From positions 558,001 to 622,000 of the forward strand of contig JAHJRQ010000015.1 of NCBI GenBank assembly GCA_018830485.1: a DNA stretch of 64,000 nucleotides. Reading direction: 5' to 3'. The stretch is from Pseudomonadota bacterium (GTDB taxonomy: Bacteria; Desulfobacterota; Desulfobulbia; Desulfobulbales; Desulfurivibrionaceae). Of this stretch, positions 1-64,000 are shown one piece after another; the first letter of the stretch is position 1; each line of letters starts with the position of its first letter. The position numbers were made by a program, and so were the translations under genes. Below the pieces are notes generated by a model. It was given only the letters and a program-made list of their open reading frames with translations. It searched no databases and had not been told where the DNA came from.

Positions 1-70
1 GATTTTACGGAATAACGGGGAGATGAAGGGAGGGGTTATGGAAACCGTCCCCCATTTGGCCCATAAAACG

Positions 71-742
71 TTATCTGTCGTATCGAAAGAATGTGCGCGA
101 AGATGCTTGTGATTCAATATGTGTAATGAACGCCATCCACCGTTGCTGCCACAAGTCGACAAGTGTGCGAACATCAGTCAACGAATAGTTGCGCCCCACT
201 TCATCGGGAGTGAGTCGACCGTGGGCAATTCCGTTTCTTTCGGCTACAATTGCGTCTAAACGTGTCCACACCTCTTTCAGAATTGCTCCTGGGTCGCCCA
301 GCTCAAAAATTTCACAGAACAGGGCGACTTGAGAACACTTCATGAAGCTACCATCTGCAGGGAAAAGGTCGGTGTTGACCGTGCATGATCGGGAATCGAA
401 GATGCAGTCGAGTAATCGCGGACCAGAATCTTTCCATCTCCTGCCATCTGAAGAGTTTGCAATGGACTGGAAGTAGTTGTGTATCGCGAACAAGCGAAAG
501 CCTTTACGGAGGCGCCGGTTACCAACGCGAAGCCCCACCGCCATTTCAAGAAGTCCTCTGCACAGTGAAGTCAACAAATTTTCGTAAGATGCGAATAGCA
601 AGAGAATGGCAAGGCCCCTAGCCTCGCGGCTTATATCCATCTCTGAGGCCGGAGACATCGCTGGATGCGCAGCCTCCAGCACACGGCGAATGGAGTCAAG
701 CCGTCGTAGCAATTCGTCTCGATATGGTTGTCCGTCAAACAT
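71..742 (-). CDS. HEPN-domain protein (MAE_28990/MAE_18760-like), putative toxin/RNase partner
   Basis: The 223-residue protein is all-helical in appearance and carries R169-N-G-I-A-H174, which fits the Rx4-6H motif of HEPN ribonucleases. The helix with S-Y-E-N near residues 52-55 also resembles MAE_28990/MAE_18760-type HEPN proteins, which are often found beside DUF262 genes. No signal peptide or membrane segment is visible. Its start lies inside the 3' end of the upstream DUF262 gene (8-base overlap), so the two are very probably co-transcribed and translationally coupled. By family it would cut RNA when released or activated, but no target can be read from the sequence. Base composition is more AT-rich than the housekeeping genes downstream, consistent with transfer. 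The HEPN assignment is fairly firm; the defence role is inference. Confidence 0.72.
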   Translation of the reverse strand: MFDGQPYRDELLRRLDSIRRVLEAAHPAMSPASEMDISREARGLAILLLFASYENLLTSLCRGLLEMAVGLRVGNRRLRKGFRLFAIHNYFQSIANSSDGRRWKDSGPRLLDCIFDSRSCTVNTDLFPADGSFMKCSQVALFCEIFELGDPGAILKEVWTRLDAIVAERNGIAHGRLTPDEVGRNYSLTDVRTLVDLWQQRWMAFITHIESQASSRTFFRYDR

Positions 743-1811
743 CCTGCTGCACGCCCAAGAATCTATCTCGACAAAACTCTATTCTCCCCTTTACACGAAG
801 GCGGCTGTTTGTCGCGCCAGTGGTCAGGTGGCGCAGATCGGAAGAATGTAACCAAGAGACAGTATCAGGGAAAGCAAGGTCAGGGTTCTCCTGTATTGCA
901 AGTGCCGCGCCTACGGATACAGCCTCAAACAGATTGACAGGGGTCATCCCTTTTCGTGATTTGATCCCGGTTGGAAAGACTGCGGCAAGGTAGTTGAATG
1001 ACTTAACAAAAATCTCTCGCATGTCCGTAATGTTCGGATTTTTGGCTTTTGCTTGGGCGAAATCGTTAAGAAAAGTCTTCACCGAGTGTTCGAATGATTG
1101 ATATCGTTCCATAAAGGCGAAAAAGCGAAGCACATAATCCTCAGGTGTTCCATCCTTCCAATTGTTTTTTGGCAAGTGGACGACCGTCCTGAAGTTTGCG
1201 TGTGCCGCCAGTTCAGATAGGAGATCCATAAATGGTCCACGGAATACGCACTCCCGTACTTCCTGGTCTGTCAGTTTTAATCCACCGGTATTGAGCCGTT
1301 CAAACAGGTCGAAACGGACCTGCATGTCGCTTTTGTCGTTTAGTACTACCACTTTCACGGGACGATCTTCTAGGGCCGTCCGGATGTCGGCGGGTAGCTC
1401 TGCAAAAGGCATGTTGCACAGCGCTGGCAGTTTTTCGAGCCCAGTCAGCAGTAATGGCGGGTCAACGAGTTTAGCCGCATTTCGGGCGTCCGCATCGCCA
1501 GCGAAGTTTACCAGGGTCAATAGCCGCTGAAGACCATCTACGACCTCCCATTGTGTCTGCTGCCCTGGCGTCTGGTTGGTCGCCATGAACAGAGGAGGAA
1601 CAGGGATACCGAGCAAGAACGACTCAATGAGCCGAGATTGTCGGACTGCATCCCAACGAAACTGACGTTGGTAGATTGGTGCGATTTCGATTCGTGCACG
1701 CTCCACACGTCGAATCAGTTCATCGACAGTAACGTCATAGGTGTCGAAATCGACCTTACGACGCTGTTCCGCGAGTTGTTGCCGTTGTATTATCGGATCA
1801 TGCGAAGCCAC
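735..1811 (-). CDS. DUF262 (GmrS-N/ParB-like) domain protein
   Basis: This 358-residue protein has the two DUF262 hallmarks: YQRQFRW at residues 47-53 and VDGLQR at 91-96. DUF262 is the ParB/Srx-type nucleotide-binding fold found in GmrSD type IV restriction enzymes and other defence proteins. The protein ends without a recognisable HNH (DUF1524) nuclease domain, so by itself it looks like the sensor or NTP-hydrolysing half, and the HEPN protein encoded next would be the effector. Translation appears to start at a GTG with a GAGGGA ribosome site about seven bases upstream. An inverted repeat (TTGGGGAT at 1861-1868, ATCCCCAA at 1906-1913) lies about 50 bases upstream and may be regulatory. The family call is secure; the biological role is inferred. 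Confidence 0.8.
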   Translation of the reverse strand: MASHDPIIQRQQLAEQRRKVDFDTYDVTVDELIRRVERARIEIAPIYQRQFRWDAVRQSRLIESFLLGIPVPPLFMATNQTPGQQTQWEVVDGLQRLLTLVNFAGDADARNAAKLVDPPLLLTGLEKLPALCNMPFAELPADIRTALEDRPVKVVVLNDKSDMQVRFDLFERLNTGGLKLTDQEVRECVFRGPFMDLLSELAAHANFRTVVHLPKNNWKDGTPEDYVLRFFAFMERYQSFEHSVKTFLNDFAQAKAKNPNITDMREIFVKSFNYLAAVFPTGIKSRKGMTPVNLFEAVSVGAALAIQENPDLAFPDTVSWLHSSDLRHLTTGATNSRLRVKGRIEFCRDRFLGVQQDV

Positions 1812-1860
1812 GGTGTATTCCCTCGATTAGTTAACCCGGTCCGTTCGAAAATAGAAAATT

Positions 1861-1929
1861 TTGGGGATAGCAATCTAATTTTTCTCGAAAACCGAAAATG
1901 TGGTCATCCCCAAACACTTTTGCAAGTGT
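1861..1929. promoter_or_regulatory. Inverted repeat and small hairpin upstream of the DUF262-HEPN operon
   Basis: TTGGGGAT (1861-1868) and ATCCCCAA (1906-1913) are perfect 8-base inverted copies separated by 37 AT-rich bases. A second perfect hairpin follows (ACACTT 1914-1919, loop TTGC, AAGTGT 1924-1929). The element sits between the GTG start of the DUF262 gene and the 3' end of the yehS-like gene. It could be an operator for the minus-strand pair, or the small hairpin could end transcription of a neighbour. No clear -35/-10 pair was identified. Confidence 0.35.
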
Positions 1930-1992
1930 CCCATGCGCCTAACAGCTTGTCAATGCAGAAAAAATACGGGGTGTCGTTATCAGTCCACAGCT

Positions 1993-2454
1993 TCATTCGC
2001 TACGGTATGTAAGCCCCACCCCTTTGAGAAAGCCCCTCAAAATCTGATCCTTGCACTCGCGGTAGTGCGGGTGGTCCGGCCTGCGGAAAAAGGCGCTGAG
2101 TTCGTGTTTGCTCAGGCGCATATCCGCCAGGGCCAGAATCGCCAGCATGTCTTCGTCTCGCAGGTTCAGGGCGATTTTCAGTTTTCGCAGGATGATGTTG
2201 TTGGTTAAGCGCTGTTCCGGCTGGGATTGCGGACCTTCCTTTTTGCCGCGTTTCTCGTTGATCACGCCGTTGAGGAAAATGGCCAACTGGGTGTCGCTGC
2301 ATGGCAGGTATCCGGGCTCATCCTCTTTTTTCAGCCAGCCGCTGATCTGCTCCCCGGTTGCCCGGTGCTCGGCTAGGGCGAAGATGGCGAGCATTTTTGC
2401 CTCGTTCCAGGCGAAGGCATGGCGGAGACTGCGCAGGATATCGTTGTTGTTCAT
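1993..2454 (-). CDS. yehS: DUF1456 family protein (YehS-like)
   Basis: From the ATG at 2454 the protein is 153 residues and consists of two DUF1456 repeats. The first begins NNNDILRSLRHAF and contains 'GWLKKEDEPGY' and 'FLNGVINEKRGK'. The second begins NNIILRKLKIALNL and contains 'FFRRPDHPHYREC' and 'ILRGFLKGV'. This matches E. coli YehS in order and length (about 156 residues). The frame stays open upstream to 2844, but the sequence there is low-complexity repeat DNA, and 2454 has an AAGG ribosome site and the family's conserved N-terminus. The function of the family is not established. Confidence 0.88.
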   Translation of the reverse strand: MNNNDILRSLRHAFAWNEAKMLAIFALAEHRATGEQISGWLKKEDEPGYLPCSDTQLAIFLNGVINEKRGKKEGPQSQPEQRLTNNIILRKLKIALNLRDEDMLAILALADMRLSKHELSAFFRRPDHPHYRECKDQILRGFLKGVGLTYRSE

Positions 2455-2572
2455 CGGGCTGCCTTGGGCTGAATTGCAGAGGGTGGTGGTCGTTTCTTTC
2501 TTATAGCCCATGGTTGTGGGGAATGGGCAAGATTTTTTGTCACGATTCGGCCTGGCCCGGCCTGCGGTTTTT

Positions 2573-2697
2573 TCTTCCCCTCCCTCGCCGTTGTCACTGC
2601 TGACGGGAGGGGATTGAGGGGTGGGTGAAGCTGCTATGAAGTAGGCCCTTGCAACGTCCCCCACCCCCTCACCCCCTCCCGCAAGGGGAGGGGGAAC
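2573..2697. repeat. GC-rich palindromic intergenic repeat (family C) with adjoining hairpin
   Basis: The 357-base gap between the yehS start and the hydrolase/adenylyltransferase gene holds no gene. It contains a CCCTCC...GGGAGGGG palindrome with an internal 'GTCACTGCTGAC' (about 2576-2612), a degenerate copy of which occurs at 14987-15024. It also holds a strong hairpin with arms CCCCCTCCC (2672-2680) and GGGGAGGGGG (2685-2694) and loop GCAA. This looks like a dispersed REP/MITE-like element rather than regulation of either gene. Confidence 0.55.
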
Positions 2698-2811
2698 AGG
2701 AGAACAGAGCTGACGAACTGGGATTTTTGGTAAGTGCGCGGAGGAGTTAGACAGGCCGTCCCCGGCCAACCGTGTATTGACAAAAATCACGGAGCGGGTC
2801 ATTCTAACCCC

Positions 2812-4089
2812 ATGAAAAATATCACCGACACCACCTCCTACCATGCCGGTTTTTTACAGTTTGACGTACGCTTGGCCGATCCTGCGGCGAATCTCGCCTC
2901 GGTGCGGGCGGGCTTGGCCCGTTTGGCCCCCAGCGGGCCGGGGATCATCGTTTTGCCCGAGCTGTGGAGCTGCGGCTTTGCCTACGAGCGGCTCCAGCAT
3001 TTCGCCCTGCAGACCGTGGAGATGCTGGACGAGATGCAGCGGCTGGCCGTCCAGTACGGTATTCATTTGGCCGGCTCTCTGCCCGAGGAAATCCTCACCG
3101 AGGTGGGCTCCACCATCTATAACACCCTGTACATCGTCGGTCCCAACGGGGTTTGCGGGTCGATCCGCAAGCAGCACCTCTTTGCCCCAATGGACGAGGA
3201 TCGTCATTTCATCCCTGGGGACAATCCCCAGCCCGTGGCAACCGGGCTTGGGATGGTGGCAGGGCTGGTCTGCTACGATCTTCGCTTCCCCGAGCTGGCC
3301 AAAACCCAGGCCGGAAAAGGCGCGGGGCTGCTGGCGGTAAGCGCCCAGTGGCCAGAGGCCCGGCGGGAGCAGTGGCGGACCCTGGCCGCGGCGCGGGCCA
3401 TCGAGAACCAGATCTGTGTCGTGGCCTGTAACCGTTGCGGGATTACGGGAAAAACCGAGTTCGGCGGCCATTCCCTGGTTGTCGGCCCGGACGGGACGAT
3501 TCTCGCCGAGGCTGGATCGGAACCGGGTGAGGCGTGGGTCGAAATCGACCCGGCCTGGATGCGGGAGCTGCGGCAGCGCTTCAACACCGTGGGGCCTGCG
3601 AAGTACCGCTTTGCCGATGAGGACAAGATTGTCGAGCTTGAGGACCTGGCCGAACTGACCGCCCGCTACCGGGCGGTAGGCCGCAAGGTGGTGTTCACCA
3701 ACGGCTGTTTCGATATCCTGCACCAGGGGCATGTCACCTATCTGGAGCAGGCCCGGAGGGAAGGCGATTGCCTGGTGGTGGGGGTCAACAGCGACGCCTC
3801 GGTGCGGGCTTTGGGCAAGGGGGATGACAGGCCGGTGAACCACCAGCAGAGCCGGGCCAGGATTTTGGCCGCCTTGGGCTGCGTGGACCATGTGGTGATC
3901 TTTGGCGAGGAAACGCCGCACAGGCTGATCACCACCCTGATGCCCGAGGTGCTGGTCAAGGGCGGCGACTGGCCGGTGGAAAAGATTGTCGGCGCCACGG
4001 AAGTGCTGGCTGCGGGCGGCCGGGTGCTTTCCATTCCGTTGGTGGAAAACTACTCCACCACCTCGTTGCTTAAGAAAATCCGCTCCTAA
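2812..4089 (+). CDS. Fused carbon-nitrogen hydrolase / heptose 1-phosphate adenylyltransferase (RfaE2-like)
   Basis: From ATG 2812 the protein is 425 residues. Residues 10-265 form a nitrilase-superfamily amidase with the Glu-Lys-Cys triad visible as E50 (VLPELW), K120 (SIRKQHLF) and C154 (LVCYDLRFPE). Residues 290-425 form an RfaE domain II type nucleotidyltransferase with TNGCFD (296-301), HQGH (304-307), VGVNSD and the ending 'VENYSTTSLLKKI'. The C-terminal domain would make ADP-heptose from heptose 1-phosphate and ATP for LPS inner core; the hydrolase resembles omega-amidase-type enzymes. The kinase half (HldA/RfaE1) is not in the window. No strong ribosome site precedes 2812 and the frame is open to 2734, so the start is somewhat uncertain. 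The domain assignments are secure. Confidence 0.88.
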   Translation: MKNITDTTSYHAGFLQFDVRLADPAANLASVRAGLARLAPSGPGIIVLPELWSCGFAYERLQHFALQTVEMLDEMQRLAVQYGIHLAGSLPEEILTEVGSTIYNTLYIVGPNGVCGSIRKQHLFAPMDEDRHFIPGDNPQPVATGLGMVAGLVCYDLRFPELAKTQAGKGAGLLAVSAQWPEARREQWRTLAAARAIENQICVVACNRCGITGKTEFGGHSLVVGPDGTILAEAGSEPGEAWVEIDPAWMRELRQRFNTVGPAKYRFADEDKIVELEDLAELTARYRAVGRKVVFTNGCFDILHQGHVTYLEQARREGDCLVVGVNSDASVRALGKGDDRPVNHQQSRARILAALGCVDHVVIFGEETPHRLITTLMPEVLVKGGDWPVEKIVGATEVLAAGGRVLSIPLVENYSTTSLLKKIRS

Positions 4090-4112
4090 CAAATCAGCCT
4101 TTGGCTCGGACA

Positions 4113-4192
4113 GGTGCTTCGACAGGCTCAGCACGAGCGGATTTTTTTCCGCGATTAAGAACAACCGTTCGCCCTGAGCCCTGTCGAAGGGC
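4113..4192. repeat. Dispersed palindromic repeat, family A, copy 1
   Basis: Two arms, GTGCTTCGACAGGCTCAG and its near-complement ending CTGTCGAAGGGC, flank a T-run and a short spacer. The element lies directly between two convergent genes. Related copies or arms are at 17714-17816, 27846-27880, 28801-28833 and 62011-62090. The T-rich centre means that transcripts from either side could form a terminator-like hairpin. Confidence 0.75.
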
Positions 4193-4207
4193 CGTTGTTA
4201 GCAATCC

Positions 4208-4708
4208 CTACCCCTGCGAACAGAACAGCATCCCAAGCCCTTCCGGCAGCTCTTCCGGCCTCACCCCGATCTCCCTGGCAAAACCGTCCAATTCCTCCCT
4301 GGTGCAGTTGAGGCAGGAGCGCCGCAGCCCGGCCCGGACCTCGTCTGTCTCCTGTTGCAGGAAGCAGCGCAGGGCCTCGGCAATCTCCTGGCGCACATCC
4401 TCAACGGTCATGGTCTGACGGGCACAGAATTTTCCCAGCCGTTCCCAATTGAAGATGCACCGTTTCACCCCCCGGTAGATGCGGGCGTCCCGATTTTTCG
4501 GGTCGAGATCCCGGAGCATGATCTCCCGATAACGGGCCACCACCTGTTGGCGCAGGAGATCCAGCACCTGCTGGCCCAGGGTGAGTTGCGGTCCCTCCGG
4601 GTCTTCACAGAGATAGTAGAGGGAGGAGTGGAAGGCGATTTCCGGGATCTCCCCGGAGTGGCGGACAATGAGCAGCTCTTCCGCCAGCCAACTGTCAGTT
4701 TCGGTCAT
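4208..4708 (-). CDS. Conserved-looking hypothetical protein
   Basis: I do not recognise this family. From ATG 4708, which has GGAAGG about nine bases upstream, the product is 166 residues; an in-frame start at 4756 would add 16 residues. It is soluble and mostly helical, with four cysteines (for example in 'RCIFNW', 'KFCARQ', 'SCLNC'). The CxxC of 'SCLNCTREELDGFAREIGV' suggests possible metal binding, but no complete known motif is visible. It is convergent with the hydrolase fusion and divergent from the FlgO-type cluster. Codon use resembles its neighbours. Confidence 0.6.
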   Translation of the reverse strand: MTETDSWLAEELLIVRHSGEIPEIAFHSSLYYLCEDPEGPQLTLGQQVLDLLRQQVVARYREIMLRDLDPKNRDARIYRGVKRCIFNWERLGKFCARQTMTVEDVRQEIAEALRCFLQQETDEVRAGLRRSCLNCTREELDGFAREIGVRPEELPEGLGMLFCSQG

Positions 4709-4896
4709 GGCCTCGGCCCTTCCGCGAAAGGCGGAAAAAAATCCACCCCGGAGCACGGTGTTGTTTTTCGCAAGATATAGCTGTCATTATCGACACGCAT
4801 ACCACATGTTGTTGCCGGAGCGCTTCATTGGATCGGGCGGGGGGCTTCGGACATCCGCAAGACGCCTATCCTCTCAATTTGCATAGCATTTTTTGT

Positions 4897-4924
4897 TAAA
4901 GACAATGCGCCGGCCAACCGATGA
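4897..4924 (+). promoter_or_regulatory. Possible FliA (sigma-28)-type promoter
   Basis: TAAA at 4897-4900 is followed after 16 bases by ACCGATGA at 4917-4924. The sigma-28 consensus is TAAA-N15-GCCGATAA, so this matches all of the -35 core and six of eight -10 positions, with spacing one base long. It lies about 95 bases before the start codon of a FlgO-type gene, a context in which a flagellar-class promoter makes sense. This is a by-eye call. Confidence 0.35.
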
Positions 4925-4990
4925 TTAAGGACAAACGGGAAACTCTTCGCCGCCAAAGCCGTCGCACGGCGCGGAGGCGGCTTACCGGCG
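4909..4990 (+). promoter_or_regulatory. Structured 5' leader, possibly GEMM-like
   Basis: CGCCGG near 4909-4915 can pair with CCGGCG at 4985-4990. Inside, GCCGCC (4949-4954) pairs with GGCGGC (4976-4981) and encloses a hairpin GCCGT/ACGGC (4958-4970). Landmarks AAAC, GAAA, GCCAAAGCC and GCGGCTTACCG occur in the order seen in GEMM-I c-di-GMP aptamers, but the hairpin carrying the GNRA loop is nearly absent. If the sigma-28-like promoter is used, the outer 5' arm would not be transcribed. Confidence 0.25.
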
Positions 4991-5017
4991 TCACATAATA
5001 AAGGAGAACGGCGACAT

Positions 5018-5719
5018 ATGCAATTCCCAAGGAAATCATGCCCTGGCCGGCCTATCCCTTCTTTTTTTCCGGCGATGACACTCCTGGCCCTGCTGGTTTT
5101 TCCGGCCCCGGCCGCAGCCTTCTGGCCCTTCAGCCAGGAAAAGTCCGGCACGCCCAAGGCAGAGGCCGTTGCTCCGGCCGTACCTCCGGTGCTGACGGTG
5201 AGCGAGGCAGCCGCCCTGCGCACGGAGATACAGGGTTTGGCCAAGGAGCTGTTCCGCAATCTGGCCAATGGCGACCCGGAAAACGGCGGTCTTGATCAGG
5301 GCCTGCTGGTCTGCACCTTTGTCGAGCTGAAAAAATTGACCCGCACCTCATCTTTTGGGCGGTATGTGGCGGAGCAGTTGATGAGCGAGATGCAGCAGCG
5401 CCACTACGAGGTGGTGGAGATCCGGAAAAGCCAGGCGATCATGGTGCAGGAAAAGCGCGGCGAGTTCGGCCTTTCCCGCAATCCCGCCGAAATCGGCCAG
5501 AGCGCGGCCGCCGGGGCCATGCTCACCGGCACCTATACCCCGAGCAAGGACAGCATCGTCATCAACGCCAGGATCATCGACAACCGGAGCGCCAAGCTCC
5601 TCTCCTCGGCAACGGCTATTATCCCGAGAAATCAACTGGCCGAGGAGCTGCTGGCGGACACCGCTTCCGTGCGAATGGAAAAACCGGAGCCGCTGTACCT
5701 GAAAAAACTGGAATTGTGA
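5018..5719 (+). CDS. FlgO-domain exported protein
   Basis: The 233-residue product has an N-terminal export signal (hydrophobic stretch about residues 18-34, ending PAAAFWPF). A FlgO-type domain follows: 'LLVCTFVELKKL', 'FGRYVAEQLMSEM', then 'GEFGLSRNPAEIGQ' and 'AGAMLTGTYTPSKDSIVINARI'. FlgO proteins in Vibrio are outer-membrane proteins linked to the flagellar H-ring region, but no flagellar structural genes are adjacent here, so an envelope role outside the flagellum is equally possible. The ATG is preceded by AAGGAG. It is the first of three related exported proteins. The domain call is fairly firm; the function is inferred. Confidence 0.75.
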   Translation: MQFPRKSCPGRPIPSFFPAMTLLALLVFPAPAAAFWPFSQEKSGTPKAEAVAPAVPPVLTVSEAAALRTEIQGLAKELFRNLANGDPENGGLDQGLLVCTFVELKKLTRTSSFGRYVAEQLMSEMQQRHYEVVEIRKSQAIMVQEKRGEFGLSRNPAEIGQSAAAGAMLTGTYTPSKDSIVINARIIDNRSAKLLSSATAIIPRNQLAEELLADTASVRMEKPEPLYLKKLEL

Positions 5720-5867
5720 CGGACAGGATAAAGAATTGCAGCAGCGAAGCAATGCCCTTTGAAATCGCGGCTTTCCGCAATTTCAACAAGTGTGATACGA
5801 TAGCCGCAGGGATGCACGGAAACATGGCTTTTAGGGAAAGAGCGCATACACGGTCAGGGAGGACAGG

Positions 5868-6650
5868 ATGAAAAAAGGAAGAAGAAAGGCGATACTCTGT
5901 TGCCTGGGGCTGGTGTTGTTCGCCGGCGCGGGATGTGTAACCGTCCAGCAGGATGCCAAGCCGGAAGGCAAGTCGGAAATCAAGGTGGCGGAGCAGGCCG
6001 GAGGGCCGGCAACGGTGGTGACGCCGGGCAAGGCCGCAGCCAATACGCCCAAGGAGAAGGGGAGCGGAACCTCTTCGGCGGAGATCCGCAGGGTGCCGAC
6101 CAGGTATAACGTGTATCAGTATATGCCCGAGAGCGCAAAAAACAGGGATTCGGAACTTCTCCTGGCAGACATGTCCAGGGAAGTGGCCGGGAAGGTCTAT
6201 TATGAGCTGCAAGGGGAAGCGGAAGGGCAGAGCCTTGCCGGCAGGATCGCTGTGGTCAATGCCGTGCCCCTTTCCGATCTCAAGCGGGATACCGAGTTTG
6301 GCCGGGTCATGGGCGAATACCTGCTCACCGATCTGGCGGACCGCGGCCTCAATGTAACGGAGCTGCGCATGGGCAAGGATATCACCATCCTTCCCCAGAC
6401 CGGAGAATTCATCCTCTCCCGGAACATCGGCGAGCTGGCGAACAAAATGCCGGAACTCGAATATGTGGTGGTGACCACCTTTGCCAATACCCGCAAGACC
6501 CTTGTCGTCCAAGGCCGCCTGGTCCGTCTTGCCGATGGGTCGGTGAAGACCTCCTGGCGCTACTCGATGCCCCTTAGCCGGGACCTGCTCGGCCTGTTCC
6601 AGCAGCCCGAAGCGCCCTATAAAATCGCCGTAAAGGGCATTGGCCGGTAA
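5868..6650 (+). CDS. FlgO-like domain lipoprotein
   Basis: The 260-residue product begins with a lipoprotein signal (MKKGRRKAI..., lipobox LFAGAGC with lipidated Cys23). After a low-complexity linker (about 24-85) comes a FlgO-like domain: 'IAVVNAVPLSDLKRDTEFGRVMGEYLLTDL', cited here as a region at about 129-158, then 'GLNVTELRMGKDI' and 'GEFILSRNIGELA'. The shared pattern with the preceding protein is FGR-x3-E-x-L followed by GEF-x-LSRN, suggesting duplication. A 148-base gap separates it from the first gene. Only 14 bases separate it from the third gene, with AGGAG between, so those two are clearly one operon. Confidence 0.72.
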   Translation: MKKGRRKAILCCLGLVLFAGAGCVTVQQDAKPEGKSEIKVAEQAGGPATVVTPGKAAANTPKEKGSGTSSAEIRRVPTRYNVYQYMPESAKNRDSELLLADMSREVAGKVYYELQGEAEGQSLAGRIAVVNAVPLSDLKRDTEFGRVMGEYLLTDLADRGLNVTELRMGKDITILPQTGEFILSRNIGELANKMPELEYVVVTTFANTRKTLVVQGRLVRLADGSVKTSWRYSMPLSRDLLGLFQQPEAPYKIAVKGIGR

Positions 6651-6664
6651 GAGGAGCCGCGCGC

Positions 6665-7207
6665 ATGAAGATATCCGGAACCGTGAAAAAAATAGTCTTC
6701 CCGATGCAGGTCATGCTGCTGGTGCTGCTCTGCGGTTTTTGGGCAAGCGGGGCCTTGGCCACGGAAAAAGAGGGGGACGGCAAGGGCGCGGCCACCGAAG
6801 GCATGCTCAGCCAGAGAAATTACGCATCGCTGCCCAATCTGATCGCCATGGTGGGCAGCGATGCCATGGAGCATCTGCACGGTTTTTTTGCAGCCGAGCC
6901 GGTGACCATCGAGCCCTTTATCGTGCTCAGTGAATTTTCAACCCGGCAGCGGGTGTCCCTGCTCGGCGCCACCCTGGCCGAGCAAATGGCCGCGGTGATC
7001 GGCAACGAGTCCCTGGCCGTGTGGCGTTCGCCGTCGGCAGGCGAGCATGAGCAGCGGGTCTCCGGGATTCTGCAGGAAGTGGACGGGTATCTGCGGATTC
7101 ATATCACCGCGGCCAATACACGGGGCGACCGGCGTTCCTATGTGGTCAATGTCGAGATGTCGGAACCCGTTTATCGGGCGCTTCATAGCTATGTTTACAT
7201 GCAGTAA
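6665..7207 (+). CDS. Exported protein, degenerate FlgO-like
   Basis: The 180-residue product has a signal peptide (hydrophobic residues about 11-30, ending ASGALA). The mature part contains 'IEPFIVLSEFSTRQRVSLLG' followed by 'ATLAEQMAAVIG', which lines up with the corresponding stretch of the two preceding FlgO-type proteins. The GEF-x-LSRN segment is missing. There is no lipobox cysteine, so it is probably periplasmic or outer-membrane associated. It sits between the lipoprotein gene and the FliM-motif membrane protein gene with short gaps, so it is probably part of the same transcript. Homology to FlgO is an inference from pattern and position. Confidence 0.6.
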   Translation: MKISGTVKKIVFPMQVMLLVLLCGFWASGALATEKEGDGKGAATEGMLSQRNYASLPNLIAMVGSDAMEHLHGFFAAEPVTIEPFIVLSEFSTRQRVSLLGATLAEQMAAVIGNESLAVWRSPSAGEHEQRVSGILQEVDGYLRIHITAANTRGDRRSYVVNVEMSEPVYRALHSYVYMQ

Positions 7208-7239
7208 GCGCTTTCGTGAGCTGCTGACCGGGGTGAGGT

Positions 7240-9186
7240 ATGGCGGAAGAAAAATCAGGCCTTGAAATAGACGACTGGCTGGACGACCTGGCGGAAGACA
7301 CGTCCGGCGGCCGGGCGGAAGAGGCGTCCGGCGAACTGGATCAGTCCGACATCGACTCCCTGCTCGGCGGCGGAGCGGCAGCCAGCGGGCCGCCTCCGGC
7401 GAGCGGCGACGATGGCGGGGAGCTGGACCAGTCCGATATTGACGCTCTCCTGGGCGGTGGTTCCGGTCCGCCTGCTTCCTCGGCGGGTGGCGGAGAAGAA
7501 GGCTTTGCCGAGCTGGACCAGTCCGATATCGATTCCCTGCTTGGGGGCGGAGAAAAGCCGGCCGTTGCGGCCGGCGATGATTTTGATCTGGACCAGTCCG
7601 ATATCGACGGCCTGTTTGCCGGCAAGGAAGAGGAAAAAGGGGCGGATGAACCCGCCATGACCCAAGGCTTGGGCGCCCCCAGCGAGGATGATCTGGACCA
7701 TCTTTTTTCCGACATGGGCGACGATGACTCGGCCCAAGCGGAAACGGTGAGTTTTGCCGAGGTGGCGCAGGGCGGGAAGGAAAAGGCCGGGTCCGGCGCC
7801 CCCGGCGAGGAGAGTTTCGGTTTGCCGGATGGTGGCGGGTTTGATGACGATGAGTTCGATTTCGGCGACCTGCCTGATATCCCCGATGAAACAAATACCG
7901 TTGGCACAGCTCCGCAGGGAGGGATGGGCGAAGAGGATATCTTTGCCTCGGTCTCGCCAGCCGCTGTGCCGGATTTTCTTGCGGAGGCCACTATGGAGAA
8001 CAGTCGGGAAAATCGCTCTGCTTCGAGCACGGATAGTCCCTTTGCCCCACCGCCGAAAGCCGGGAATAAAAAAAACATGGCTATCGGAGCGTTCGTTCTT
8101 GTCTTGCTGCTGGGCGGAGGCGGGTATTGGTACATGATGAAAAACAAAAAGGGCGAGATGCCGGTTCTCCCGCCGCCGGTCGCCCAGGAGAAACCGGTGG
8201 CGCCGGAAGCGCCGCCGGTTGTGGCCGCTCCCATGGCCCCGGTCAATGTGGCGCCGGTGGTCAGCGAATCCCGCTGGCGCATGGCAAAACCCAATGAATC
8301 CTTGGCCATCGAGCTTTCCGGCACCGATGAAAACAACGATCCACTGAAATTTGAAATTGTTTCCCCCCCCAAGTTCGGCAGGATCTCGGGCGATCTGCCC
8401 ACAATCACCTATCTGCCCAACAAGGATTTTCCGGGGGAAGACAGCTTTGAATTCCGCGCCTCCGACGGGCAGCTTGTCAGCGATCCGGCCAAGGTTGTGA
8501 TTCTAGGGCCGGAGGATGTCGCGCCGGTGGCGGCGGAAGCAGCCCCGCCGGAAGAGCTCCCGGTGGTGACGGCGAAGAATATGTATTTCAAGACCTTGAG
8601 CACCGCACCGCTCACCATTAACTGGAAAAAGATCTGGGCCGGAGCCAATGCCGGACCCTTTGACGCCAAGGTGTCGGTGGAGATCCTCGGCGGCGCCCCC
8701 CTGCGCGGCGGACTGCACCGCCTTGACCGCGGCCGGCATCGGTATGAGCCGGACAGATATTTCGGCGGCAAGGAGGAGATCCGCTACCGGTTCAAGGCAG
8801 CCGGGGTATACTCCAAGGCCGGGAAGGTAATCATCACGGTCACCCGCAACGACAAACCCCCGGTTCTGGTCCTGGAGCCGGTGGCTGATTCGTACAGCGT
8901 GGGGGAAACCGTGGTGCTGAACGCCGGGCTGAGCAAGGATGATTCGCCGGGCGGGCTCCGCTACAATTGGGAGCAGATTGCCGGGACGCCGGTGCAACTG
9001 GAGAAGCGTCACGGAGAAGATTCGGCAGTGTCCTTTATTGTCCCCTCTTCCTTTCAAAAAGAGCACAAGCCAAGGATCGTCATCCGGGTAACCGCCACGG
9101 ACCCGGGCGGCCAGCGGTCTAGCCGGGAGATCGCCATTACCCCGGTTTCCAAGCGGCACAGCCCGCTGTGGGGGATCTCCCAATAG
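7240..9186 (+). CDS. Membrane protein with repeated FliM-like (DQSDIDSLL) motifs and periplasmic Ig/PKD-like domains
   Basis: The 648-residue protein has three parts. Residues 1-275 are acidic and low-complexity with near-identical motifs ELDQSDIDSLL (32-42), ELDQSDIDALL (61-71), ELDQSDIDSLL (91-101), DLDQSDIDGLF (116-126) and a weaker EDDLDHLF (149-156). These closely resemble the N-terminal CheY-P docking motif of FliM ('LSQxEIDALL'). Residues 280-300 form one transmembrane helix, with basic residues after it. The C-terminal part contains a tandem-95/cadherin-like domain (about 350-425, 'ELSGTDENNDPLKFEI', 'FPGEDSFEFRASDG') and a PKD/REJ-like domain (about 555-640). Topology is ambiguous, but motif-cytoplasm and Ig-periplasm is the natural reading. 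It follows three FlgO-type genes and precedes a protease gene, and a terminator lies just after it. No characterised homologue is recognised. Confidence 0.7.
   Translation: MAEEKSGLEIDDWLDDLAEDTSGGRAEEASGELDQSDIDSLLGGGAAASGPPPASGDDGGELDQSDIDALLGGGSGPPASSAGGGEEGFAELDQSDIDSLLGGGEKPAVAAGDDFDLDQSDIDGLFAGKEEEKGADEPAMTQGLGAPSEDDLDHLFSDMGDDDSAQAETVSFAEVAQGGKEKAGSGAPGEESFGLPDGGGFDDDEFDFGDLPDIPDETNTVGTAPQGGMGEEDIFASVSPAAVPDFLAEATMENSRENRSASSTDSPFAPPPKAGNKKNMAIGAFVLVLLLGGGGYWYMMKNKKGEMPVLPPPVAQEKPVAPEAPPVVAAPMAPVNVAPVVSESRWRMAKPNESLAIELSGTDENNDPLKFEIVSPPKFGRISGDLPTITYLPNKDFPGEDSFEFRASDGQLVSDPAKVVILGPEDVAPVAAEAAPPEELPVVTAKNMYFKTLSTAPLTINWKKIWAGANAGPFDAKVSVEILGGAPLRGGLHRLDRGRHRYEPDRYFGGKEEIRYRFKAAGVYSKAGKVIITVTRNDKPPVLVLEPVADSYSVGETVVLNAGLSKDDSPGGLRYNWEQIAGTPVQLEKRHGEDSAVSFIVPSSFQKEHKPRIVIRVTATDPGGQRSSREIAITPVSKRHSPLWGISQ
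7333..7617 (+). repeat. Coding repeat: four copies of a DQSDIDxLL motif
   Basis: Four copies of the 11-residue motif start about 25-30 residues apart, separated by Gly/Ala/Pro-rich linkers. The DNA of the copies is also similar (GGACCAGTCCGATATCGA recurs), indicating recent internal duplication. A fifth, diverged copy may lie at 7684-7707. Confidence 0.85.
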
Positions 9187-9212
9187 TTTTCCGCCATATT
9201 CAGGAGATAAAA

Positions 9213-9245
9213 AAAGCCCGCTTGGAGAAAGCGGGCTTTTTTTAT
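9213..9245 (+). terminator. Rho-independent terminator after the FliM-motif gene
   Basis: AAAGCCCGCTT (9213-9223) pairs perfectly with AAGCGGGCTTT (9229-9239), with a five-base loop and a following T-run. It lies 26 bases after the stop codon, so the protease gene downstream probably has its own promoter as well. Confidence 0.9.
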
Positions 9246-9336
9246 GGCAAGAATGTGTCAAGATCCTGGCCAATGGTGTATACCTTTTCATCGGGCAATA
9301 CCGTGTTGCCCGACGATTGACCATGGGAGGGCGAGT

Positions 9337-10509
9337 GTGGAGTGTCCAAAATGCGGCCATGCGCAAGCAGGCGAACAGGAATGCGAACGTTGCGGGGTGA
9401 TTTTTTCCCGGCTCCAGAAAAAGGAGCAGGACAAGGAACTGCCGGAGGAGGTTGAAAGAGCGGCCAACGCCGCAGCGCCCACAAAGAAGTGGTCCGGGTT
9501 GGGAGGGTGGCTGCTCGCCATGGTGGCGGGGCTGCTGGCCGGCTGGTATGTGTTTGCGCCTCCGCACCAGCAAGCAGTGCCCGATGCCGGGCAACCGGCG
9601 GTTTCTCTGCAGGACTCGGGCCCGGAGGAGAGGGGCGCGCGGCAGCCCGCGCTGCCGCAAGGGTCGACGGATCAGCCGCAAATAGCCGAAGGGTTGGCCG
9701 GAAAATTGGCCGCCGCCTTTCCCGTGGGCAATGGACTGGAGCATGCCCGCAACGCCACGGTTTTTATAAAAACTCCGTGGGGGAGCGGTTCGGGTTTTTT
9801 TGTCACCCCCAACGGCTACATTATCACCAACAGGCATGTGGTGGAATTTGACGCCGCCCAATTGAAGGAATTCAAGGGCAAGGCGGACAAGCTGGCCAAT
9901 GACCTTGAGCGGGACCGGCGCAACAGGGAGGAGCTGCAGAAGCAGCTCGCCGGTATCCGGGATCCGGGGGTGCGGCGGCAGGTGGAAGAGGAGCTGCAGC
10001 GGCGGCAGGAGGCGTATGAGAAATACAGCGCCATGCACAAGGAAATCGTCGGTCAACTCGAAAGGATAGAGCGCTCCTCGTGGAGTTCCGACATCACGGT
10101 CGTCCTCATCGACGGCAGCGAATTTCCCGTGCAATCGCTGAAGATGAGCGACCGCACGGACCTGGCCCTGCTGTCGGTGGATTGCTACAACGCCCCCTTT
10201 ATCCGGGCAATAACGGACAGCCGCCGTTTCGGCCAGGGGCAGAAGGTCTATTCCATCGGCAGCCCCATGGGGTTACGGCACACCGTGACCGGAGGGATTA
10301 TCTCCGGCTACCGCGAGCACAAAGGGCGCAAATTCATCCAGACCGACGCCCCGATCAACCCCGGCAACAGCGGCGGGCCGCTGATCGACGAGCAGGGCGG
10401 CCTCATCGGCATCAACACCATGGTGCTCCGCGATGCCCAGGGGATCGGCTTTGCCGTGCCCTTTGAGGAGGTCAAGACGGAATTCGGCCAGTATTTGGGG
10501 GCATTGTGA
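9337..10509 (+). CDS. Membrane-anchored trypsin-like (S1C/HtrA-type) protease with N-terminal zinc ribbon
   Basis: I start this at GTG 9337, which has GGAGG six bases upstream; the frame is open further upstream but that region overlaps the terminator. The 390-residue protein begins with a zinc ribbon (CPKC at 3-6, CERC at 16-19), then a transmembrane helix (about 55-74) and a chymotrypsin-fold protease domain. Catalytic residues are visible as H167 ('TNRHVVEFD'), D275 ('SDRTDLALL') and S345 ('NPGNSGGPL'). A long charged coiled coil (about 174-246) is inserted between His and Asp, where HtrA proteases have only short loops, and there is no PDZ domain. The zinc ribbon would be cytoplasmic and the protease periplasmic. 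Its stop overlaps the start of hslO, suggesting coordinated stress response. Confidence 0.82.
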   Translation: MECPKCGHAQAGEQECERCGVIFSRLQKKEQDKELPEEVERAANAAAPTKKWSGLGGWLLAMVAGLLAGWYVFAPPHQQAVPDAGQPAVSLQDSGPEERGARQPALPQGSTDQPQIAEGLAGKLAAAFPVGNGLEHARNATVFIKTPWGSGSGFFVTPNGYIITNRHVVEFDAAQLKEFKGKADKLANDLERDRRNREELQKQLAGIRDPGVRRQVEEELQRRQEAYEKYSAMHKEIVGQLERIERSSWSSDITVVLIDGSEFPVQSLKMSDRTDLALLSVDCYNAPFIRAITDSRRFGQGQKVYSIGSPMGLRHTVTGGIISGYREHKGRKFIQTDAPINPGNSGGPLIDEQGGLIGINTMVLRDAQGIGFAVPFEEVKTEFGQYLGAL

Positions 10510-11408
10510 GCGGGCAGGCTGACGGACGCACCCGGTTTTTGCTGGGCGGTAAAGCAGTGCGCGGGGTGCTGGTGCGGGGGACCGCTCTGGTCAACGCGAT
10601 GCGGACCAGGCATGGGCTTGGTCTGCTGGAGACCCTGGTGCTGGGGCATGCCTATCTGGCTGCGGCCCTGCTGGTCACAAGCCTCAAGGGGGACAAAGAC
10701 CGGCTGGCGCTGCGGATCGAGTGTTCCGGCCCGATCAAGGGGCTGGTGGCGGAAGCCAACGGGGCGGGCGAGGTGCGCGGCTACCTGCGGCAGAATCCGA
10801 TCCCCCTGGAAAAGCCGCTGGAGTCGTTTGATCTCTCCCCCTTTTTCGGGGCGGGGTTTCTCTCGGTGAGCACGTACCTGGAAGGGGCAAGCCAGCCGTT
10901 CACCGGAACGGTGATGCTGGAGCACGGCAGTCTGGCCCTGGATATCAGCCAGTATTTTCAGACCTCGGAGCAGACCCCCACGGCCATTGCGCTGAGCATC
11001 CAGTTCGACAGTGATGGCTTGCCGGTGGGGGCTGGCGGTCTGCTGTTGCAGGCCATGCCCGGGGTTGAGCCTGTTTTGATGGGGGAATTGGAGGAATGTT
11101 TGGCAGGGCTGCCCTCCCTGGGGAGGTATTTTGCCGAGGGCGGCGAGCCGGAGGATTTACTTGCGGCCCAGTTCGGCGCGTTTCAGCCGGAAATCCTCAC
11201 CACTGCGCCGGTTGGTTTTGCCTGCCCCTGCTCCACGGAAGCGATCACCGCCCGTCTGCTCACCCTTCCGGAAAACGACCTCGATGAGCTGTGCAGCGGC
11301 CCTTTTCCCGTGGAGACCTGCTGCCATTACTGCAACACCAACTATCTCTTTAGCCGGCAGGAAATGGAAGCGCTCTGGCAGGAACGGATACTCAGCAGGC
11401 ACCCTTGA
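10506..11408 (+). CDS. hslO: Hsp33 redox-regulated chaperone
   Basis: The 300-residue protein matches Hsp33 in length and layout. The N-terminal domain (about 10-180) has '[15 protein letters not shown]' and '[10 protein letters not shown]'. The C-terminal zinc-redox domain has C240-P-C242 and C273-H-Y-C276. On oxidation, zinc release and disulfide formation activate its holdase function in the cytoplasm. Translation starts at GTG overlapping the protease stop (GTGA), so the two are coupled. The 3' end overlaps the convergent rpe gene by 17 bases. Confidence 0.95.
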
Positions 11409-12057
11409 GTTCTGCAATAACCTTGGCGTAGTCGTTCTGCCCGAACACCGCGGACCCGGCCACGAAGATGTTGGCTCCGGCCGCGGCAATGGGACCGATG
11501 GTTTTCGGGCTCACCCCGCCGTCCACCTCGATGCCCACGCTCAGCCCCCGGTCGTCAATCATCTTTTTAAGCTGTTTGATCTTGGCAAGCGAGCTTTCGA
11601 TGAACGACTGCCCGCCAAAGCCGGGGTTGACGGTCATCAGCATGACCAGGTCCAGATCGGGCAGGATCTCTTCCAAGCTGGTCAGCGGGGTGGCCGGGTT
11701 GAGCACCGCCCCGGCCTTCTTGCCCAGCTCCTTGATGCGGTGGATGGTCCGGTGCAGGTGATAGCCGGTTTCCACATGCACCGTGATCCAGTCGGCCCCG
11801 GCCCTGGCAAAATCGTCCAGGTAGGCGTCGGCGTTTTCGATCATCAGATGGACATCCAGGGGCAGATCGGTGATCCGGCGCACCGCTTTGACCACCAGCG
11901 GGCCGATGGTGATGTTGGGCACGAAATGGCCGTCCATCACGTCGATGTGGATTACGTCCGCGCCACCCTTGGCCACGGCGGTTATTTCTTCTCCCAGCCG
12001 GGCGAAATCAGCGGAAAGGATGGAGGGGGCGATCATGGTCTTGCGCATCGTATTCAC
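11392..12057 (-). CDS. rpe: Ribulose-phosphate 3-epimerase
   Basis: The 221-residue TIM-barrel protein has the family motifs '[14 protein letters not shown]', '[14 protein letters not shown]', 'VHLMI', '[11 protein letters not shown]' and 'VDGGV', which carry the metal and catalytic Asp/His residues. It interconverts ribulose 5-phosphate and xylulose 5-phosphate. Translation may begin at 12057 or at the next ATG, 12048, giving a start closer to the usual N-terminus. The gene overlaps the end of the M16 protease gene by four bases (ATGA), so the two are co-translated. Confidence 0.96.
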
Positions 12058-14924
12058 CGATCTGGAGTTAAGGGGTCCGCATCCGCGGGCTCAGGAGGTG
12101 TTTGCGGTTCCCGGACCGGGGCAATACCCTCGGTTTCGACTTTGGCTTCGGCCTTGGCCGAGGCCGAGGCCTCGGATTGAGGTGCTGCCTCCGGCTCCTG
12201 GGCTGCAAGGAGGGGGGCTGCTGCTCCCACCGTGACCTGCACATAGCTGGAAGGACGGATGTATTTGCGGGCCATGGTCAGCACGGTTGCGGCATCGACC
12301 TGTTCGATGGCATGGACATACCGGTTGCCGAAATCCTGCCCCAGGCCGTAGCTTTCGTTCAAGGCCATTTCCAGGGCCTGGTTGCCGCGGGTCTGCAGAC
12401 CCAGCTCGTAGTTGCTGATCAGCACGTTTTTGGCCTTGGTCAGCTCCTCCTCGCTGAGCTCCTCGTCCAGCACCCGGTAGAGCTGCTGCCAGACCGCCGT
12501 GATTGCCTGGTCCTTCTTGTCCGGGCTGGTGCCGATGTAGATGCCGAAGGAGCCGGTGTCCAGGCCGAGCAGGGAGAAGGAAGAGAGGCTGTAAGCCAGG
12601 CTCTGCTTGTCGCGCAGCTCGGTGAACAGCCGGCCGCTCTGGCCGGAAAGGGCGGTGTCCAGCACCTCAAGGCCGTAGCGGTCTTCGCTGCTCAGGGTGG
12701 TGCCGACAAAACCGATGATGATATGCACCTGCTGCTTGTCCCTGGCAATGCTGATAACGTCCGGACCAGCCGGCGCCTCGGGGGGCAGAACGCTTTCCTT
12801 TATCTGTGATTTCGCAGCCGGGGCCGTGGGCCAGGCTGCGAAAAGCGCTTCCACCGTTTCCCTGACCTTTTCCGCATCAACATCGCCTGCCACGGCCAGC
12901 ACCAGGGCCTCGGGCTTGGCGTGCTCTTCGTACAGCCGCTTCAGCTCGGCCACGGTGACGTGGCGGATGACGGCCTCGTCGCCTTGGGCATTGAGGCCAT
13001 AGGGATGGCCAACGAACAGCCGCTTGTTGAATTCCTTGAAGGCCAGGCTGGGCAGGGAGTCTTCCTGATTCTTGAGCTGGGAGAGCAGCTCGGGCCGGAT
13101 TTTTTCGGCCTCGGCGGCTGCGAAGGCCGGGGTGAGAAGCACATCCCGGACCAGGGCCAGCCCCTCGTTGGTGAAACGGGAGAGAAAATCGCCCTTGATC
13201 CCGAAGGTGTTCTTGCCGTTGAAGCCGCCCAGCGAGCCGGCCATGTTGGCCACCTTTTTGGCCAGTTCCTCGGCGCTCAGTTGCCGGGTGCCCTTGGGCA
13301 GGAGTTCGCTGATAAAGGCGAAGGCGCCGTTGGTGGCCTGGGTTTCGCTGCGCAACCCGCCGGGCAGGACAGCCCGGATGGAAACCGTGGGAACGTCATG
13401 GTTTTCCCGGACCAGCAGCCGGATGCCGTTTTTCAGTTCAAAGCGATGCACCCCGGAAAGAAAGGCGTTGTCCACCTGGGAGGCAGGCTGGCCCAGTTTG
13501 GCCGCAGCCTCGGCCTTGGCAATAATCTTGGTCAGTTGCGCCTGATTCAGGCTCAGGGCGGTGCCGAGCGGGGCAATGGTGCCCACGGTGAGATGCTCTC
13601 CCCGGAGATAAAAGGCCGCGACCCGCTGGATGTCCTCCTTGCTCACCGCCCGGACCTTGGCAAGATATTTGTCCTCGCGGGGATCCCCGGTCAGGAACTC
13701 GAAGGAGCCCAGGACCCTGGCCTGGCCTTCGGCCCGTTCCAGGTTGAAGATGAAATCGCTCTCCAGGTTGCGTTTGGCCCGGTCAAGCTCCTCATCGCTG
13801 ACCTTGGAGTGTTTCATCCTAAAGAGTTCGGTGAGCGTCGCTTCCAGGGCAGGGGCGACCTTGTCCGCATCCAGGGTGGCGGTGAACTCCAGCAAGCCCG
13901 GATCGCGGGGGGTAAAGGCCGAGCCGTCGATGCGGTAGACCAGCCCCTTGTCGTTGCGCAGCGTGGTGTAGAGCCGGGAGGTCTCCCCGCTGGCGAGGAT
14001 GGAGGTCATGACATCAAGGATGGCCGCATCCTGCCCCTTGAAGGCAGAGCCGGGAAAGGCCAGGGCCAGTTGGGTCTGGTTGACATCCTCGGTCAGGGCG
14101 AAGAGGCGGGTACCCTTCTGGGGAGGCTCCCTCGGGATGGCCGGCGGCCTGGCTTCGCTTTTGGCCAAGCCCCCCATCAGGCTGTTCACCGCGTCCACCA
14201 CCTGCTGCACCCGGACATCGCCCACCACCACCACGGTGAAATTATCGGGGTGATAGTGGTTTTTCATGTAGCGGAGGATGTCGTCGCGGCTGATGGCGGT
14301 CACGCTTTCGGCCGTGCCGCTGATGGGCAGCCGGTAGGGGTGCACCGTATAGGCCTTGGCCATGAGTTCCTGGAACAGGACGATATTGGCCCGGTCCTTG
14401 CGCATGCGGATCTCTTCCAGCACCACCTTTTTTTCCCGCTCCAACTCGTCGGCGTCGAACGTCGAGTGGAGCACCGCATCGGCGAGCACCTCCATGGCAT
14501 CCCCCCAGTTCCGGGAAGAGAGGGTGGCGTGGTAGACCGTGTACTCGTAGGAGGTGTAGGCGTTGATCTGGCCGCCCATGGCCTCGATGGCTCCGGCCAC
14601 CTCGCCGGGCGCCCGGGTGGGAGTGCCCTTGAAGATCATGTGTTCGATGAGATGGGTGATGCCCGCCTCATGCTTTTCCTCGTAGATGCTCCCTGCCTTC
14701 ACCCAGATCTGGACCGTGGCCACCTTGGTGCCGGGAGTCTCCTTGACCAGAACGGTCAGGCCGTTGTCGAGCTTGTTTTTATGGAGGTGCGGGGCGATTT
14801 CAACGGCTTCGACATAGGTGGGGGTCATGGCTATACACAGGAGAAAAAGGAAGGAAAAGAAAGGCTGCAGCCGGTGGCGCAACCCGGATTCAAGCCTCGT
14901 GGATGACTGTCTGGTATGGGTCAT
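12054..14924 (-). CDS. M16 (insulinase/pitrilysin) family zinc protease, fused double-unit form
   Basis: The 956-residue protein has an N-terminal signal segment (hydrophobic about 22-40) and two M16 units. The first unit carries the inverted zinc motif in '[13 protein letters not shown]' (HxxEH) with the downstream 'VVLEEIRM' glutamate. The second unit (about residue 490 on) lacks HxxEH, as expected for the non-catalytic partner. Many bacteria encode the two units as separate genes, so this is a fused form. The C-terminus is low-complexity Ala/Glu/Pro. It is probably a periplasmic or envelope peptidase. A 166-base gap separates it from lgt upstream; rpe is coupled downstream. Confidence 0.93.
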
Positions 14925-14986
14925 GGTTTTTGGCCTTGGGGCTGTGACAAGCGGCGAATTTCTTGCAAAACTGTGCCAAATTGAAT

Positions 14987-15024
14987 CCCCCGCCCGTCAG
15001 CAGTGTCAGCGGCGAGGGGGAGGG
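14987..15024. repeat. Family C palindromic repeat, second copy
   Basis: The sequence CCCGTCAGCAGTGTCAGCGG with flanking C-run and GAGGGGGAGGG resembles the complement of the element at about 2576-2612. It sits in the gap between lgt and the M16 gene. Confidence 0.45.
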
Positions 15025-15090
15025 AATTTCCCAGCCGTTGTCTTTTGTTTCCCGAGCACTGTAAACATCCGTGGATTCTGCGTCAAGAGA

Positions 15091-15888
15091 TCAGGCCAAT
15101 CCGCCGCTTTTTCGCCTTACAAGCAGGATGAGCAACCCGGTCCCGATCATCAGGCTGCTCAACAACTGGCCCATGGTGAGCACACCGAACAAAAAGCCGA
15201 GCTGGGCGTCGGGCTCGCGGAACAGCTCGACAATGGTGCGAAAGACGCCGTAGAACAGGAGAAACAAAGCGAGGAGCGAGCCGGAGGGCCAGCCCCGTTG
15301 CCAGTATCGGTTTTTCAGCAGCCAAAGGAGAGAAAAGAGCACCGCCCCTTCGAGGAACGCCTCGTAGAGCTGGGAGGGATGGCGCGGCATCACCCCGCCT
15401 GCGGGAAAGACCATGGCCCAAGGGACATCGCTTATCCGGCCATAGAGTTCGCCGTTGATGAAATTGCCGATCCGCCCCAGCCCCAGGCCGATGGGGGTGG
15501 TGATGATGTAGACATCCGCGCTCTGCCAGAAGGGCAACCCGGTGACCCGGCAGAAAATGAGACCTCCGATCAGCATGCCGGCCAGCGCCCCGTGGAAGGA
15601 CATGCCGCCCTGCCAGGTGGCCAGGATATCCTGGGGATTCTCCATGTAATAGCCCGGGTTGTAGAACAGGACATAGCCCAAGCGGGCGCCCAGCACCAGG
15701 CTGACGATCAGCACCAGGTTGAGGTTTTCAAAATGTTTGGCCAGCAGGGTGAGGCTGTAGCGCTTGATTTGGTGACGGACCAGCAGATAGGAGGCGATAA
15801 AGCCCAGGACATACATGAGGCCGTACCAGCGGACCTGGAGGGGGCCGAGGTGGAGGAGGACAGGGTCGATCTCAGGGTAGGGGAGCAT
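15091..15888 (-). CDS. lgt: Prolipoprotein diacylglyceryl transferase
   Basis: From ATG 15888 the protein is 265 residues; the upstream extension to 16017 overlaps the divergent gene's start and has no family similarity. Seven hydrophobic segments and the Lgt signature 'GLGRIGNFINGELYGR' are present, along with 'GGMSFHGALAGMLIGG' and 'HPSQLYEAFLEG'. It transfers diacylglycerol from phosphatidylglycerol to the lipobox cysteine of prolipoproteins in the inner membrane. Substrates in this window would include the FlgO-like lipoprotein and the secretin lipoprotein. Confidence 0.96.
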   Translation of the reverse strand: MLPYPEIDPVLLHLGPLQVRWYGLMYVLGFIASYLLVRHQIKRYSLTLLAKHFENLNLVLIVSLVLGARLGYVLFYNPGYYMENPQDILATWQGGMSFHGALAGMLIGGLIFCRVTGLPFWQSADVYIITTPIGLGLGRIGNFINGELYGRISDVPWAMVFPAGGVMPRHPSQLYEAFLEGAVLFSLLWLLKNRYWQRGWPSGSLLALFLLFYGVFRTIVELFREPDAQLGFLFGVLTMGQLLSSLMIGTGLLILLVRRKSGGLA

Positions 15889-16016
15889 GGTGGGCGGCGC
15901 AAGGTTAAAGGTATAAGGCAAAAGGAAAAAAATCGGGCAAGTGACGGGAGCGCAAAAAAACGGTAGTATGGCGTTCCGTATCCAGCATACTCTAACCGTT
16001 CCCGGCAGGAGAGACA

Positions 16017-17696
16017 ATGCAAATCAGCCTGATCACCCTCAATGCCCGCTACTCGCACTCCTGCCCGGCGCTGTTCCATGTGCGCAATGCCCTGGCGCGG
16101 GCGTTGCCGGAAAGCAGCCTGGCGCTGCGCCAGTTCACCATCAACGATCCCTATTACCAGACCCTGCTCCGCATCACCTCCGATGCGCCCCAGGCCATCT
16201 GTTTTTCGGTGTATATCTGGAACAGTGATTACACCATGCGGCTGGTTGGCGATCTGCGCCGGATTCTGCCCGGGGTCCCGATCATCCTGGGCGGGCCGGA
16301 GGCGACCTTCATGGCGCTGGCAAGCCTGCCCGCGGGCTGCACCGTGGTCCGGGGCGAGGTGGAGGGGCTTGGGGATGATTTTTTCCGCGCTCTGGCCGGA
16401 GGGACTCTCCAGGCCGAGTATTGTGCCGCCCCGGCCCCCCCGTTTGCCATGCCCTATTGGGAGGCCGATTTCGCCCCCCACCTGGCAAACCGCAATATCT
16501 ACTACGAATCCTCCCGGGGCTGCCCGTTCTCCTGCAGCTACTGCCTCTCCTCGGTGGGGCAGGGGGTGCGCTACCGGGATCTGCCCGAGGTGGAGCAAGA
16601 GTTGGCCCAGATCCTGGCCCATACGCCAAAGATCATCCGCTTCGTGGACCGGACCTTCAACGCCCTGCCCGAGCGTTCTTTAGCCATCTGGCGCTGGCTC
16701 CTGGCCCAGCCGGGAGAGACGCTTTTTCATTTCGAGATCGCCCCGGACCTGTTCAGCCAAGAGATGCTCGCTTTCCTGGCCCAGGTGCCCCAGGGACGAT
16801 TCCAGTTTGAAATCGGCTTGCAGTCCACCAACCCCGCCACCTTGGAGGCGGTCAATCGGAAAATGGATTTGAATAAGGCCCAAGAGAACATCCGTCGCCT
16901 GGTGGGGTTGGGCAACATCCACCTGCATCTGGACCTGATTCTTGGGCTCCCCTGTGAAACCGAGGCAACCTTTACGGCCTCCTTGAACGAGGCCTTCGGC
17001 ATGGCGCCCCACCATCTCCAGATGGGGTTATTGAAGGTTCTGCCCGGCACCGCGATCAGCAAGGCGGCGGAAGCGTTCGGCCTGGTCAGCGCAGGCACCC
17101 CGCCCTATTCGGTGCTGGCCACCCGCTGGCTGGACCATGCGGCTCTCTCCCGCCTGTACTGGCTGGGCGAGTGCCTGGAGGCTTTTTATAACAACCGGTT
17201 TTTCCGCAACCTCTGGGCGTATATCAGGGGAACAGGAGAAGAGCCCTTCGGCTTTTTCACGCAACTGCTCGCCATCTGCCAGGCGGCGGATTTCTTCGCC
17301 CTGGCGAAAACCCAGGAGTTCATGACCCGGATGCTGGTCGAACTGGCCCATACCAGGCCGGATCGGGAGTTGTTTTGCGAACTGGTGCGCTTTGACTGGC
17401 TGGTGAGCGGACAGCGGCTGCTGCCGCCCGGGCTGGATGGGGAGCCATCCAAGGAGATCCGGGATTATCTCTGGCGGCGCCTGCCGGAAGAGCTGCCCCC
17501 ATACTATACTCGGCTGGCCAGGAACGAATTTTTCAAGCGGGGAATCTTTGCCCGGTTTTCCGGCCCGTTGCTCACGGTGGTGGGGTTGGCCCACGGCGAA
17601 GCATCCCCTGGCGGGTATGTCTGCTTTTTTCAGGAACAGGAATGTGTTGCCGGGCATCAACGCCAGCGCCATGCGGTGTTTTTTTTGGAAAAGTAG
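16017..17696 (+). CDS. B12-binding-type radical SAM protein (DUF4080-like C-terminus)
   Basis: The 559-residue protein has an N-terminal cobalamin-binding-like region (about 1-135, 'ILGGPEATFMA'). A radical SAM core follows with C169-x3-C173-x2-C176 in 'SRGCPFSCSYC', and there is a C-terminal region (about 370-559) typical of DUF4080 proteins. It would cleave S-adenosylmethionine to start a radical reaction, possibly methylation, but the substrate is unknown. The canonical DxHxxG cobalamin motif is not evident, so B12 binding is uncertain. CAGGAG precedes the ATG. It is divergent from lgt. Confidence 0.85.
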   Translation: MQISLITLNARYSHSCPALFHVRNALARALPESSLALRQFTINDPYYQTLLRITSDAPQAICFSVYIWNSDYTMRLVGDLRRILPGVPIILGGPEATFMALASLPAGCTVVRGEVEGLGDDFFRALAGGTLQAEYCAAPAPPFAMPYWEADFAPHLANRNIYYESSRGCPFSCSYCLSSVGQGVRYRDLPEVEQELAQILAHTPKIIRFVDRTFNALPERSLAIWRWLLAQPGETLFHFEIAPDLFSQEMLAFLAQVPQGRFQFEIGLQSTNPATLEAVNRKMDLNKAQENIRRLVGLGNIHLHLDLILGLPCETEATFTASLNEAFGMAPHHLQMGLLKVLPGTAISKAAEAFGLVSAGTPPYSVLATRWLDHAALSRLYWLGECLEAFYNNRFFRNLWAYIRGTGEEPFGFFTQLLAICQAADFFALAKTQEFMTRMLVELAHTRPDRELFCELVRFDWLVSGQRLLPPGLDGEPSKEIRDYLWRRLPEELPPYYTRLARNEFFKRGIFARFSGPLLTVVGLAHGEASPGGYVCFFQEQECVAGHQRQRHAVFFLEK

Positions 17697-17713
17697 CAGC
17701 CAGGACAGACATC

Positions 17714-17816
17714 GGTGCTTCGACAGGGCTCTCCTGAGCTTGCCGAAGGGCTCAGCACGAGCGGATTTTTTTTACGCGATGAGAACAACCGTTCGCCCTG
17801 AGCTTGTCGAAGGGCT
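17714..17816. repeat. Dispersed palindromic repeat, family A, copy 2
   Basis: Same arms as copy 1, between convergent genes. The left arm carries an extra stretch of about 22 bases (CTCCTGAGCTTGCCGAAGGG) that itself resembles the complementary arm, as if a second element had inserted or been duplicated within it. Confidence 0.75.
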
Positions 17817-17837
17817 ATTTTTACGATTTCCTTATTT

Positions 17838-18983
17838 TCATACCGCCAATTTCAAAATCTCACCAATGCTTGCCTTGGGGTAGAGTCCACCGATCCCCCA
17901 TTGTTTGGCAAGGCCCTCGGCATTTTCCGCGATTGCCTCGATATCGGCTGCCGGGATGTCCACCTCACCCAACCGCACCGGCGACTTGATCGCGACAAAC
18001 CACTGCTCCAACGCTTTGATTCCTGCCTCGCCGGAATCGAGTCCGAAAATCTCCTTGGCAAACCGGGCAAACTGGCCGGGGTTTTTCGGCAGATACCATT
18101 TCATCCAGGCGGGCATGACAATGGACAGCCCGGCCCCGTGCGGGATGTTGTAGATAGCGCTCAGGGCGTGCTCGATCATGTGGTTGGGAAAGCTGTACGG
18201 GCCGATGCCGGCGGGGGTCAGGCCGTTGAGCGCCAGGGTGGCTGCCCACATGAAGGAAGCGCGCGCCTTGGCGTGGGTGGGCTCGGCCATGATCAGGTCG
18301 GTGGTATCGATCACCGTCTTGACGATCCCTTCCACCAGCCGGTCCTGAAGATGGGTGCCGGGCTGTTTGGTGAAGTACCCCTCAATCACATGGGCGATGG
18401 CGTCCACCGCGCTGTATGCCGTGTAATTCAGGGGCACGGAATGGGTCAGCTCCGGGTTGAGGATGGAGACCTTGGGGTAAACGTGGGGCGAGGAGATATT
18501 GTATTTCTGCTTGGTCTCCGCATTGGTGACCACCGAGTTGCCGTTCATCTCGCTGCCGGTGGCCGCGATGGTCAGGATGGTGAAGACGGGCAGGGCGCGC
18601 TCCACCTCCTTGCCGATAAAGAACTGCCAGAGATCTTCATTTGCCAGAGCGCCCACCGCGATGGCCTTGGCCTCGTCCAGCACCGAACCGCCGCCCACCG
18701 CCAGGATCGCTTCGACCTGATCCCGCTTGGCCAGGGCCACGCCTTCCCTGGCATGGGAAAGCACCGGATTGGAAACCACCCCGCCAAACTGGGTGCACCC
18801 GATATTGCCGGCCTTGAGACTGGCCATAACCCGGTCGAGCAGGCCGCTCTTGACCACCGAATTCTGGCCATAGACCAGCAGGACGCGCTTGATTCCGGCG
18901 GCGTTGAGTTCCGAGCCGATCAGGGATTCCTTGCCTGCGCCGAAGATGATCTTGGTCGGGTTGTGAAAGGTGAATTCAAACAT
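17838..18983 (-). CDS. Iron-containing alcohol dehydrogenase (group III; butanol dehydrogenase-like)
   Basis: The 381-residue protein has the dinucleotide-binding motif 'AVGGGSVLDEAKAIA', 'AATGSEMNGNSV', and metal-ligand segments 'SAVDAIAHVIEGYF', 'FPNHMIEHALSA' and 'YNIPHGAGLSIV'. This combination fits the BDH/YqhD-like NAD(P)H alcohol dehydrogenases that interconvert aldehydes and primary alcohols. The exact substrate cannot be read from sequence. GGAGGAATC lies just upstream of the ATG (minus strand). The gene stands alone, convergent with the radical SAM gene. Confidence 0.93.
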   Translation of the reverse strand: MFEFTFHNPTKIIFGAGKESLIGSELNAAGIKRVLLVYGQNSVVKSGLLDRVMASLKAGNIGCTQFGGVVSNPVLSHAREGVALAKRDQVEAILAVGGGSVLDEAKAIAVGALANEDLWQFFIGKEVERALPVFTILTIAATGSEMNGNSVVTNAETKQKYNISSPHVYPKVSILNPELTHSVPLNYTAYSAVDAIAHVIEGYFTKQPGTHLQDRLVEGIVKTVIDTTDLIMAEPTHAKARASFMWAATLALNGLTPAGIGPYSFPNHMIEHALSAIYNIPHGAGLSIVMPAWMKWYLPKNPGQFARFAKEIFGLDSGEAGIKALEQWFVAIKSPVRLGEVDIPAADIEAIAENAEGLAKQWGIGGLYPKASIGEILKLAV

Positions 18984-19120
18984 GATTCCTCCTTGTGGGT
19001 TGACTTCGGTTTTTTGTGCGGGAAATCCAGACGAGCACTCGGCTAAAATACCCTATCACTCTCCGGCTGTCACCCGGTATCACTGAGGAAAAGGGCGGGG
19101 CCGGGAAAAAGGCGAAAAAA

Positions 19121-19151
19121 AAGGCCGCCCATTATTCATGGAGGCGGCCTT
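19121..19151 (-). terminator. Rho-independent terminator of tRNA-Asn
   Basis: AAGGCCGCC (19121-19129) pairs perfectly with GGCGGCCTT (19143-19151). On the minus strand the hairpin is followed by eight T residues, directly downstream of the tRNA. Confidence 0.88.
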
Positions 19152-19161
19152 GAATTTTTCG

Positions 19162-19237
19162 TGGCTCCCGGGGAGGGATTCGAACCCCCGACAGGGTGAT
19201 TAACAGTCACCTGCTCTACCGACTGAGCTACCCAGGA
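19162..19237 (-). tRNA. tRNA-Asn (GTT)
   Basis: A 76-base cloverleaf with acceptor TCCTGGG/CCCGGGA (one G-T pair), anticodon stem GGTGA/TCACC, loop CTGTTAA giving anticodon GTT, T-loop TTCGAAT and encoded CCA. Confidence 0.97.
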
Positions 19238-19260
19238 TCGATTGTGTGCTGAACGCGGGC

Positions 19261-19289
19261 AATATAGCAAGTGCGCATCCGTGCGTCAA
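19261..19289 (-). promoter_or_regulatory. Sigma-70 promoter of tRNA-Asn
   Basis: On the minus strand, TTGACG (19284-19289) and TATATT (19261-19266) are separated by 17 bases, with the tRNA 5' end about 23 bases downstream. Confidence 0.8.
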
Positions 19290-19375
19290 CATTTTTAGGC
19301 GTTGTTGCGAAATATCTGTCGCGTCCGCATCGTTGCTATTTTAGACACCCCGCCCCCAGGTTCAAAACAATTCTC

Positions 19376-19404
19376 TTGACCGGCCACGGGCAGAGTGCTA
19401 ATAA
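19376..19404 (+). promoter_or_regulatory. Sigma-70 promoter of tRNA-Pro
   Basis: TTGACC (19376-19381), 17-base spacer, TAATAA (19399-19404); the tRNA starts 23 bases later. Confidence 0.75.
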
Positions 19405-19427
19405 AGCAGCTTCCCTTCATCGTCCGT

Positions 19428-19505
19428 CGGGGCGTAGCGCAGTCTGGTTAGCGCGCCTGCCTTGGGAGCAGGAGGCCGGAGGTTCGAATCCTCTCGCCCC
19501 GACCA
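19428..19505 (+). tRNA. tRNA-Pro (TGG)
   Basis: A 78-base tRNA with acceptor CGGGGCG/CGCCCCG, anticodon stem CCTGC/GCAGG, loop CTTGGGA (anticodon TGG), T-loop TTCGAAT and encoded CCA. A T-run follows immediately. Confidence 0.96.
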
Positions 19506-19723
19506 CCTTTTTTTCCTCCCCCCTGTCTGTTCCCCTCGCCATGTAATTCGCATGTTTGCCGTACCAGTATCAATAAGTTGTTTCAGCCGGGCGCATTATC
19601 ATTTATATTTGTTGACCTTGATTTTGGTTCAATAAACGGTTTTTCGTCCGGCAGTCACCGGCAAAACAGGGAAGCACGCCTGTGTCGCAGGGCAATGGAG
19701 AGTTTTTGTTCGAGGAAGAGCTT

Positions 19724-20791
19724 ATGGAACTACATCTGGAAAAAATCACGGAAAAAGAAGCAAAGCCCAAGCCGGACCAAAATGCCTTGGGCTTTGGCAA
19801 ACATTTCACCGATCACATGCTGGTCATCCCTTACACCGAGGGCCGGGGCTGGCACGATGCCACGATCCAGCCGTACCGGAATTTTTCCCTGGACCCGGCG
19901 GCCATGGTGCTGCATTACGGGCAGGCGATCTTCGAAGGGATGAAGGCATACCGGGGCAAGGACAACGGCATCTATCTTTTTCGCCCGGCGACCAACATCG
20001 AGCGGATGAACGCCTCGGCGGCGCGGCTCTGTATGCCGCAACTGCCTGTGGACGAAGTGCTTGCCGCCTTGAAGGAGCTGCTGCGTCTCGACCAGGACTG
20101 GATTCCCACGGCCAAGGGCGCCACCCTCTACATCCGGCCCACCATGATCTCCACCGAGGCGGCCTTGGGCGTGCGTCCGGCGAAAGAGTACCTGTTTTTT
20201 GTCATCATGAGTCCGGTTGGGGCCTATTATCCAGAGGGATTCAACCCGGTGAAGATCTATGTCACCGACAAGTATGTCCGCGCTGTGCCCGGCGGCATCG
20301 GCCATATCAAGGCCGCCGGCAACTATGCCGCCAGCATCATGGCGGCGGTGGAGGCCCATCAGGCCGGGTTTACCCAGGTGCTCTGGCTCGATGCCGTGGA
20401 GCGGCGCTACATCGAGGAAGTCGGCACCATGAACATTTTCTTCGTCATCGGCGACGAGATCATCACCCCGCCGCTGGGCGGCAGCATCCTGCCCGGGGTT
20501 ACCCGCGACTCGGTCATCCAGATGGCCAGGGGCTGGGGGCTTACGGTGGTGGAGCGCAGGATTGCCATTGACGAGGTTTTGGCGGCCCAGGAACACGGCA
20601 CGCTCAAGGAGATTTTCGGCACCGGCACCGCGGCGGTCATCTCGCCGGTGGGCTCCCTGCACTACCAGGGGCGGGATTGCCTGATCAACAACGGGAAAAC
20701 CGGGGAATTGTCGCAAAAGCTGTTTGATGAAATCCAGGCTATCCAGTATGGAGCCAAGGAAGACCCCTATGGTTGGGTAACCCGGCTCTGA
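19724..20791 (+). CDS. ilvE: Branched-chain amino acid aminotransferase
   Basis: From ATG 19724 (GAGGAAG six bases upstream) the protein is 355 residues, the usual length of group II BCATs. The PLP lysine is K196 in 'GGIGHIKAAGNYAAS'. Other family segments are 'HYGQAIFEGMKAYRG', 'EEVGTMNIFFV', 'GVTRDSVIQ' and 'GTGTAAVISPVG'. It transfers the amino group between glutamate and leucine, isoleucine or valine. The gene stands alone between tRNA-Pro and groES. Confidence 0.96.
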   Translation: MELHLEKITEKEAKPKPDQNALGFGKHFTDHMLVIPYTEGRGWHDATIQPYRNFSLDPAAMVLHYGQAIFEGMKAYRGKDNGIYLFRPATNIERMNASAARLCMPQLPVDEVLAALKELLRLDQDWIPTAKGATLYIRPTMISTEAALGVRPAKEYLFFVIMSPVGAYYPEGFNPVKIYVTDKYVRAVPGGIGHIKAAGNYAASIMAAVEAHQAGFTQVLWLDAVERRYIEEVGTMNIFFVIGDEIITPPLGGSILPGVTRDSVIQMARGWGLTVVERRIAIDEVLAAQEHGTLKEIFGTGTAAVISPVGSLHYQGRDCLINNGKTGELSQKLFDEIQAIQYGAKEDPYGWVTRL

Positions 20792-21054
20792 TTTTTTCGT
20801 GGGAGAAAAGTGGCGGGATCCCGGAGATGTGCGTAATATATTGATATTGTTTAATAAAAAAAGTAAACAGCAGCTCTTGATTTTTTAAGGCCCGATACAT
20901 ATTGTGTGCCATCAAGGCAGGAAAGCGCCGCGCCAAGCGGTCTTCCCTGCCGCTTCATTTACGGGTCGGGAAGCGTTTCGAACTGTTGTTCCCCCCCGAT
21001 GTGTCGTTTCGTGGTTACACACAATAGATTACCAAAAACAACTGGAGGCATTAC
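20792..21054. promoter_or_regulatory. groESL upstream region with promoter and leader hairpin
   Basis: A sigma-70-like promoter TTGATT (20877-20882)-17-TATTGT (20900-20905) precedes a strong hairpin: GGCAGGAAAG from 20916 pairs with CTTCCCTGCC ending 20951 with one mismatch, and an inner CCGC/GCGG pairing. No CIRCE element (TTAGCACTC-N9-GAGTGCTAA) is present, so HrcA control is not supported here. The hairpin would lie in the 5' leader. Confidence 0.5.
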
Positions 21055-21348
21055 ATGAAAATTCGTCCGTTAAATGATCGTGTCCTGATCAAAAGACTGG
21101 AGGAAGAGTTGAAAACCAAGGGTGGGCTCTTCATTCCCGACAGCGCCAAGGAAAAACCCGCCGAGGGCAAGGTTGTTGCCGTTGGCAAGGGCCGTCACAA
21201 CGAGAAGGGCGAGCGGGTTGCCGTGGATCTCAAGGTCGGCGACCGGGTGTTGTTTTCCAAATATGGCGGCAACGAGATCAAGATCGACGGCGAGGACTAC
21301 CTCATCATGCGTGAAGACGATGTGCTCGGGGTTGTTGAAGGGAAATAA
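21055..21348 (+). CDS. groES: Co-chaperonin GroES
   Basis: The 97-residue protein has the full GroES pattern: '[18 protein letters not shown]', the mobile loop '[16 protein letters not shown]', 'GKVVAVGKG' and the ending '[14 protein letters not shown]'. It forms the heptameric lid of the GroEL chamber. CTGGAGG precedes the ATG, and groEL follows after 74 bases. Confidence 0.98.
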
Positions 21349-21401
21349 ACCGGACCGCTATAAATCGTACTCCGACAGATTGTGTAATTTTTTGTGATTA
21401 G

Positions 21402-23078
<1,677 letters not shown>

Positions 23079-23116
23079 GAGCCGCGCCTCGCTTCGTTTC
23101 CTTTGTACTGCGAGCA

Positions 23117-23158
23117 GCCCCCGGTTTTTTCGTGCGCGGAAAGAACGGGGGCTTTTTT
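23117..23158 (+). terminator. Terminator after groEL
   Basis: GCCCCCG (23117-23123) pairs with CGGGGGC (23146-23152), followed by TTTTTT. Confidence 0.8.
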
Positions 23159-23162
23159 GTGG

Positions 23163-23193
23163 TTGACAATTGCCGCAAAATCTTGAATATAAG
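23163..23193 (+). promoter_or_regulatory. Promoter of tRNA-Met
   Basis: TTGACA (23163-23168) and TATAAG (23188-23193), with a somewhat long spacer of 19 bases, 17 bases before the tRNA. Confidence 0.6.
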
Positions 23194-23209
23194 GACTTTC
23201 TTTTTTACC

Positions 23210-23286
23210 GGCGATGTAGCTCAGTTGGTTAGAGCATACGGCTCATATCCGTAGTGTCCGGGGTTCAAGTCCCTGCATCGCCACCA
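23210..23286 (+). tRNA. tRNA-Met (CAT), elongator type
   Basis: A 77-base tRNA with acceptor GGCGATG/CATCGCC, anticodon stem TACGG/CCGTA, loop CTCATAT (anticodon CAT), T-loop TTCAAGT and encoded CCA. The paired 1-72 position excludes the initiator. A lysidine-modified Ile tRNA is possible but less likely by sequence. Confidence 0.88.
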
Positions 23287-23318
23287 GTTCATAATCCGGC
23301 AATGTCCGGTTTCGTCCC

Positions 23319-23346
23319 AAAGGCCCCGTAAAACGGGCCTTTTTTT
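23319..23346 (+). terminator. Terminator after tRNA-Met
   Basis: AAAGGCCCCG pairs with CGGGCCTTT (one bulged C), followed by a T-run, 30 bases past the tRNA. Confidence 0.82.
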
Positions 23347-23366
23347 GTCGGGAAAAAATACATGAA

Positions 23367-26045
23367 ATGCATCACAACACCGAACTTTCCGCAGTATTGA
23401 TGCCCGATGGTTCCATTCAGCTTGAATGGACTCCGCTTACTGCCGATGGGTTCAATCATTCAAGCGAAGCGATGCAGGGTGAAATCTTTGCACGCTCCAC
23501 CGATGAACCGGACGGCTGGCTCTTTTTTCTGGGGTTCTGCTCCAAAAGTGTTCCCCTGTCGCCCTCCCTGGCCTTTTGGCGGATATTTTCCAGTCTTTTT
23601 ATTCAAAAACTGAAACTCACCCCCGACCTGGAGGAGGTGCGTGCCAATGTTGTCATCCCCCTCACCGGCGAGGATTGCGCCCGGCTGCTGGAAACCGCAC
23701 CCCTGATGCCCGGCGGCGAATATTTAACCCCTGAAACGCTGGTAGCCTTGTGGGACGCACTTCATGAGACGTTTTACCGGAAGATCGATACCTACGCTGG
23801 ATCGGTCTCGGATTTTTTCAGGGAATACAGCCCTGATGTCCATCTTGCCGGCCGAATTTATTTCCATCTGGTAGAAAACAAGAATCATGAATCGCCTTTT
23901 GCTTTTCTCGCCACCTATTCCACCAGATTGAACGAGGCGGGCGAATCCAGGCACCTGCCCTTGAAATATGCTCTGGAAGAGTACAAAGGCGACAACGAAA
24001 AACTTTTGAAACTTCTGGTCAGCGTTGATGACGCGGCCCTGAAAAGCGAACTGGTTGCCGCCCTGCGTGACAGCGGCGAGCTCTTTTATCCTCTGGCCTG
24101 GTCTGCAAAAGATGCATTTGCCTTTCTTCGGGAGATCCCAACTTACGAAGAGGCCGGTATCCTCTGCCGCATCCCCAACTGGTGGAAGAAAAAGACCTCT
24201 GCCATCGCTATTCAAGTCAGCATAGGCGAAAAGCCGCCGCCCATGGTCGGCATGGATGCCCTGCTAGATTTTTCTCCCCGGCTGATGCTCGGCGACACGG
24301 AAATATCAGCAGACGAGGCCAGGCGGCTGCTGAACGAATCGGAAGGCCTGGTTTTTTTGAAAAACAAATGGGTGGCGGTCGATCCTGAAAAACTGCGGCA
24401 GACCCTGGATGCGTTTGAAAAGGCCTGCGAACTGAACTCGGAAGAGGGGGTCACGCTTCTCGATGCCATGCGCTTTTCCATGAATCCGCAGAAACTGCTG
24501 GGCAATGCGGCCGCGGATATTGTCGGCATCTCTCATGGTGAATGGCTGCTGACGGCGCTCACGCGGCTCCAGCGGCCGGAGACAATGACCAAGGTCAAAA
24601 CCAGCCGGGATTTTAAGGCAAGACTGCGGCACTACCAGCAGGACGGGTTGAACTGGCTTTTTTATCTGCACCGGATGAGACTCGGCGCTTGTCTTGCCGA
24701 TGACATGGGCTTGGGCAAGACCGTCCAGATTCTGGCCTTTCTTGACGCGATCAAGGCTGGTGAAAAGAAAGGCCGGAAGGCAGGCGCGTCACTTCTCATC
24801 ATTCCTGCCTCGCTTCTTGCCAACTGGGTCAGCGAAATTGAGAATTTTGCGCCGGGTCTTTCGTTTTTTGTCGCCCATCCCGACTTTCACCGGCCCGGCC
24901 CGGTCCCGGCGCCCTCGCAGGAACTGCTGGCCGGGCTGGATCTGATCATCACCACCTATGCCCTGGCGCAGAGGACTGATTGGATTCAGCAGAATACTTG
25001 GAATTACCTCATCCTCGATGAAGCTCAGGCCATCAAAAATCCCGGCGCCAAGCAGACCAGCGCGGTGAAAAAGATTTCCGCCCGCAACCGGATCGTCATG
25101 ACCGGGACTCCGGTGGAAAACAGGCTGTCCGATCTCTGGAGCCTGTTCGATTTTATCAACCCAGGGCTCTTGGGCAGCGCCAAAGAGTTCGGCGATTTCA
25201 GCAAAAAACTTGCCGACAATCCCAATGGCTACGCGGGGCTGCGCCGTGTAGTCAATCCGTTCATTCTCAGGCGCATGAAAACCGACAAGTCGATTATCTC
25301 CGACCTCCCAGACAAGGTGGAAGCCAAAACCTGGGCCGCCATGAGCAAGAAACAGGCGGTCCTGTACAGCGAGGTTATTTCCGGAATCCGGCAGTCACTT
25401 GAACACGCGGAAGGCTTGCAGCGCAAGGGACTCATCCTGTCGGCGCTCATCAAGTTCAAGCAACTCTGCAATCACCCGTCGCAGTATCTGGGGCTGGCCG
25501 ATTTCGACGAAAAGGAGAGCGGCAAGTTCCAGCGGCTGCGAGAAATTTGCGAAACAATCCACGAAAAGCGGGAGCGGGTGCTGGTCTTTACCCAGTTCAA
25601 GGAAATGACCGGACCGCTTTTCAGGTTTCTGGGCACCATTTTCAATCGGGAAGGCCTGGTGCTGCACGGAAACGTGCCGGTCGGTAAACGAAAAGAGCTG
25701 GTCGCAACTTTTCAAGGTCGCGATTATGTGCCTTTTTTTGTATTGTCCCTCAAGGCGGGCGGAGTAGGGCTCAATTTGACGGCGGCCAGCCATGTCATCC
25801 ATTTTGACCGCTGGTGGAACCCGGCGGTGGAGAACCAGGCCACCGACAGGGCGTTTCGCATCGGCCAGAAGAAAAATGTCATGGTACACAAATTTTTAAC
25901 CAAGGGCACCATTGAGGAAAAGATCGATCAAATGCTTGTCGCGAAGGCAAAACTCTCGGATGAAGTGATTGCCGCCTCGGGTGAAAACTGGCTCACCGAG
26001 ATGAGCAACGAGGAGTTGTTTGAAATGTTCACCCTGCAAATATAA
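23367..26045 (+). CDS. SNF2-family DEAD/DEAH helicase (HepA/RapA-like)
   Basis: The 892-residue protein has an N-terminal bacterial SNF2-associated region (about 1-400) and then a Swi2/Snf2 ATPase: Walker A in 'ADDMGLGKTVQILAF' (about 443-457), 'DEAQAIKNP' (about 550), 'MTGTPVENRLSDLWSLFDF', and the helicase C domain with 'VLVFTQFKEMTG', 'LSLKAGGVGLNLTAASHVI' and 'QATDRAFRIGQ'. Such proteins translocate on double-stranded DNA and remodel bound proteins. The SWIM-domain gene six bases downstream is its usual partner in many bacteria. Specific role unknown; repair, transcription recycling or defence are all possible. Confidence 0.9.
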   Translation: MHHNTELSAVLMPDGSIQLEWTPLTADGFNHSSEAMQGEIFARSTDEPDGWLFFLGFCSKSVPLSPSLAFWRIFSSLFIQKLKLTPDLEEVRANVVIPLTGEDCARLLETAPLMPGGEYLTPETLVALWDALHETFYRKIDTYAGSVSDFFREYSPDVHLAGRIYFHLVENKNHESPFAFLATYSTRLNEAGESRHLPLKYALEEYKGDNEKLLKLLVSVDDAALKSELVAALRDSGELFYPLAWSAKDAFAFLREIPTYEEAGILCRIPNWWKKKTSAIAIQVSIGEKPPPMVGMDALLDFSPRLMLGDTEISADEARRLLNESEGLVFLKNKWVAVDPEKLRQTLDAFEKACELNSEEGVTLLDAMRFSMNPQKLLGNAAADIVGISHGEWLLTALTRLQRPETMTKVKTSRDFKARLRHYQQDGLNWLFYLHRMRLGACLADDMGLGKTVQILAFLDAIKAGEKKGRKAGASLLIIPASLLANWVSEIENFAPGLSFFVAHPDFHRPGPVPAPSQELLAGLDLIITTYALAQRTDWIQQNTWNYLILDEAQAIKNPGAKQTSAVKKISARNRIVMTGTPVENRLSDLWSLFDFINPGLLGSAKEFGDFSKKLADNPNGYAGLRRVVNPFILRRMKTDKSIISDLPDKVEAKTWAAMSKKQAVLYSEVISGIRQSLEHAEGLQRKGLILSALIKFKQLCNHPSQYLGLADFDEKESGKFQRLREICETIHEKRERVLVFTQFKEMTGPLFRFLGTIFNREGLVLHGNVPVGKRKELVATFQGRDYVPFFVLSLKAGGVGLNLTAASHVIHFDRWWNPAVENQATDRAFRIGQKKNVMVHKFLTKGTIEEKIDQMLVAKAKLSDEVIAASGENWLTEMSNEELFEMFTLQI

Positions 26046-26051
26046 GGATCA

Positions 26052-27071
26052 ATGGGCATGAGTCATTGGGGTTTTCCGGAATACGAGACTGTTGCCGAAA
26101 AAAAAGCCAAGGCGGCAAAAAAACTCGAGCAGCTCAAGAAAAAAATACAGGGCATTACGCCGGTCATCATACAAGGCAACACTCTGGCTCGGACCTGGTG
26201 GGGAAAATCCTGGAACAGAAACCTTGAGCGCTATGCCGACTACAGCAACCGCATCGGCCGCGGCAAGAGCTATGTGCGACACGGCGCTGTTCTTGACCTC
26301 AAGATCGAGGGTGGGCAGGTGACTGCCCTGGTCCAGGGAACCAGAGCCAAACCCTATGAGGTAGTGATCCGAATTTCTCCAGTCAAAAAGGTCAACTGGG
26401 ACCAGATCAGAAAACAGTGCCAGGGCGAGCTGCGGTCCCTGCCGGATCTTCTGGTCGGCAAATTCCCCAAGGCGCTGGGTGAAATTTTCCTGGCCGAAGG
26501 CAAGGGGCTGTTCCCAACCCCGAAGGAGATCTGCTTCGACTGTTCCTGTCCGGATTGGGCCTCCATGTGCAAGCATGTGGCGGCAGCCCTCTACGGCATA
26601 GGTTCCCGGCTTGATGAAGATCCGCTCCTGTTCTTTACCCTGCGGCAGGCCGACACCGAGGAGCTTGTAGCCCGCGCCGTTCAGGAAAAAAAAGGAGATC
26701 TATTGGCAAGAGCGGACAGAAAGAGTTCCAGAGTGATGGAGGAGGCCGACCTGTCCACCCTTTTCGGCATTGACATGGATGTGCGCCCGGATTTCAGTGC
26801 CGCCGCCAAATCCCAGGTGGCCAGCCGTTCATCCCGTGCGAAAAAGGCCGCGTCTGCCCCGGTGGCCGTGCAAGCGCCAGAGGGAAAAACAGCGCGCACC
26901 GCCACCGCCTTGATTGAGGAGATCGTCAGACAGACTCCGAGCGGCACAACCGTGGCCATGCTGGAAAAAGCAACCGGTTTTCCGCGCGCCAAAATTTATG
27001 CCATTACCAGCAGGCTCCGGCAACAGGGCCGGATTAGCTATGTGGCCCAAGGCGTCTATGGGCGACCGTGA
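26052..27071 (+). CDS. SWIM zinc-finger protein
   Basis: The 339-residue product carries a SWIM motif (CxCx6CxH) as C164-S-C166, C173-K-H175 in 'CSCPDWASMCKHVAAALYG'. The N-terminal part (about 48-62, 'TWWGKSWNRNLERYADY') is also typical of bacterial SWIM proteins that sit beside SNF2 helicases. The C-terminus (about 275-339) resembles a winged helix or DNA-binding domain ('TVAMLEKATGFPRAKIYAITSRLRQQG', residues about 296-322). Start ATGs at 26052 and 26058 are both possible. The six-base gap to the helicase gene indicates one operon and probably one complex acting on DNA. Confidence 0.87.
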   Translation: MGMSHWGFPEYETVAEKKAKAAKKLEQLKKKIQGITPVIIQGNTLARTWWGKSWNRNLERYADYSNRIGRGKSYVRHGAVLDLKIEGGQVTALVQGTRAKPYEVVIRISPVKKVNWDQIRKQCQGELRSLPDLLVGKFPKALGEIFLAEGKGLFPTPKEICFDCSCPDWASMCKHVAAALYGIGSRLDEDPLLFFTLRQADTEELVARAVQEKKGDLLARADRKSSRVMEEADLSTLFGIDMDVRPDFSAAAKSQVASRSSRAKKAASAPVAVQAPEGKTARTATALIEEIVRQTPSGTTVAMLEKATGFPRAKIYAITSRLRQQGRISYVAQGVYGRP

Positions 27072-27097
27072 TTTTGGGGCGAGGAGCCTTTCGCCCA

Positions 27098-27128
27098 TAA
27101 AAAAAGCGCCCCCTCGGGAGCGCTTTGT
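27098..27128 (-). terminator. Terminator between convergent genes
   Basis: AAGCGC and GCGCTT arms with a partly paired GC centre lie between 27104 and 27126. The A-run at 27098-27105 becomes a T-run on the minus strand, so it mainly ends the minus-strand gene. Confidence 0.7.
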
Positions 27129-27152
27129 GTGTTCCATGATCTGTAATCGGGG

Positions 27153-27530
27153 TTATTCGTCATCCTCCAGATCGTCTTCCTCAAGCTCATCCTCCTCCTG
27201 AGCCTCGACCTCGTCATCAATGTCATCATCCTCGGTTCCGGAGTCATCATCTTCCGGCAGTTCATCGTCCGCCGAGGTGTCTGATTCCTCATCCGGTTCG
27301 GCGGCAAGGGCGTCTTCTTCCTCGCCTGTCGGCTTGCGGATTTTTGTCGGGGGCAGGATGATGGCCGTGATCTTTGCAATATCTTGTCGCACCAGCGGAT
27401 CTGCAAGACAAAAGGCACATTCGGCAATGTGCTTTTCCATGAAGGAAACCATGCGCGCCGGGGCCATGGACTCCTCCTGGACTTGGGCATACCATGATTT
27501 GACAAGCCTCTGTAAGCGCTCGCATTCCAT
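27153..27530 (-). CDS. Small acidic protein with HxxxCxxC motif
   Basis: From ATG 27530 (AAAGGAG about ten bases upstream) the protein is 125 residues. Residues 34-41 read H-IAE-C-AF-C, the HxxxCxxC pattern of zf-HC2/anti-sigma zinc fingers. The preceding helix (1-33) and following segment (42-66) could form a small helical domain. Residues 69-125 are almost entirely Asp/Glu. No membrane segment is present, unlike typical anti-sigma factors. I cannot name the family. The acidic tail could mimic nucleic acid or bind a basic partner. It is convergent with the SWIM gene. Confidence 0.65.
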   Translation of the reverse strand: MECERLQRLVKSWYAQVQEESMAPARMVSFMEKHIAECAFCLADPLVRQDIAKITAIILPPTKIRKPTGEEEDALAAEPDEESDTSADDELPEDDDSGTEDDDIDDEVEAQEEDELEEDDLEDDE

Positions 27531-27711
27531 CGCTACGTAACTCCTTTGCCTAATATTTAAAACCGGCGGAACATCACAAGGGGACAAGCTCCATGCTTGC
27601 CGTGATTCGAGCCATATGTACCGTATTTTTTTTCCGCTGCCCAGACTCTTTTGTTAAAAAAAGAAAAATGTTGTTTCCCCGCCGACAACATTATATCTTG
27701 GCACAGCGGAT

Positions 27712-27809
27712 GGAAGTGGAAAGGGCGCTGGTGGCTCTCCCGGACTTCAAATCCGGTGCACCGGGTTAACAGCCTGGTGGGTGGGTTCGATTCCCATGCA
27801 CTTCCGCCA
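27712..27809 (+). tRNA. selC: tRNA-Sec (TCA), selenocysteine tRNA
   Basis: A 98-base tRNA with anticodon stem CCGGA/TCCGG and loop CTTCAAA, anticodon TCA, which reads UGA. The acceptor GGAAGTG pairs with CACTTCC; there is a long variable arm (about 27757-27781), T-loop TTCGATT and a GCCA end, all as in bacterial selC. No selA, selB or recognisable selenoprotein gene lies in the window. Confidence 0.96.
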
Positions 27810-27845
27810 TAACGCAAAAAACCTGAAGGAATACTTTTTAAATCA

Positions 27846-27880
27846 AAGTCCCCTTCCGCTCGTGGTGAGCCTGTCGAACC
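27846..27880. repeat. Family A repeat, single arm at the glyQ 3' end
   Basis: CCGCTCGTGGTGAGCCTGTCGAA is similar to one arm of the family A palindrome, with several changes. It lies between selC and the glyQ stop codon. Confidence 0.5.
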
Positions 27881-27890
27881 ACAGTCCTTT

Positions 27891-28766
27891 TTAGCTCTTC
27901 GTCTTCAGCAACGGATATCCCATCTTCTCCCGCTGGGCCACGAACTGTTCCGCCACCTTTCTCGCGATATTCCGTATTCTGCCGATATACCGGGTCCGCT
28001 CCGCAACGCTGATGGCCTTTCTGGCATCCAGCAGGTTGAAGGTGTGCGAGCACTTGAGGCAATAGTCGTAGGCCGGCAAAATCAGCTCCGCGTCCAGCAG
28101 CCGGTGGGCCTCGGACTCAAAGGTGTCGAAAAACGAAAGCAGGGCCGGCACATTTGCCTGCTCGAAGTTGAAGGTGGAAAACTCCACCTCGGCCTGATGA
28201 AAGATGTTGCCGTAGGAAACCTCGCTGTTCCAGGCGATATCGTAAACGGAGTCCACCTTTTGCAGATACATGGCGATGCGTTCCAGTCCGTAGGTCACTT
28301 CCACCGTGACCGGAGAGAGCTCCAGGCTTCCCGCCTGCTGGAAGTAGGTGAACTGGGTGATTTCCATACCGTCAAGCCACACCTCCCATCCCAGGCCAGA
28401 GGCGCCCAGGGTCGGGGATTCCCAGTCGTCCTCGACAAAGCGGATGTCGTGCTCCAGCGGGTCCAGGCCGAAGCGGGTGAGGCTTTCGATATAGAGATCC
28501 TGAATGTTGGGGGGGGACGGCTTGATCATCACCTGAAACTGGTAGTAATGCTGAAGCCGGTTGGGGTTTTCTCCATACCGGCCATCGGTGGGCCGACGCG
28601 AGGGCTGAACATAGGCGGTTTTCCAAGGCTCGGGTCCCAAAGCCCGCAGCAAAGTGGCCGGGTGGAAGGTGCCGGCTCCTACTTCCATGTCATAGGGCTG
28701 CTGCAACGCACATCCCTGCTGAGCCCAGAATCTGCTGAGCTCGAGAATGATATCCTGAAAATACAT
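27891..28766 (-). CDS. glyQ: Glycyl-tRNA synthetase alpha subunit
   Basis: From ATG 28766 the protein is 291 residues, the normal GlyQ length, beginning '[19 protein letters not shown]'. Class II motifs and family blocks are intact: '[16 protein letters not shown]', '[18 protein letters not shown]', '[20 protein letters not shown]' and '[15 protein letters not shown]'. It charges tRNA-Gly as an alpha2beta2 enzyme with GlyS. No glyS follows; the space downstream holds a repeat arm and selC, so the beta subunit must be encoded elsewhere. Confidence 0.97.
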
Positions 28767-29372
28767 GTGGGTTCCTTGGCTGGCCTTTGGGTAAGGCGAT
28801 GGTTTCCGTTCGTGCTCAGCCTGTTGAAGCACAAAAAAATGTGGAAGAATCTCAGGCCCTCAACCTTTAATACATAGCAAGCAGGGCTGGCAAGATTTTT
28901 TTACGAGCAACAAGGGAGATAGCCCGGCAGACAGGGGAAGCGGGGGGGCATGCCGGTTTTTTTCCGGAGCAATGGCGCGGAAAAATACAAGTGACCAGAG
29001 TGCTGCTGGCTGTATTTCTGAAGGAGTATTCATGTTTTACCCACTTTTATTTTGACAATGGGGTCAGACTGCGGTAACAAAGTACAAATCTTTATATTTT
29101 GTGGGCAATTGCGTTGCAAGCCCTCACTCCGGCGAAGGCCGGAGTCCAGTGTATCATAATTCCAGGCCTTCTGGATCCCGGCTTCCGCCGGAATGACGGA
29201 AAAAGGCTGACAGCAGTCAGCCACAAATGAGTTCTTGATCTTGCTTCCCAGTCTTTTCGAAAGGCGGGGAGCATTGAGCGAATGGTGGCATGTGGACGTC
29301 GCATGCCACTGCGAGGGAGGGGGTGGAGCAATCACCCTGAATTACCAAATATTTTCTTAAGGAGAAAATGAG
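28767..29372. other. 606-base intergenic region between glyQ and the porin gene
   Basis: No gene is supported. It contains a family A arm (28801-28833, CCGTTCGTGCTCAGCCTGTT), a TTGACA at 29052-29057 with a poor -10, and a family B palindrome at 29124-29198. The porin's ribosome site (AAGGAG) is just before 29373. The promoter could not be fixed. Confidence 0.55.
29124..29198. repeat. Family B palindromic repeat, copy 1
   Basis: CACTCCGGCGAAGGCCGGAG followed by TCCAG, then about 20 bases, then CTGGATCCCGGCTTCCGCCG and GAATGACG: inverted arms like the 31811-31870 element, with each arm itself a small hairpin. Confidence 0.7.
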
Positions 29373-30935
29373 ATGGTGAAGAAAATTTCTACATTGGCGC
29401 TGGCCGGGCTTCTGGCTCTTCCTGCCATGGCTTCCGCGGGTGCGGGCGGCGCAGCCGCTGCCTCGGACATCCAGGCGCAGGTCGATGCCCTGACCAGGCA
29501 GCTTGAGCAGTTGAAAGCCGAGATGGCAAAGGTAAAAGCCGCCCCGGCCCCGGTAAGCGACCAGAGCAGCAGAATCCAGGCCCTGGAGGAGAAGTCCGAA
29601 CAGTGGGATCTGGCTTCCCGTATCCAGTTCAGCGGCGATTTTCGTTCCCGGTACGATTATTACACCCGGGACCGGAAAGTGTCTAACGTCGCGACCTTTA
29701 CTCCGCCTGCCGGAGCGATCACATACACCGACGTAACGGATAACAATGATGGAATCATGACCAACCGTTTTCGTTTGGATATGCGCGCCAAGGCTCTGGA
29801 GAACGTGGAGTTCAAGGGGCGTCTTGCCATGTACAAGGCTTGGGGCATGCAGTCCACTCCGGACGGCGAAGGCAATACCCCAATTGGTTCTTTTCCCCCC
29901 TTTGATGGCAACGCAACCCGGTCCCCTGGGGACAGCACCCTGCACGTGGACCGTGCCTTTGTGAACTGGAACAACATCGGCGATTCTCCGGTCTGGTTCT
30001 CCATTGGCCGCAGGCCCACCACCGATGGTCCGGCCGCACAGTTGCGCATGAATCAGGATGAGCGGATGGCTACCCCCACCGCTTTTATGGATTGGCCGTT
30101 TGATGGTATTTCCGTGGGCTATGCCTACAACAATCTGTTCGGTGTGCAGGATGCACCGGGCCGGGTTCGCATTTGTTATGGCCGTGGCTTTGAAGCAGGC
30201 GTGAACCAGAACGACACCGGCATCAACGATACAGATTTTGCCGGGGTGAGCTGGGATGTATACAAGAAGGGCGATCGTTTTGCCTATGTCCAGTCCTTTG
30301 CTGCCATGGATGTTTTTAATTTTCCCGACTGGTCCGATGCGACCACTGCCGCCAGGACGGCCGCCGGCTATGGCGACGCTGCCCGGAAGAATGTCGGCAA
30401 CATCTACCATACCTCCGGCGTGTATCAGGACAAGTGGCAGAACCTGAACTACTTTGGGTCTCTTGGCTGGAGCCGCACCGATCCCAATAATCAGGGCATG
30501 CTGAACGATTATTCCTCCGGTGTAAACAATACCAATGAAGAGGATGGCTTTGCTGTTCACCTCGGTGTGCGCTACGACATCCCGGATTCTCTCTTCAAGG
30601 TTGGCGCCGAGTACAACCACGGGTCCAAGTACTGGATCGCCATGTCTCCCGGTCACGACGACCTGTATGCCTCCAAGCTGGCGACCCGCGGTAATGTCTA
30701 TGAGCTCTACACCATCTACGACATTCCCGGCGGCGAGGCTATCTCCAAGTTCGGCAAGGCTTTCATTCGTTTGGGCTACCAGCACTACGATTACGAGTAC
30801 ACCGGTTCCATGGACTGGAACGTTATGCCGTATGATATCGATGATGCTGCCCAGGCTTGGAAAGCAAACTTTGCCGGCCAAGACATTATCGAGAGTGCTG
30901 ATCAGGTATACCTGACCTTCGAGGCTGCATTCTAA
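29373..30935 (+). CDS. DUF3373-type outer-membrane porin
   Basis: The 520-residue product has a signal peptide (1-22, ending MASA), a periplasmic coiled coil (about 31-75, 'DIQAQVDALTRQLEQLKAEM') and a long beta-rich region ending in aromatic 'VYLTFEAAF', consistent with a barrel anchored by a C-terminal Phe. The order coiled coil then 'SGDFRSRYDYYTRD' and 'FRLDMRAKALENVEFKGRLAMYK', at about 87-155, matches DUF3373 proteins common in delta-proteobacteria. It probably lets solutes through the outer membrane; the substrate is unknown. A strong terminator follows. Confidence 0.85.
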   Translation: MVKKISTLALAGLLALPAMASAGAGGAAAASDIQAQVDALTRQLEQLKAEMAKVKAAPAPVSDQSSRIQALEEKSEQWDLASRIQFSGDFRSRYDYYTRDRKVSNVATFTPPAGAITYTDVTDNNDGIMTNRFRLDMRAKALENVEFKGRLAMYKAWGMQSTPDGEGNTPIGSFPPFDGNATRSPGDSTLHVDRAFVNWNNIGDSPVWFSIGRRPTTDGPAAQLRMNQDERMATPTAFMDWPFDGISVGYAYNNLFGVQDAPGRVRICYGRGFEAGVNQNDTGINDTDFAGVSWDVYKKGDRFAYVQSFAAMDVFNFPDWSDATTAARTAAGYGDAARKNVGNIYHTSGVYQDKWQNLNYFGSLGWSRTDPNNQGMLNDYSSGVNNTNEEDGFAVHLGVRYDIPDSLFKVGAEYNHGSKYWIAMSPGHDDLYASKLATRGNVYELYTIYDIPGGEAISKFGKAFIRLGYQHYDYEYTGSMDWNVMPYDIDDAAQAWKANFAGQDIIESADQVYLTFEAAF

Positions 30936-30976
30936 TCCGGTCTCTCGTGTAGTACCTGTTGTGCATGCAATAACTG

Positions 30977-31009
30977 AAGAGGGAAGGGCGCAAGCCCTTC
31001 CCTCTTTTT
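30977..31009 (+). terminator. Terminator after the porin gene
   Basis: AAGAGGGAAGGGC (30977-30989) pairs with GCCCTTCCCTCTT, loop GCAA, followed by a T-run. Confidence 0.93.
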
Positions 31010-31067
31010 GTTTGGGGCATGGCATGCTTAACGCGACAAGGGGATGTGATGCTGCCCCGTCTGCAAG

Positions 31068-31110
31068 CATGTAAGCTGTGGTTGACATCATGTAGTCTGT
31101 GGTATACACT
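31068..31110 (+). promoter_or_regulatory. Promoter and direct-repeat operator of the toxin-antitoxin operon
   Basis: TTGACA (31082-31087), 17 bases, TACACT (31105-31110). A direct repeat CATGTARnCTGTGGT occurs at 31068-31082 and 31089-31103, exactly 21 bases apart (two helical turns), bracketing the -35. This is what an autoregulated antitoxin operator would look like. Confidence 0.6.
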
Positions 31111-31412
31111 ATTCCCGTGACCACGATCAGCGAAACAGAGAATTTTTCCGCTTGGTTTGCCGGACTGCGCGATACGATTGCAAGGGCTCGGATCAAGGCG
31201 CGGCTGCGCTCTGTTGATCTGGGAAATTTTGGAGATTGCAAGCCGGTGGGAGAAGGTGTGTCGGAGATGCGTATTCACTGCGGGCCAGGATACCGCGCGC
31301 GTGTATTTCGTCCGGCGGGGTCTTGAGGTGGTGGTTCTGCTGGCGGGCGGTGACAAAGGAGCGCAGGACAAGGACATCAGACCGCTTTGAAGCTGGCGCG
31401 ACAGGTATAGGA
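31099..31412 (+). pseudogene. HigB/RelE-type toxin, frameshifted
   Basis: The reading frame from 31099 gives 'TISETENFSAWFAGLRD' through 'EMRIHCGPGYR', typical of the RelE/HigB 'addiction module killer' family. It then passes a (CG)4 run at 31294-31301 and the matching frame shifts: 'VYFVRRGLEVVVLLAGGDKG' is read one base over. Near 31381 the natural C-terminus 'ALKLARQV' returns to the first frame, ending at the TAG at 31408-31410. So two opposite frameshifts disrupt the gene. The promoter's -10 overlaps the GTG at 31099, and a start at GTG 31117 is more likely. It could also be a sequencing error in the CG run, but two errors would be needed. Confidence 0.7.
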
Positions 31413-31420
31413 GGAAAGCA

Positions 31421-31732
31421 ATGGGAAGCAAGATCGCTTTGCGCAAATGGGATGTGCTTGATCATCTGAAAACGGAAGAGGACATCGAACTGTATTTTGA
31501 TGCCTGTGTGGAGGAAGACCCAGGGGACGGAAGCCTGATCCGCGCCGCCCTTGGCGATATCGCTCGCGCCCGTGGTATGAGTCAGTTGGCCCGCGATACC
31601 GGTCTGGCTCGGGAAGGGCTGTACAAGGCGCTTTCCGCTCAAGGGAACCCGGAATTTGCCACGGTGATGAAGGTCATCAAGGCCTTGGGCTTGAAGCTCC
31701 ACGGCCACTCCACCACGACTTCCGCAGCGTAA
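31421..31732 (+). CDS. Addiction-module antitoxin (HigA-like HTH)
   Basis: The 103-residue product begins 'MGSKIALRKWDVLDHLKTEED' and contains the helix-turn-helix 'ARGMSQLARDTGLAREGLYKAL' (about residues 48-69), as in the 'probable addiction module antidote' family. AGGAGGAAAGCA precedes the ATG. It would bind and silence the partner toxin and repress the shared promoter. Its toxin partner upstream looks disabled, so this may be a surviving antitoxin or now just a regulator. Confidence 0.87.
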   Translation: MGSKIALRKWDVLDHLKTEEDIELYFDACVEEDPGDGSLIRAALGDIARARGMSQLARDTGLAREGLYKALSAQGNPEFATVMKVIKALGLKLHGHSTTTSAA

Positions 31733-31810
31733 GCGCCATTCGGCGCCATTCGGGACACCCCCCTATTTTGGTGTGCGGATACTATTGCTTCGGTGGTTAA
31801 ACATGTAAAC

Positions 31811-31870
31811 CGTCATTCCCGCGAAGGCGGGAATCCAGAGGGATGGATGCCCGCCTTCGCGGGAATGACG
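31811..31870. repeat. Family B palindromic repeat, copy 2
   Basis: CGTCATTCCCGCGAAGGCGG...GAATCCAG and its inverse ...CCGCCTTCGCGGGAATGACG. The outer arms are near-perfect inverted copies, and the type is widespread in proteobacterial intergenic DNA. Confidence 0.85.
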
Positions 31871-31987
31871 TATTTAGTCGCCGGGTCAATATGCAGGCTT
31901 GCGCTTGCAACCCTTGGTCAGATCGTTGAGGGTTTGAATGAAATAGTTGGAGATTGGGTTTCAAAAAGAGGGGCATCCCGTGTTTTT

Positions 31988-32014
31988 CATGGTGTCTGTC
32001 ACCATGGTTTTTTT
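31988..32014 (+). terminator. Terminator-like hairpin
   Basis: CATGGTG (31988-31994), loop TCTGT, CACCATG (32000-32006), then a run of seven T. It separates the antitoxin transcript from the next promoter. Confidence 0.7.
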
Positions 32015-32018
32015 GTGA

Positions 32019-32069
32019 TTGCCAAAACCTTGGCCCAGGCTTATAGTGATCATGTGCAGCACATGGTCA
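32019..32069 (+). promoter_or_regulatory. Promoter and palindromic operator of the ribbon-helix-helix gene
   Basis: TTGCCA (32019-32024), 17 bases, TATAGT (32042-32047). Directly overlapping, TGATCATGTG (32047-32056), CAG, CACATGGTCA (32060-32069) is a palindrome with one mismatch. This fits autorepression by the small DNA-binding protein encoded 18 bases later. Confidence 0.7.
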
Positions 32070-32086
32070 TATAGTGAGGAGACGCA

Positions 32087-32365
32087 ATGGCAACCGCAAC
32101 CGAACGCATACCCGTTTTGCTATCGAGGGAAGAAAAGATCAATCTTGCCCAGAAAGCCAGGCAGTCCCGTGTTTCAATGGGTGAATATCTGCGCAGGGCT
32201 GCCGCCGCATACCGAACGACCGAGGATGATGCGGTGTTGGAAGGGATGATCTCGCAAATGCTCAAAACCACCGAACAGGCAGAGCATGCCATTGATAATG
32301 CCTTGACGTTTATTGAGGCGTCCAATCAGCGCATTGCCGCCATGGAATCGAAGAGGCGGGGTTAA
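32087..32365 (+). CDS. Ribbon-helix-helix-like DNA-binding protein
   Basis: The 92-residue protein has the N-terminal pattern 'ERIPVLLSREEKINLAQKAR' and 'VSMGEYLRRAAAAY', typical of ribbon-helix-helix regulators and MobC-like plasmid proteins. The C-terminal half is helical and may dimerise or bind a partner. GAGGAG precedes the ATG. An operator-like palindrome covers the promoter, suggesting autoregulation. The small protein encoded five bases downstream is probably its partner. The role (regulator, antitoxin or mobilisation remnant) cannot be decided. Confidence 0.75.
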   Translation: MATATERIPVLLSREEKINLAQKARQSRVSMGEYLRRAAAAYRTTEDDAVLEGMISQMLKTTEQAEHAIDNALTFIEASNQRIAAMESKRRG

Positions 32366-32369
32366 CGCC

Positions 32370-32573
32370 ATGGGTGTTACGGACAAAATGTGGGATGCGC
32401 TCACCACGGTCATCAAGATGAACGACAAGGTGGAGCGGTTGGCCGGAACCGTCGTGGCCCAACAGAGCAAGATAGAAAGCCTGACCGAACGGGTGATACG
32501 CCTGGAGACAGCCCTGGAAATCGCTCTTGCGACGCGGAAAATTCCCGCGCAGCGTATCGAAAATAAGCAATAG
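32370..32573 (+). CDS. Small coiled-coil protein
   Basis: From ATG 32370 the product is 67 residues: 'MGVTDKMWDALTTVIKMND' followed by a heptad-like helix 'VAQQSKIESLTERVIRLETA'. It looks like a short coiled-coil protein. It starts five bases after the ribbon-helix-helix gene and belongs to the same transcript. I do not know a function; similar small proteins seem to occur as orphans in proteobacteria, but this is from memory of sequence style only. Confidence 0.65.
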   Translation: MGVTDKMWDALTTVIKMNDKVERLAGTVVAQQSKIESLTERVIRLETALEIALATRKIPAQRIENKQ

Positions 32574-32602
32574 AATTTCCCTGCCATTATCCCCCCATCA
32601 CC

Positions 32603-33373
32603 GTGATCTTTTTCTCCCATCTCCCGAAAGTCTCAAGCGCTACATTTTCGCGGCATGGCGGCGTGAGCGCGGCTCCGTATCATTCGCGCAATATGGGCCT
32701 GCATGTCGGCGACGATGAGGCGCTGGTTTTGCGAAACAGGGCGTTGGTCAAGGAGGAGCTTGGGCTGGCGCGGCTGGTTTCGGCGCGCCAGGTGCATGGG
32801 GGCAGCATTTTGAACGTGGGCCGGCTGCCGGAAACGGACGAAGAGCATGCGGGCCACGATGCCCTGATGACCAATATCCCCGAGCTTGGCCTGATGATCC
32901 AGCAGGCCGATTGCCAGGCGGTGATGCTCTATGATCCCGAGCACGGGGCGGTGTCCAATATCCATTCCGGCTGGCGGGGCAGCGTGGCGAACATCATCGC
33001 CAAAACCGTGGCCGCCATGACCGCTGTGTACGGCACACGACCAGCCGCGTTGCATGCCGCCATCAGCCCATCGTTAGGTCCATGCTGCGGGGAATTTATC
33101 AACTACCGCACCGAGTTGCCCCTGGCTTTTCATGCCTACCAGACGCAGCCCAATTATTTCGATTTTTGGGCCATCAGCCGCGATCAGCTCCGCGACAGTG
33201 GGGTGCGCCTTGCGCAGATCGAGATCGCCGGGCGTTGCACGGCCTGTAATGAAGATTATTTTTCCTACCGCCGCGATGGGGTTACCGGCTGTTTTGCCTC
33301 GGTGATAGGGATGAGATCAGCGGATAGCGATCAGGCATCAGCTGTCAGCAGACAGGCGGATAAGAATGAGTAA
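32603..33373 (+). CDS. pgeF: Peptidoglycan editing factor / multicopper polyphenol oxidoreductase (YfiH family)
   Basis: The 256-residue protein has the laccase-domain metal-site residues H65 ('SARQVHGG'), C104 ('QQADCQAVML') and H121 ('SNIHSGWRG'). It also has 'SPSLGPCCGEF' and 'CTACNEDYFSYRRD'. PgeF removes misincorporated amino acids from peptidoglycan precursors and shows purine-nucleoside activity. The start is GTG 32603. The C-terminal 20 residues ('MRSADSDQASAVSRQADKNE') look appended and lie in DNA that leads into the S23 gene, suggesting the original stop was altered when that gene arrived. Confidence 0.92.
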   Translation: MIFFSHLPKVSSATFSRHGGVSAAPYHSRNMGLHVGDDEALVLRNRALVKEELGLARLVSARQVHGGSILNVGRLPETDEEHAGHDALMTNIPELGLMIQQADCQAVMLYDPEHGAVSNIHSGWRGSVANIIAKTVAAMTAVYGTRPAALHAAISPSLGPCCGEFINYRTELPLAFHAYQTQPNYFDFWAISRDQLRDSGVRLAQIEIAGRCTACNEDYFSYRRDGVTGCFASVIGMRSADSDQASAVSRQADKNE

Positions 33374-33749
33374 CTTCCGTGAGTTGGCAGTTTGGGAGAA
33401 AGCGCATGTTTTGGCTGTGCAAATCTACAAAATATCCCAATCCTTTCCGAAGACAGAGCTGTATGGACCGACCAGCCAGATGCGGCGGGCTTGTGTCTCC
33501 ATCCCCGCCAATATTGCGGAGGGGTGTGGGCGTGGAAGCGATGCCGATTTTGCAAGATTTGTATACATTGCCATGGGTTCGGCATGTGAATTGGAATATC
33601 ACCTGTTGCTTGCATGTGAACTGGAGTTTCTGGAAAAAAAGGCGGCTGATTCGGTGATCGCCGGACTCTCTGAAATAAAAAAGATGCTTTCCGGTCTTAT
33701 AAAAAAGCTGAAAACTGACAACCGCAAGTTGTCGGCTGGTTCTTTATGA
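33366..33749 (+). CDS. Four-helix-bundle (S23/23S rRNA intervening-sequence-type) protein
   Basis: The 127-residue protein matches the S23/IVP family: 'FRELAVWEKAHVLAVQIYKI', 'FPKTELYGPTSQMRRACVSIP' (about 28-48), 'ANIAEGCGRGSDADFARF' and 'ELEYHLLLA'. Members occur in 23S rRNA insertions and as free-standing genes; the function is unknown. It overlaps pgeF by eight bases and rsmB by four (ATGA), so it is wedged into that operon. The preceding DNA (about 33309-33360) contains ATCAG/GTCAG repeats that commonly accompany mobile copies of this family. Confidence 0.9.
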   Translation: MSNFRELAVWEKAHVLAVQIYKISQSFPKTELYGPTSQMRRACVSIPANIAEGCGRGSDADFARFVYIAMGSACELEYHLLLACELEFLEKKAADSVIAGLSEIKKMLSGLIKKLKTDNRKLSAGSL

Positions 33750-35077
33750 TCAATTCCCGCGGTATTGCCATGGATACCCTCCTTGCCTGGGAGAAATCGC
33801 AGGAGCCGCTGGATCAGGTGCTGGAAAGCATGGTGTCCCCGGCTGCCATGGACGATCCGCGCGACAGGCAGCTTGTCATGGCTCTGGTCTACGGGGTTGT
33901 CCGCTGGCAAGGCTATCTGGATGCAAGTATCGAGAAATTTTCCAGCCATCCTCTGCGGCAGATGAAGCCTCTTACCCTCGCGGCGCTCAGGGTCGGTCTG
34001 TATCAGCTTATTTTTCTGGATCGGGTGCCGGAATCGGCGGCCATCAACGAAACGGTGCAGGGTTTGAAGTCGGCCCGGCAGCCGAAGTGGCTCTCCGGCT
34101 TTGTCAACGGGGTCCTCCGCGCCATGGCCCGGCAGAGAGCATCCCTGCCCGCGCCCGACGAGGCGGCGGCGGTGTTGAGCCATCCGGCCTGGCTGGTGGC
34201 GCGTTGGGAAGCGCTGTTCGGCCGGGAACGGGCCAGGCGGATCTGCTGGATAAACAATACCTCGCCGGTGCTGGTGGTGCGGGTGAACACCCTGCGGATC
34301 TCCGTGGATGACTGGATGAGCCTCCTGCGGGGAAAGGGGATTGACTGCGAGCGCGGCTTGTTTGCCCAGGAGTCGGTGCGGATCGAAAATTTTCAAGGGT
34401 CTGTCACTGCCTTGCCCGGGTATGGGGAGGGCTTTTTCGTGGTCCAGGACGAGGCGGCCCAACTGGTCACCCAATTGCTGGGGCCGTTTGTCAGCGGGAG
34501 ATATCTCGACGGCTGTGCCGGGCTTGGCGGCAAGGCGCTGCATCTGGCCCGGATGGTGCCGGATGGCGGCAGGGTGGTGGCGGTGGAGCCCAGCCAAAAA
34601 CGCCAGGCTCTGCTTAAAGCCAACTTGCAGCGCCTTGGCGGGCCGGAGATAGAAATCCACGGCACGACACTCCAGGAGTTTGCCGGGCAGCCTCAAGGGG
34701 GCTTTGCGGGCGTTCTTGTCGATGCACCCTGTTCCGGTCTTGGCGTTATCCGGCGGCAGCCTGATATCCGCTGGCAGCGATCGCTTACGGCATTGCAGGG
34801 GTATCAGGATAGGCAACGGGAGTTGCTCAGTGCCGCGGCAGGGCTTATCGAAAAAAAAGGCGTGCTCGTCTATGCGACCTGCAGCATTGACCCAATGGAA
34901 AATGACGAGGTGATTGGTGCCTTTCTCCATGAGCATCCGGAATTTTCCATCACCCCGGCGCAGGAGTATCTGCCCGAAGCGGCCAGGGGCTTGTGTGATG
35001 GGGCGGGTTTTTTAAAAACCACTCCCGAGCAAGGTTTGGATGGATTTTTTGCGACCAGAATGGTGAGAAAGGGATAG
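33746..35077 (+). CDS. rsmB: 16S rRNA (cytosine-C5)-methyltransferase RsmB
   Basis: The 443-residue protein has an N-terminal NusB-like RNA-binding domain (about 5-135) and a SAM methyltransferase domain: 'LDGCAGLGGKALHLA', 'VDAPCSGLGVIRRQPDIRW' and 'YATCSIDPMEND'. The two catalytic cysteines are C329 (PCSG) and C379 (TCSI), as in m5C methyltransferases. It methylates C967 of 16S rRNA (E. coli numbering). Its start overlaps the S23 gene stop. Confidence 0.96.
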   Translation: MINSRGIAMDTLLAWEKSQEPLDQVLESMVSPAAMDDPRDRQLVMALVYGVVRWQGYLDASIEKFSSHPLRQMKPLTLAALRVGLYQLIFLDRVPESAAINETVQGLKSARQPKWLSGFVNGVLRAMARQRASLPAPDEAAAVLSHPAWLVARWEALFGRERARRICWINNTSPVLVVRVNTLRISVDDWMSLLRGKGIDCERGLFAQESVRIENFQGSVTALPGYGEGFFVVQDEAAQLVTQLLGPFVSGRYLDGCAGLGGKALHLARMVPDGGRVVAVEPSQKRQALLKANLQRLGGPEIEIHGTTLQEFAGQPQGGFAGVLVDAPCSGLGVIRRQPDIRWQRSLTALQGYQDRQRELLSAAAGLIEKKGVLVYATCSIDPMENDEVIGAFLHEHPEFSITPAQEYLPEAARGLCDGAGFLKTTPEQGLDGFFATRMVRKG

Positions 35078-35170
35078 CTCGTTATTGTGCTCTCACGATT
35101 GATGATTATTGTGAATCATTGCGGCGCGTAAAATAAGTCCCTTTCGTTGTGAATTGCCAAGTGGTGTTCC

Positions 35171-38008
35171 ATGGAACCAAAATACATCAGCATCCGGGGC
35201 GCCCGAATGCACAACTTAAAAAACATCAGCGTGGATTTGCCCCGCAATAGGCTGGTGGTTTTCACCGGCTTGAGCGGTTCGGGCAAGTCCTCCCTCGCCT
35301 TTGACACCCTCTATGCCGAGGGACAGCGCCGCTATGTGGAATCGCTCTCCACCTATGCCCGGCAGTTTTTGGGGCAGATGGAAAAGCCCGAGGTGGATTC
35401 GCTGGAGGGGCTCTCTCCGGCGGTGTCCATCGAACAGCGGACCACCAGCCGGAATCCCCGCTCCACCGTAGGGACCATCACCGAGATTTACGATCACCTG
35501 CGCCTGCTTTTCGCCCGGGTGGGCAGACCCTATTGCCCGGAGTGCGGCGAGGAGATCAGGCCCCAGTCCGCGCAGGACATGGTGGCAAGCCTGATGGCCC
35601 TTGCGGAGGGGACCAAGATCGTGCTGCTGGCCCCGCTGCTGGACGGAAAAAAGGGCGAGCACCAGGCGGTGCTGCAGAAGCTCCGCCGGGAGGGGTACGT
35701 CCGGGCGCGGATCGACGGGGAGATCCGCGATCTGGGTGAGGAGATCGTGCTCGAAAAGAACAAGCGCCACACCATCCAGGCGGTGGTGGACCGGCTGGTG
35801 ATCAAGCCCTCGGTTGCCAGGCGGTTGTCCGATTCCGTTGCTACCACCGTGCAGTTGGGCCAGGGCTTTTTATTGGTGCAATTGCCGGAAACCGGGCAGG
35901 AGACGCTGTACAGCGAACATGCCGCCTGCGTCCGCTGCGGCAAGAGTTTGCCGGAACTGTCCACCCAGCTCTTTTCCTTCAACAACCCCAAGGGCGCCTG
36001 CCCGGAATGCGGCGGCTTGGGGGTGAAGCAGTTTTTCGATCCGGAGCTGGTGGTGGCCAACCCCAAGCTCAGCCTCAACCAGGGCGCCATCCTTCCCTGG
36101 CAGTCCAACTCCCCCTCCACTTATACGCAAGAACTCATGGCTGGGCTTGCCCGGCAATACGGCTTTTCGCTGGACACCCCGTTTGCCGAGCTGCCCGAGC
36201 GGGCCAGGGAGGTTATTCTGCACGGGAGCGGGTTTGAGGATGTTGTCTTCGACTATGTGCGTTTTCGGCGCATGCATACCCACCGCAAGCCATTCGGAGG
36301 GATTCTCCCGCAGTTGGCGCGGCGGTATCTGGAGACCGGCTCTGGCTCGGTGCGGGAGGAGCTGGAACAGTACATGAACGAGCAGGAGTGCCCGGCCTGT
36401 CATGGAGCGCGGCTCAGACCCGAGGCGTTGGCCGTCCGGATCGGACCGTGGAATATCCATGGGTTGACCAGCCAGAGTATCGGGGGGCTCTTGGAAATCC
36501 TGCCAGCCCTTGCCTGGACGGATCAGGAGCTGTTCATTGCCGAGCGGATTTTGAAAGAGATTATGGACCGGCTCACCTTTTTGCACGATGTGGGGTTGGG
36601 CTACATCTCGCTGGCCCGCAAGGCGGCCACCCTCTCCGGCGGCGAGGCCCAGCGAATCCGGCTCGCCTCGCAGATCGGCTCGCGGCTGGCCGGGGTTTTG
36701 TACATCCTCGATGAGCCCAGCATCGGGCTGCACCAGCGGGACAATGCCCGGCTGATCAACACCCTGACCCGGCTGCGGGATCTGGGCAATACCGTGCTGG
36801 TGGTGGAGCACGACGAGGACACCATCCGGGCGGCGGATCATGTGCTGGACATGGGCCCGGGCGCCGGGGTGCATGGGGGGGAGGTGGTCTACAACGGCGA
36901 GGTGGCTGGGTTGCTGCAGCATAAAGCATCCATTACCGGCGGCTATCTCTCCGGCCGGTTGTCCATCCCGATCCCTAAAAAGCGGCGGCGCCCAGCATCG
37001 AAAAAGGGATGGATCACCATCCGGCAGGCCACGGCCAACAACCTGCAAAATATGGATGTACGCATCCCCCTCGGCCTGATGACCTGCGTCACCGGGGTTT
37101 CCGGCTCGGGAAAAAGTTCGCTGGTGATCGAGACCCTGTTCAAGGGCGCGATTCATTCTTTGGCCCATGGAAAGGGGCAATCCGGCAAAGGGTGTGCCTT
37201 TGAGGGTCTGGAGCAGATCGACAAGGTCATCGACATCGATCAGAGCCCCATCGGCCGGACACCCCGCTCCAATCCCGCCACCTATACCGGATTGCTTACC
37301 CCGGTGCGCGAACTTCTGGCCCGGTTGCCGGAGGCGCGGGCCAGGGGCTATCAACCGGGCCGTTTCAGCTTTAACCTGAAGGGAGGGAGGTGCGAGGCAT
37401 GCGAGGGCGAGGGGGTGATCAAGATCGCCATGCATTTTTTGCCGGACATCTATGTGACCTGCGAGGCCTGTGGCGGCAAACGCTACAACCCAGACACCCT
37501 GGATATCGCCTATAAAGGTAAGAATATCGCTGAGATTTTGGCCATGAACGTGGAGGAGGCCCTGGACTTTTTTGCCAAGGTTCCCCAGATCAAGGGCAAG
37601 CTGCAAACCTTGCTGGAGGTGGGGCTGTCCTATCTCGCCCTGGGCCAGTCCTCGGTGACCCTCTCCGGCGGCGAAGCCCAGCGGATAAAGCTGGCCAAGG
37701 AGTTGAGCAAAAGAAGCACCGGCAGGACCCTGTACATCATGGATGAGCCGACAACCGGCCTCCACCCGGCGGACATCCAGCATCTGCTCCATGTGCTGAA
37801 CCGGCTGGTGGACAGCGGCAACACCGTGGTGATCATCGAGCACAATCTCGATGTGATCAAAACCGCGGATCATCTCATTGATCTCGGCCCCGAGGGCGGG
37901 GATCAAGGCGGCGCCATTGTTGCCCAAGGCACTCCGGAAGAGGTGGCCCGGGTCACGGAATCGTACACCGGACAATTTCTTAATAAGATTTTGGCTGGAC
38001 GGGGTTAG
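35171..38008 (+). CDS. uvrA: Excinuclease ABC subunit A
   Basis: The 945-residue protein is a full UvrA. Two ABC ATPase modules have Walker A '[16 protein letters not shown]' and '[16 protein letters not shown]'; signatures '[17 protein letters not shown]' and '[16 protein letters not shown]'. One zinc finger has pairs 'CVRCGK' and 'CPECGG', another 'CEACEG' and 'CEACGG'. It recognises DNA damage with UvrB. It lies 93 bases after rsmB with no clear promoter. Confidence 0.99.
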
Positions 38009-38083
38009 GCGGTAATGCGCGAATTCTCAACCCAGTTACCGGAGGGAGCCTCCAGCGATTCGGCGGAAAATTGAAAAGACCCG

Positions 38084-38111
38084 TTGAAGTTTCGGTATAT
38101 TTCATTATAAA
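38084..38111 (+). promoter_or_regulatory. Likely secB promoter
   Basis: TTGAAG (38084-38089), 16 bases, TATAAA (38106-38111), about 75 bases before the secB start; a TACAAT further down could be an alternative -10. Confidence 0.5.
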
Positions 38112-38187
38112 GAATTGAGTGCGGTACAATAATCAGGTTGAACCATGGCGCTTGCCATAGAGAAACTCAGACAAGGAATTGCGAATC

Positions 38188-38664
38188 ATGGCGGAAGAAA
38201 ATAAAGAGGACGCTCAAGCCCCGCAGCCCCCTGTTTTCCGGTTGCAGAAGATGTACCTCAAGGATTTATCCTTTGAAAACCCCGAGGCCCCGGATGTTTT
38301 TCTGGCCAAAGGCGAACCCAAGGTTGATGTGAACCTTGGCTTGAAGCACCGGAAGATGGAGACGGAAGATCATTATGAGGTCACCCTGTCCATCACCGCC
38401 AAGGTGACCAACAGCCAGAGTGAGAAAACCCTTTTTATCATTGAGATCGAGCATGCCGGGGTGTTTTTGCTGAAAAATATTCCCGAGGAGCATATGCAAC
38501 CGGTGCTGTCGGTGGAATGCGCGGCCCTGCTCTTTCCGTTTACCCGGCAGATAATCAGCCAGATTTCGGTGGACGGCGGATTTATCCCCTTCCTCATGGA
38601 GCCGATCAATTTCCATGCCTTGTATGAAAATTCAAAAAGGCAGAAGGCGGCGGAACAGCAATAG
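38188..38664 (+). CDS. secB: SecB-like export chaperone
   Basis: From ATG 38188 (AAGGAA upstream) the protein is 158 residues. It contains the SecB blocks 'FRLQKMYLKDLSFENPEAP', 'YEVTLSITAKV', 'EIEHAGVF', 'VECAALLFPFTRQIISQIS' and 'GGFIPFLMEPINFHALYEN'. It keeps precursors unfolded for SecA-dependent export, relevant to the porin and pilus proteins here. It is convergent with the secretin gene across a shared terminator. Confidence 0.96.
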   Translation: MAEENKEDAQAPQPPVFRLQKMYLKDLSFENPEAPDVFLAKGEPKVDVNLGLKHRKMETEDHYEVTLSITAKVTNSQSEKTLFIIEIEHAGVFLLKNIPEEHMQPVLSVECAALLFPFTRQIISQISVDGGFIPFLMEPINFHALYENSKRQKAAEQQ

Positions 38665-38683
38665 ACGCAGTGGAAAATTGAGG

Positions 38684-38717
38684 AAAAAAAAGCCCGGCGG
38701 TTGCCGGGCTTTTTTTG
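38684..38717. terminator. Bidirectional terminator between secB and the secretin gene
   Basis: AGCCCGGC (38691-38698) pairs with GCCGGGCT (38703-38710), flanked by an A-run on the left and a T-run on the right, so it can act on both strands. Confidence 0.92.
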
Positions 38718-38740
38718 TGGAGCAAAGGGGCGATTGAGAA

Positions 38741-40408
38741 TCAAAGAATTTTGGGCTGGAGCATGATGACCAGCTCGCTTCTCTTGGTGGATTTGGCGGA
38801 GTGGGAGAAGAGATTGCCGATGATGGGGATATCGCCCAAGAAGGGAACCTTGTTGCTGCCGATGTTCGATTCCGCATTGTCGATAAGTCCACCGACCACC
38901 ACCACCTGCCCGCTCTTTATGCGAACGGTGGTGTTCATTTCCCGCAGCTTAATCCGGGGGACGCCGATCACTCCACCCCAACCGTTAATATACTCAACTT
39001 CATTTCCTTCAAGCTTTGAGGTGACCGGGGTCAGGGTGAGGATAATCTCATCGTTGTCCATGATGGTGCCGATCACCGACATGCCGATGCCGGACATGAG
39101 GGTTGCCGTTGTAACGGTGTAGGTCACCGCCCCGGTGGTGCCATCGACCCTGGATTCAACCTTGTCGATATATTTGACACTGTCGCCTGCGGTGATGAGA
39201 CCCGGCTGGCCGTTCATAATGCTCAGTTTCGGATTGGCCAGCACGTTGGTATCTCCCTGGGTATCGAGAAAGTTCAGGGCAAGGGAGAAAGGGTTGGCGC
39301 CAGCGGCAAGAGCGACCTTGCTCACAACCCTGCCACCGCTGTTGGCTGTCTCGGCATCGTAGATGATGCCATTGGGGCCAAACAGGGTGAAATCGATATT
39401 TTTCCCGGTAAGGAAATTGGTCCAGTCGATGCCGCGGTTCTCGGTGTTATCGATGGAAACCTCGACGATCTTCGCCTCAATGGAGATTTGGCGGTAGAGT
39501 TCTGTTTTCAGATTGTCCAGATAGACGGCGATCTTCTCGACGAGGGGCCTCGGGGCGGTCACGGTGATCAACCCGATGGGTTTGTCGATGCTGTAATAGC
39601 CTTTTCCTGCCTGGACATTGCGCTTGTTCGTCGTGCTTGTCTGCTTGGGGGGGGCGGGGAGCTGCGCTGCGGTGTCTCCCGCAGGGGCAGCTTCAGAAGA
39701 GGGGGTGGCGACGGTCTCTTCCCATATCCCAAGAATTTGATCAAGATTAGTACTGATATTCGACCAGATATCAAAATCGTTTTTCTCGCTCGTCAGTTGG
39801 ATATTGCCTTTCAGGCCACTTGTTGTTGCGCCGCCCCCCAGCACATCCCCGCCTACTCCGGTACTATAGGAGGATTTCATGAACGGCATGGCCACATGGA
39901 ATTTTCGGGTTTCCCGATATTTGACCACAATGGTATTGCCCTGAACCTCGTGGAAATAATCCTTTTGCCTGAGGATATTTTCCAGTGACCTGAAAAAATC
40001 ATCCTCTGCCCGGATATCCACATCCACCATGGCCATCTGGTCAACATCGCTGGCCCAACTGATATTCATGCCCTTCAGGGCAGCCAGTCGTTTCATGATG
40101 TCCCGCAAGGCCACCGGTCCGGTATTGGAGGAAATATCGGCGCCAACCGGGATGGTAAGGCCTTCCGCGCCCACTGTTCCGATATTCTGGGTAGAAGTTT
40201 CTCCCAGCATATACGTCGGATTCTGGTAGCGGACCGGCAACTGGCCGGATTCCAGGGTTTTAGACTGTTTCCCGGCGATTGACGTCTTTGCCTCCAGCGG
40301 ATCTTGCGTTGCCTCGGTTTTGGCGGCAGGCGCGCAAGCGGAAATGAGCAGCAGGGAGATCGCTGCACTGACAAACAAGGCGAGAGCATTTCGAGTTTTC
40401 TTTTTCAT
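38741..40408 (-). CDS. Type IV pilus/MSHA-type secretin (MshL-like lipoprotein)
   Basis: The 555-residue protein has a lipoprotein signal (lipobox LLISAC). An N-terminal secretin/STN-like region (about 95-165, 'LKGMNISWASDVDQMAMVDVD') is followed by a Ser/Pro linker and an N1-type domain. A secretin homology domain follows: 'ANPKLSIMNGQPGLITAGD' and 'VRIKSGQVVVVGGLID', ending 'VPFLGDIPIIGNLFSHSAKS' and 'ELVIMLQPKIL'. It forms the outer-membrane gate for a pilus. It resembles MshL more than PilQ because the AMIN domains are absent and sit on the separate upstream protein. Confidence 0.88.
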   Translation of the reverse strand: MKKKTRNALALFVSAAISLLLISACAPAAKTEATQDPLEAKTSIAGKQSKTLESGQLPVRYQNPTYMLGETSTQNIGTVGAEGLTIPVGADISSNTGPVALRDIMKRLAALKGMNISWASDVDQMAMVDVDIRAEDDFFRSLENILRQKDYFHEVQGNTIVVKYRETRKFHVAMPFMKSSYSTGVGGDVLGGGATTSGLKGNIQLTSEKNDFDIWSNISTNLDQILGIWEETVATPSSEAAPAGDTAAQLPAPPKQTSTTNKRNVQAGKGYYSIDKPIGLITVTAPRPLVEKIAVYLDNLKTELYRQISIEAKIVEVSIDNTENRGIDWTNFLTGKNIDFTLFGPNGIIYDAETANSGGRVVSKVALAAGANPFSLALNFLDTQGDTNVLANPKLSIMNGQPGLITAGDSVKYIDKVESRVDGTTGAVTYTVTTATLMSGIGMSVIGTIMDNDEIILTLTPVTSKLEGNEVEYINGWGGVIGVPRIKLREMNTTVRIKSGQVVVVGGLIDNAESNIGSNKVPFLGDIPIIGNLFSHSAKSTKRSELVIMLQPKIL

Positions 40409-40561
40409 AATGGCAGTCTTTCTACTTTTTAGAGGTGAAAGAAATGTGTTGAAATCGCAGAAAACTGCGTTTGCAACAGTGGCCGCTCTGTAACTTTTTG
40501 ACGTCTGTTACGGACCTGTGTCATCGTTTCCGTGTGCGAGCCCATCGCATCAACCAGAGTC

Positions 40562-42679
40562 CTAATTTGCCGCGGCAACTCTTCCTTTGATGAACTGGCG
40601 CAAGTCTTCCGGCACCGCATAACCGGAAAGCAGGACAGCATTGTATGCAGCAACCGCTTGGGCGGAATGTCCCAGTTTGTCAAGAATGCGGGCCTTGGCC
40701 ACCAGGGTGTCAAGGGTATCGCCGAACAGGGCTTCATGCCGGTCCAGCAGGGCCAGGGCGCCATTGTAACTCTGGTATTCTTCGGCAAAGGAAGCGTAAC
40801 TGATCAGCGCTTCGCTTGGGGGCGTATCTCCGCTGATTGCCAAGTCAAAGTATGTTTTTGCCGCTTCGGTTTTTTTCATGTTGGCAGAGCCAATGGCCGC
40901 CTGCAGGGCTGCCTCCGCGTTGGCCGGCTCAAGGGTCAGGGTTGCCTTGGCATAGTGCACGGCCTTGGCATTCAGCCCGAGCTGAGTAAGGCAGAGCGAG
41001 GCGATGCGGCTTGCCAGTTGGGCATTTTCAGGCCAGTTGGCGAAGGCTGATTCGTAAAGAGCCAAGGCCTTTTCGGGTTGGCCGTTTTTTTCGGCGGCAG
41101 TGGCTTGCTGAATGAGGGTTTTCGCTTCGACAACCCCTTTAGGGGTCTCAAGGCGCTGCTTTACCGAGATGGCCTCAATCCTTTCCCCCCCCTTAATGGA
41201 AACTGCATCAGTGGCGGCTTTGGGCCACTGGAATTGTTTGGTTTTGGGCGAGATGACAATGGTGTTGAACCGCTCCTCTTTTTGCAATTCCTTGAGATTG
41301 AGGATGATGTCCAAGGCAAAATCCCAGGGGATATCGTTGAGCGCAAGAGTCAGTGTGCCGCTGACCCCTTCATCAACAACAATATTCTGGCCGCTTATTT
41401 CACCGAACAGCCGGAACACATTGTGGAGATCAATTTTAAAGAAGTCCACGGTGATTTTCTGTTTTTCATATCCGGCGAAGGCAAACGAGTCCGCCTTGGC
41501 GGTTTTCTCCGAGGCCTTCTGGGATGGAGCGGAAGCGGCTCCCTTGGCTGTTTTGTTTTCCGGAGACGGTTTGGCGGCAACGGATTTTGGTTTGGCTTTT
41601 GCTGTGCTGGTGAACTTAGGAACGATCATCTCCGGGGCGATGGCTTCCTGGAGAGGAGCCGCAGGGGCAGAGGCTGCCGAAGTCACCGGAGAAGCAAGCT
41701 CCGCGGCGGAAAGGGAAGGAGCAGGTTCAGGCTGAGCGGGAAGCATTATTGCTTCAGGTTGTCGAGCTTCGATGGTTTTTGTCGGCTCACTGTGCTTCAT
41801 GATGCCCGCCACGACGGGCGCGGTCATGGGCGCGGAAGGCTCGACGATCTTCACCAGCAAGCCGTTTGGCCTATTTTCCAGCTCATAGGTGAATAGCTCT
41901 TTCAGCCCGGAATCAAAAACGATGCGAACCGCTGAATTGCGCTGCGCCGCGCGGATTTTTCCCAGGGCCGTTCCAACCGTGTGCTGCAGCATTCTCCCAG
42001 GGAGCACAACATTGGCGATGTCAATATACATTCTGGCCGGCAGGGCCCCTCTCTTCACAAGATGGGCCTTCTGGAAATCAGTGACTGGTCCGTTGGTTTT
42101 GATGAAGACGCGGGTTTCAGCCGGGTTGGTGGTGTCAATTTCAATGTCCTGGAGCATTGATGCCGGGTGAGATTGCGGGCTGACTGCCGGTGCTTGTTGC
42201 TGTTCCGGTTCGGCTGGCGTCTGTTCGATGTGAGCGGGCAGGGGCATTGTTTTGGCAAAACTGACGACAATATTGTTCCCCTTTCTTTCGATGGTATAGG
42301 CCGGATCGTCCGAGAGGTATATCTCCAGGCGGGCTATGGCCGGATCTTGATCGGTCAGGGCGATATTTTTAATTTCCTGTACCGGACCCTGAGGCAGATT
42401 TACCGGAATTGCCGTGGAATCAAGGAGTCTGGCGTCGGCAATGTCCAGCACGATGCGCAGGGGATCGAAGAGCTCGTACATGGTATAGGTGGGTGGCGTC
42501 CCGCCGTGAACGACCAGTTGCAGACCATCGGCGGTCTGGTCGAGGGTGATGCCTGATATTGTGTACGCTGCCTTTGTTTGGGAACCGCTCTTTTGGGCAA
42601 AAGTTGTCCCGGTCACAAGAAAACAGAATATCATCAGCCCGGCAGAGATACATTTCAGGCGGGTAATAACGGGTGTCAT
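40562..42679 (-). CDS. AMIN-AMIN-STN-TPR protein (split PilQ N-terminus-like)
   Basis: The 705-residue protein has a signal peptide (about 10-30), two AMIN domains (about 38-135 'VVHGGTPPTYTMYELFDPLR', and about 175-280 'YIDIANVVLPGRML'), a Pro/Ala linker, an STN domain (about 408-500 'VDFFKIDLHNVFRLFGEISG') and TPR repeats (about 525-705). In standard PilQ the AMIN and STN domains precede the secretin barrel in one chain; here they are separate and fused to TPRs. It probably binds peptidoglycan and helps place the secretin, doing part of the job of PilQ and of a PilF/TPR pilotin. Its start overlaps the pilP stop (TAATG). Confidence 0.82.
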   Translation of the reverse strand: MTPVITRLKCISAGLMIFCFLVTGTTFAQKSGSQTKAAYTISGITLDQTADGLQLVVHGGTPPTYTMYELFDPLRIVLDIADARLLDSTAIPVNLPQGPVQEIKNIALTDQDPAIARLEIYLSDDPAYTIERKGNNIVVSFAKTMPLPAHIEQTPAEPEQQQAPAVSPQSHPASMLQDIEIDTTNPAETRVFIKTNGPVTDFQKAHLVKRGALPARMYIDIANVVLPGRMLQHTVGTALGKIRAAQRNSAVRIVFDSGLKELFTYELENRPNGLLVKIVEPSAPMTAPVVAGIMKHSEPTKTIEARQPEAIMLPAQPEPAPSLSAAELASPVTSAASAPAAPLQEAIAPEMIVPKFTSTAKAKPKSVAAKPSPENKTAKGAASAPSQKASEKTAKADSFAFAGYEKQKITVDFFKIDLHNVFRLFGEISGQNIVVDEGVSGTLTLALNDIPWDFALDIILNLKELQKEERFNTIVISPKTKQFQWPKAATDAVSIKGGERIEAISVKQRLETPKGVVEAKTLIQQATAAEKNGQPEKALALYESAFANWPENAQLASRIASLCLTQLGLNAKAVHYAKATLTLEPANAEAALQAAIGSANMKKTEAAKTYFDLAISGDTPPSEALISYASFAEEYQSYNGALALLDRHEALFGDTLDTLVAKARILDKLGHSAQAVAAYNAVLLSGYAVPEDLRQFIKGRVAAAN

Positions 42680-43206
42680 TATTTTTCTCCCTCTTTGCTT
42701 AAGGTCATCTCAATTGTGCGGGATGTGCGTTCACCGGTCACGGTTTTCAGCGACTGCTCGATGATTACCTTGTCGTGGGCTATTTGGACAACTTCGCCAT
42801 TTTCTCCGATTTTCGTGCCCTTGCGAAGCACATAGCCGATGCCGGAGGAGTCCTGCACCATGGCCAGTAACCCGCGTTTGCTCGAAACAATGGCAACCAG
42901 GGTTAACTGGGCCGGTTCATATTTTTGTGTCCCCGTCAATTCCGCCTTGGCCTTGGCCTCAGCTTTCATGATTTCCTGGGTGAGGAAAGGGAAGAAGGGG
43001 TCTGGTCTTTCACGGTTATAGATGAAGGGCGGAGCTTGACCGCTTGCGAGCGCTGTTTCCAGGGCTTGGGTCGGGTCGGTAATGGCGGCGCTTGGCGTGA
43101 CAGGCTCGTTCTGGGCAGAAGCACTATCCCCCGAGGCCAAAAAGCACACACATGCAATAAGGGCAAGCGCGAGGAAGAAATTTTTTGCGGACACGGTGTT
43201 CATCAT
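42679..43206 (-). CDS. pilP: PilP-like pilus assembly protein
   Basis: The 175-residue product has a signal peptide (about 8-32, no clear lipobox). A PilP-type beta domain has 'RPDPFFPFLTQEIMKAE', 'LTLVAIVSSKRGLLAMVQD', 'SGIGYVLRKGTKIGENGEVV' and 'DKVIIEQSL'. PilP links the inner-membrane PilN-PilO complex to the secretin. It overlaps the next gene by one base and follows pilO after 67 bases. Confidence 0.88.
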   Translation of the reverse strand: MMNTVSAKNFFLALALIACVCFLASGDSASAQNEPVTPSAAITDPTQALETALASGQAPPFIYNRERPDPFFPFLTQEIMKAEAKAKAELTGTQKYEPAQLTLVAIVSSKRGLLAMVQDSSGIGYVLRKGTKIGENGEVVQIAHDKVIIEQSLKTVTGERTSRTIEMTLSKEGEK

Positions 43207-43273
43207 GATGAATGGTTCTCGCCAAAGGCAATGGTTATAGCTCTATGGCCCTTAATTTCCTGCTGCGAATGGT

Positions 43274-43930
43274 TTACTTCTTCCCTTTTCCTTTCACGTC
43301 TTTATTCGCGTTGTCCGCAACTTCTGCCGGATCGAGAAAGCGATAGGTGACAAGCTGAAAGGTTGAATTGAGGATCATTTCTCCGCCCATCTGCTTTGGG
43401 GTGTCCATCTTGATGTTGTTCACGGAGACAACGCGGGGGAGTTTGCTGATCTTGTCAAGAAAAATACCCACATTGTGATATGACCCCTGCACCGCGATAT
43501 CCACCGGGATTTCCGCGTAAAATTGCTGCGGTTTTTCCGCAAGCGGTTTGAAGGAGAGAACATCCAGGCCGGAAATGGTGGCCTGTCCGGAAATCGTTGC
43601 CAGGAGAGAGGGAATTTCTTTTTGGTCAGGCAACAGCAGGGATGCTTCGGCAAATTGTTTTTCAACTTCCGCCATTTCCGCCTTGTGCTTATCAAGATCC
43701 CTGGCAATTTTTTCTACTTTTCTGATTTCCGCTTCGATCCCGGCCTTTTGTGTCTCAAGGCTCTTTATTTCGGCGTTTTTCGGGGAATAGGCGAGAAAAA
43801 AGAAAGCCACGCACGGCAGAATGCATGCCGCCCCGGCAATCAGCATCTTCTGCTTCATCTCAAGCCGGCTTACCTTGCTGTCGAGAAACTTCTCAAGACT
43901 CGCCTGGATTTTTTGTATGTCAAGCGCCAT
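43274..43930 (-). CDS. pilO: PilO-like pilus assembly protein
   Basis: From ATG 43930 (GGGAG five bases upstream) the product is 218 residues; a TTG at 43945 would add five. One transmembrane helix (about 26-45) is followed by a coiled coil ('KNAEIKSLETQKAGIEAEIR') and a ferredoxin-like PilO domain ('EIPVDIAVQGSYHNVGIFLD', 'VVSVNNIKM'). It forms a periplasmic heterodimer with PilN. Confidence 0.88.
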   Translation of the reverse strand: MALDIQKIQASLEKFLDSKVSRLEMKQKMLIAGAACILPCVAFFFLAYSPKNAEIKSLETQKAGIEAEIRKVEKIARDLDKHKAEMAEVEKQFAEASLLLPDQKEIPSLLATISGQATISGLDVLSFKPLAEKPQQFYAEIPVDIAVQGSYHNVGIFLDKISKLPRVVSVNNIKMDTPKQMGGEMILNSTFQLVTYRFLDPAEVADNANKDVKGKGKK

Positions 43931-43950
43931 GGCTTCTCCCGCCAAAGGTG

Positions 43951-44502
43951 TTAACTGTTCGGTACGATAACATTTATCGTAAGTGCAAAAGATTTCAGTT
44001 TTTGCTTGGCAACGTCCGTCTGAGCGGAACTGGTCAATTCGGTTTTTTCAAAATACTCCGAGGCTTCCAGCTGTTGCATGTACTGGGCAATGGTTTCGTT
44101 ATCCAGGGCAATGCCTTGCAACTGCAAACGTCCGGCGGATTGTTGCAGTGAGTTCAACCACATGCGGCTTGTCGGAGTGCGGGAGGCCACTTCGTCAAGG
44201 ACACGTACCGTAACCATGGCCCCGGCCTGAAGTGTTTTGATGGAGTCCAGTTTTTGCTCGACCAGTTGTTTTTCTTTTTTCAGGGTTTCGATCTGTTTTA
44301 TAATGGGCTGGTATGACTGCTTTTTTGTCTCAAGCGCAACCATCTCGTCCTTCAGATTGGCAATTTTTCCCGCCAGGGCAAGCCAGCCGACAACGAGGAC
44401 GAGCAACACCAAGGCGAGGACGGCGAGAAAGCCCAAAAGCTCTGTTTTCAGGCGCGCCCTTTTTTTTAGTTGCCTGATCGGCAGGAGGTTGATGCGGATC
44501 AT
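43951..44502 (-). CDS. pilN: PilN-like pilus assembly protein
   Basis: The 183-residue product starts 'MIRINLLPIRQLKKRARLK', the conserved cytoplasmic tail of PilN that binds PilM. A transmembrane helix (about 22-45), a coiled coil and a PilN domain ('PTSRMWLNSLQQSAGRLQLQ', 'ALDNETIAQYMQQLEASEYF') follow. It starts two bases after the pilM stop. Confidence 0.92.
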   Translation of the reverse strand: MIRINLLPIRQLKKRARLKTELLGFLAVLALVLLVLVVGWLALAGKIANLKDEMVALETKKQSYQPIIKQIETLKKEKQLVEQKLDSIKTLQAGAMVTVRVLDEVASRTPTSRMWLNSLQQSAGRLQLQGIALDNETIAQYMQQLEASEYFEKTELTSSAQTDVAKQKLKSFALTINVIVPNS

Positions 44503-44504
44503 GG

Positions 44505-45602
44505 CTACACCTCCACCGGTCTTGTTGCCAGGCCGGCAGCAAGGGTCATTTCCGGAGCAATACTTTTCAGATAGGAGGGATCAATAATCCTGCTATCCAC
44601 CGCCGCCTTCTTGAAAGGATTGAAAACTTCAACCGGGATATCCGTCTCTTTTTCAAAAAATTCCGTTAGGCCCTGTATTTTTGCGCCGCCGCCGCTGAGC
44701 ACGATTTTCGAGATCGTTTCGTCCGGATGGTTGGAATAATAAAAATCAATGGCGCGTTTTACCTCTGTCACCCACTGACTGCAGGTATTCGCAAACAGAG
44801 CTTCAAGCTCCGCCTGTTTATCCCTGGCGGGAGCCTCTCCGGTTTTGAGGGCTTCGGCCTCCGCAAAACCGACGCCGAACAGATTTTCAATCTGTTCGGT
44901 CAACTGCCGGCTGCCGAGGACAACGTCGCGGGCCAGAATTGAAGCGCCATGGGAGATGATATTGATGTTCATTTTCGAGGCGCCGATATCCACCAGGGCG
45001 ACATTGTCGGTCATGCCGAAATTTGCCTCAAAGGCGTTTTCCAGGGCAAAGGCATCCACGTCAACGACCACCGGCTGAAGGCCTGCCGCCCGAAGCATGT
45101 TGAGATATCCGTCGACCACGTCCCGTTTGGCGGCAACCAGCATGACATCCGTGCGGGCCTCGGTGGCGGTGTTTGTTTTCAGGTCCTGAAAATCCAGGTA
45201 CACGTCTTCAATATCGAACGGGATGTATTGTTCAGCCTCTGATTCGATGTGTTTTTCAAGATCCTCTTCAGTCATCACCGCCAGATTTATTTTTTTGACG
45301 ATGACGGAGTAGCCTGAAATGGAGATGGCGACCTTTTTGTTTTTGATTTTCAGGTTGTTGATCAAGGAGGAAATGACCTTGCCCACGGCAGCGGGATCCT
45401 GCAGGGCGCCGTCTTCAAGAGAGTCCGGGGGGAGCAGGGCGCTGCCCAGGGCCACGAGCTGATAGCCGTTGCCCGCTTCCGCCAGTTCACAGATCTTTAC
45501 GGCATGGGAGCCAATGTCCAGACCGATGGAAAGCGTTTGCCTTTTGAGGAAAGGGATATGCAAGGATGGCAATTGTAATTTTTTGAAACCGGACTTGCCC
45601 AT
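44505..45602 (-). CDS. pilM: PilM actin-like ATPase of type IV pilus
   Basis: The product is about 365 residues (from ATG 45602; a GTG at 45608 is an alternative). It has the PilM/FtsA-type fold: 'SIGLDIGSHAVKICEL' (phosphate 1), 'ALVDIGASKMNINIISHG' (phosphate 2) and 'KIVLSGGGAKIQGLTEFF' (adenosine). It sits in the cytoplasm and binds PilN. It is the first gene of the pilMNOP-AMIN-secretin operon, with a good promoter upstream. Confidence 0.94.
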   Translation of the reverse strand: MGKSGFKKLQLPSLHIPFLKRQTLSIGLDIGSHAVKICELAEAGNGYQLVALGSALLPPDSLEDGALQDPAAVGKVISSLINNLKIKNKKVAISISGYSVIVKKINLAVMTEEDLEKHIESEAEQYIPFDIEDVYLDFQDLKTNTATEARTDVMLVAAKRDVVDGYLNMLRAAGLQPVVVDVDAFALENAFEANFGMTDNVALVDIGASKMNINIISHGASILARDVVLGSRQLTEQIENLFGVGFAEAEALKTGEAPARDKQAELEALFANTCSQWVTEVKRAIDFYYSNHPDETISKIVLSGGGAKIQGLTEFFEKETDIPVEVFNPFKKAAVDSRIIDPSYLKSIAPEMTLAAGLATRPVEV

Positions 45603-46072
45603 GAGCACCCCGTGACCAAGATTTACTGGCTATGCTTCTCCGCGGATCGGCATCGGTTGCCGTGCGGAATACTTTCTAACTGCGCCTGGTGATTATAATT
45701 TTATCCACCCTGTTGCATTAGAGACACAAAAAAAACATGGTGTCAAGAACAAAGTGGCTGGTAGATCGTGGATTTTTCTCATAAAAATTGAGTAGTTGAA
45801 TGGGAGAACAGGGAAAGGGATGGTTTGAAAAACGTAAAAATATCGATATGTTGTGTTTTTCATAAGTGCCTGCCACTACAGGTGGTTTTTGCTGGTGGGG
45901 AAAATTGGCCTTCCCGCGGGCCGAGATTCCGGAGAGTTTCTGCACCGGAAGCATTCAGCCTCTTGTATTTATTTCGCTCTTCGCTTATTTTGGGGAACCT
46001 TCCGGGCGACGATTTGCCGTTGACCGGTTCTGGTATTCCCTGGATGAACAGATTGCGAGACGAGGATTAAAC
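45603..46072. other. Divergent region between pilM and lepB
   Basis: About 470 bases with no convincing gene. It contains the pil operon promoter (45717-45746). The lepB frame stays open through its right half, but no ribosome site or similarity supports an earlier start. Confidence 0.5.
45717..45746 (-). promoter_or_regulatory. Promoter of the pilM operon
   Basis: On the minus strand, TTGACA (45741-45746), 18-base spacer containing a T-run, and TCTAAT (45717-45722), about 110 bases before the pilM start. Confidence 0.65.
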
Positions 46073-46696
46073 GTGTTTAACAAAACTCCTGTCAAGACCG
46101 TGGAAAAATCTGTTGTGCGTGAATATGTCGAGGCAATCATTATTGCCTTGCTGCTGGCATTTTTCATCAGAACTTTTGTGGTGCAGGCCTTCAAGATTCC
46201 TTCCGGCTCCATGATTCCGACTTTGTTGATCGGGGATCATATCCTGGTGAACAAATTCGGCTACGGCGTTAAAAATCCGCTGAACGGGGCGACATGGTTC
46301 GCCGTGGGCGATCCCCAGCGGCATGATGTCATCGTTTTCAAGTATCCTGAAAATCCCTCCCAGGATTTCATCAAGCGGGTCGTGGGTATTGCCGGCGACC
46401 GGATAGAAATTGTGGGCAAAAAGGTGTTCGTCAACGGAGAAACTTTTGTCGATCCAAACACCGTGAATCTGGACACCGAGGTGCTGCCTTCTCCGAGGGA
46501 CAACATGGCGCCGATAACCGTGCCGCCCGATTCCGTCTTTGTCCTGGGCGATAACCGGGACAACAGCCACGACAGCCGGTTTTGGGGGTTTGTCGATCTC
46601 AAGGACATTCGGGGCAAGGCCTTTATGTTGTACTGGTCATGGGACAGTGAAAAGTTTACGGTGCGATGGAATCGGCTTGGCAATATAATTCCTTAG
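46073..46696 (+). CDS. lepB: Signal peptidase I
   Basis: From GTG 46073 (GAGG seven bases upstream) the protein is 207 residues. One N-terminal transmembrane helix (about 19-39) precedes the catalytic serine S46 in 'IPSGSMIPTL' and the lysine K101 in 'DFIKRVVGIAGD'. 'VPPDSVFVLGDNRDNSHDSR' is the conserved box E. It removes signal peptides from Sec/Tat substrates at the inner membrane's outer face. Confidence 0.95.
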   Translation: MFNKTPVKTVEKSVVREYVEAIIIALLLAFFIRTFVVQAFKIPSGSMIPTLLIGDHILVNKFGYGVKNPLNGATWFAVGDPQRHDVIVFKYPENPSQDFIKRVVGIAGDRIEIVGKKVFVNGETFVDPNTVNLDTEVLPSPRDNMAPITVPPDSVFVLGDNRDNSHDSRFWGFVDLKDIRGKAFMLYWSWDSEKFTVRWNRLGNIIP

Positions 46697-46907
46697 GCTG
46701 TGGCAACACGATGCTGTGTAGCCGTTTCGTTATGCGTTGTATTCGGCAACAGCACCGAGTATGGCCATGTTCAAGGCGCAGGCTTCAAAAAAGTTCTGGA
46801 CCATTGGCCCCCTTTTTTTTTATTCTGATTTGACGCGGCGTTACTCCTCCTATTGTGAGGCGGGATGCCTCCACCGGTTGTGTTGATATTTTCACGGAAA
46901 GAATCGC

Positions 46908-47840
46908 ATGGACCCCGAGTACCGATTCAGCCACAAACATATCCTTGGGCTTGCCGATCTTTCCCCGCAAGATATTGAGGCTGTTTTGCAGACGGCGGAA
47001 TCGTTCAAGGAAATATCTTCCCGATCCATAAAAAAAGTCCCGACCCTGCGCGGCAAGACCATCATCAATTTTTTCTTCGAACCAAGCACCCGGACCCGTC
47101 TTTCCTTTGAGGTTGCCGCAAAGCGCATGAGCGCGGATACCTTTAACATCTCCAATTCCGGCAGCAGCACGGTGAAAGGGGAAACCCTCATTGATACCGC
47201 GCGCAATCTCGCGGCCATGAATCCCGATTGTATTATTCTCCGGCATCCCAGTTCAGGGGCGGCCCGTTTGCTGGCCGATCATATCAACGTCTCCGTGATC
47301 AATGCCGGAGACGGAACCCACGAACATCCAAGCCAGGGTCTCCTCGATTTGATGACGGTGCGGGAAGCCAAGGGCGGCATTGCGGGGCTGAAAGTCGCCA
47401 TTATCGGCGACATAGCCCATAGCCGGGTGGCGCATTCAAATATTATCGGTTTTTCCAAGATGGGGGCGACTGTAGCGGTGAGCGGCCCGGCGACGCTGAT
47501 CCCCCCAGGTATCAAGGATATGGGCGCCCAGGTCAGCCGCACCGTGCTGGAGGCGGTTGATGGGGCGGATGTGATCATGGCCCTGCGGATCCAGAAAGAG
47601 CGGCAACAGGATCCACTGTTCCCTTCCCTGCGCGAGTATGCGAAATTTTTCGGCATCTCGCAAAAGGTGGTCGACGCAGCCACGCCCGAGGCGATTATCA
47701 TGCACCCCGGCCCGATAAACCGGGGGGTTGAGCTTGATCCCAAGCTTGCCGATGGCCGCCGCTCGGTGATTCTGGAGCAGGTTACCAACGGGGTGGCGGT
47801 GCGGATGGCATTGATTTATCTGATAATGGGAGGCGATTAA
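46908..47840 (+). CDS. pyrB: Aspartate carbamoyltransferase, catalytic subunit
   Basis: The 310-residue protein has the carbamoyl-phosphate motif 'FEPSTRTRLSFE', plus 'HPSQGLLDLMTV', 'GDIAHSRVAHSN' and 'HPGPINRGVELD'. It makes carbamoyl aspartate in pyrimidine synthesis. pyrC begins two bases after its stop, and no pyrI is present, as is usual for the pyrB-pyrC arrangement. No attenuator was recognised in the 211 bases upstream. Confidence 0.97.
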   Translation: MDPEYRFSHKHILGLADLSPQDIEAVLQTAESFKEISSRSIKKVPTLRGKTIINFFFEPSTRTRLSFEVAAKRMSADTFNISNSGSSTVKGETLIDTARNLAAMNPDCIILRHPSSGAARLLADHINVSVINAGDGTHEHPSQGLLDLMTVREAKGGIAGLKVAIIGDIAHSRVAHSNIIGFSKMGATVAVSGPATLIPPGIKDMGAQVSRTVLEAVDGADVIMALRIQKERQQDPLFPSLREYAKFFGISQKVVDAATPEAIIMHPGPINRGVELDPKLADGRRSVILEQVTNGVAVRMALIYLIMGGD

Positions 47841-47841
47841 C

Positions 47842-49137
47842 ATGCCCGGGGGGATTCTGTTGAAGAATGGGCGCGTGCTTGATCCGGCAAACGGAATCGA
47901 TCAGGTCCGCGATGTGTTGATCGTCGAGGGCAGGATACGCGCGGTGGCTCAACCAGGCTCCCTTTCCGGGCAGGACGGCCTTGTCTATGACGTGACGGGC
48001 AAATGGGTGGTGCCGGGGCTGATCGACATGCATGTCCATTTGCGCGAGCCAGGGCAGGAGTATAAGGAAACCATCGAAACCGGAACCCGCGCTGCCGCGG
48101 CCGGGGGGTTTACTGCCGTGGCCGCCATGCCCAACACCAAGCCGGTCAACGACAACCAGGCCGTGACCGTGTTTATTCTGGCCAAGGCAGCGGAAGCGGG
48201 TCTCGCCAGGGTCTATCCGGTGGGGGCGATCAGCAGCGGGAGCAGCGGCGAGCATCTGGCCGAGTTCGGCGAACTCCGCCAGGCCGGGGCGGTTGCCGTA
48301 ACCGACGATGGTCTGCCGGTGGGCAACAGCCAGCTCATGCGCCGCGCCCTCGAGTATGCCGGCAACCACGATCTGCTGGTTATTTCCCATGCCGAGGATC
48401 TGTCGCTCAGCCAGAGCGGTGCGATGAACGATGGCCCCCTGGCCACCCGGCTCGGCCTGCGAGGCATTCCGCATGTGGCCGAAGAGATCATGGTGTATCG
48501 CGATCTGGCCCTGGCTGAGTTTACCGGACGGCCCATCCATATCGCCCATGTCAGCACTCGGGAGTCGTTGGCTCTGATCCGGAGGGCCAAGGAAAAAGGG
48601 GTGGCGGTGACCGCGGAAACAGCGCCGCATTATTTTACCCTTACCGAGACAGCGGTGGATGGTTACAATACCCTGGCCAAGATGAATCCTCCCCTGCGCA
48701 CCGAGGCGGATGTCGCCGCGGTGCGGGAGGCCTTGCGGGACGGAACCCTTGACGCCATTGCCACGGATCATGCGCCGCACGGAGAGCTTGATAAGGACCG
48801 GGAATTTGACCTGGCTGCAAACGGTATAATAGGCCTGGAAACAGCGGTGCCGTTAACCCTGCAGCTCGTGCGGGAGAATCGGCTCGATGCCCGGAGGATG
48901 GTGGAGCTGCTTTCGGTGAATCCGGCAAGGATTCTCGGGGTGCCCGGCGGGACGCTTTCCGTGGGCGCGATGGCGGATATTGCGGTGATAGATCCGGAGA
49001 AGAAGTTTGTTTTTACCGAGGAGTCCATTCAGTCCAAGAGCAGGAATTCTCCGTTTCTTGGTTGGCAGCTGCAGGGGAAGGCGGTGTTGACCATCATGGC
49101 GGGCCGGATAACCTGGCAGGAATCCTTCAGCTCTTGA
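47842..49137 (+). CDS. pyrC: Dihydroorotase
   Basis: The 431-residue amidohydrolase has the metal ligands in 'LIDMHVHLREPGQEYKE', then 'ISHAEDLSL', 'IHIAHVSTRESLAL' and 'IATDHAPHGELDKD'. This is the class I (type II, about 430-residue) dihydroorotase usually found next to pyrB. A PyrC-like pseudo-DHOase was considered, but all histidine ligands and the catalytic Asp look present. Its 3' end overlaps the next convergent gene by 11 bases. Confidence 0.95.
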   Translation: MPGGILLKNGRVLDPANGIDQVRDVLIVEGRIRAVAQPGSLSGQDGLVYDVTGKWVVPGLIDMHVHLREPGQEYKETIETGTRAAAAGGFTAVAAMPNTKPVNDNQAVTVFILAKAAEAGLARVYPVGAISSGSSGEHLAEFGELRQAGAVAVTDDGLPVGNSQLMRRALEYAGNHDLLVISHAEDLSLSQSGAMNDGPLATRLGLRGIPHVAEEIMVYRDLALAEFTGRPIHIAHVSTRESLALIRRAKEKGVAVTAETAPHYFTLTETAVDGYNTLAKMNPPLRTEADVAAVREALRDGTLDAIATDHAPHGELDKDREFDLAANGIIGLETAVPLTLQLVRENRLDARRMVELLSVNPARILGVPGGTLSVGAMADIAVIDPEKKFVFTEESIQSKSRNSPFLGWQLQGKAVLTIMAGRITWQESFSS

Positions 49138-49480
49138 TGTCCAGCAGGCTGCCAAGCACCTCGTCCTGGATCTGCACGGTTTTCAGATTGGCCTGAAAAA
49201 ATCTCCGGCTGAGCATCATGCTGGGCAGTTCTTCGCCCAATTCCACGTTGGATTTTTCAACCAGGGTGTCCCCCAGGGAGGTGTGTTCATACACCATGGG
49301 CCCGGGTGTTTGAATCTGTTGCACCACGGCCTCGACCCCCTGTGTTTCCTGTTCCTGCAACGTTACCCGTGTTTTTTTGTAGCCATCCGTATTGATGTTG
49401 GCCACATTATTGGCGTTTGATTCGATTTTTTTCTGGATGGCGGTCAGGCCGGAAAGCGCCGAATGGATGCCGGAAATCAT
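49127..49480 (-). CDS. Orphan flagellar-rod/hook-like small protein
   Basis: The 117-residue protein has the flagellar basal-body rod N-terminal signature 'SALSGLTAIQKKIESNANNVANINTDGYKK' (about 8-37) and a rod C-terminal-like segment 'VELGEELPSMMLSRRFFQAN' (about 80-99) with the end 'VQIQDEVLGSLLDIKS'. It is much shorter than FlgB/C/F/G, lacking most of the central domain. No other flagellar structural gene is near. GGAGG lies just upstream of the ATG on the minus strand. Confidence 0.85.
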   Translation of the reverse strand: MISGIHSALSGLTAIQKKIESNANNVANINTDGYKKTRVTLQEQETQGVEAVVQQIQTPGPMVYEHTSLGDTLVEKSNVELGEELPSMMLSRRFFQANLKTVQIQDEVLGSLLDIKS

Positions 49481-49702
49481 GGGGTTGCCTCCTTGTGTGC
49501 TTGCGCAAAGTATTCCTTATCATATTTCCTTATCGGTCCGTTTGGCAAGCAGCTTTAATTTTGCAGGTGGTAATCGGACAGTTTTGCAGGTATATGTGAA
49601 AGGAGTTTGGCGGCGCGCACCGCCTGTTCAGGGGCCGAGAATCGTCGTCCATCGGCCCCCCTTCGCCGCAACGATTTTTTTTGATGAACCATGAGGGTTG
49701 CC

Positions 49703-50479
49703 ATGCCTTTTTATACCGCCCAGGATGTGGCCCGGTTTTTTCTCAATCCGCTCTTCCCTGCATTTTTTATCGGCCTGGTTCTGTTGCTCAAGAAGGAGCG
49801 GACCCGCTTCGGCCTTTTTTTTCTGCTGGTCTATCTCTACGGAGTCAGCATTCCGTATCCTTCACAGGTTGTCATGGCCAGATGGTCGGTGGCGGATACG
49901 GTGGACCGGCACGGCAGGTATGATGCCGCCGTGGTGCTGGGAGGGATTGTTGATTACAACTGGTATGTGCTGCATGCGGCGAAGAAAGAAGCAGAGATAT
50001 TCAAACATGTTTCCGATTACCAGCAACTGGGGCAGAGTTCCGCACGGATACTGATGGGGGCCGCGGCGGTAAAAAGCGGCCTGGCCGATACCTTGCTTCT
50101 CAGCGATGTGAGCATCAAGGGGGTGCATGAAACCAGAATTCTTCTTAACCTTTTGGAAAGGCAGGGCATTGACCCTCAAAAAATCGCGGTTCACGGCAAA
50201 GTCTACAACACCCTGGCCGAGGCAAAAAGCGTCAAGGCGTATTGCGACAGGAAGGGTATCGAGAGGATTCTGCTCATTACCTCGGCCAACCACATGCGGC
50301 GGGCAGCGGCATTTTTTCGGAAGGAGGGGGTGAACCCCGACCTGCTGTCCGTTTCGCGGGACACCAGGCCCATAACCCGGGAAAGTTTCATCCCTTCCAG
50401 CGACGGCTTGGAGGATACCTACGGGATGCTCTATGAGCTTGTCGGCTACACCGCCTATTTGATCCAGGGCAAGCTGTAG
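49703..50479 (+). CDS. DUF218 (YdcF/ElyC-like) membrane protein
   Basis: From ATG 49703 (GAGGG five bases upstream) the product is 258 residues; an ATG at 49691 is in frame but lacks a ribosome site. Two hydrophobic segments (about 10-50) precede a DUF218 domain: 'DAAVVLGGIVDYN', 'LADTLLLSDVSI', 'NTLAEAKSVKAYC' and 'ILLITSANHMRRAAAFFRKE'. Family members act in envelope biogenesis (ElyC, SanA), but the reaction is unknown. Confidence 0.87.
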   Translation: MPFYTAQDVARFFLNPLFPAFFIGLVLLLKKERTRFGLFFLLVYLYGVSIPYPSQVVMARWSVADTVDRHGRYDAAVVLGGIVDYNWYVLHAAKKEAEIFKHVSDYQQLGQSSARILMGAAAVKSGLADTLLLSDVSIKGVHETRILLNLLERQGIDPQKIAVHGKVYNTLAEAKSVKAYCDRKGIERILLITSANHMRRAAAFFRKEGVNPDLLSVSRDTRPITRESFIPSSDGLEDTYGMLYELVGYTAYLIQGKL

Positions 50480-50486
50480 CTCCCTT

Positions 50487-52781
50487 TTATTCTTCCTCGC
50501 CGATCTTCTTGGTGTACCCGCATTCCTTGTTCGGGCAATGCAGTTGCAGACCGCTTTTTTTCGTCTCCCGCTCAAGAAGATAAGGGGACCCGCACTGCGG
50601 GCACACCTCATTGACCGGCCTGTCCCAGAGAGCGAAAGTGCATTGTGGATACCGGCTGCAACTGTAAAAGACCTTGCCGCGCTTGGATATCTTCTGGATG
50701 AGTTCTCCGGTGCAGCCTGCTTCCGGGCAGGGAACCCCGGTGGTGGTGGCGCGGATGTTCTTGCAGGCCGGATAGCCGGAACAGGCCAAAAATTTGCCGT
50801 AGCGCCCATTCTTGAAAACCATGGGCTTGCCGCATTTTTCACAGATCTCGCCTGATTCGGCCGGCTGCTCCCGCTCAACGGGGACGATCTTGCCCTCGTC
50901 GTTTCTGGTGAAATCCTGGGTGTGTTTGCATTCCGGATACTTCTCGCAGGCAAGAAATTCGCCGTTTTTCCCCCATTTGATCACCATTTTCCCGTCACAG
51001 AGAGGGCAGGGCAGGTCGGTGGGGATGGCTGTTTTCTTGATCGATTTCATCTCCTCCTTGGCCGCCTCCAGCGTTTTGCTGAACGGACCGTAAAAATCCT
51101 GCAATACCTTGAGCCACTGAGTGTTTCCGGCCTCCACCCCGTCGAGTTTTTCCTCCATGGAGGCGGTGAATTCTATGTCCAGAATATCGGGAAAATGGGC
51201 GACAAGGAGTTCGTTGACCAGCTTGCCCAGGTCGGTGGGCATGAATTTGCGCTGGACCAGCAGGGCGTATTCCTTCTCCTGGATGGTGGAGAGGATGGAG
51301 GCATAGGTGGAGGGGCGTCCCACCCCGTTTTCCTCCAGGGCCTTTACCAGGGTCGCTTCCGTGTACCTGGGAGGAGGCTGGGTGAAATGCTGTTTCGGCT
51401 CTATGCTCAAAAGGGAGACGGTATCGCCTTTTTTCAGGTCCGGCAGGGCGGCATTGTCGCCTTCCGCCCCAACCCCGGGCGAAACGCTTTCATCCACCGC
51501 CTCTTCGTACAGGGCCATGAAGCCCTGAAACCGCATGATGGAGCCCACGGTTTTAAAAACAAAGTCGCGGGCCGCCACCAGGGTGATGGTGGTTTGGTCA
51601 TACTCGGCCGGGGCCATCTGGCTGGCGAGAAAGCGCTTCCAGATCAGGGAGTAGAGGGCCAGCATGTCTTTTTCCAGAAAGGGCGCGAGTTTCTCAGGGG
51701 TGTTGCGCACGTCGGTGGGCCGGATGGCTTCGTGGGCGTCCTGGGCGGATTTGCTGGTCTTGAAGATGTTCGGCTTGGCCGGGAGGAACTGTTCCCCAAA
51801 GGTTTCCGAGATATACCCCCGGGCCTCATCCAGGGCTTCGTTGCTGATCCGGGTGGAGTCGGTCCGCATGTAGGTGATCAGGCCGGTGGGGCCTTCGGCG
51901 CCCAATTCGATGCCCTCATAGAGCCGCTGGGCCAGGGTCATGGTTTTTTTCGCGGAAAAGCGGAGCTTGCGGTTGGCGTCCATCTGCATGGTGCTGGTGA
52001 TGAAGGGCGGGCTCGGGTTGCGTTTTTTCTTTTTCTTTTCCAGGCCCTCCACCAGAAAAGAAGCGTCCCGCACCGCGGCGACAATGGCCTGGGCCTCGGC
52101 ATCGGTGCCGATCTTGTTTTTCTTGAGGTCGATCTTCTTGCCGTATGCCTGGTCGAGCTGGGCGACAAAGGGCGGGGGTGTTTTTCCTTCCAGGGTGGTG
52201 TGGATGGACCAGTATTCTTCCGAGACAAAGGCCTCGATGGCCTGTTCGCGCTCGCAGACCATGCGCACCGCCACGGACTGCACCCTTCCGGCGCTCAAGC
52301 CCCGCCGGACTTTGTCCCACAAAAGAGGGGATATCTGATAGCCCACCAACCGGTCCAGGATGCGGCGGGTTTGCTGGGCTTCGAAACGCTGCCGGTTGAC
52401 CTCGCTTGCCTGGTCGATGGCGGCGAGGATGGCTTTTTTGGTGAGCTCATGGAAGAGAACCCGGTGAATGGGCTTGCGGGTGGATTGCAGGAATTCGGCG
52501 ATATGGTGGGCAATGGCCTCCCCCTCGCGGTCAGGGTCGGGTGCCAGGTATATCCTGTCCGCTTTTGCCGCAGCGCTTTTCAGGTCGCTGATAATCTTGC
52601 CCTTGCCCCGGATGGTGACGTATTGGGGGGCAAAATCATTGGCAATGTCAACGCCCAGGGTTGTAACCGGCAGATCGATGATATGGCCCACCGATGCCTT
52701 GACGGTAAAGTTTTTGCCGAGATATTTCTGCAAGGTTCTTGCTTTGGCCGGAGATTCAACAATGATAAGCGATTGTGACAT
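50487..52781 (-). CDS. topA: DNA topoisomerase I
   Basis: The 764-residue protein has the Toprim domain ('MSQSLIIVESPAKARTLQKYL', residues 1-21, and 'APDPDREGEAIAHHI'). The active-site tyrosine is in 'GLITYMRTDSTRIS' (about residue 305). Four C-terminal zinc ribbons follow ('CPLC', 'CEKC', 'CPEAGC', 'CPQC' and partners). It relaxes negative supercoils. dprA lies just upstream on the same strand. Confidence 0.98.
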   Translation of the reverse strand: MSQSLIIVESPAKARTLQKYLGKNFTVKASVGHIIDLPVTTLGVDIANDFAPQYVTIRGKGKIISDLKSAAAKADRIYLAPDPDREGEAIAHHIAEFLQSTRKPIHRVLFHELTKKAILAAIDQASEVNRQRFEAQQTRRILDRLVGYQISPLLWDKVRRGLSAGRVQSVAVRMVCEREQAIEAFVSEEYWSIHTTLEGKTPPPFVAQLDQAYGKKIDLKKNKIGTDAEAQAIVAAVRDASFLVEGLEKKKKKRNPSPPFITSTMQMDANRKLRFSAKKTMTLAQRLYEGIELGAEGPTGLITYMRTDSTRISNEALDEARGYISETFGEQFLPAKPNIFKTSKSAQDAHEAIRPTDVRNTPEKLAPFLEKDMLALYSLIWKRFLASQMAPAEYDQTTITLVAARDFVFKTVGSIMRFQGFMALYEEAVDESVSPGVGAEGDNAALPDLKKGDTVSLLSIEPKQHFTQPPPRYTEATLVKALEENGVGRPSTYASILSTIQEKEYALLVQRKFMPTDLGKLVNELLVAHFPDILDIEFTASMEEKLDGVEAGNTQWLKVLQDFYGPFSKTLEAAKEEMKSIKKTAIPTDLPCPLCDGKMVIKWGKNGEFLACEKYPECKHTQDFTRNDEGKIVPVEREQPAESGEICEKCGKPMVFKNGRYGKFLACSGYPACKNIRATTTGVPCPEAGCTGELIQKISKRGKVFYSCSRYPQCTFALWDRPVNEVCPQCGSPYLLERETKKSGLQLHCPNKECGYTKKIGEEE

Positions 52782-52837
52782 GGTGTCCTGTGCGTTTTTG
52801 TTAAGGTGGCGCAGATGCGTCCCTTTCTCTAGGGGCC

Positions 52838-53953
52838 TTATACACTGGACGAATGTGGTTCCGCAAGCCTTTGGTACTGATTGCCCGGTAAAGACGCCAC
52901 CAGCCCCAGGAGTTCGAGGCGAAGAAGGATCTCGCTTATCCTGTGCGATGGGAGTTTCGCCGCCAGGATAATCTCTTCGATGTTTCGCGGGTACACCTCA
53001 AGCAGGGAGAAGACCTTGCTCTCTTCGGGGGGCAGAGGAGGAGCTTGCACCCTTGTTTGCAGAGGGGAGGCATGGGTGCGCAGGGACAACTCTCCGGTAA
53101 TATCGGCCGTGCTGTGCACGAGCTTGGCCCCTTCCTGGATCAGGCGGTGGCAGCCTTCGCTTTTTGGGGAATCGATCCTGCCGGGAATGGCAAAGACATC
53201 CCTGCCTTGCTCCAGAGCCTGGTGCGCGGTGATCAGGGTGCCGGACCGGTGGGCGGCTTCCACCACCACGACGCCCAAGGACAAGCCGCTGATAATCCGA
53301 TTCCGGGCGGGAAAGCGAAACCCTTCCGGCAGGGTTCCCAGGGGGGTCTCGCTGATGATCGCGCCGTGGGCGGCTATCTGCGCATGGAGCTTCTGGTTTT
53401 GGCTGGGATAGACGATGTCCAGGCCGCAGCCCATGACCGCGATGGTCTTGCCCCCTGCCGCCAGCGCTCCCCGATGGGCGGCGGTGTCTATGCCCAGGGC
53501 AAAGCCGCTGGTGATGACCAGATCAAGGCGGGCCAGTTCCGTGGCCAGCCGCTCCGCCACCTGCAATCCGTACGAGGAGGCCGCCCGCGCCCCGACCATG
53601 GCGATGCCCGAATCGCTGAGGAGTTGCGGATTTCCCAACACATGAAGAATCACCGGCGGATCGTTTATTTCCTTGAGCAGGGGAGGAAAGAGCGGATCGT
53701 CCCAGCAAAGCAGGGTGGTCCCTGCTTTTGCCGCCAGACGAAGCTCTGTGTCCGCTGCGGCCTCGGCAATGCTCCTCTGGCCGCACAGCGCGGCAAGGGA
53801 GTCCTTGCGCAAAAAACCGCATTCCGCAAGCGCTTGGCGGCTGGCTGCGAGAATCTGCCGGGCGGAGCCGAATCGTTCGACAAGTTTCTTGAGGGTGGTT
53901 GGGCCGAGTCCCGGGGTAAAGGCGAGGGTGAGCCACTGGAGTCTGGTGTCCAT
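52838..53953 (-). CDS. dprA: DNA-processing protein DprA
   Basis: The 371-residue protein has a helical N-terminal domain ('LGPTTLKKLVERFGSARQIL', about 16-35), the Rossmann-like DprA fold ('MVGARAASSYG', 'SGFALGIDTAAHRGAL', 'GCGLDIVYPSQN', 'GIPGRID'-like 'FAIPGRIDSPKSEG') and a C-terminal winged helix. It loads RecA onto incoming single-stranded DNA. The topA-dprA pairing is common in bacteria. Confidence 0.97.
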   Translation of the reverse strand: MDTRLQWLTLAFTPGLGPTTLKKLVERFGSARQILAASRQALAECGFLRKDSLAALCGQRSIAEAAADTELRLAAKAGTTLLCWDDPLFPPLLKEINDPPVILHVLGNPQLLSDSGIAMVGARAASSYGLQVAERLATELARLDLVITSGFALGIDTAAHRGALAAGGKTIAVMGCGLDIVYPSQNQKLHAQIAAHGAIISETPLGTLPEGFRFPARNRIISGLSLGVVVVEAAHRSGTLITAHQALEQGRDVFAIPGRIDSPKSEGCHRLIQEGAKLVHSTADITGELSLRTHASPLQTRVQAPPLPPEESKVFSLLEVYPRNIEEIILAAKLPSHRISEILLRLELLGLVASLPGNQYQRLAEPHSSSV

Positions 53954-54056
53954 GTCAGCAAGATCGCAAGGAGGAGAAGGAGAATGTTTGAAGCCCTGGT
54001 TGCGTTCGAAAACCAGGAGAGGGTGATTTCAGGGTAAATGAATTGTCAGGTGTTGG

Positions 54057-54104
54057 CACCAAAAAAACAGGGCCACCGGCAGGGGAGGTCCTGTTTTTTT
54101 GGTG
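54057..54104. terminator. Bidirectional terminator after rpoD
   Basis: CACCAAAAAAACAGG (54057-54071) and CCTGTTTTTTTGGTG (54090-54104) are perfect 15-base inverted arms, 11 bases after the rpoD stop. Confidence 0.88.
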
Positions 54105-54114
54105 TATCCGCCGG

Positions 54115-55725
<1,611 letters not shown>

Positions 55726-55801
55726 AGCTTTTTAACCCTCCTAAGTTAATTCGCCCCACCTCTTTAACTTATACAAAAGCTGTCGAAAACGAGTACGAGC
55801 C

Positions 55802-57568
55802 CTATGAATGCAGGGTCTCGTCCATCTGGATTTTTTGGGTCATCAACTCCATCAGGAGCTGCTCATTCCGGGCGTGCTGGGCTTCGCGTATCTGCTTCAT
55901 GAGCCGTTCCTTTTTTGCCTTTAGGCTGGTTGAGGAGAGCCAGTTCAGCATTTCCCGGGCCATCTGCTCCCGCATCTCTTCGGCATGCAAGGGCGTGGAG
56001 ATGAGCAGGCGGGAAATAAAAGCCCGTTCCGGGCCGGTGGCAAGTTCGAGGAGCTGTTCCGGCCCGCCGGAAAAATCTGTTTGCCTCTTGAGCAGATGGA
56101 GAATGGCCAGGCCGAACTGATTCATGATGATCTCCTCGAGGCCGGCCTCCAGAAAGGCGGGCAGATATTCCGGGTAGGCCACCAGGAATTCAAGGAGCTG
56201 GCGCTGCTTCATGGGGAGTCGGGCTTCGTCCTTGCCCTGGGCGACGGTTTTTGCTGTCTGGGTGCCGGCTGAACGGGGGAGAATGACCCCGGCAAGGAGC
56301 TGCTGCGGGGTGAGGTCCAGCTTTTTGGCGAAATGCGAGACAAAAAGGGTGCGTTGGAGATGTTGATCGCCTATGGCCTTGATCAACTCCTGCAGTTCCG
56401 CCACGATCTTGGCCTTGCCCGCCACGCTCGAGCCGTATTGGGCGACGAGCTTGTCAAAAACGAATTCCGGCAGGGGCATGGCGCTTTTCAGGTGTTTGTG
56501 CAACCCCTCCCGGCCACATTCCCGGACAAAGGTGTCCGGATCATGGGCTTCGGGAAGCACGGCGACTCTGGCCGTGACCTGTTCGCTCAAGAAAAGCGGG
56601 ACCGAGCGCATGGCGGCCTTGAGTCCGGCCTGGTCGCCGTCAAAAAGCAGGATCACTTCGTCGGTGTAGCCCTTGAGCGAGCGGACATGGGCTTGGGTCA
56701 GGGCGGTGCCCAGGGGGGCGACCACGTTGCGCACCCCGTGCACGGCCAGGGAGAGCAGATCGAAGTTGCCCTCGACCACCAGGCAGTTTTTCGCCTGGCG
56801 GATGTATTCGCGGTTCTGATAAAGGCCGAAGAGGGTTCGGCTTTTGTCAAAAACCGGGGATTCCGGCGAGTTCATGTACTTGGGCTGGCCATCGTCCAGG
56901 ATGCGGCCGCCAAAGGCGACGACCCTGCCAGTCAGGCCGAGGATGGGAAACATGACCCGGTTGCGGAAGCGGTCATAAAAGCCGGACTTCTCCCGGGGCA
57001 CGATCAGGCCCGCCTCCTTGGCCGCCTCGATGGTGATATTCTGCTTGGGCAGGGTGTTGACCAGAAAATTCCAACTGTCCGGAGCAAAGCCCAGGCGGAA
57101 TTCCTTGGTGATTTCCTCGGGGATGCCCCGTTTGCCAAGATACTCGCGGGCCTTTTGCGCGGTCGGGTCGGAAAGCAGGAGCTGGTGAAAGAGCTCGGCG
57201 GCCTTTTCATTGGCGCCCTGCAACGCCTCGCGTTTTTGGGCTTTTTCCAGCTCTTGCGGATTCAGCGGCTTTTCCGGCAAGGGGATCTGGTATTTGCGGG
57301 CCAGCTCCTTCATCGCCTCGACAAAGCTCAGGCGGTGAAAGTTCATCATGAAGCTGAAGACGTCGCCGCCTTCGCCGCAACCAAAGCAGTGGTAAGTTTT
57401 GCGCTCCGGGTTGACGGTGAAGGAGGGTGTTTTTTCGGAATGAAAGGGGCAAAGCCCCTTGAGGTTGGTGCCTGCGCGCTTGAGGGAGACATGCTCGCCG
57501 ATGATCTCGGCGATGTCGGCGGCGTCCTTGATGAGCTGGACGGTATCTTCTCCCTGATTTACAGCCAT
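55802..57568 (-). CDS. dnaG: DNA primase
   Basis: From ATG 57568 the protein is 588 residues; the 30 residues upstream in frame do not fit the family. A CHC2 zinc finger (C-x2-H in 'GLCPFHSEK', C-x2-C in 'YHCFGCG'), Toprim core ('CLVVEGNFDLLSL', 'LLFDGDQAGLKAA') and a C-terminal DnaB-interacting domain are present. It makes primers for replication. Confidence 0.97.
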   Translation of the reverse strand: MAVNQGEDTVQLIKDAADIAEIIGEHVSLKRAGTNLKGLCPFHSEKTPSFTVNPERKTYHCFGCGEGGDVFSFMMNFHRLSFVEAMKELARKYQIPLPEKPLNPQELEKAQKREALQGANEKAAELFHQLLLSDPTAQKAREYLGKRGIPEEITKEFRLGFAPDSWNFLVNTLPKQNITIEAAKEAGLIVPREKSGFYDRFRNRVMFPILGLTGRVVAFGGRILDDGQPKYMNSPESPVFDKSRTLFGLYQNREYIRQAKNCLVVEGNFDLLSLAVHGVRNVVAPLGTALTQAHVRSLKGYTDEVILLFDGDQAGLKAAMRSVPLFLSEQVTARVAVLPEAHDPDTFVRECGREGLHKHLKSAMPLPEFVFDKLVAQYGSSVAGKAKIVAELQELIKAIGDQHLQRTLFVSHFAKKLDLTPQQLLAGVILPRSAGTQTAKTVAQGKDEARLPMKQRQLLEFLVAYPEYLPAFLEAGLEEIIMNQFGLAILHLLKRQTDFSGGPEQLLELATGPERAFISRLLISTPLHAEEMREQMAREMLNWLSSTSLKAKKERLMKQIREAQHARNEQLLMELMTQKIQMDETLHS

Positions 57569-57799
57569 ACCGTCAAAAAAACTCCTCACCGCAAAAGGAA
57601 AGGTACACGATCGAAAATAACTGGGGTATGATACCACCCACCTTTCTCTGTAATCCATCTGAGGGGGGTGTCAAGCAAAAAAACGTAGAAAAGTCAACTT
57701 TTTAGGTTGTTTTTGGTGTAAAGATTTTATTAAATAATTAAACCCTTGAGAACTTTTCCCGGCGCATGGGCCGGTGTTTTTCAGGAGAATCGTGTTGTT

Positions 57800-59890
57800 A
57801 TGAAGAACCGATATGATGAAAAAGAGGCACAGGCCTTTGTGGGAGCCTATCCCAACTGCCCGCCGGAGCTCGCCCTCAGGGTGTATACCTCGCGGCTGCT
57901 CGGTGCGGAAGACGATCTTGTGCTGCACGGCGGGGGAAACACCTCGGTGAAGTGCACCATCACCAATCTGGTGGGGGAAGCGCAGGATATCCTCTATATC
58001 AAGGGGAGCGGCTGGGATCTTGGGGTCATAGCGCCCCAGGGCTTTCCCGGGCTTGATCTCGCCTATCTGCGCAAGCTGCGGCAGGTTAGGGATTTGAGCG
58101 ATGCCGAGATGGTCAACCAGTTTCGCACCCATCTCCAGGACGCCGGGTCGCCCAACCCCTCCATCGAAACCCTGGTGCATGCCTTTCTGCCGCAGCGGTT
58201 CATCGATCATACCCATGCCGACGCCATTGTCACCCTGACCAATCGGGAAGAGGCGGAAAAGCATCTGCACGCGGCCTTGGGGGACAATATCGGCATCCTG
58301 CCCTTCATCATGCCCGGTCTGCCCCTGGCCCTGGCCATGGCCGAACTGTATGAGCGCAACCCCGGAATCGACTGCATCATTCTCAAAAACCATGGCATCT
58401 TCACCTTTGGCGAGGATGCGAAAACCGCCTACGACCGCATGATAGAATGCGTGAGCCGGGCAGAGGCGTATCTTGCCAAGCGTGCCGCCGGGGCAACCGC
58501 AAGCCCTGTTGTCGATCCGGGGGTGGTGCAGCCTGCGGTGGTGCTGCCCATCCTGCGGGGGGGATTGAGCTTTGTAGAGGAATCGGGGCGTCGGCGCACC
58601 ATGCAACTGGAGGTCCGGCGGAATCAGGAGCTCCTTGCCGCCCTGGCCAGGCCGGACGCCAAGGAGCTTTTCGTGGGCGGGGTGCTTACCCCGGATCATG
58701 TGATCCGCACCAAGAATTACCCCCTCTGGCTCGAGGCGACCGGCCTGGACGAGGAGGAAACCAAGGCTGCGGTGCACAGCGGACTTGCCCGGTACCAGGA
58801 GGAGTATGACCAGTACTTCGCAACCCAGACGGAAGCGAAAAAGGTTGCCCGCACTAAACTTGATTCCATGCCGCGGATAGCGCTGGTGCCTGGGTTGGGC
58901 GTGGTGGCGGCCGGGTTTACCCGGAAGGATGCGATGATCGCCGCGGATATCGCCGAGCACACCATCGCGGCCAAGCTGCTGGGCGCCCCCCTCGGCCCGT
59001 ATCGCGAGCTTGGGCAGGCCTCAATCTTCGACATGGAATACTGGGGTCTGGAGCAGGCCAAGCTGGGCAAGGCAAAGCCAAAGCCCCTTGAGGGCCGCAC
59101 CGCGCTGGTCACCGGCGGGGGCGGGGCCATTGCCATGGGCATCGGCCGCAAGCTCCTGGAGGCCGGGGCACGGGTCTTCATGACCGATATCAACCAGGAG
59201 CGACTGGAAGTCGTCTGCCACAACCTGGCCGACACCTTCGGCAGCCGGATGGTTTCCCCCTTGCTCATGGACGTGACCAGCGAAGAAGCGGTGCAGCTCG
59301 GCCTGGAACAGTTAGTCTTGGATTGCGGCGGCTTGGATATTCTGGTGCCCAACGCCGGCATCGCCCATGTGGCAAAGCTTGCCGAGCTCAGCGAGGCCGC
59401 CTTCAGGCAGGTTATGGATGTCAACTGCATGGGGGTGTTCCAGGTGATCAAGGGGGCGATCCCGATTTTCAAGCGCCAGGGGACCGGCGGCAGTATCGTC
59501 ATCAACAGCTCGAAAAACGTCTTTGCTCCGGGCGCATCCTTTGGCGCCTACAGCGCCTCCAAGGCCGGGGCGCACCAGCTGGGCAAGATTGCCGCCCTGG
59601 AGCTGGCCGAGTTCGGGGTGCGGGTGAACATGATCAATGCCGATGCGATCTTCGATGACGGAGGCGTTTCCTCCGGGCTCTGGGATGTGGTGGGGCCTGA
59701 GCGGATGCGCTCCCGCAACCTCGACCCGGAAGGGCTCAAGGACTACTATCGCCAGCGCAATCTGCTGAAAACCACGGTGCACGCCGACCATGTCGGCAAC
59801 GCGGTGGTTTTTTTCGCCAGCGAACAGACTCCCACCACCGGCGCCACCCTGCCGGTGGACGGCGGGATCATGGCCGCCTTCCCGCGCTAA
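57800..59890 (+). CDS. Bifunctional class II aldolase / short-chain dehydrogenase (rhamnulose-phosphate aldolase/lactaldehyde dehydrogenase-type)
   Basis: From ATG 57800 the protein is 696 residues. The N-terminal class II aldolase domain (about 20-240) has zinc ligands in 'FIDHTHADAIVTL' and 'LKNHGIFTFG'. The C-terminal SDR domain (about 433-696) has 'ALVTGGGGAIAMGIG', 'PNAGIAHV' and the 'YSASKAG' catalytic Tyr-Lys. Fused proteins of this type (YuxG/RhaD-like) act in rhamnose or fucose breakdown. No other sugar catabolic genes are nearby, so the substrate is uncertain. It is divergent from dnaG. Confidence 0.9.
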   Translation: MKNRYDEKEAQAFVGAYPNCPPELALRVYTSRLLGAEDDLVLHGGGNTSVKCTITNLVGEAQDILYIKGSGWDLGVIAPQGFPGLDLAYLRKLRQVRDLSDAEMVNQFRTHLQDAGSPNPSIETLVHAFLPQRFIDHTHADAIVTLTNREEAEKHLHAALGDNIGILPFIMPGLPLALAMAELYERNPGIDCIILKNHGIFTFGEDAKTAYDRMIECVSRAEAYLAKRAAGATASPVVDPGVVQPAVVLPILRGGLSFVEESGRRRTMQLEVRRNQELLAALARPDAKELFVGGVLTPDHVIRTKNYPLWLEATGLDEEETKAAVHSGLARYQEEYDQYFATQTEAKKVARTKLDSMPRIALVPGLGVVAAGFTRKDAMIAADIAEHTIAAKLLGAPLGPYRELGQASIFDMEYWGLEQAKLGKAKPKPLEGRTALVTGGGGAIAMGIGRKLLEAGARVFMTDINQERLEVVCHNLADTFGSRMVSPLLMDVTSEEAVQLGLEQLVLDCGGLDILVPNAGIAHVAKLAELSEAAFRQVMDVNCMGVFQVIKGAIPIFKRQGTGGSIVINSSKNVFAPGASFGAYSASKAGAHQLGKIAALELAEFGVRVNMINADAIFDDGGVSSGLWDVVGPERMRSRNLDPEGLKDYYRQRNLLKTTVHADHVGNAVVFFASEQTPTTGATLPVDGGIMAAFPR

Positions 59891-59985
59891 AAGGAAAGAC
59901 AGGGCTGGAAATGCCGCGCCCCTTGGTGTATGTTTGACCGAAGGATATGTGAAAAAAAAATGAAGACTCAAGGAGGCTGTTTTCC

Positions 59986-60588
59986 ATGGCGGAAATAAAG
60001 AGCACCATGGATATGGTGATGGAGCGGGCGGCGCGGATGAGTGCCGGAGCAGGGGACAGCGATTATCTCGTCGAGGAGCGGCTCAAGGAGGGCATGCGTC
60101 TCGGCGCCGCCTACATGCGCGGGGAACCGGGGCTGGCAGAAAGGCTTGCCGCTGTGTCGCCGGAGGAATCGGGGGTGGTGCGGAAAGGGGCGGTGCAATC
60201 CCTGCTGCGCAATATCTTCCTGGCCCGCGAGCCGGAGAAGCAGGCCTTGGCGGACAAAGCCATGCAGGGCCTGATTGAGGTCGGCAAGGGCGATGGCGAG
60301 CTGCTCAAGATTCTGACCGAGATGAAAAAAATTCTCGACGGCTACCGGCAGCATGGCGAGCAGCTCAAGGAACAGCTTGAAGCGCAGTTCACCCAGCAGA
60401 TGGCCATGATGGAGCAGAATCTGGCCAAGCAGACCGGCATGGCCATGAAGCTGCAACCTTCGCAGCATCCCAAGTTTCAGGAGGAGTGGGCCAGGATTCA
60501 AGGCCAGCTCAACGAACAGTACGGCAAGGCCCTGCAGCAACTGAAGGATCTGGTGGAACGCCATCTGGTTATGGGGCTTGCTCCGTAA
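59986..60588 (+). CDS. Uncharacterised helical protein
   Basis: I do not recognise this 200-residue protein. It is soluble, mostly helical, with a long predicted coiled coil in the C-terminal half (about 95-195, 'GEQLKEQLEAQFTQQMAMME', 'LNEQYGKALQQLKDLVERHL'). No cysteines or catalytic motif are visible. GGAGG lies upstream of the ATG. It precedes a second unknown gene and an M24 peptidase gene on the same strand, with short gaps. Confidence 0.75.
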   Translation: MAEIKSTMDMVMERAARMSAGAGDSDYLVEERLKEGMRLGAAYMRGEPGLAERLAAVSPEESGVVRKGAVQSLLRNIFLAREPEKQALADKAMQGLIEVGKGDGELLKILTEMKKILDGYRQHGEQLKEQLEAQFTQQMAMMEQNLAKQTGMAMKLQPSQHPKFQEEWARIQGQLNEQYGKALQQLKDLVERHLVMGLAP

Positions 60589-60620
60589 TCTGGGGCGACG
60601 GTTTCAGGCAAGGAGGGAAT

Positions 60621-60881
60621 ATGGAAGCGGAAATCTGGCTCGACGTGGCAGAGGCCGATCCCAAGGATCTGCCCGAGGTTGAAAAAAGGTTCAAGGACTG
60701 GTATGCCGCCGGGGCGGAGGCGCGGTACAACAAACCGTGCTTTGGTTTCCTTACGGTGCTCGATAAGCCCTACCGCTACCAGGTGGATTTCGGGCAGGCG
60801 GATCTGGCCCAATCCATTCAGGGGCTGCACGGCAAGCTCTACCGGTTCGGGGTCAAGGTTTTTGTCCATTTCATGCATTGA
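60621..60881 (+). CDS. Small uncharacterised protein
   Basis: From ATG 60621 (AAGGAGGG five bases upstream, the best ribosome site nearby) the product is 86 residues: 'MEAEIWLDVAEADPKDLPEV', 'GFLTVLDKPYRYQVDFGQAD', 'YRFGVKVFVHFMH'. It looks like a compact alpha-beta domain. I know no function. It ends four bases before the M24 peptidase start, so they are probably coupled. Confidence 0.72.
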   Translation: MEAEIWLDVAEADPKDLPEVEKRFKDWYAAGAEARYNKPCFGFLTVLDKPYRYQVDFGQADLAQSIQGLHGKLYRFGVKVFVHFMH

Positions 60882-60885
60882 GTCC

Positions 60886-61986
60886 ATGCCGAGGCAGGGA
60901 GTTCTTGAACGGATCCGGCGCAACCTCAAGCGGCGCCAGCTCGACGGTATCCTCGTTACCCAGCCGGAAAATCGCAGGTATCTGAGCGGTTACACGGCCA
61001 GGGACCACGCGATCAACGAAAGCGCGGGCGTCCTGCTCATTCCCTGCGAGGGCGAGCCCTATCTGCTCACCGACTCCCGGTTTCATTTGCAGGCGGAAGA
61101 GGAGGCCACGGGTTTCCGGGTCAAGCTCTATCCCCGGGGTTTGTTTCCCCTGCTGCGCTTACTGCTCAAGCGGCTGCGCATCAAACGGCTGGCCTTTGAG
61201 AGCCATTATTTTCTGCATGCCACCTCCCTGACCCTGGCCAAGCTGGCGGACAGTCTCAAGGTGGAGCTGGCGCCGCTCACCGGGTTTGTCGAGGAGCTGC
61301 GCCTGGCAAAGGATGCGGCGGAGTTGGCCCGGATCGAGCGGGCGGTGCTGCTCAACGAGGCGGTGTTTCAGGAGATCTATCCCACCCTGCGGCCGGGCCA
61401 GACCGAGAAAGAGGTGGCGCACGCCATCGAAAATATCATGCGACTCAAGGGTGCGGAGCGGCCGAGTTTCGAGACCATCGTCGCCTCCGGCCCCAACGCG
61501 GCCCTGCCCCATGCGACACCCTCCGGCCGGCCTTTGGCAGCGGGGGAAACCATTGTCATCGACATGGGCCTGGTGCTGGACAGCTACTGTTCGGACATGA
61601 CCCGCACCGTGGTGCTGGGCACGCCGGATGAAAAAACGGTGGCGCTGTTTCGCCTGGTGCGCAAGGCGCAACTGGCCGGGCTTAATAGCCTGCGCGCCGG
61701 GATCAGCGGCATGGCGGTGGACAAGATCGCCCGCGGGGTGATCGAGCGGGCGGGCCTGGGCGAGCGGTTCGGCCATGGCCTGGGCCACGGGGTGGGGCTC
61801 AATGTCCACGAAGGCCCTTCGCTCAATTACCGCAACCGCAAGCCCCTTGGGGCCGGCATGGTGGTCACGGTGGAGCCGGGGGTGTATATCCCGGGCTGGG
61901 GCGGGATCCGGTTGGAAAACATGGCGGTGGTTGAAGAAGACGGATGTAGGGTGTTGAATCGGGACACCACCTTTCTTGATCTCTAA
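60886..61986 (+). CDS. pepP: M24 family Xaa-Pro peptidase (aminopeptidase P-like)
   Basis: From ATG 60886 the protein is 366 residues: a creatinase-N domain (about 1-130) and the pita-bread M24 domain. Metal ligands are visible as the two Asp in 'VIDMGLVLDSYCSDMTRTV', His in 'FGHGLGHGVGLNVHEGP', and Glu in 'VTVEPGVYIPG' and 'IRLENMAVV'. It removes N-terminal residues preceding proline. The upstream in-frame extension overlaps the preceding gene and is not supported. The gene symbol is by family. Confidence 0.9.
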   Translation: MPRQGVLERIRRNLKRRQLDGILVTQPENRRYLSGYTARDHAINESAGVLLIPCEGEPYLLTDSRFHLQAEEEATGFRVKLYPRGLFPLLRLLLKRLRIKRLAFESHYFLHATSLTLAKLADSLKVELAPLTGFVEELRLAKDAAELARIERAVLLNEAVFQEIYPTLRPGQTEKEVAHAIENIMRLKGAERPSFETIVASGPNAALPHATPSGRPLAAGETIVIDMGLVLDSYCSDMTRTVVLGTPDEKTVALFRLVRKAQLAGLNSLRAGISGMAVDKIARGVIERAGLGERFGHGLGHGVGLNVHEGPSLNYRNRKPLGAGMVVTVEPGVYIPGWGGIRLENMAVVEEDGCRVLNRDTTFLDL

Positions 61987-62010
61987 ACAATTCGTAATCT
62001 GCTTCAAATC

Positions 62011-62090
62011 GGTGCTTCGACGGGCTCAGCACGAGCGGAATATCAATCTATTAAGACCCCATCCGTTCGGCCTGAGCCTGTCGAAGGGCT
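62011..62090. repeat. Dispersed palindromic repeat, family A, copy 3
   Basis: GGTGCTTCGACGGGCTCAGC and the inverse arm CTGAGCCTGTCGAAGGGC flank an AT-rich centre. It lies between the M24 peptidase and rph genes and is followed by a T-run, so it could end transcription. Confidence 0.8.
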
Positions 62091-62150
62091 GTTTTTTCAA
62101 GACTATCTAAACAAGCACCTCTTTCATTACTTTTTAGGAAATTCATCATT

Positions 62151-63964
<1,814 letters not shown>

Positions 63965-64000
63965 TAAGGAACAGGCGGTTGGTGGTCTGCTTGGAATTGG

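Follow-up and report, generated by a model that had tools for sequence, protein, structure and literature searches.

We have identified a membrane protein of 648 residues, encoded at 7240 to 9186 of the window (the whole stretch of 64,000 nucleotides that was analyzed), which carries an array of motifs resembling the CheY-docking N terminus of FliM. We propose that this array protein is a flagellum-linked, single-pass inner-membrane scaffold presenting a multivalent mimic of the FliM N terminus, most likely holding phosphorylated CheY (CheY-P) near the motor; we put the probability of this reading at roughly 50%. Computation establishes the array itself, the selection acting on it, the predicted topology, the co-occurrence with FliM and CheY, and the gene cluster. 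Coordinates below are those of the window, on the forward strand unless stated otherwise.

The protein consists of an acidic, predicted cytoplasmic tail, one transmembrane (TM) helix, and three Ig-like domains predicted to be periplasmic. Four copies of a motif of the form [ED]LDQSDID[SAG]L[LF] are spaced 25 to 30 residues apart in the tail: ELDQSDIDSLL at 7333 to 7365 (E32-L42), ELDQSDIDALL at 7420 to 7452 (E61-L71), a second ELDQSDIDSLL at 7510 to 7542 (E91-L101), and DLDQSDIDGLF at 7585 to 7617 (D116-F126). A fifth copy, APSEDDLDHLF at 7675 to 7707 (A146-F156), is degenerate; we regard it as a decayed copy because several orthologues keep the full SQxx[IMV]DxLF form at the same position, as APSQDDIDHLF, EPSQDDVDQLF, or VPSQEDMDKLF. 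The N-terminal 280 residues are 25% D/E and 4% K/R, and the sole strong hydrophobic segment is the TM helix at 8083 to 8148 (residues ~282 to 303), for which the flanking charge predicts an N-in orientation. The N-terminal flank is more positive than the C-terminal flank in 25 of the 36 family members, with the opposite in 3, and the tail is therefore most likely cytoplasmic.

The first Ig-like domain (8245 to 8502) is cadherin-like and matches Big_9 over residues 336 to 421, as do all 32 family members scanned. The second (8557 to 8830) has no Pfam match and forms a β-sandwich in the AlphaFold model. The third (8845 to 9144) is PKD-like over residues 556 to 634 and is likewise a β-sandwich in the model; its PKD-like match falls below the Pfam cut-off in the array protein itself, and 22 of 32 family members match at an E value of 0.01. 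The model of residues 334 to 648 as a whole contains three β-sandwiches with a mean pLDDT of 86, and a fold search with the periplasmic part returned generic cadherin/Ig matches only. The preliminary description of this open reading frame, with four near-identical motifs, a weaker fifth, an acidic tail, one TM helix, and Ig/PKD-like domains, is borne out in every element.

Three further peptides are conserved. An N-terminal EIDDWL peptide (7264 to 7281), in which D11 and W13 are invariant in the family and D12 and L14 are at least 90% conserved, may be a further docking peptide. An acidic-aromatic block upstream of the TM helix (7840 to 7890; family consensus, FDDDEFDFGDLPDIPDE) joins EIDDWL as a strongly conserved acidic peptide of the tail, and the two are probably extra docking sites. 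The C-terminal peptide at 9148 to 9183, here SKRHSPLWGISQ, has the family form SRRQxALWxG with an invariant W, and resembles a peptide used by a periplasmic partner for binding or sorting.

When residues 26 to 160 were shuffled 100,000 times, one motif arose in 72 cases and two never did, against the four observed. The codons differ among the four copies, and they are therefore not the product of recent duplication; recent tandem duplication without selection was ruled out by these synonymous differences together with a low pN/pS. Across 14 close orthologues this ratio was 0.07 for the motifs, 0.46 for the linkers, 0.31 for the TM helix, and 0.29 for the periplasmic part, with a pN of 0.04 in the motifs versus 0.26 in the linkers at equal pS (0.56 versus 0.55). 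The motifs are the most constrained part of the array protein among the parts measured. Their number ranges from 1 to 10 among the orthologues counted, and one tail (L028) has no motif by the pattern used. In 135 motif instances from the family, in which Q is fixed by the search pattern itself, the D, L, and L/F positions are nearly invariant and I is found in 86%; the residue preceding Q is D (103 instances) or S (14 instances) in most. We read the D/S before Q, with D/E three places on, as a helix capping box, as in the L-S-Q-x-E of FliM.

C-ring proteins are known to carry the EIDAL(L) peptide once, at their start. CheY binds this N-terminal motif of FliM in a groove between its helices α4 and α5 (PMC6946799, PMC9126983). 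The FliM of the same genome starts MEQILSQDEVDALLKGISGG, so that LSQDEVDALL is to be compared with the array consensus LDQSDIDALL; the FliN of this genome has no such motif in its sequence. The helix pattern common to the array motif and the FliM/FliY peptide is L-[SD]-Q-x-[ED]-[IV]-D-[AS]-L-[LF], the array motif differing from FliM in having D for S before Q and often S-D in place of D-E. The two probably have the same ligand. The likeness to the FliM N terminus that had been noted at the outset holds up, in that the motif agrees with the CheY-binding peptide of the genome's own FliM and is strongly conserved. Two degenerate DNA patterns run genome-wide located the motif context in FliM and the array protein only; these patterns and the shuffling rule out a general low-complexity or lineage-wide motif, an objection that the preliminary description had itself raised. 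A search of the array query against PDB sequences (chains of at least 20 residues, hence without short FliM peptides) gave no match. The Pfam scan found neither PF02154 (FliM middle, CheC-like) nor PF01052 (SPOA) in the array protein or in 32 family members, and the PF01052 matches in the genome are FliN and FliM only.

Among 58 related genomes, 49 contain a match to the protein at an E value of ≤0.001, the weakest of these matches covering the Ig domains only, and the 25 public contigs with matches come mostly from Desulfobulbaceae, Desulfurivibrio, and other deltaproteobacterial metagenome-assembled genomes (MAGs). Searches of 297 genomes sampled across the phylum detected no member of the family outside the order and, with a query combining array copies of two family members, no array there either; plasmids searched with the array protein gave Ig matches only. 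The array family is confined to one order, in Desulfobulbales-type MAGs.

We then compared its occurrence with that of flagellar genes in 96 genomes of the order, which were searched for FliM, for the C-terminal profile of the family (A2), for FlgO, and for the flagellar CheY. Profile A2 splits the genomes cleanly, 52 having E values of ≤1.2e-48 and the others, which are generic Ig matches, ≥4e-18. FliM falls into a motif-bearing kind (E value of about 1e-55; all 30 N termini read carry LSQDEVDALL) and a divergent kind (L192 to L209), of which the 18 N termini read are of the VEPILSKEEIAELL type or the VEPILSKEEIAELLAAIKSG kind, without the EID core. The array protein is present in 48 of 51 genomes with motif-bearing FliM, in none of the 22 whose FliM is divergent, and in 4 of the 23 lacking any FliM match (Fisher p of 7e-19, phylogeny ignored). 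Shared ancestry explains part of this co-occurrence, because divergent FliM is limited to the families f4, f11, and f12. Family f15 offers a comparison that is independent of this: one flagellated genome, G061, carries FliM and CheY together with the array protein, and its relatives G045, G054, G068, and G074 lack all three. An orthologue of the flagellar CheY (at least 78% identity) is found in 51 of the 52 carriers and in 3 of 44 noncarriers. The four carriers without a FliM match (G053, G064, G067, and G093; 73 to 93% complete) all hold this CheY orthologue, and so their FliM is probably missing just from the assembly.

The array protein is absent from three genomes that have motif-bearing FliM (G031, G035, and G041), and it is therefore dispensable for having a flagellum. 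These genomes have 2 to 3 FlgO matches, fewer than the 4 or more found as a rule, which agrees with the entire gene cluster having been lost. Since nearly all members of the order that retain the array protein are flagellated, it is probably an undescribed component of the swimming machinery.

Upstream of the array gene lie two genes for FlgO-domain proteins (PF17680), the first at 5018 to 5719 with a signal peptide (E value of 1.2e-35) and the second at 5868 to 6650 (E value of 6e-25) with an apparent lipobox, read directly from the sequence. They are followed at 6665 to 7207, 32 bp upstream of the array gene, by a gene for a secreted 180-residue protein; the best PDB matches to its model (mean pLDDT of 74) are LpoB C-terminal domains, at an E value of 1.4e-4, and we assign it an LpoB-like fold tentatively. 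All three are conserved neighbors: the gene order is maintained across the order, and the last three genes, including that of the array protein, are 14 to 32 bp apart. The array gene, on contig C13, lies outside the main flagellar cluster, which is on C24 and has two more FlgO genes near it. On C24 are FliM, FliN, FliO, FliP, FliR, FlhA, FlhF, FlhG, FliA, CheY, and a FliL-like protein, several of them named by eye from sequence. The FliL-like protein (L220, G000:C24:62961-63860), which adjoins CheY and matches PF03748 just above the cut-off, has a long acidic N-terminal tail similar in composition to that of the array protein; the motif is absent from it.

Downstream of the array gene, the genes for a trypsin-like protein and Hsp33 are variable, and a ribulose-phosphate epimerase gene is usually present. 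The trypsin-like protease, encoded at 9244 to 10509 between the array gene and Hsp33, has an N-terminal zinc-ribbon-like CPKCGH...CERCG segment and a TM segment; its gene is found at this site in the closest relatives and is missing there in distant ones, and on one contig of a LacPavin MAG (L040) it lies ~5 kb farther from the array gene, with other genes between. On the reverse strand, a divergently transcribed gene at 4208 to 4756 encodes a DUF7826 protein (PF25159, E value of 4e-56) that is conserved beside the FlgO genes across the order. At 71 to 1811 on the reverse strand, a gene with a GmrSD N-terminal domain adjoins a weakly HEPN-like gene, possibly as a defense pair.

In the scaffold that we propose, the disordered cytoplasmic tail would display several short helices imitating the CheY-docking N terminus of FliM. 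The flagellar CheY of this genome is identical to E. coli CheY at 77 of 125 residues (about 60%). It retains T87, I95, Y106, V108, K109, F111, T115, and K119, and has Q in place of K91 and K92; we take these positions to be the FliM contact residues on the α4-β5-α5 face, and most residues of that FliM-binding face are conserved. Each motif would most likely bind CheY-P weakly, as does the lone FliM N-terminal peptide, for which a value of 27 μM has been reported (PMC9126983). In FliM, this peptide has been described as a high-affinity capture site preceding a second binding step (PMC9126983), and a multivalent array would suit capture of CheY-P. Together, the motifs of the array could keep a number of CheY-P molecules on the membrane close to the motor, giving the C-ring a nearby reservoir or buffer. 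The periplasmic part would form a rod of three Ig-like domains which, with the conserved C-terminal peptide, probably engages the FlgO- and LpoB-type envelope proteins encoded alongside. CheY binding, the position near the motor, the contact with FlgO, and the reservoir role are all inferred. That a membrane protein has up to ten copies, is retained across the order, and rarely occurs apart from the corresponding FliM and CheY suggests an undescribed means of concentrating or buffering the chemotaxis signal at the membrane. The array protein offers a ready test case for multivalent capture of CheY-P, and is a candidate for connecting the cytoplasmic switch with the outer-membrane FlgO proteins.

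The sequence data do not separate CheY from FlhG, a MinD-like ATPase controlling the number and placement of flagella; the ligand is ambiguous because FlhG too interacts with FliM through the FliM N terminus (PMC12826062). The array might dock FlhG instead of CheY, the protein acting as a HubP-like landmark that gathers FlhG, and thereby components of the C-ring, where the flagellum is assembled; the cargo concentrated at the membrane would then be the flagellar counting ATPase, and the Ig rod and FlgO proteins would anchor the landmark in the envelope. FlhF and FlhG are both encoded in the flagellar cluster of this genome, and acidic, repeat-bearing cytoplasmic domains on proteins with one TM helix are the hallmark of HubP/FimV landmarks (PMC8789113; PMC12918733). 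However, CheY binding is the better documented role of EIDAL, the gene neighborhood contains no pointer to FlhF or FlhG, and control of FlhG has no obvious need for up to 10 copies. We consider docking of FlhG the leading alternative, though an unlikely one.

It is somewhat less probable again that the motifs dock another partner or self-associate, the likeness to FliM being convergence of an acidic amphipathic helix. Identity of each copy to the genome's own FliM N terminus is only about 5 to 6 of 10 residues, and the other conserved acidic peptides of the tail, EIDDWL and the acidic-aromatic block, must bind something else. Against convergence, the set of conserved residues is nearly that of the FliM N terminus, including the N-cap and capping box, [SD]-Q-x-[DEN], and throughout the order the presence of the array protein follows that of motif-bearing FliM and the accompanying CheY.

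Two readings would extend the CheY-binding scaffold further. The array protein might be a second target of CheY-P besides the motor, a multivalent antenna at the membrane coupling captured CheY-P to an envelope-spanning structure of Ig and FlgO domains; this is doubtful, and if true it would mean that CheY-P changes flagellar or envelope behavior outside the C-ring. The other is the receptor used in reverse of the preliminary description, which would pass the signal to its periplasmic domains. CheY-P bound to the tail would then change either these Ig domains or partners of the FlgO type, as a second transmembrane output of chemotaxis; the architecture (N-in topology with periplasmic Ig domains), the conserved FlgO/LpoB-fold neighbors, and the conserved C-terminal peptide are consistent with this, but a disordered tail and a single TM helix offer no evident route for a conformational change, so that we hold it to be very unlikely, a flagellum-associated scaffold being simpler because of the conserved FlgO-domain neighbors.

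The preliminary description knew of no protein of this plan, and our searches agree: a limited survey of the open-access literature turned up no protein bearing EIDAL motifs in an array, and no family in Pfam or NCBIfam covers the array protein beyond its Ig domains. An ordinary adhesin or tandem-95 protein was rejected, as the best NCBIfam/Pfam matches touch the Ig domains only. The gliding-motility protein GltJ has an N-terminal cytoplasmic part, a TM helix, and a periplasmic part, in the same arrangement as the array protein; kinship was rejected on the NCBIfam model NF033761, which gave 16.6 bits versus a cut-off of 450, as a weak match over residues 213 to 340. We know of no CheY-docking membrane part in the Vibrio H-ring, built of FlgO, FlgP, and FlgT. 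The FlgO of Vibrio is an outer-membrane lipoprotein of this ring (PMC7990780); two FlgO-domain proteins are conserved neighbors of the array protein, which itself has no FlgO domain.

Comparisons can also be made with three other proteins. One is VC2232 of Vibrio cholerae, which we take to be MotW. It shares three periplasmic Ig-like domains, one TM helix, and a role in motility with the array protein (PMC8789113). In VC2232 a signal peptide is present, the TM helix is C-proximal, and the cytosolic tail is short and positive, with no motif array described, whereas the array protein has an acidic N-terminal tail of ~280 residues and a single strong hydrophobic segment. HubP/FimV shares one TM helix, a long acidic, repeat-bearing cytoplasmic region, a periplasmic domain, and a link to the flagellum. 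The array protein has neither the periplasmic LysM nor the TPR/FimV domain in the Pfam scan and ends in an Ig-like domain; its order is reversed, with the array N-terminal and the periplasmic part C-terminal, and its repeats carry a specific FliM-like motif, unlike those of HubP/FimV. FliM, which is soluble, belongs to the C-ring, and has CheC-like and SPOA domains, carries one copy of the peptide at its extreme N terminus, whereas the array family has 1 to 10 on a membrane protein with neither domain. The EIDAL motif and the acidic membrane scaffold of the HubP/FimV type were each known before; their combination in one protein was not.

Follow-up and report, generated by a model that had tools for sequence, protein, structure and literature searches.

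A selC gene for tRNA-Sec in a genome probably of the Desulfobulbales, with its decoding machinery, UGA-containing genes and a second UCA tRNA in relatives

A tRNA gene with the anticodon TCA and a long variable arm raises the question of whether its bearer decodes UGA as selenocysteine. We addressed it for such a gene in a 64-kb stretch of DNA, the window (C13:558001-622000), taken from a 2.89-Mb genome in 26 contigs that is 97.9% complete (G000 in our numbering).

The tRNA gene, its fold and its surroundings

ARAGORN reported a 98-base tRNA-SeC with the anticodon TCA at 27712-27809 on the + strand, one of four tRNAs in the 64-kb window; together with the sequence itself, this showed the position, strand, length and anticodon given in the first-pass annotation to be exact. 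The Rfam tRNA-Sec model (RF01852, gathering score 47) matched it with 71.1 bits (E 1.5e-12 in 64 kb, 1.7e-14 against the whole genome). Among the 12 matches listed genome-wide it was the only one above 47. The other 11 scored 30 to 42 bits, the best being a Leu tRNA with 42 bits; seven had loci, all of these being ordinary Leu, Ser, Arg, Gly or Pro tRNAs. The gene is thus confirmed as an ordinary selC, well supported and far beyond chance; it is of the known bacterial tRNA-Sec kind. Its parts and neighbors, in window coordinates, are as follows.

27153..27530, - strand: small acidic protein with an Hx3CxxC motif, divergent from selC; adjoins selC in 28 of 30 relatives' loci, several of which are short contig ends
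27712..27809, + strand: selC, tRNA-Sec (UCA) with encoded CCA (ARAGORN, RF01852, sequence)
27712..27718, + strand: 5' side of the acceptor stem, 7 Watson-Crick pairs with 27799-27805, 2 of them changing on both sides among relatives
27719, + strand: eighth acceptor position, a G facing G27798 in a non-Watson-Crick pair; the same in all 36 canonical selC rows of the order
27722..27738, + strand: D arm with 6 pairs, a 4-base loop and one bulged base
27747..27749, + strand: anticodon TCA within the loop CTTCAAA
27759..27779, + strand: long variable arm with 7 counted pairs, 3 changing on both sides
27781..27797, + strand: T arm with 5 pairs, the first G-U
27806..27809, + strand: discriminator G73 and encoded CCA
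27891..28832, - strand: glyQ, glycyl-tRNA synthetase alpha subunit, convergent with selC; adjoins selC in 25 of 30 relatives' loci, several of which are short contig ends

The fold was conserved among relatives. In an alignment of 31 selC genes, 22 of them distinct, all 660 counted cells paired (100%), six pairs changed on both sides, and none of 500 shuffles reached the observed pairing or covariation. The long variable arm, with seven pairs, is real and covaries among relatives. The gene resembles bacterial tRNA-Sec as modeled by RF01852 in its UCA anticodon, G73-CCA end, 6/4 D arm, long variable arm, 5-pair T stem beginning with G-U and score above the cut-off, but differs from it at the eighth acceptor pair, which is an invariant G-G mismatch in the order. 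The textbook tRNA-Sec has a 13-pair acceptor plus T stem (8+5); that of the window gene consists of 7 Watson-Crick pairs, the G-G and 5 pairs. Since the G-G is invariant in all 36 canonical rows (33 genomes, three of them read twice; six further aligned rows belong to another tRNA class), we regard it as the normal form of selC in the order, and in the same rows the pairs next to it change in a compensatory way. Acceptors of 7 pairs, most with a bulged base, have been described for tRNA-Sec of other lineages (Secmarker, PMC5330540), and the available portion of that paper does not name the present lineage among them. The order-wide G-G is a small structural point for modeling how SelB and EF-Tu discriminate tRNA-Sec from other tRNAs.

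In the search of relatives, 52 of 58 genomes, the present one included, had an RF01852 match above the cut-off, and in 51 of the 58 the match reached at least 68 bits; in one (G001), the sole match above the cut-off was a tRNA of a second, U73-bearing class, described below. One relative's genome carries a decayed second selC with a broken acceptor about 8 kb from the intact copy (G055:C16:67746-67840, L141). As for the neighboring genes, the closest named relatives of glyQ are from Desulfocapsaceae and Desulfofustis (80-82%), which makes Desulfobulbales the probable order of the organism. The start of the small acidic protein was set from the alignment at the ATG at 27530, the longer reading frame extending to 27587. 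It matched no Pfam family, it also bears an APARM motif, and its motif resembles, we presume, zinc anti-sigma proteins.

The anticodon, the length and the variable arm had been called diagnostic of selC. The identity held, but the word overstates the case, as UCA and a long variable arm are also found together in selC*-type tRNA-Cys, from which G73 and the Rfam score set the window gene apart. These tRNAs (Mukai et al. 2017, as covered in the available part of the review PMC7609411) occur in delta-proteobacteria and combine a Sec-like fold with U73 and an 8/4 stem that has a bulged A, and some of them have UCA. Relatives of the present organism also carry UCA tRNAs with a long variable arm, of two kinds: a pair of genes (L142 in G033, L143 in G029) with A1-U72, U73, UCA and a bulged T stem, which fits the published selC* tRNA-Cys, and the U73 class (L134-L140). 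The window gene could thus be suspected of being a tRNA-Cys of the selC* type, or an allo-tRNA that inserts a different amino acid at UGA. It shares the Sec-like fold and UCA with selC* tRNA-Cys but differs from the selC*-like genes by G73 in place of U73, and its T stem has 5 pairs and no bulge, in contrast to the 8/4 stem with its bulged A. As tRNA-Sec it reaches 71 bits, and both sequence and neighborhood make it an ortholog of the selC of relatives. We therefore consider such an identity highly improbable, and the presence of selA, selB and selD in the genome (see below) speaks against it as well.

Selenocysteine machinery and UGA-containing genes

The absence of selA, selB and selD would have told against the first-pass interpretation. 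Genome-wide searches found all three, each above its curated cut-off.

selA, C1:35868-37226: 616.7 bits, cut-off 267.9
selB, C14:15980-17875: 354.7 bits, cut-off 242.25
selD, C13:497401-498324: 380.1 bits, cut-off 125; one in-frame TGA

As anticipated from the window, selA and selB lie outside it and selC is unlinked to them, selA being on contig C1 and selB on C14; selD is on the same contig as selC, about 87 kb away.

UGA-containing targets were sought in four families (SelD, FlpD, FdhA and NiFe hydrogenase), so that what follows is a partial selenoproteome. In-frame UGA codons were found in SelD (AAGUAAKLSPG), in FlpD at C9:28820 (GGUQLGECHY) and in two formate-dehydrogenase-like (FdhA-like) proteins at C9:23485 and C9:42572 (HCARLUHAPTV), while none of the three NiFe hydrogenase matches in the genome had one. 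All four UGAs fall at the expected redox active-site positions, and all four genes are outside the window. As had been predicted, a gene caller of the ordinary kind would truncate or split such genes, and gene models for this genome will be interrupted at the UGA of selD, flpD and the two fdhA-like genes. Both FdhA-like matches were below the TIGR01553 cut-off, as broken pieces. The two UGA-containing fdhA-like genes, hdrA and the UGA-containing flpD form a cluster (G000:C9:20000-45000).

Rfam SECIS_3 matched over both fdhA-like UGAs with 56 and 54 bits (E 6.4e-11 and 2.5e-10), short of the gathering score of 63, and these scores may be partly owed to conserved coding sequence. The 48 bases following the UGA folded better than shuffles in selD (z -4.23) and no better than shuffles in flpD (z -0.18) or the fdhA-like genes (z -0.74 and -1.05).

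The components computed directly, namely, the tRNA gene, its covarying fold, selA, selB, selD, four UGA-containing targets and SECIS_3 matches at two of these, support the claim that the organism decodes UGA as selenocysteine, and they supply the genome with an inventory of SelA, SelB, SelD and targets. Their best joint explanation, which we hold to be correct with near certainty, is a single selC working as in other bacteria. Following the established pathway, its tRNA would be charged with serine by SerRS, the Ser-tRNA would be converted to selenocysteine by SelA with selenophosphate from SelD, and SelB would deliver the product at those UGA codons that precede a SECIS hairpin; expression of selC and the selenoproteins in this organism would be expected on the same grounds. 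That selC is instead a relic in a genome that no longer makes selenoproteins is harder still to believe than a tRNA-Cys or allo-tRNA identity: a simple scan revealed neither a sigma-70-like promoter nor a terminator for selC, but the fold is kept with compensatory changes, selA, selB and selD are all present, and four genes have UGA at active sites.

Search for selenoproteins in the window

Two approaches, family searches and a scan for conserved UGA, bore out the expectation that the window itself holds no selenoprotein. Its larger reading frames are mostly housekeeping and pilus genes, with no known selenoprotein family among them (Pfam, NCBIfam). The scan took 969 in-frame TGA candidates with at least 10 open codons on each side and compared them with DNA of three relatives (G008, G011 and G019), eleven stretches in all, which may not span the whole window; it yielded no acceptable sense-strand candidate. 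A spanning match was found for 825 of the 969, and 48 matches at 38 positions had third-position bias on both sides, a filter that the scan needs, since conserved DNA aligns in every frame and the unfiltered result cannot be interpreted. Thirty-seven of the 38 positions were antisense to a gene in a list of 47, most of them with a family match, and position 21197 was antisense to a groES-like gene at about 21058-21345, which we take to be groES. Among 25 weaker positions, 20 were antisense; the others, judged by eye, were inside a same-strand gene with poor alignment across gaps (22367 and 61229), antisense to tRNA-Met (23245), or in or antisense to short intergenic stretches (30975 and 32328). 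The window also holds a probable toxin-antitoxin pair at 31096-31732, with an HI1420-type antidote at 31421-31732 and, upstream of it, a presumably toxin-like frame that looks split over two frames.

A second UCA tRNA between hdrA and flpD in relatives

The second tRNA class is a lead about relatives and no result on the window; in the present genome, hdrA and flpD overlap directly, with no tRNA between them. Its members combine U73-CCA with UCA, a 7-pair acceptor (GACUGGA/UCCAGUC; 7/5 stem), a D arm like that of tRNA-Sec and a variable arm that covaries. The base preceding G1 varies (A, G, C or T) and therefore lies outside the stem. A search model built from seven sequences located the class at 20 places (E 1e-9 or better), spread over 18 of the 257 genomes of the order. 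Fourteen of these places, in 12 genomes, are between hdrA and flpD, and four of the 14 copies (L170-L172 and L180) show damage to the acceptor, the T stem or the CCA end. The other six are in genus g16, six genomes of which have a related U73 UCA tRNA with GACUGGU/ACCAGUC and neither hdrA nor flpD within the roughly 3-kb loci.

In all 7 aligned cases, the FdhA of the hdrA-tRNA-flpD operon bears a cysteine in place of the selenocysteine of the selenium form. Seven operons have both the tRNA and a downstream fdhA, but a strict link between the two was rejected, as an intact tRNA occurs without an fdhA match in the 3.1-kb locus at L167-L169. PADLOC gave weak matches only on the operon. No dedicated SelB was found in the nine of the 12 hdrA-flpD genomes searched (G001, G007, G010, G023, G047, G056, G213, G219 and G220), which had one SelB above the cut-off or, in G010 and G220, none. 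A dedicated CysRS was likewise rejected: all 17 genomes searched have two CysRS, including G000, G008 and G011, which lack the tRNA, and the duplication is thus uninformative.

A phylum-wide scan of 395 genomes turned up 13 places, in 11 of them, classed by sequence. Three were of the hdrA-flpD type and one of the g16 type, all already found, and seven read as ordinary selC genes ending in GCCA (L215-L221). The remaining two, in distant relatives (L213 and L214), have a GCA anticodon, U73 and unrelated surroundings; these forms support a cysteine identity of the second class.

The second tRNA resembles selC* tRNA-Cys in UCA and U73 and differs from it in its 7/5 stem and in having no dedicated SelB in the genomes checked. 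No description of it was found in the available portions of PMC7609411, PMC5330540 and PMC13188914, a scope outside which Mukai et al. 2017 itself lies. One doubtful proposal, to which we give a small chance, is that it is either a Cys-charged, EF-Tu-delivered second reader of UGA when the operon is transcribed or a tRNA-like regulator of the Cys-FdhA operon. Were it so, a UCA tRNA of cysteine identity encoded within an operon would set two amino acids in competition for UGA inside a single cell, which would matter more than selC. As for the two selC*-like genes of relatives, that of G033 is directly followed by a second SelB gene, and that of G029 lies near an AIR-synthase-type (SelD-like) gene.
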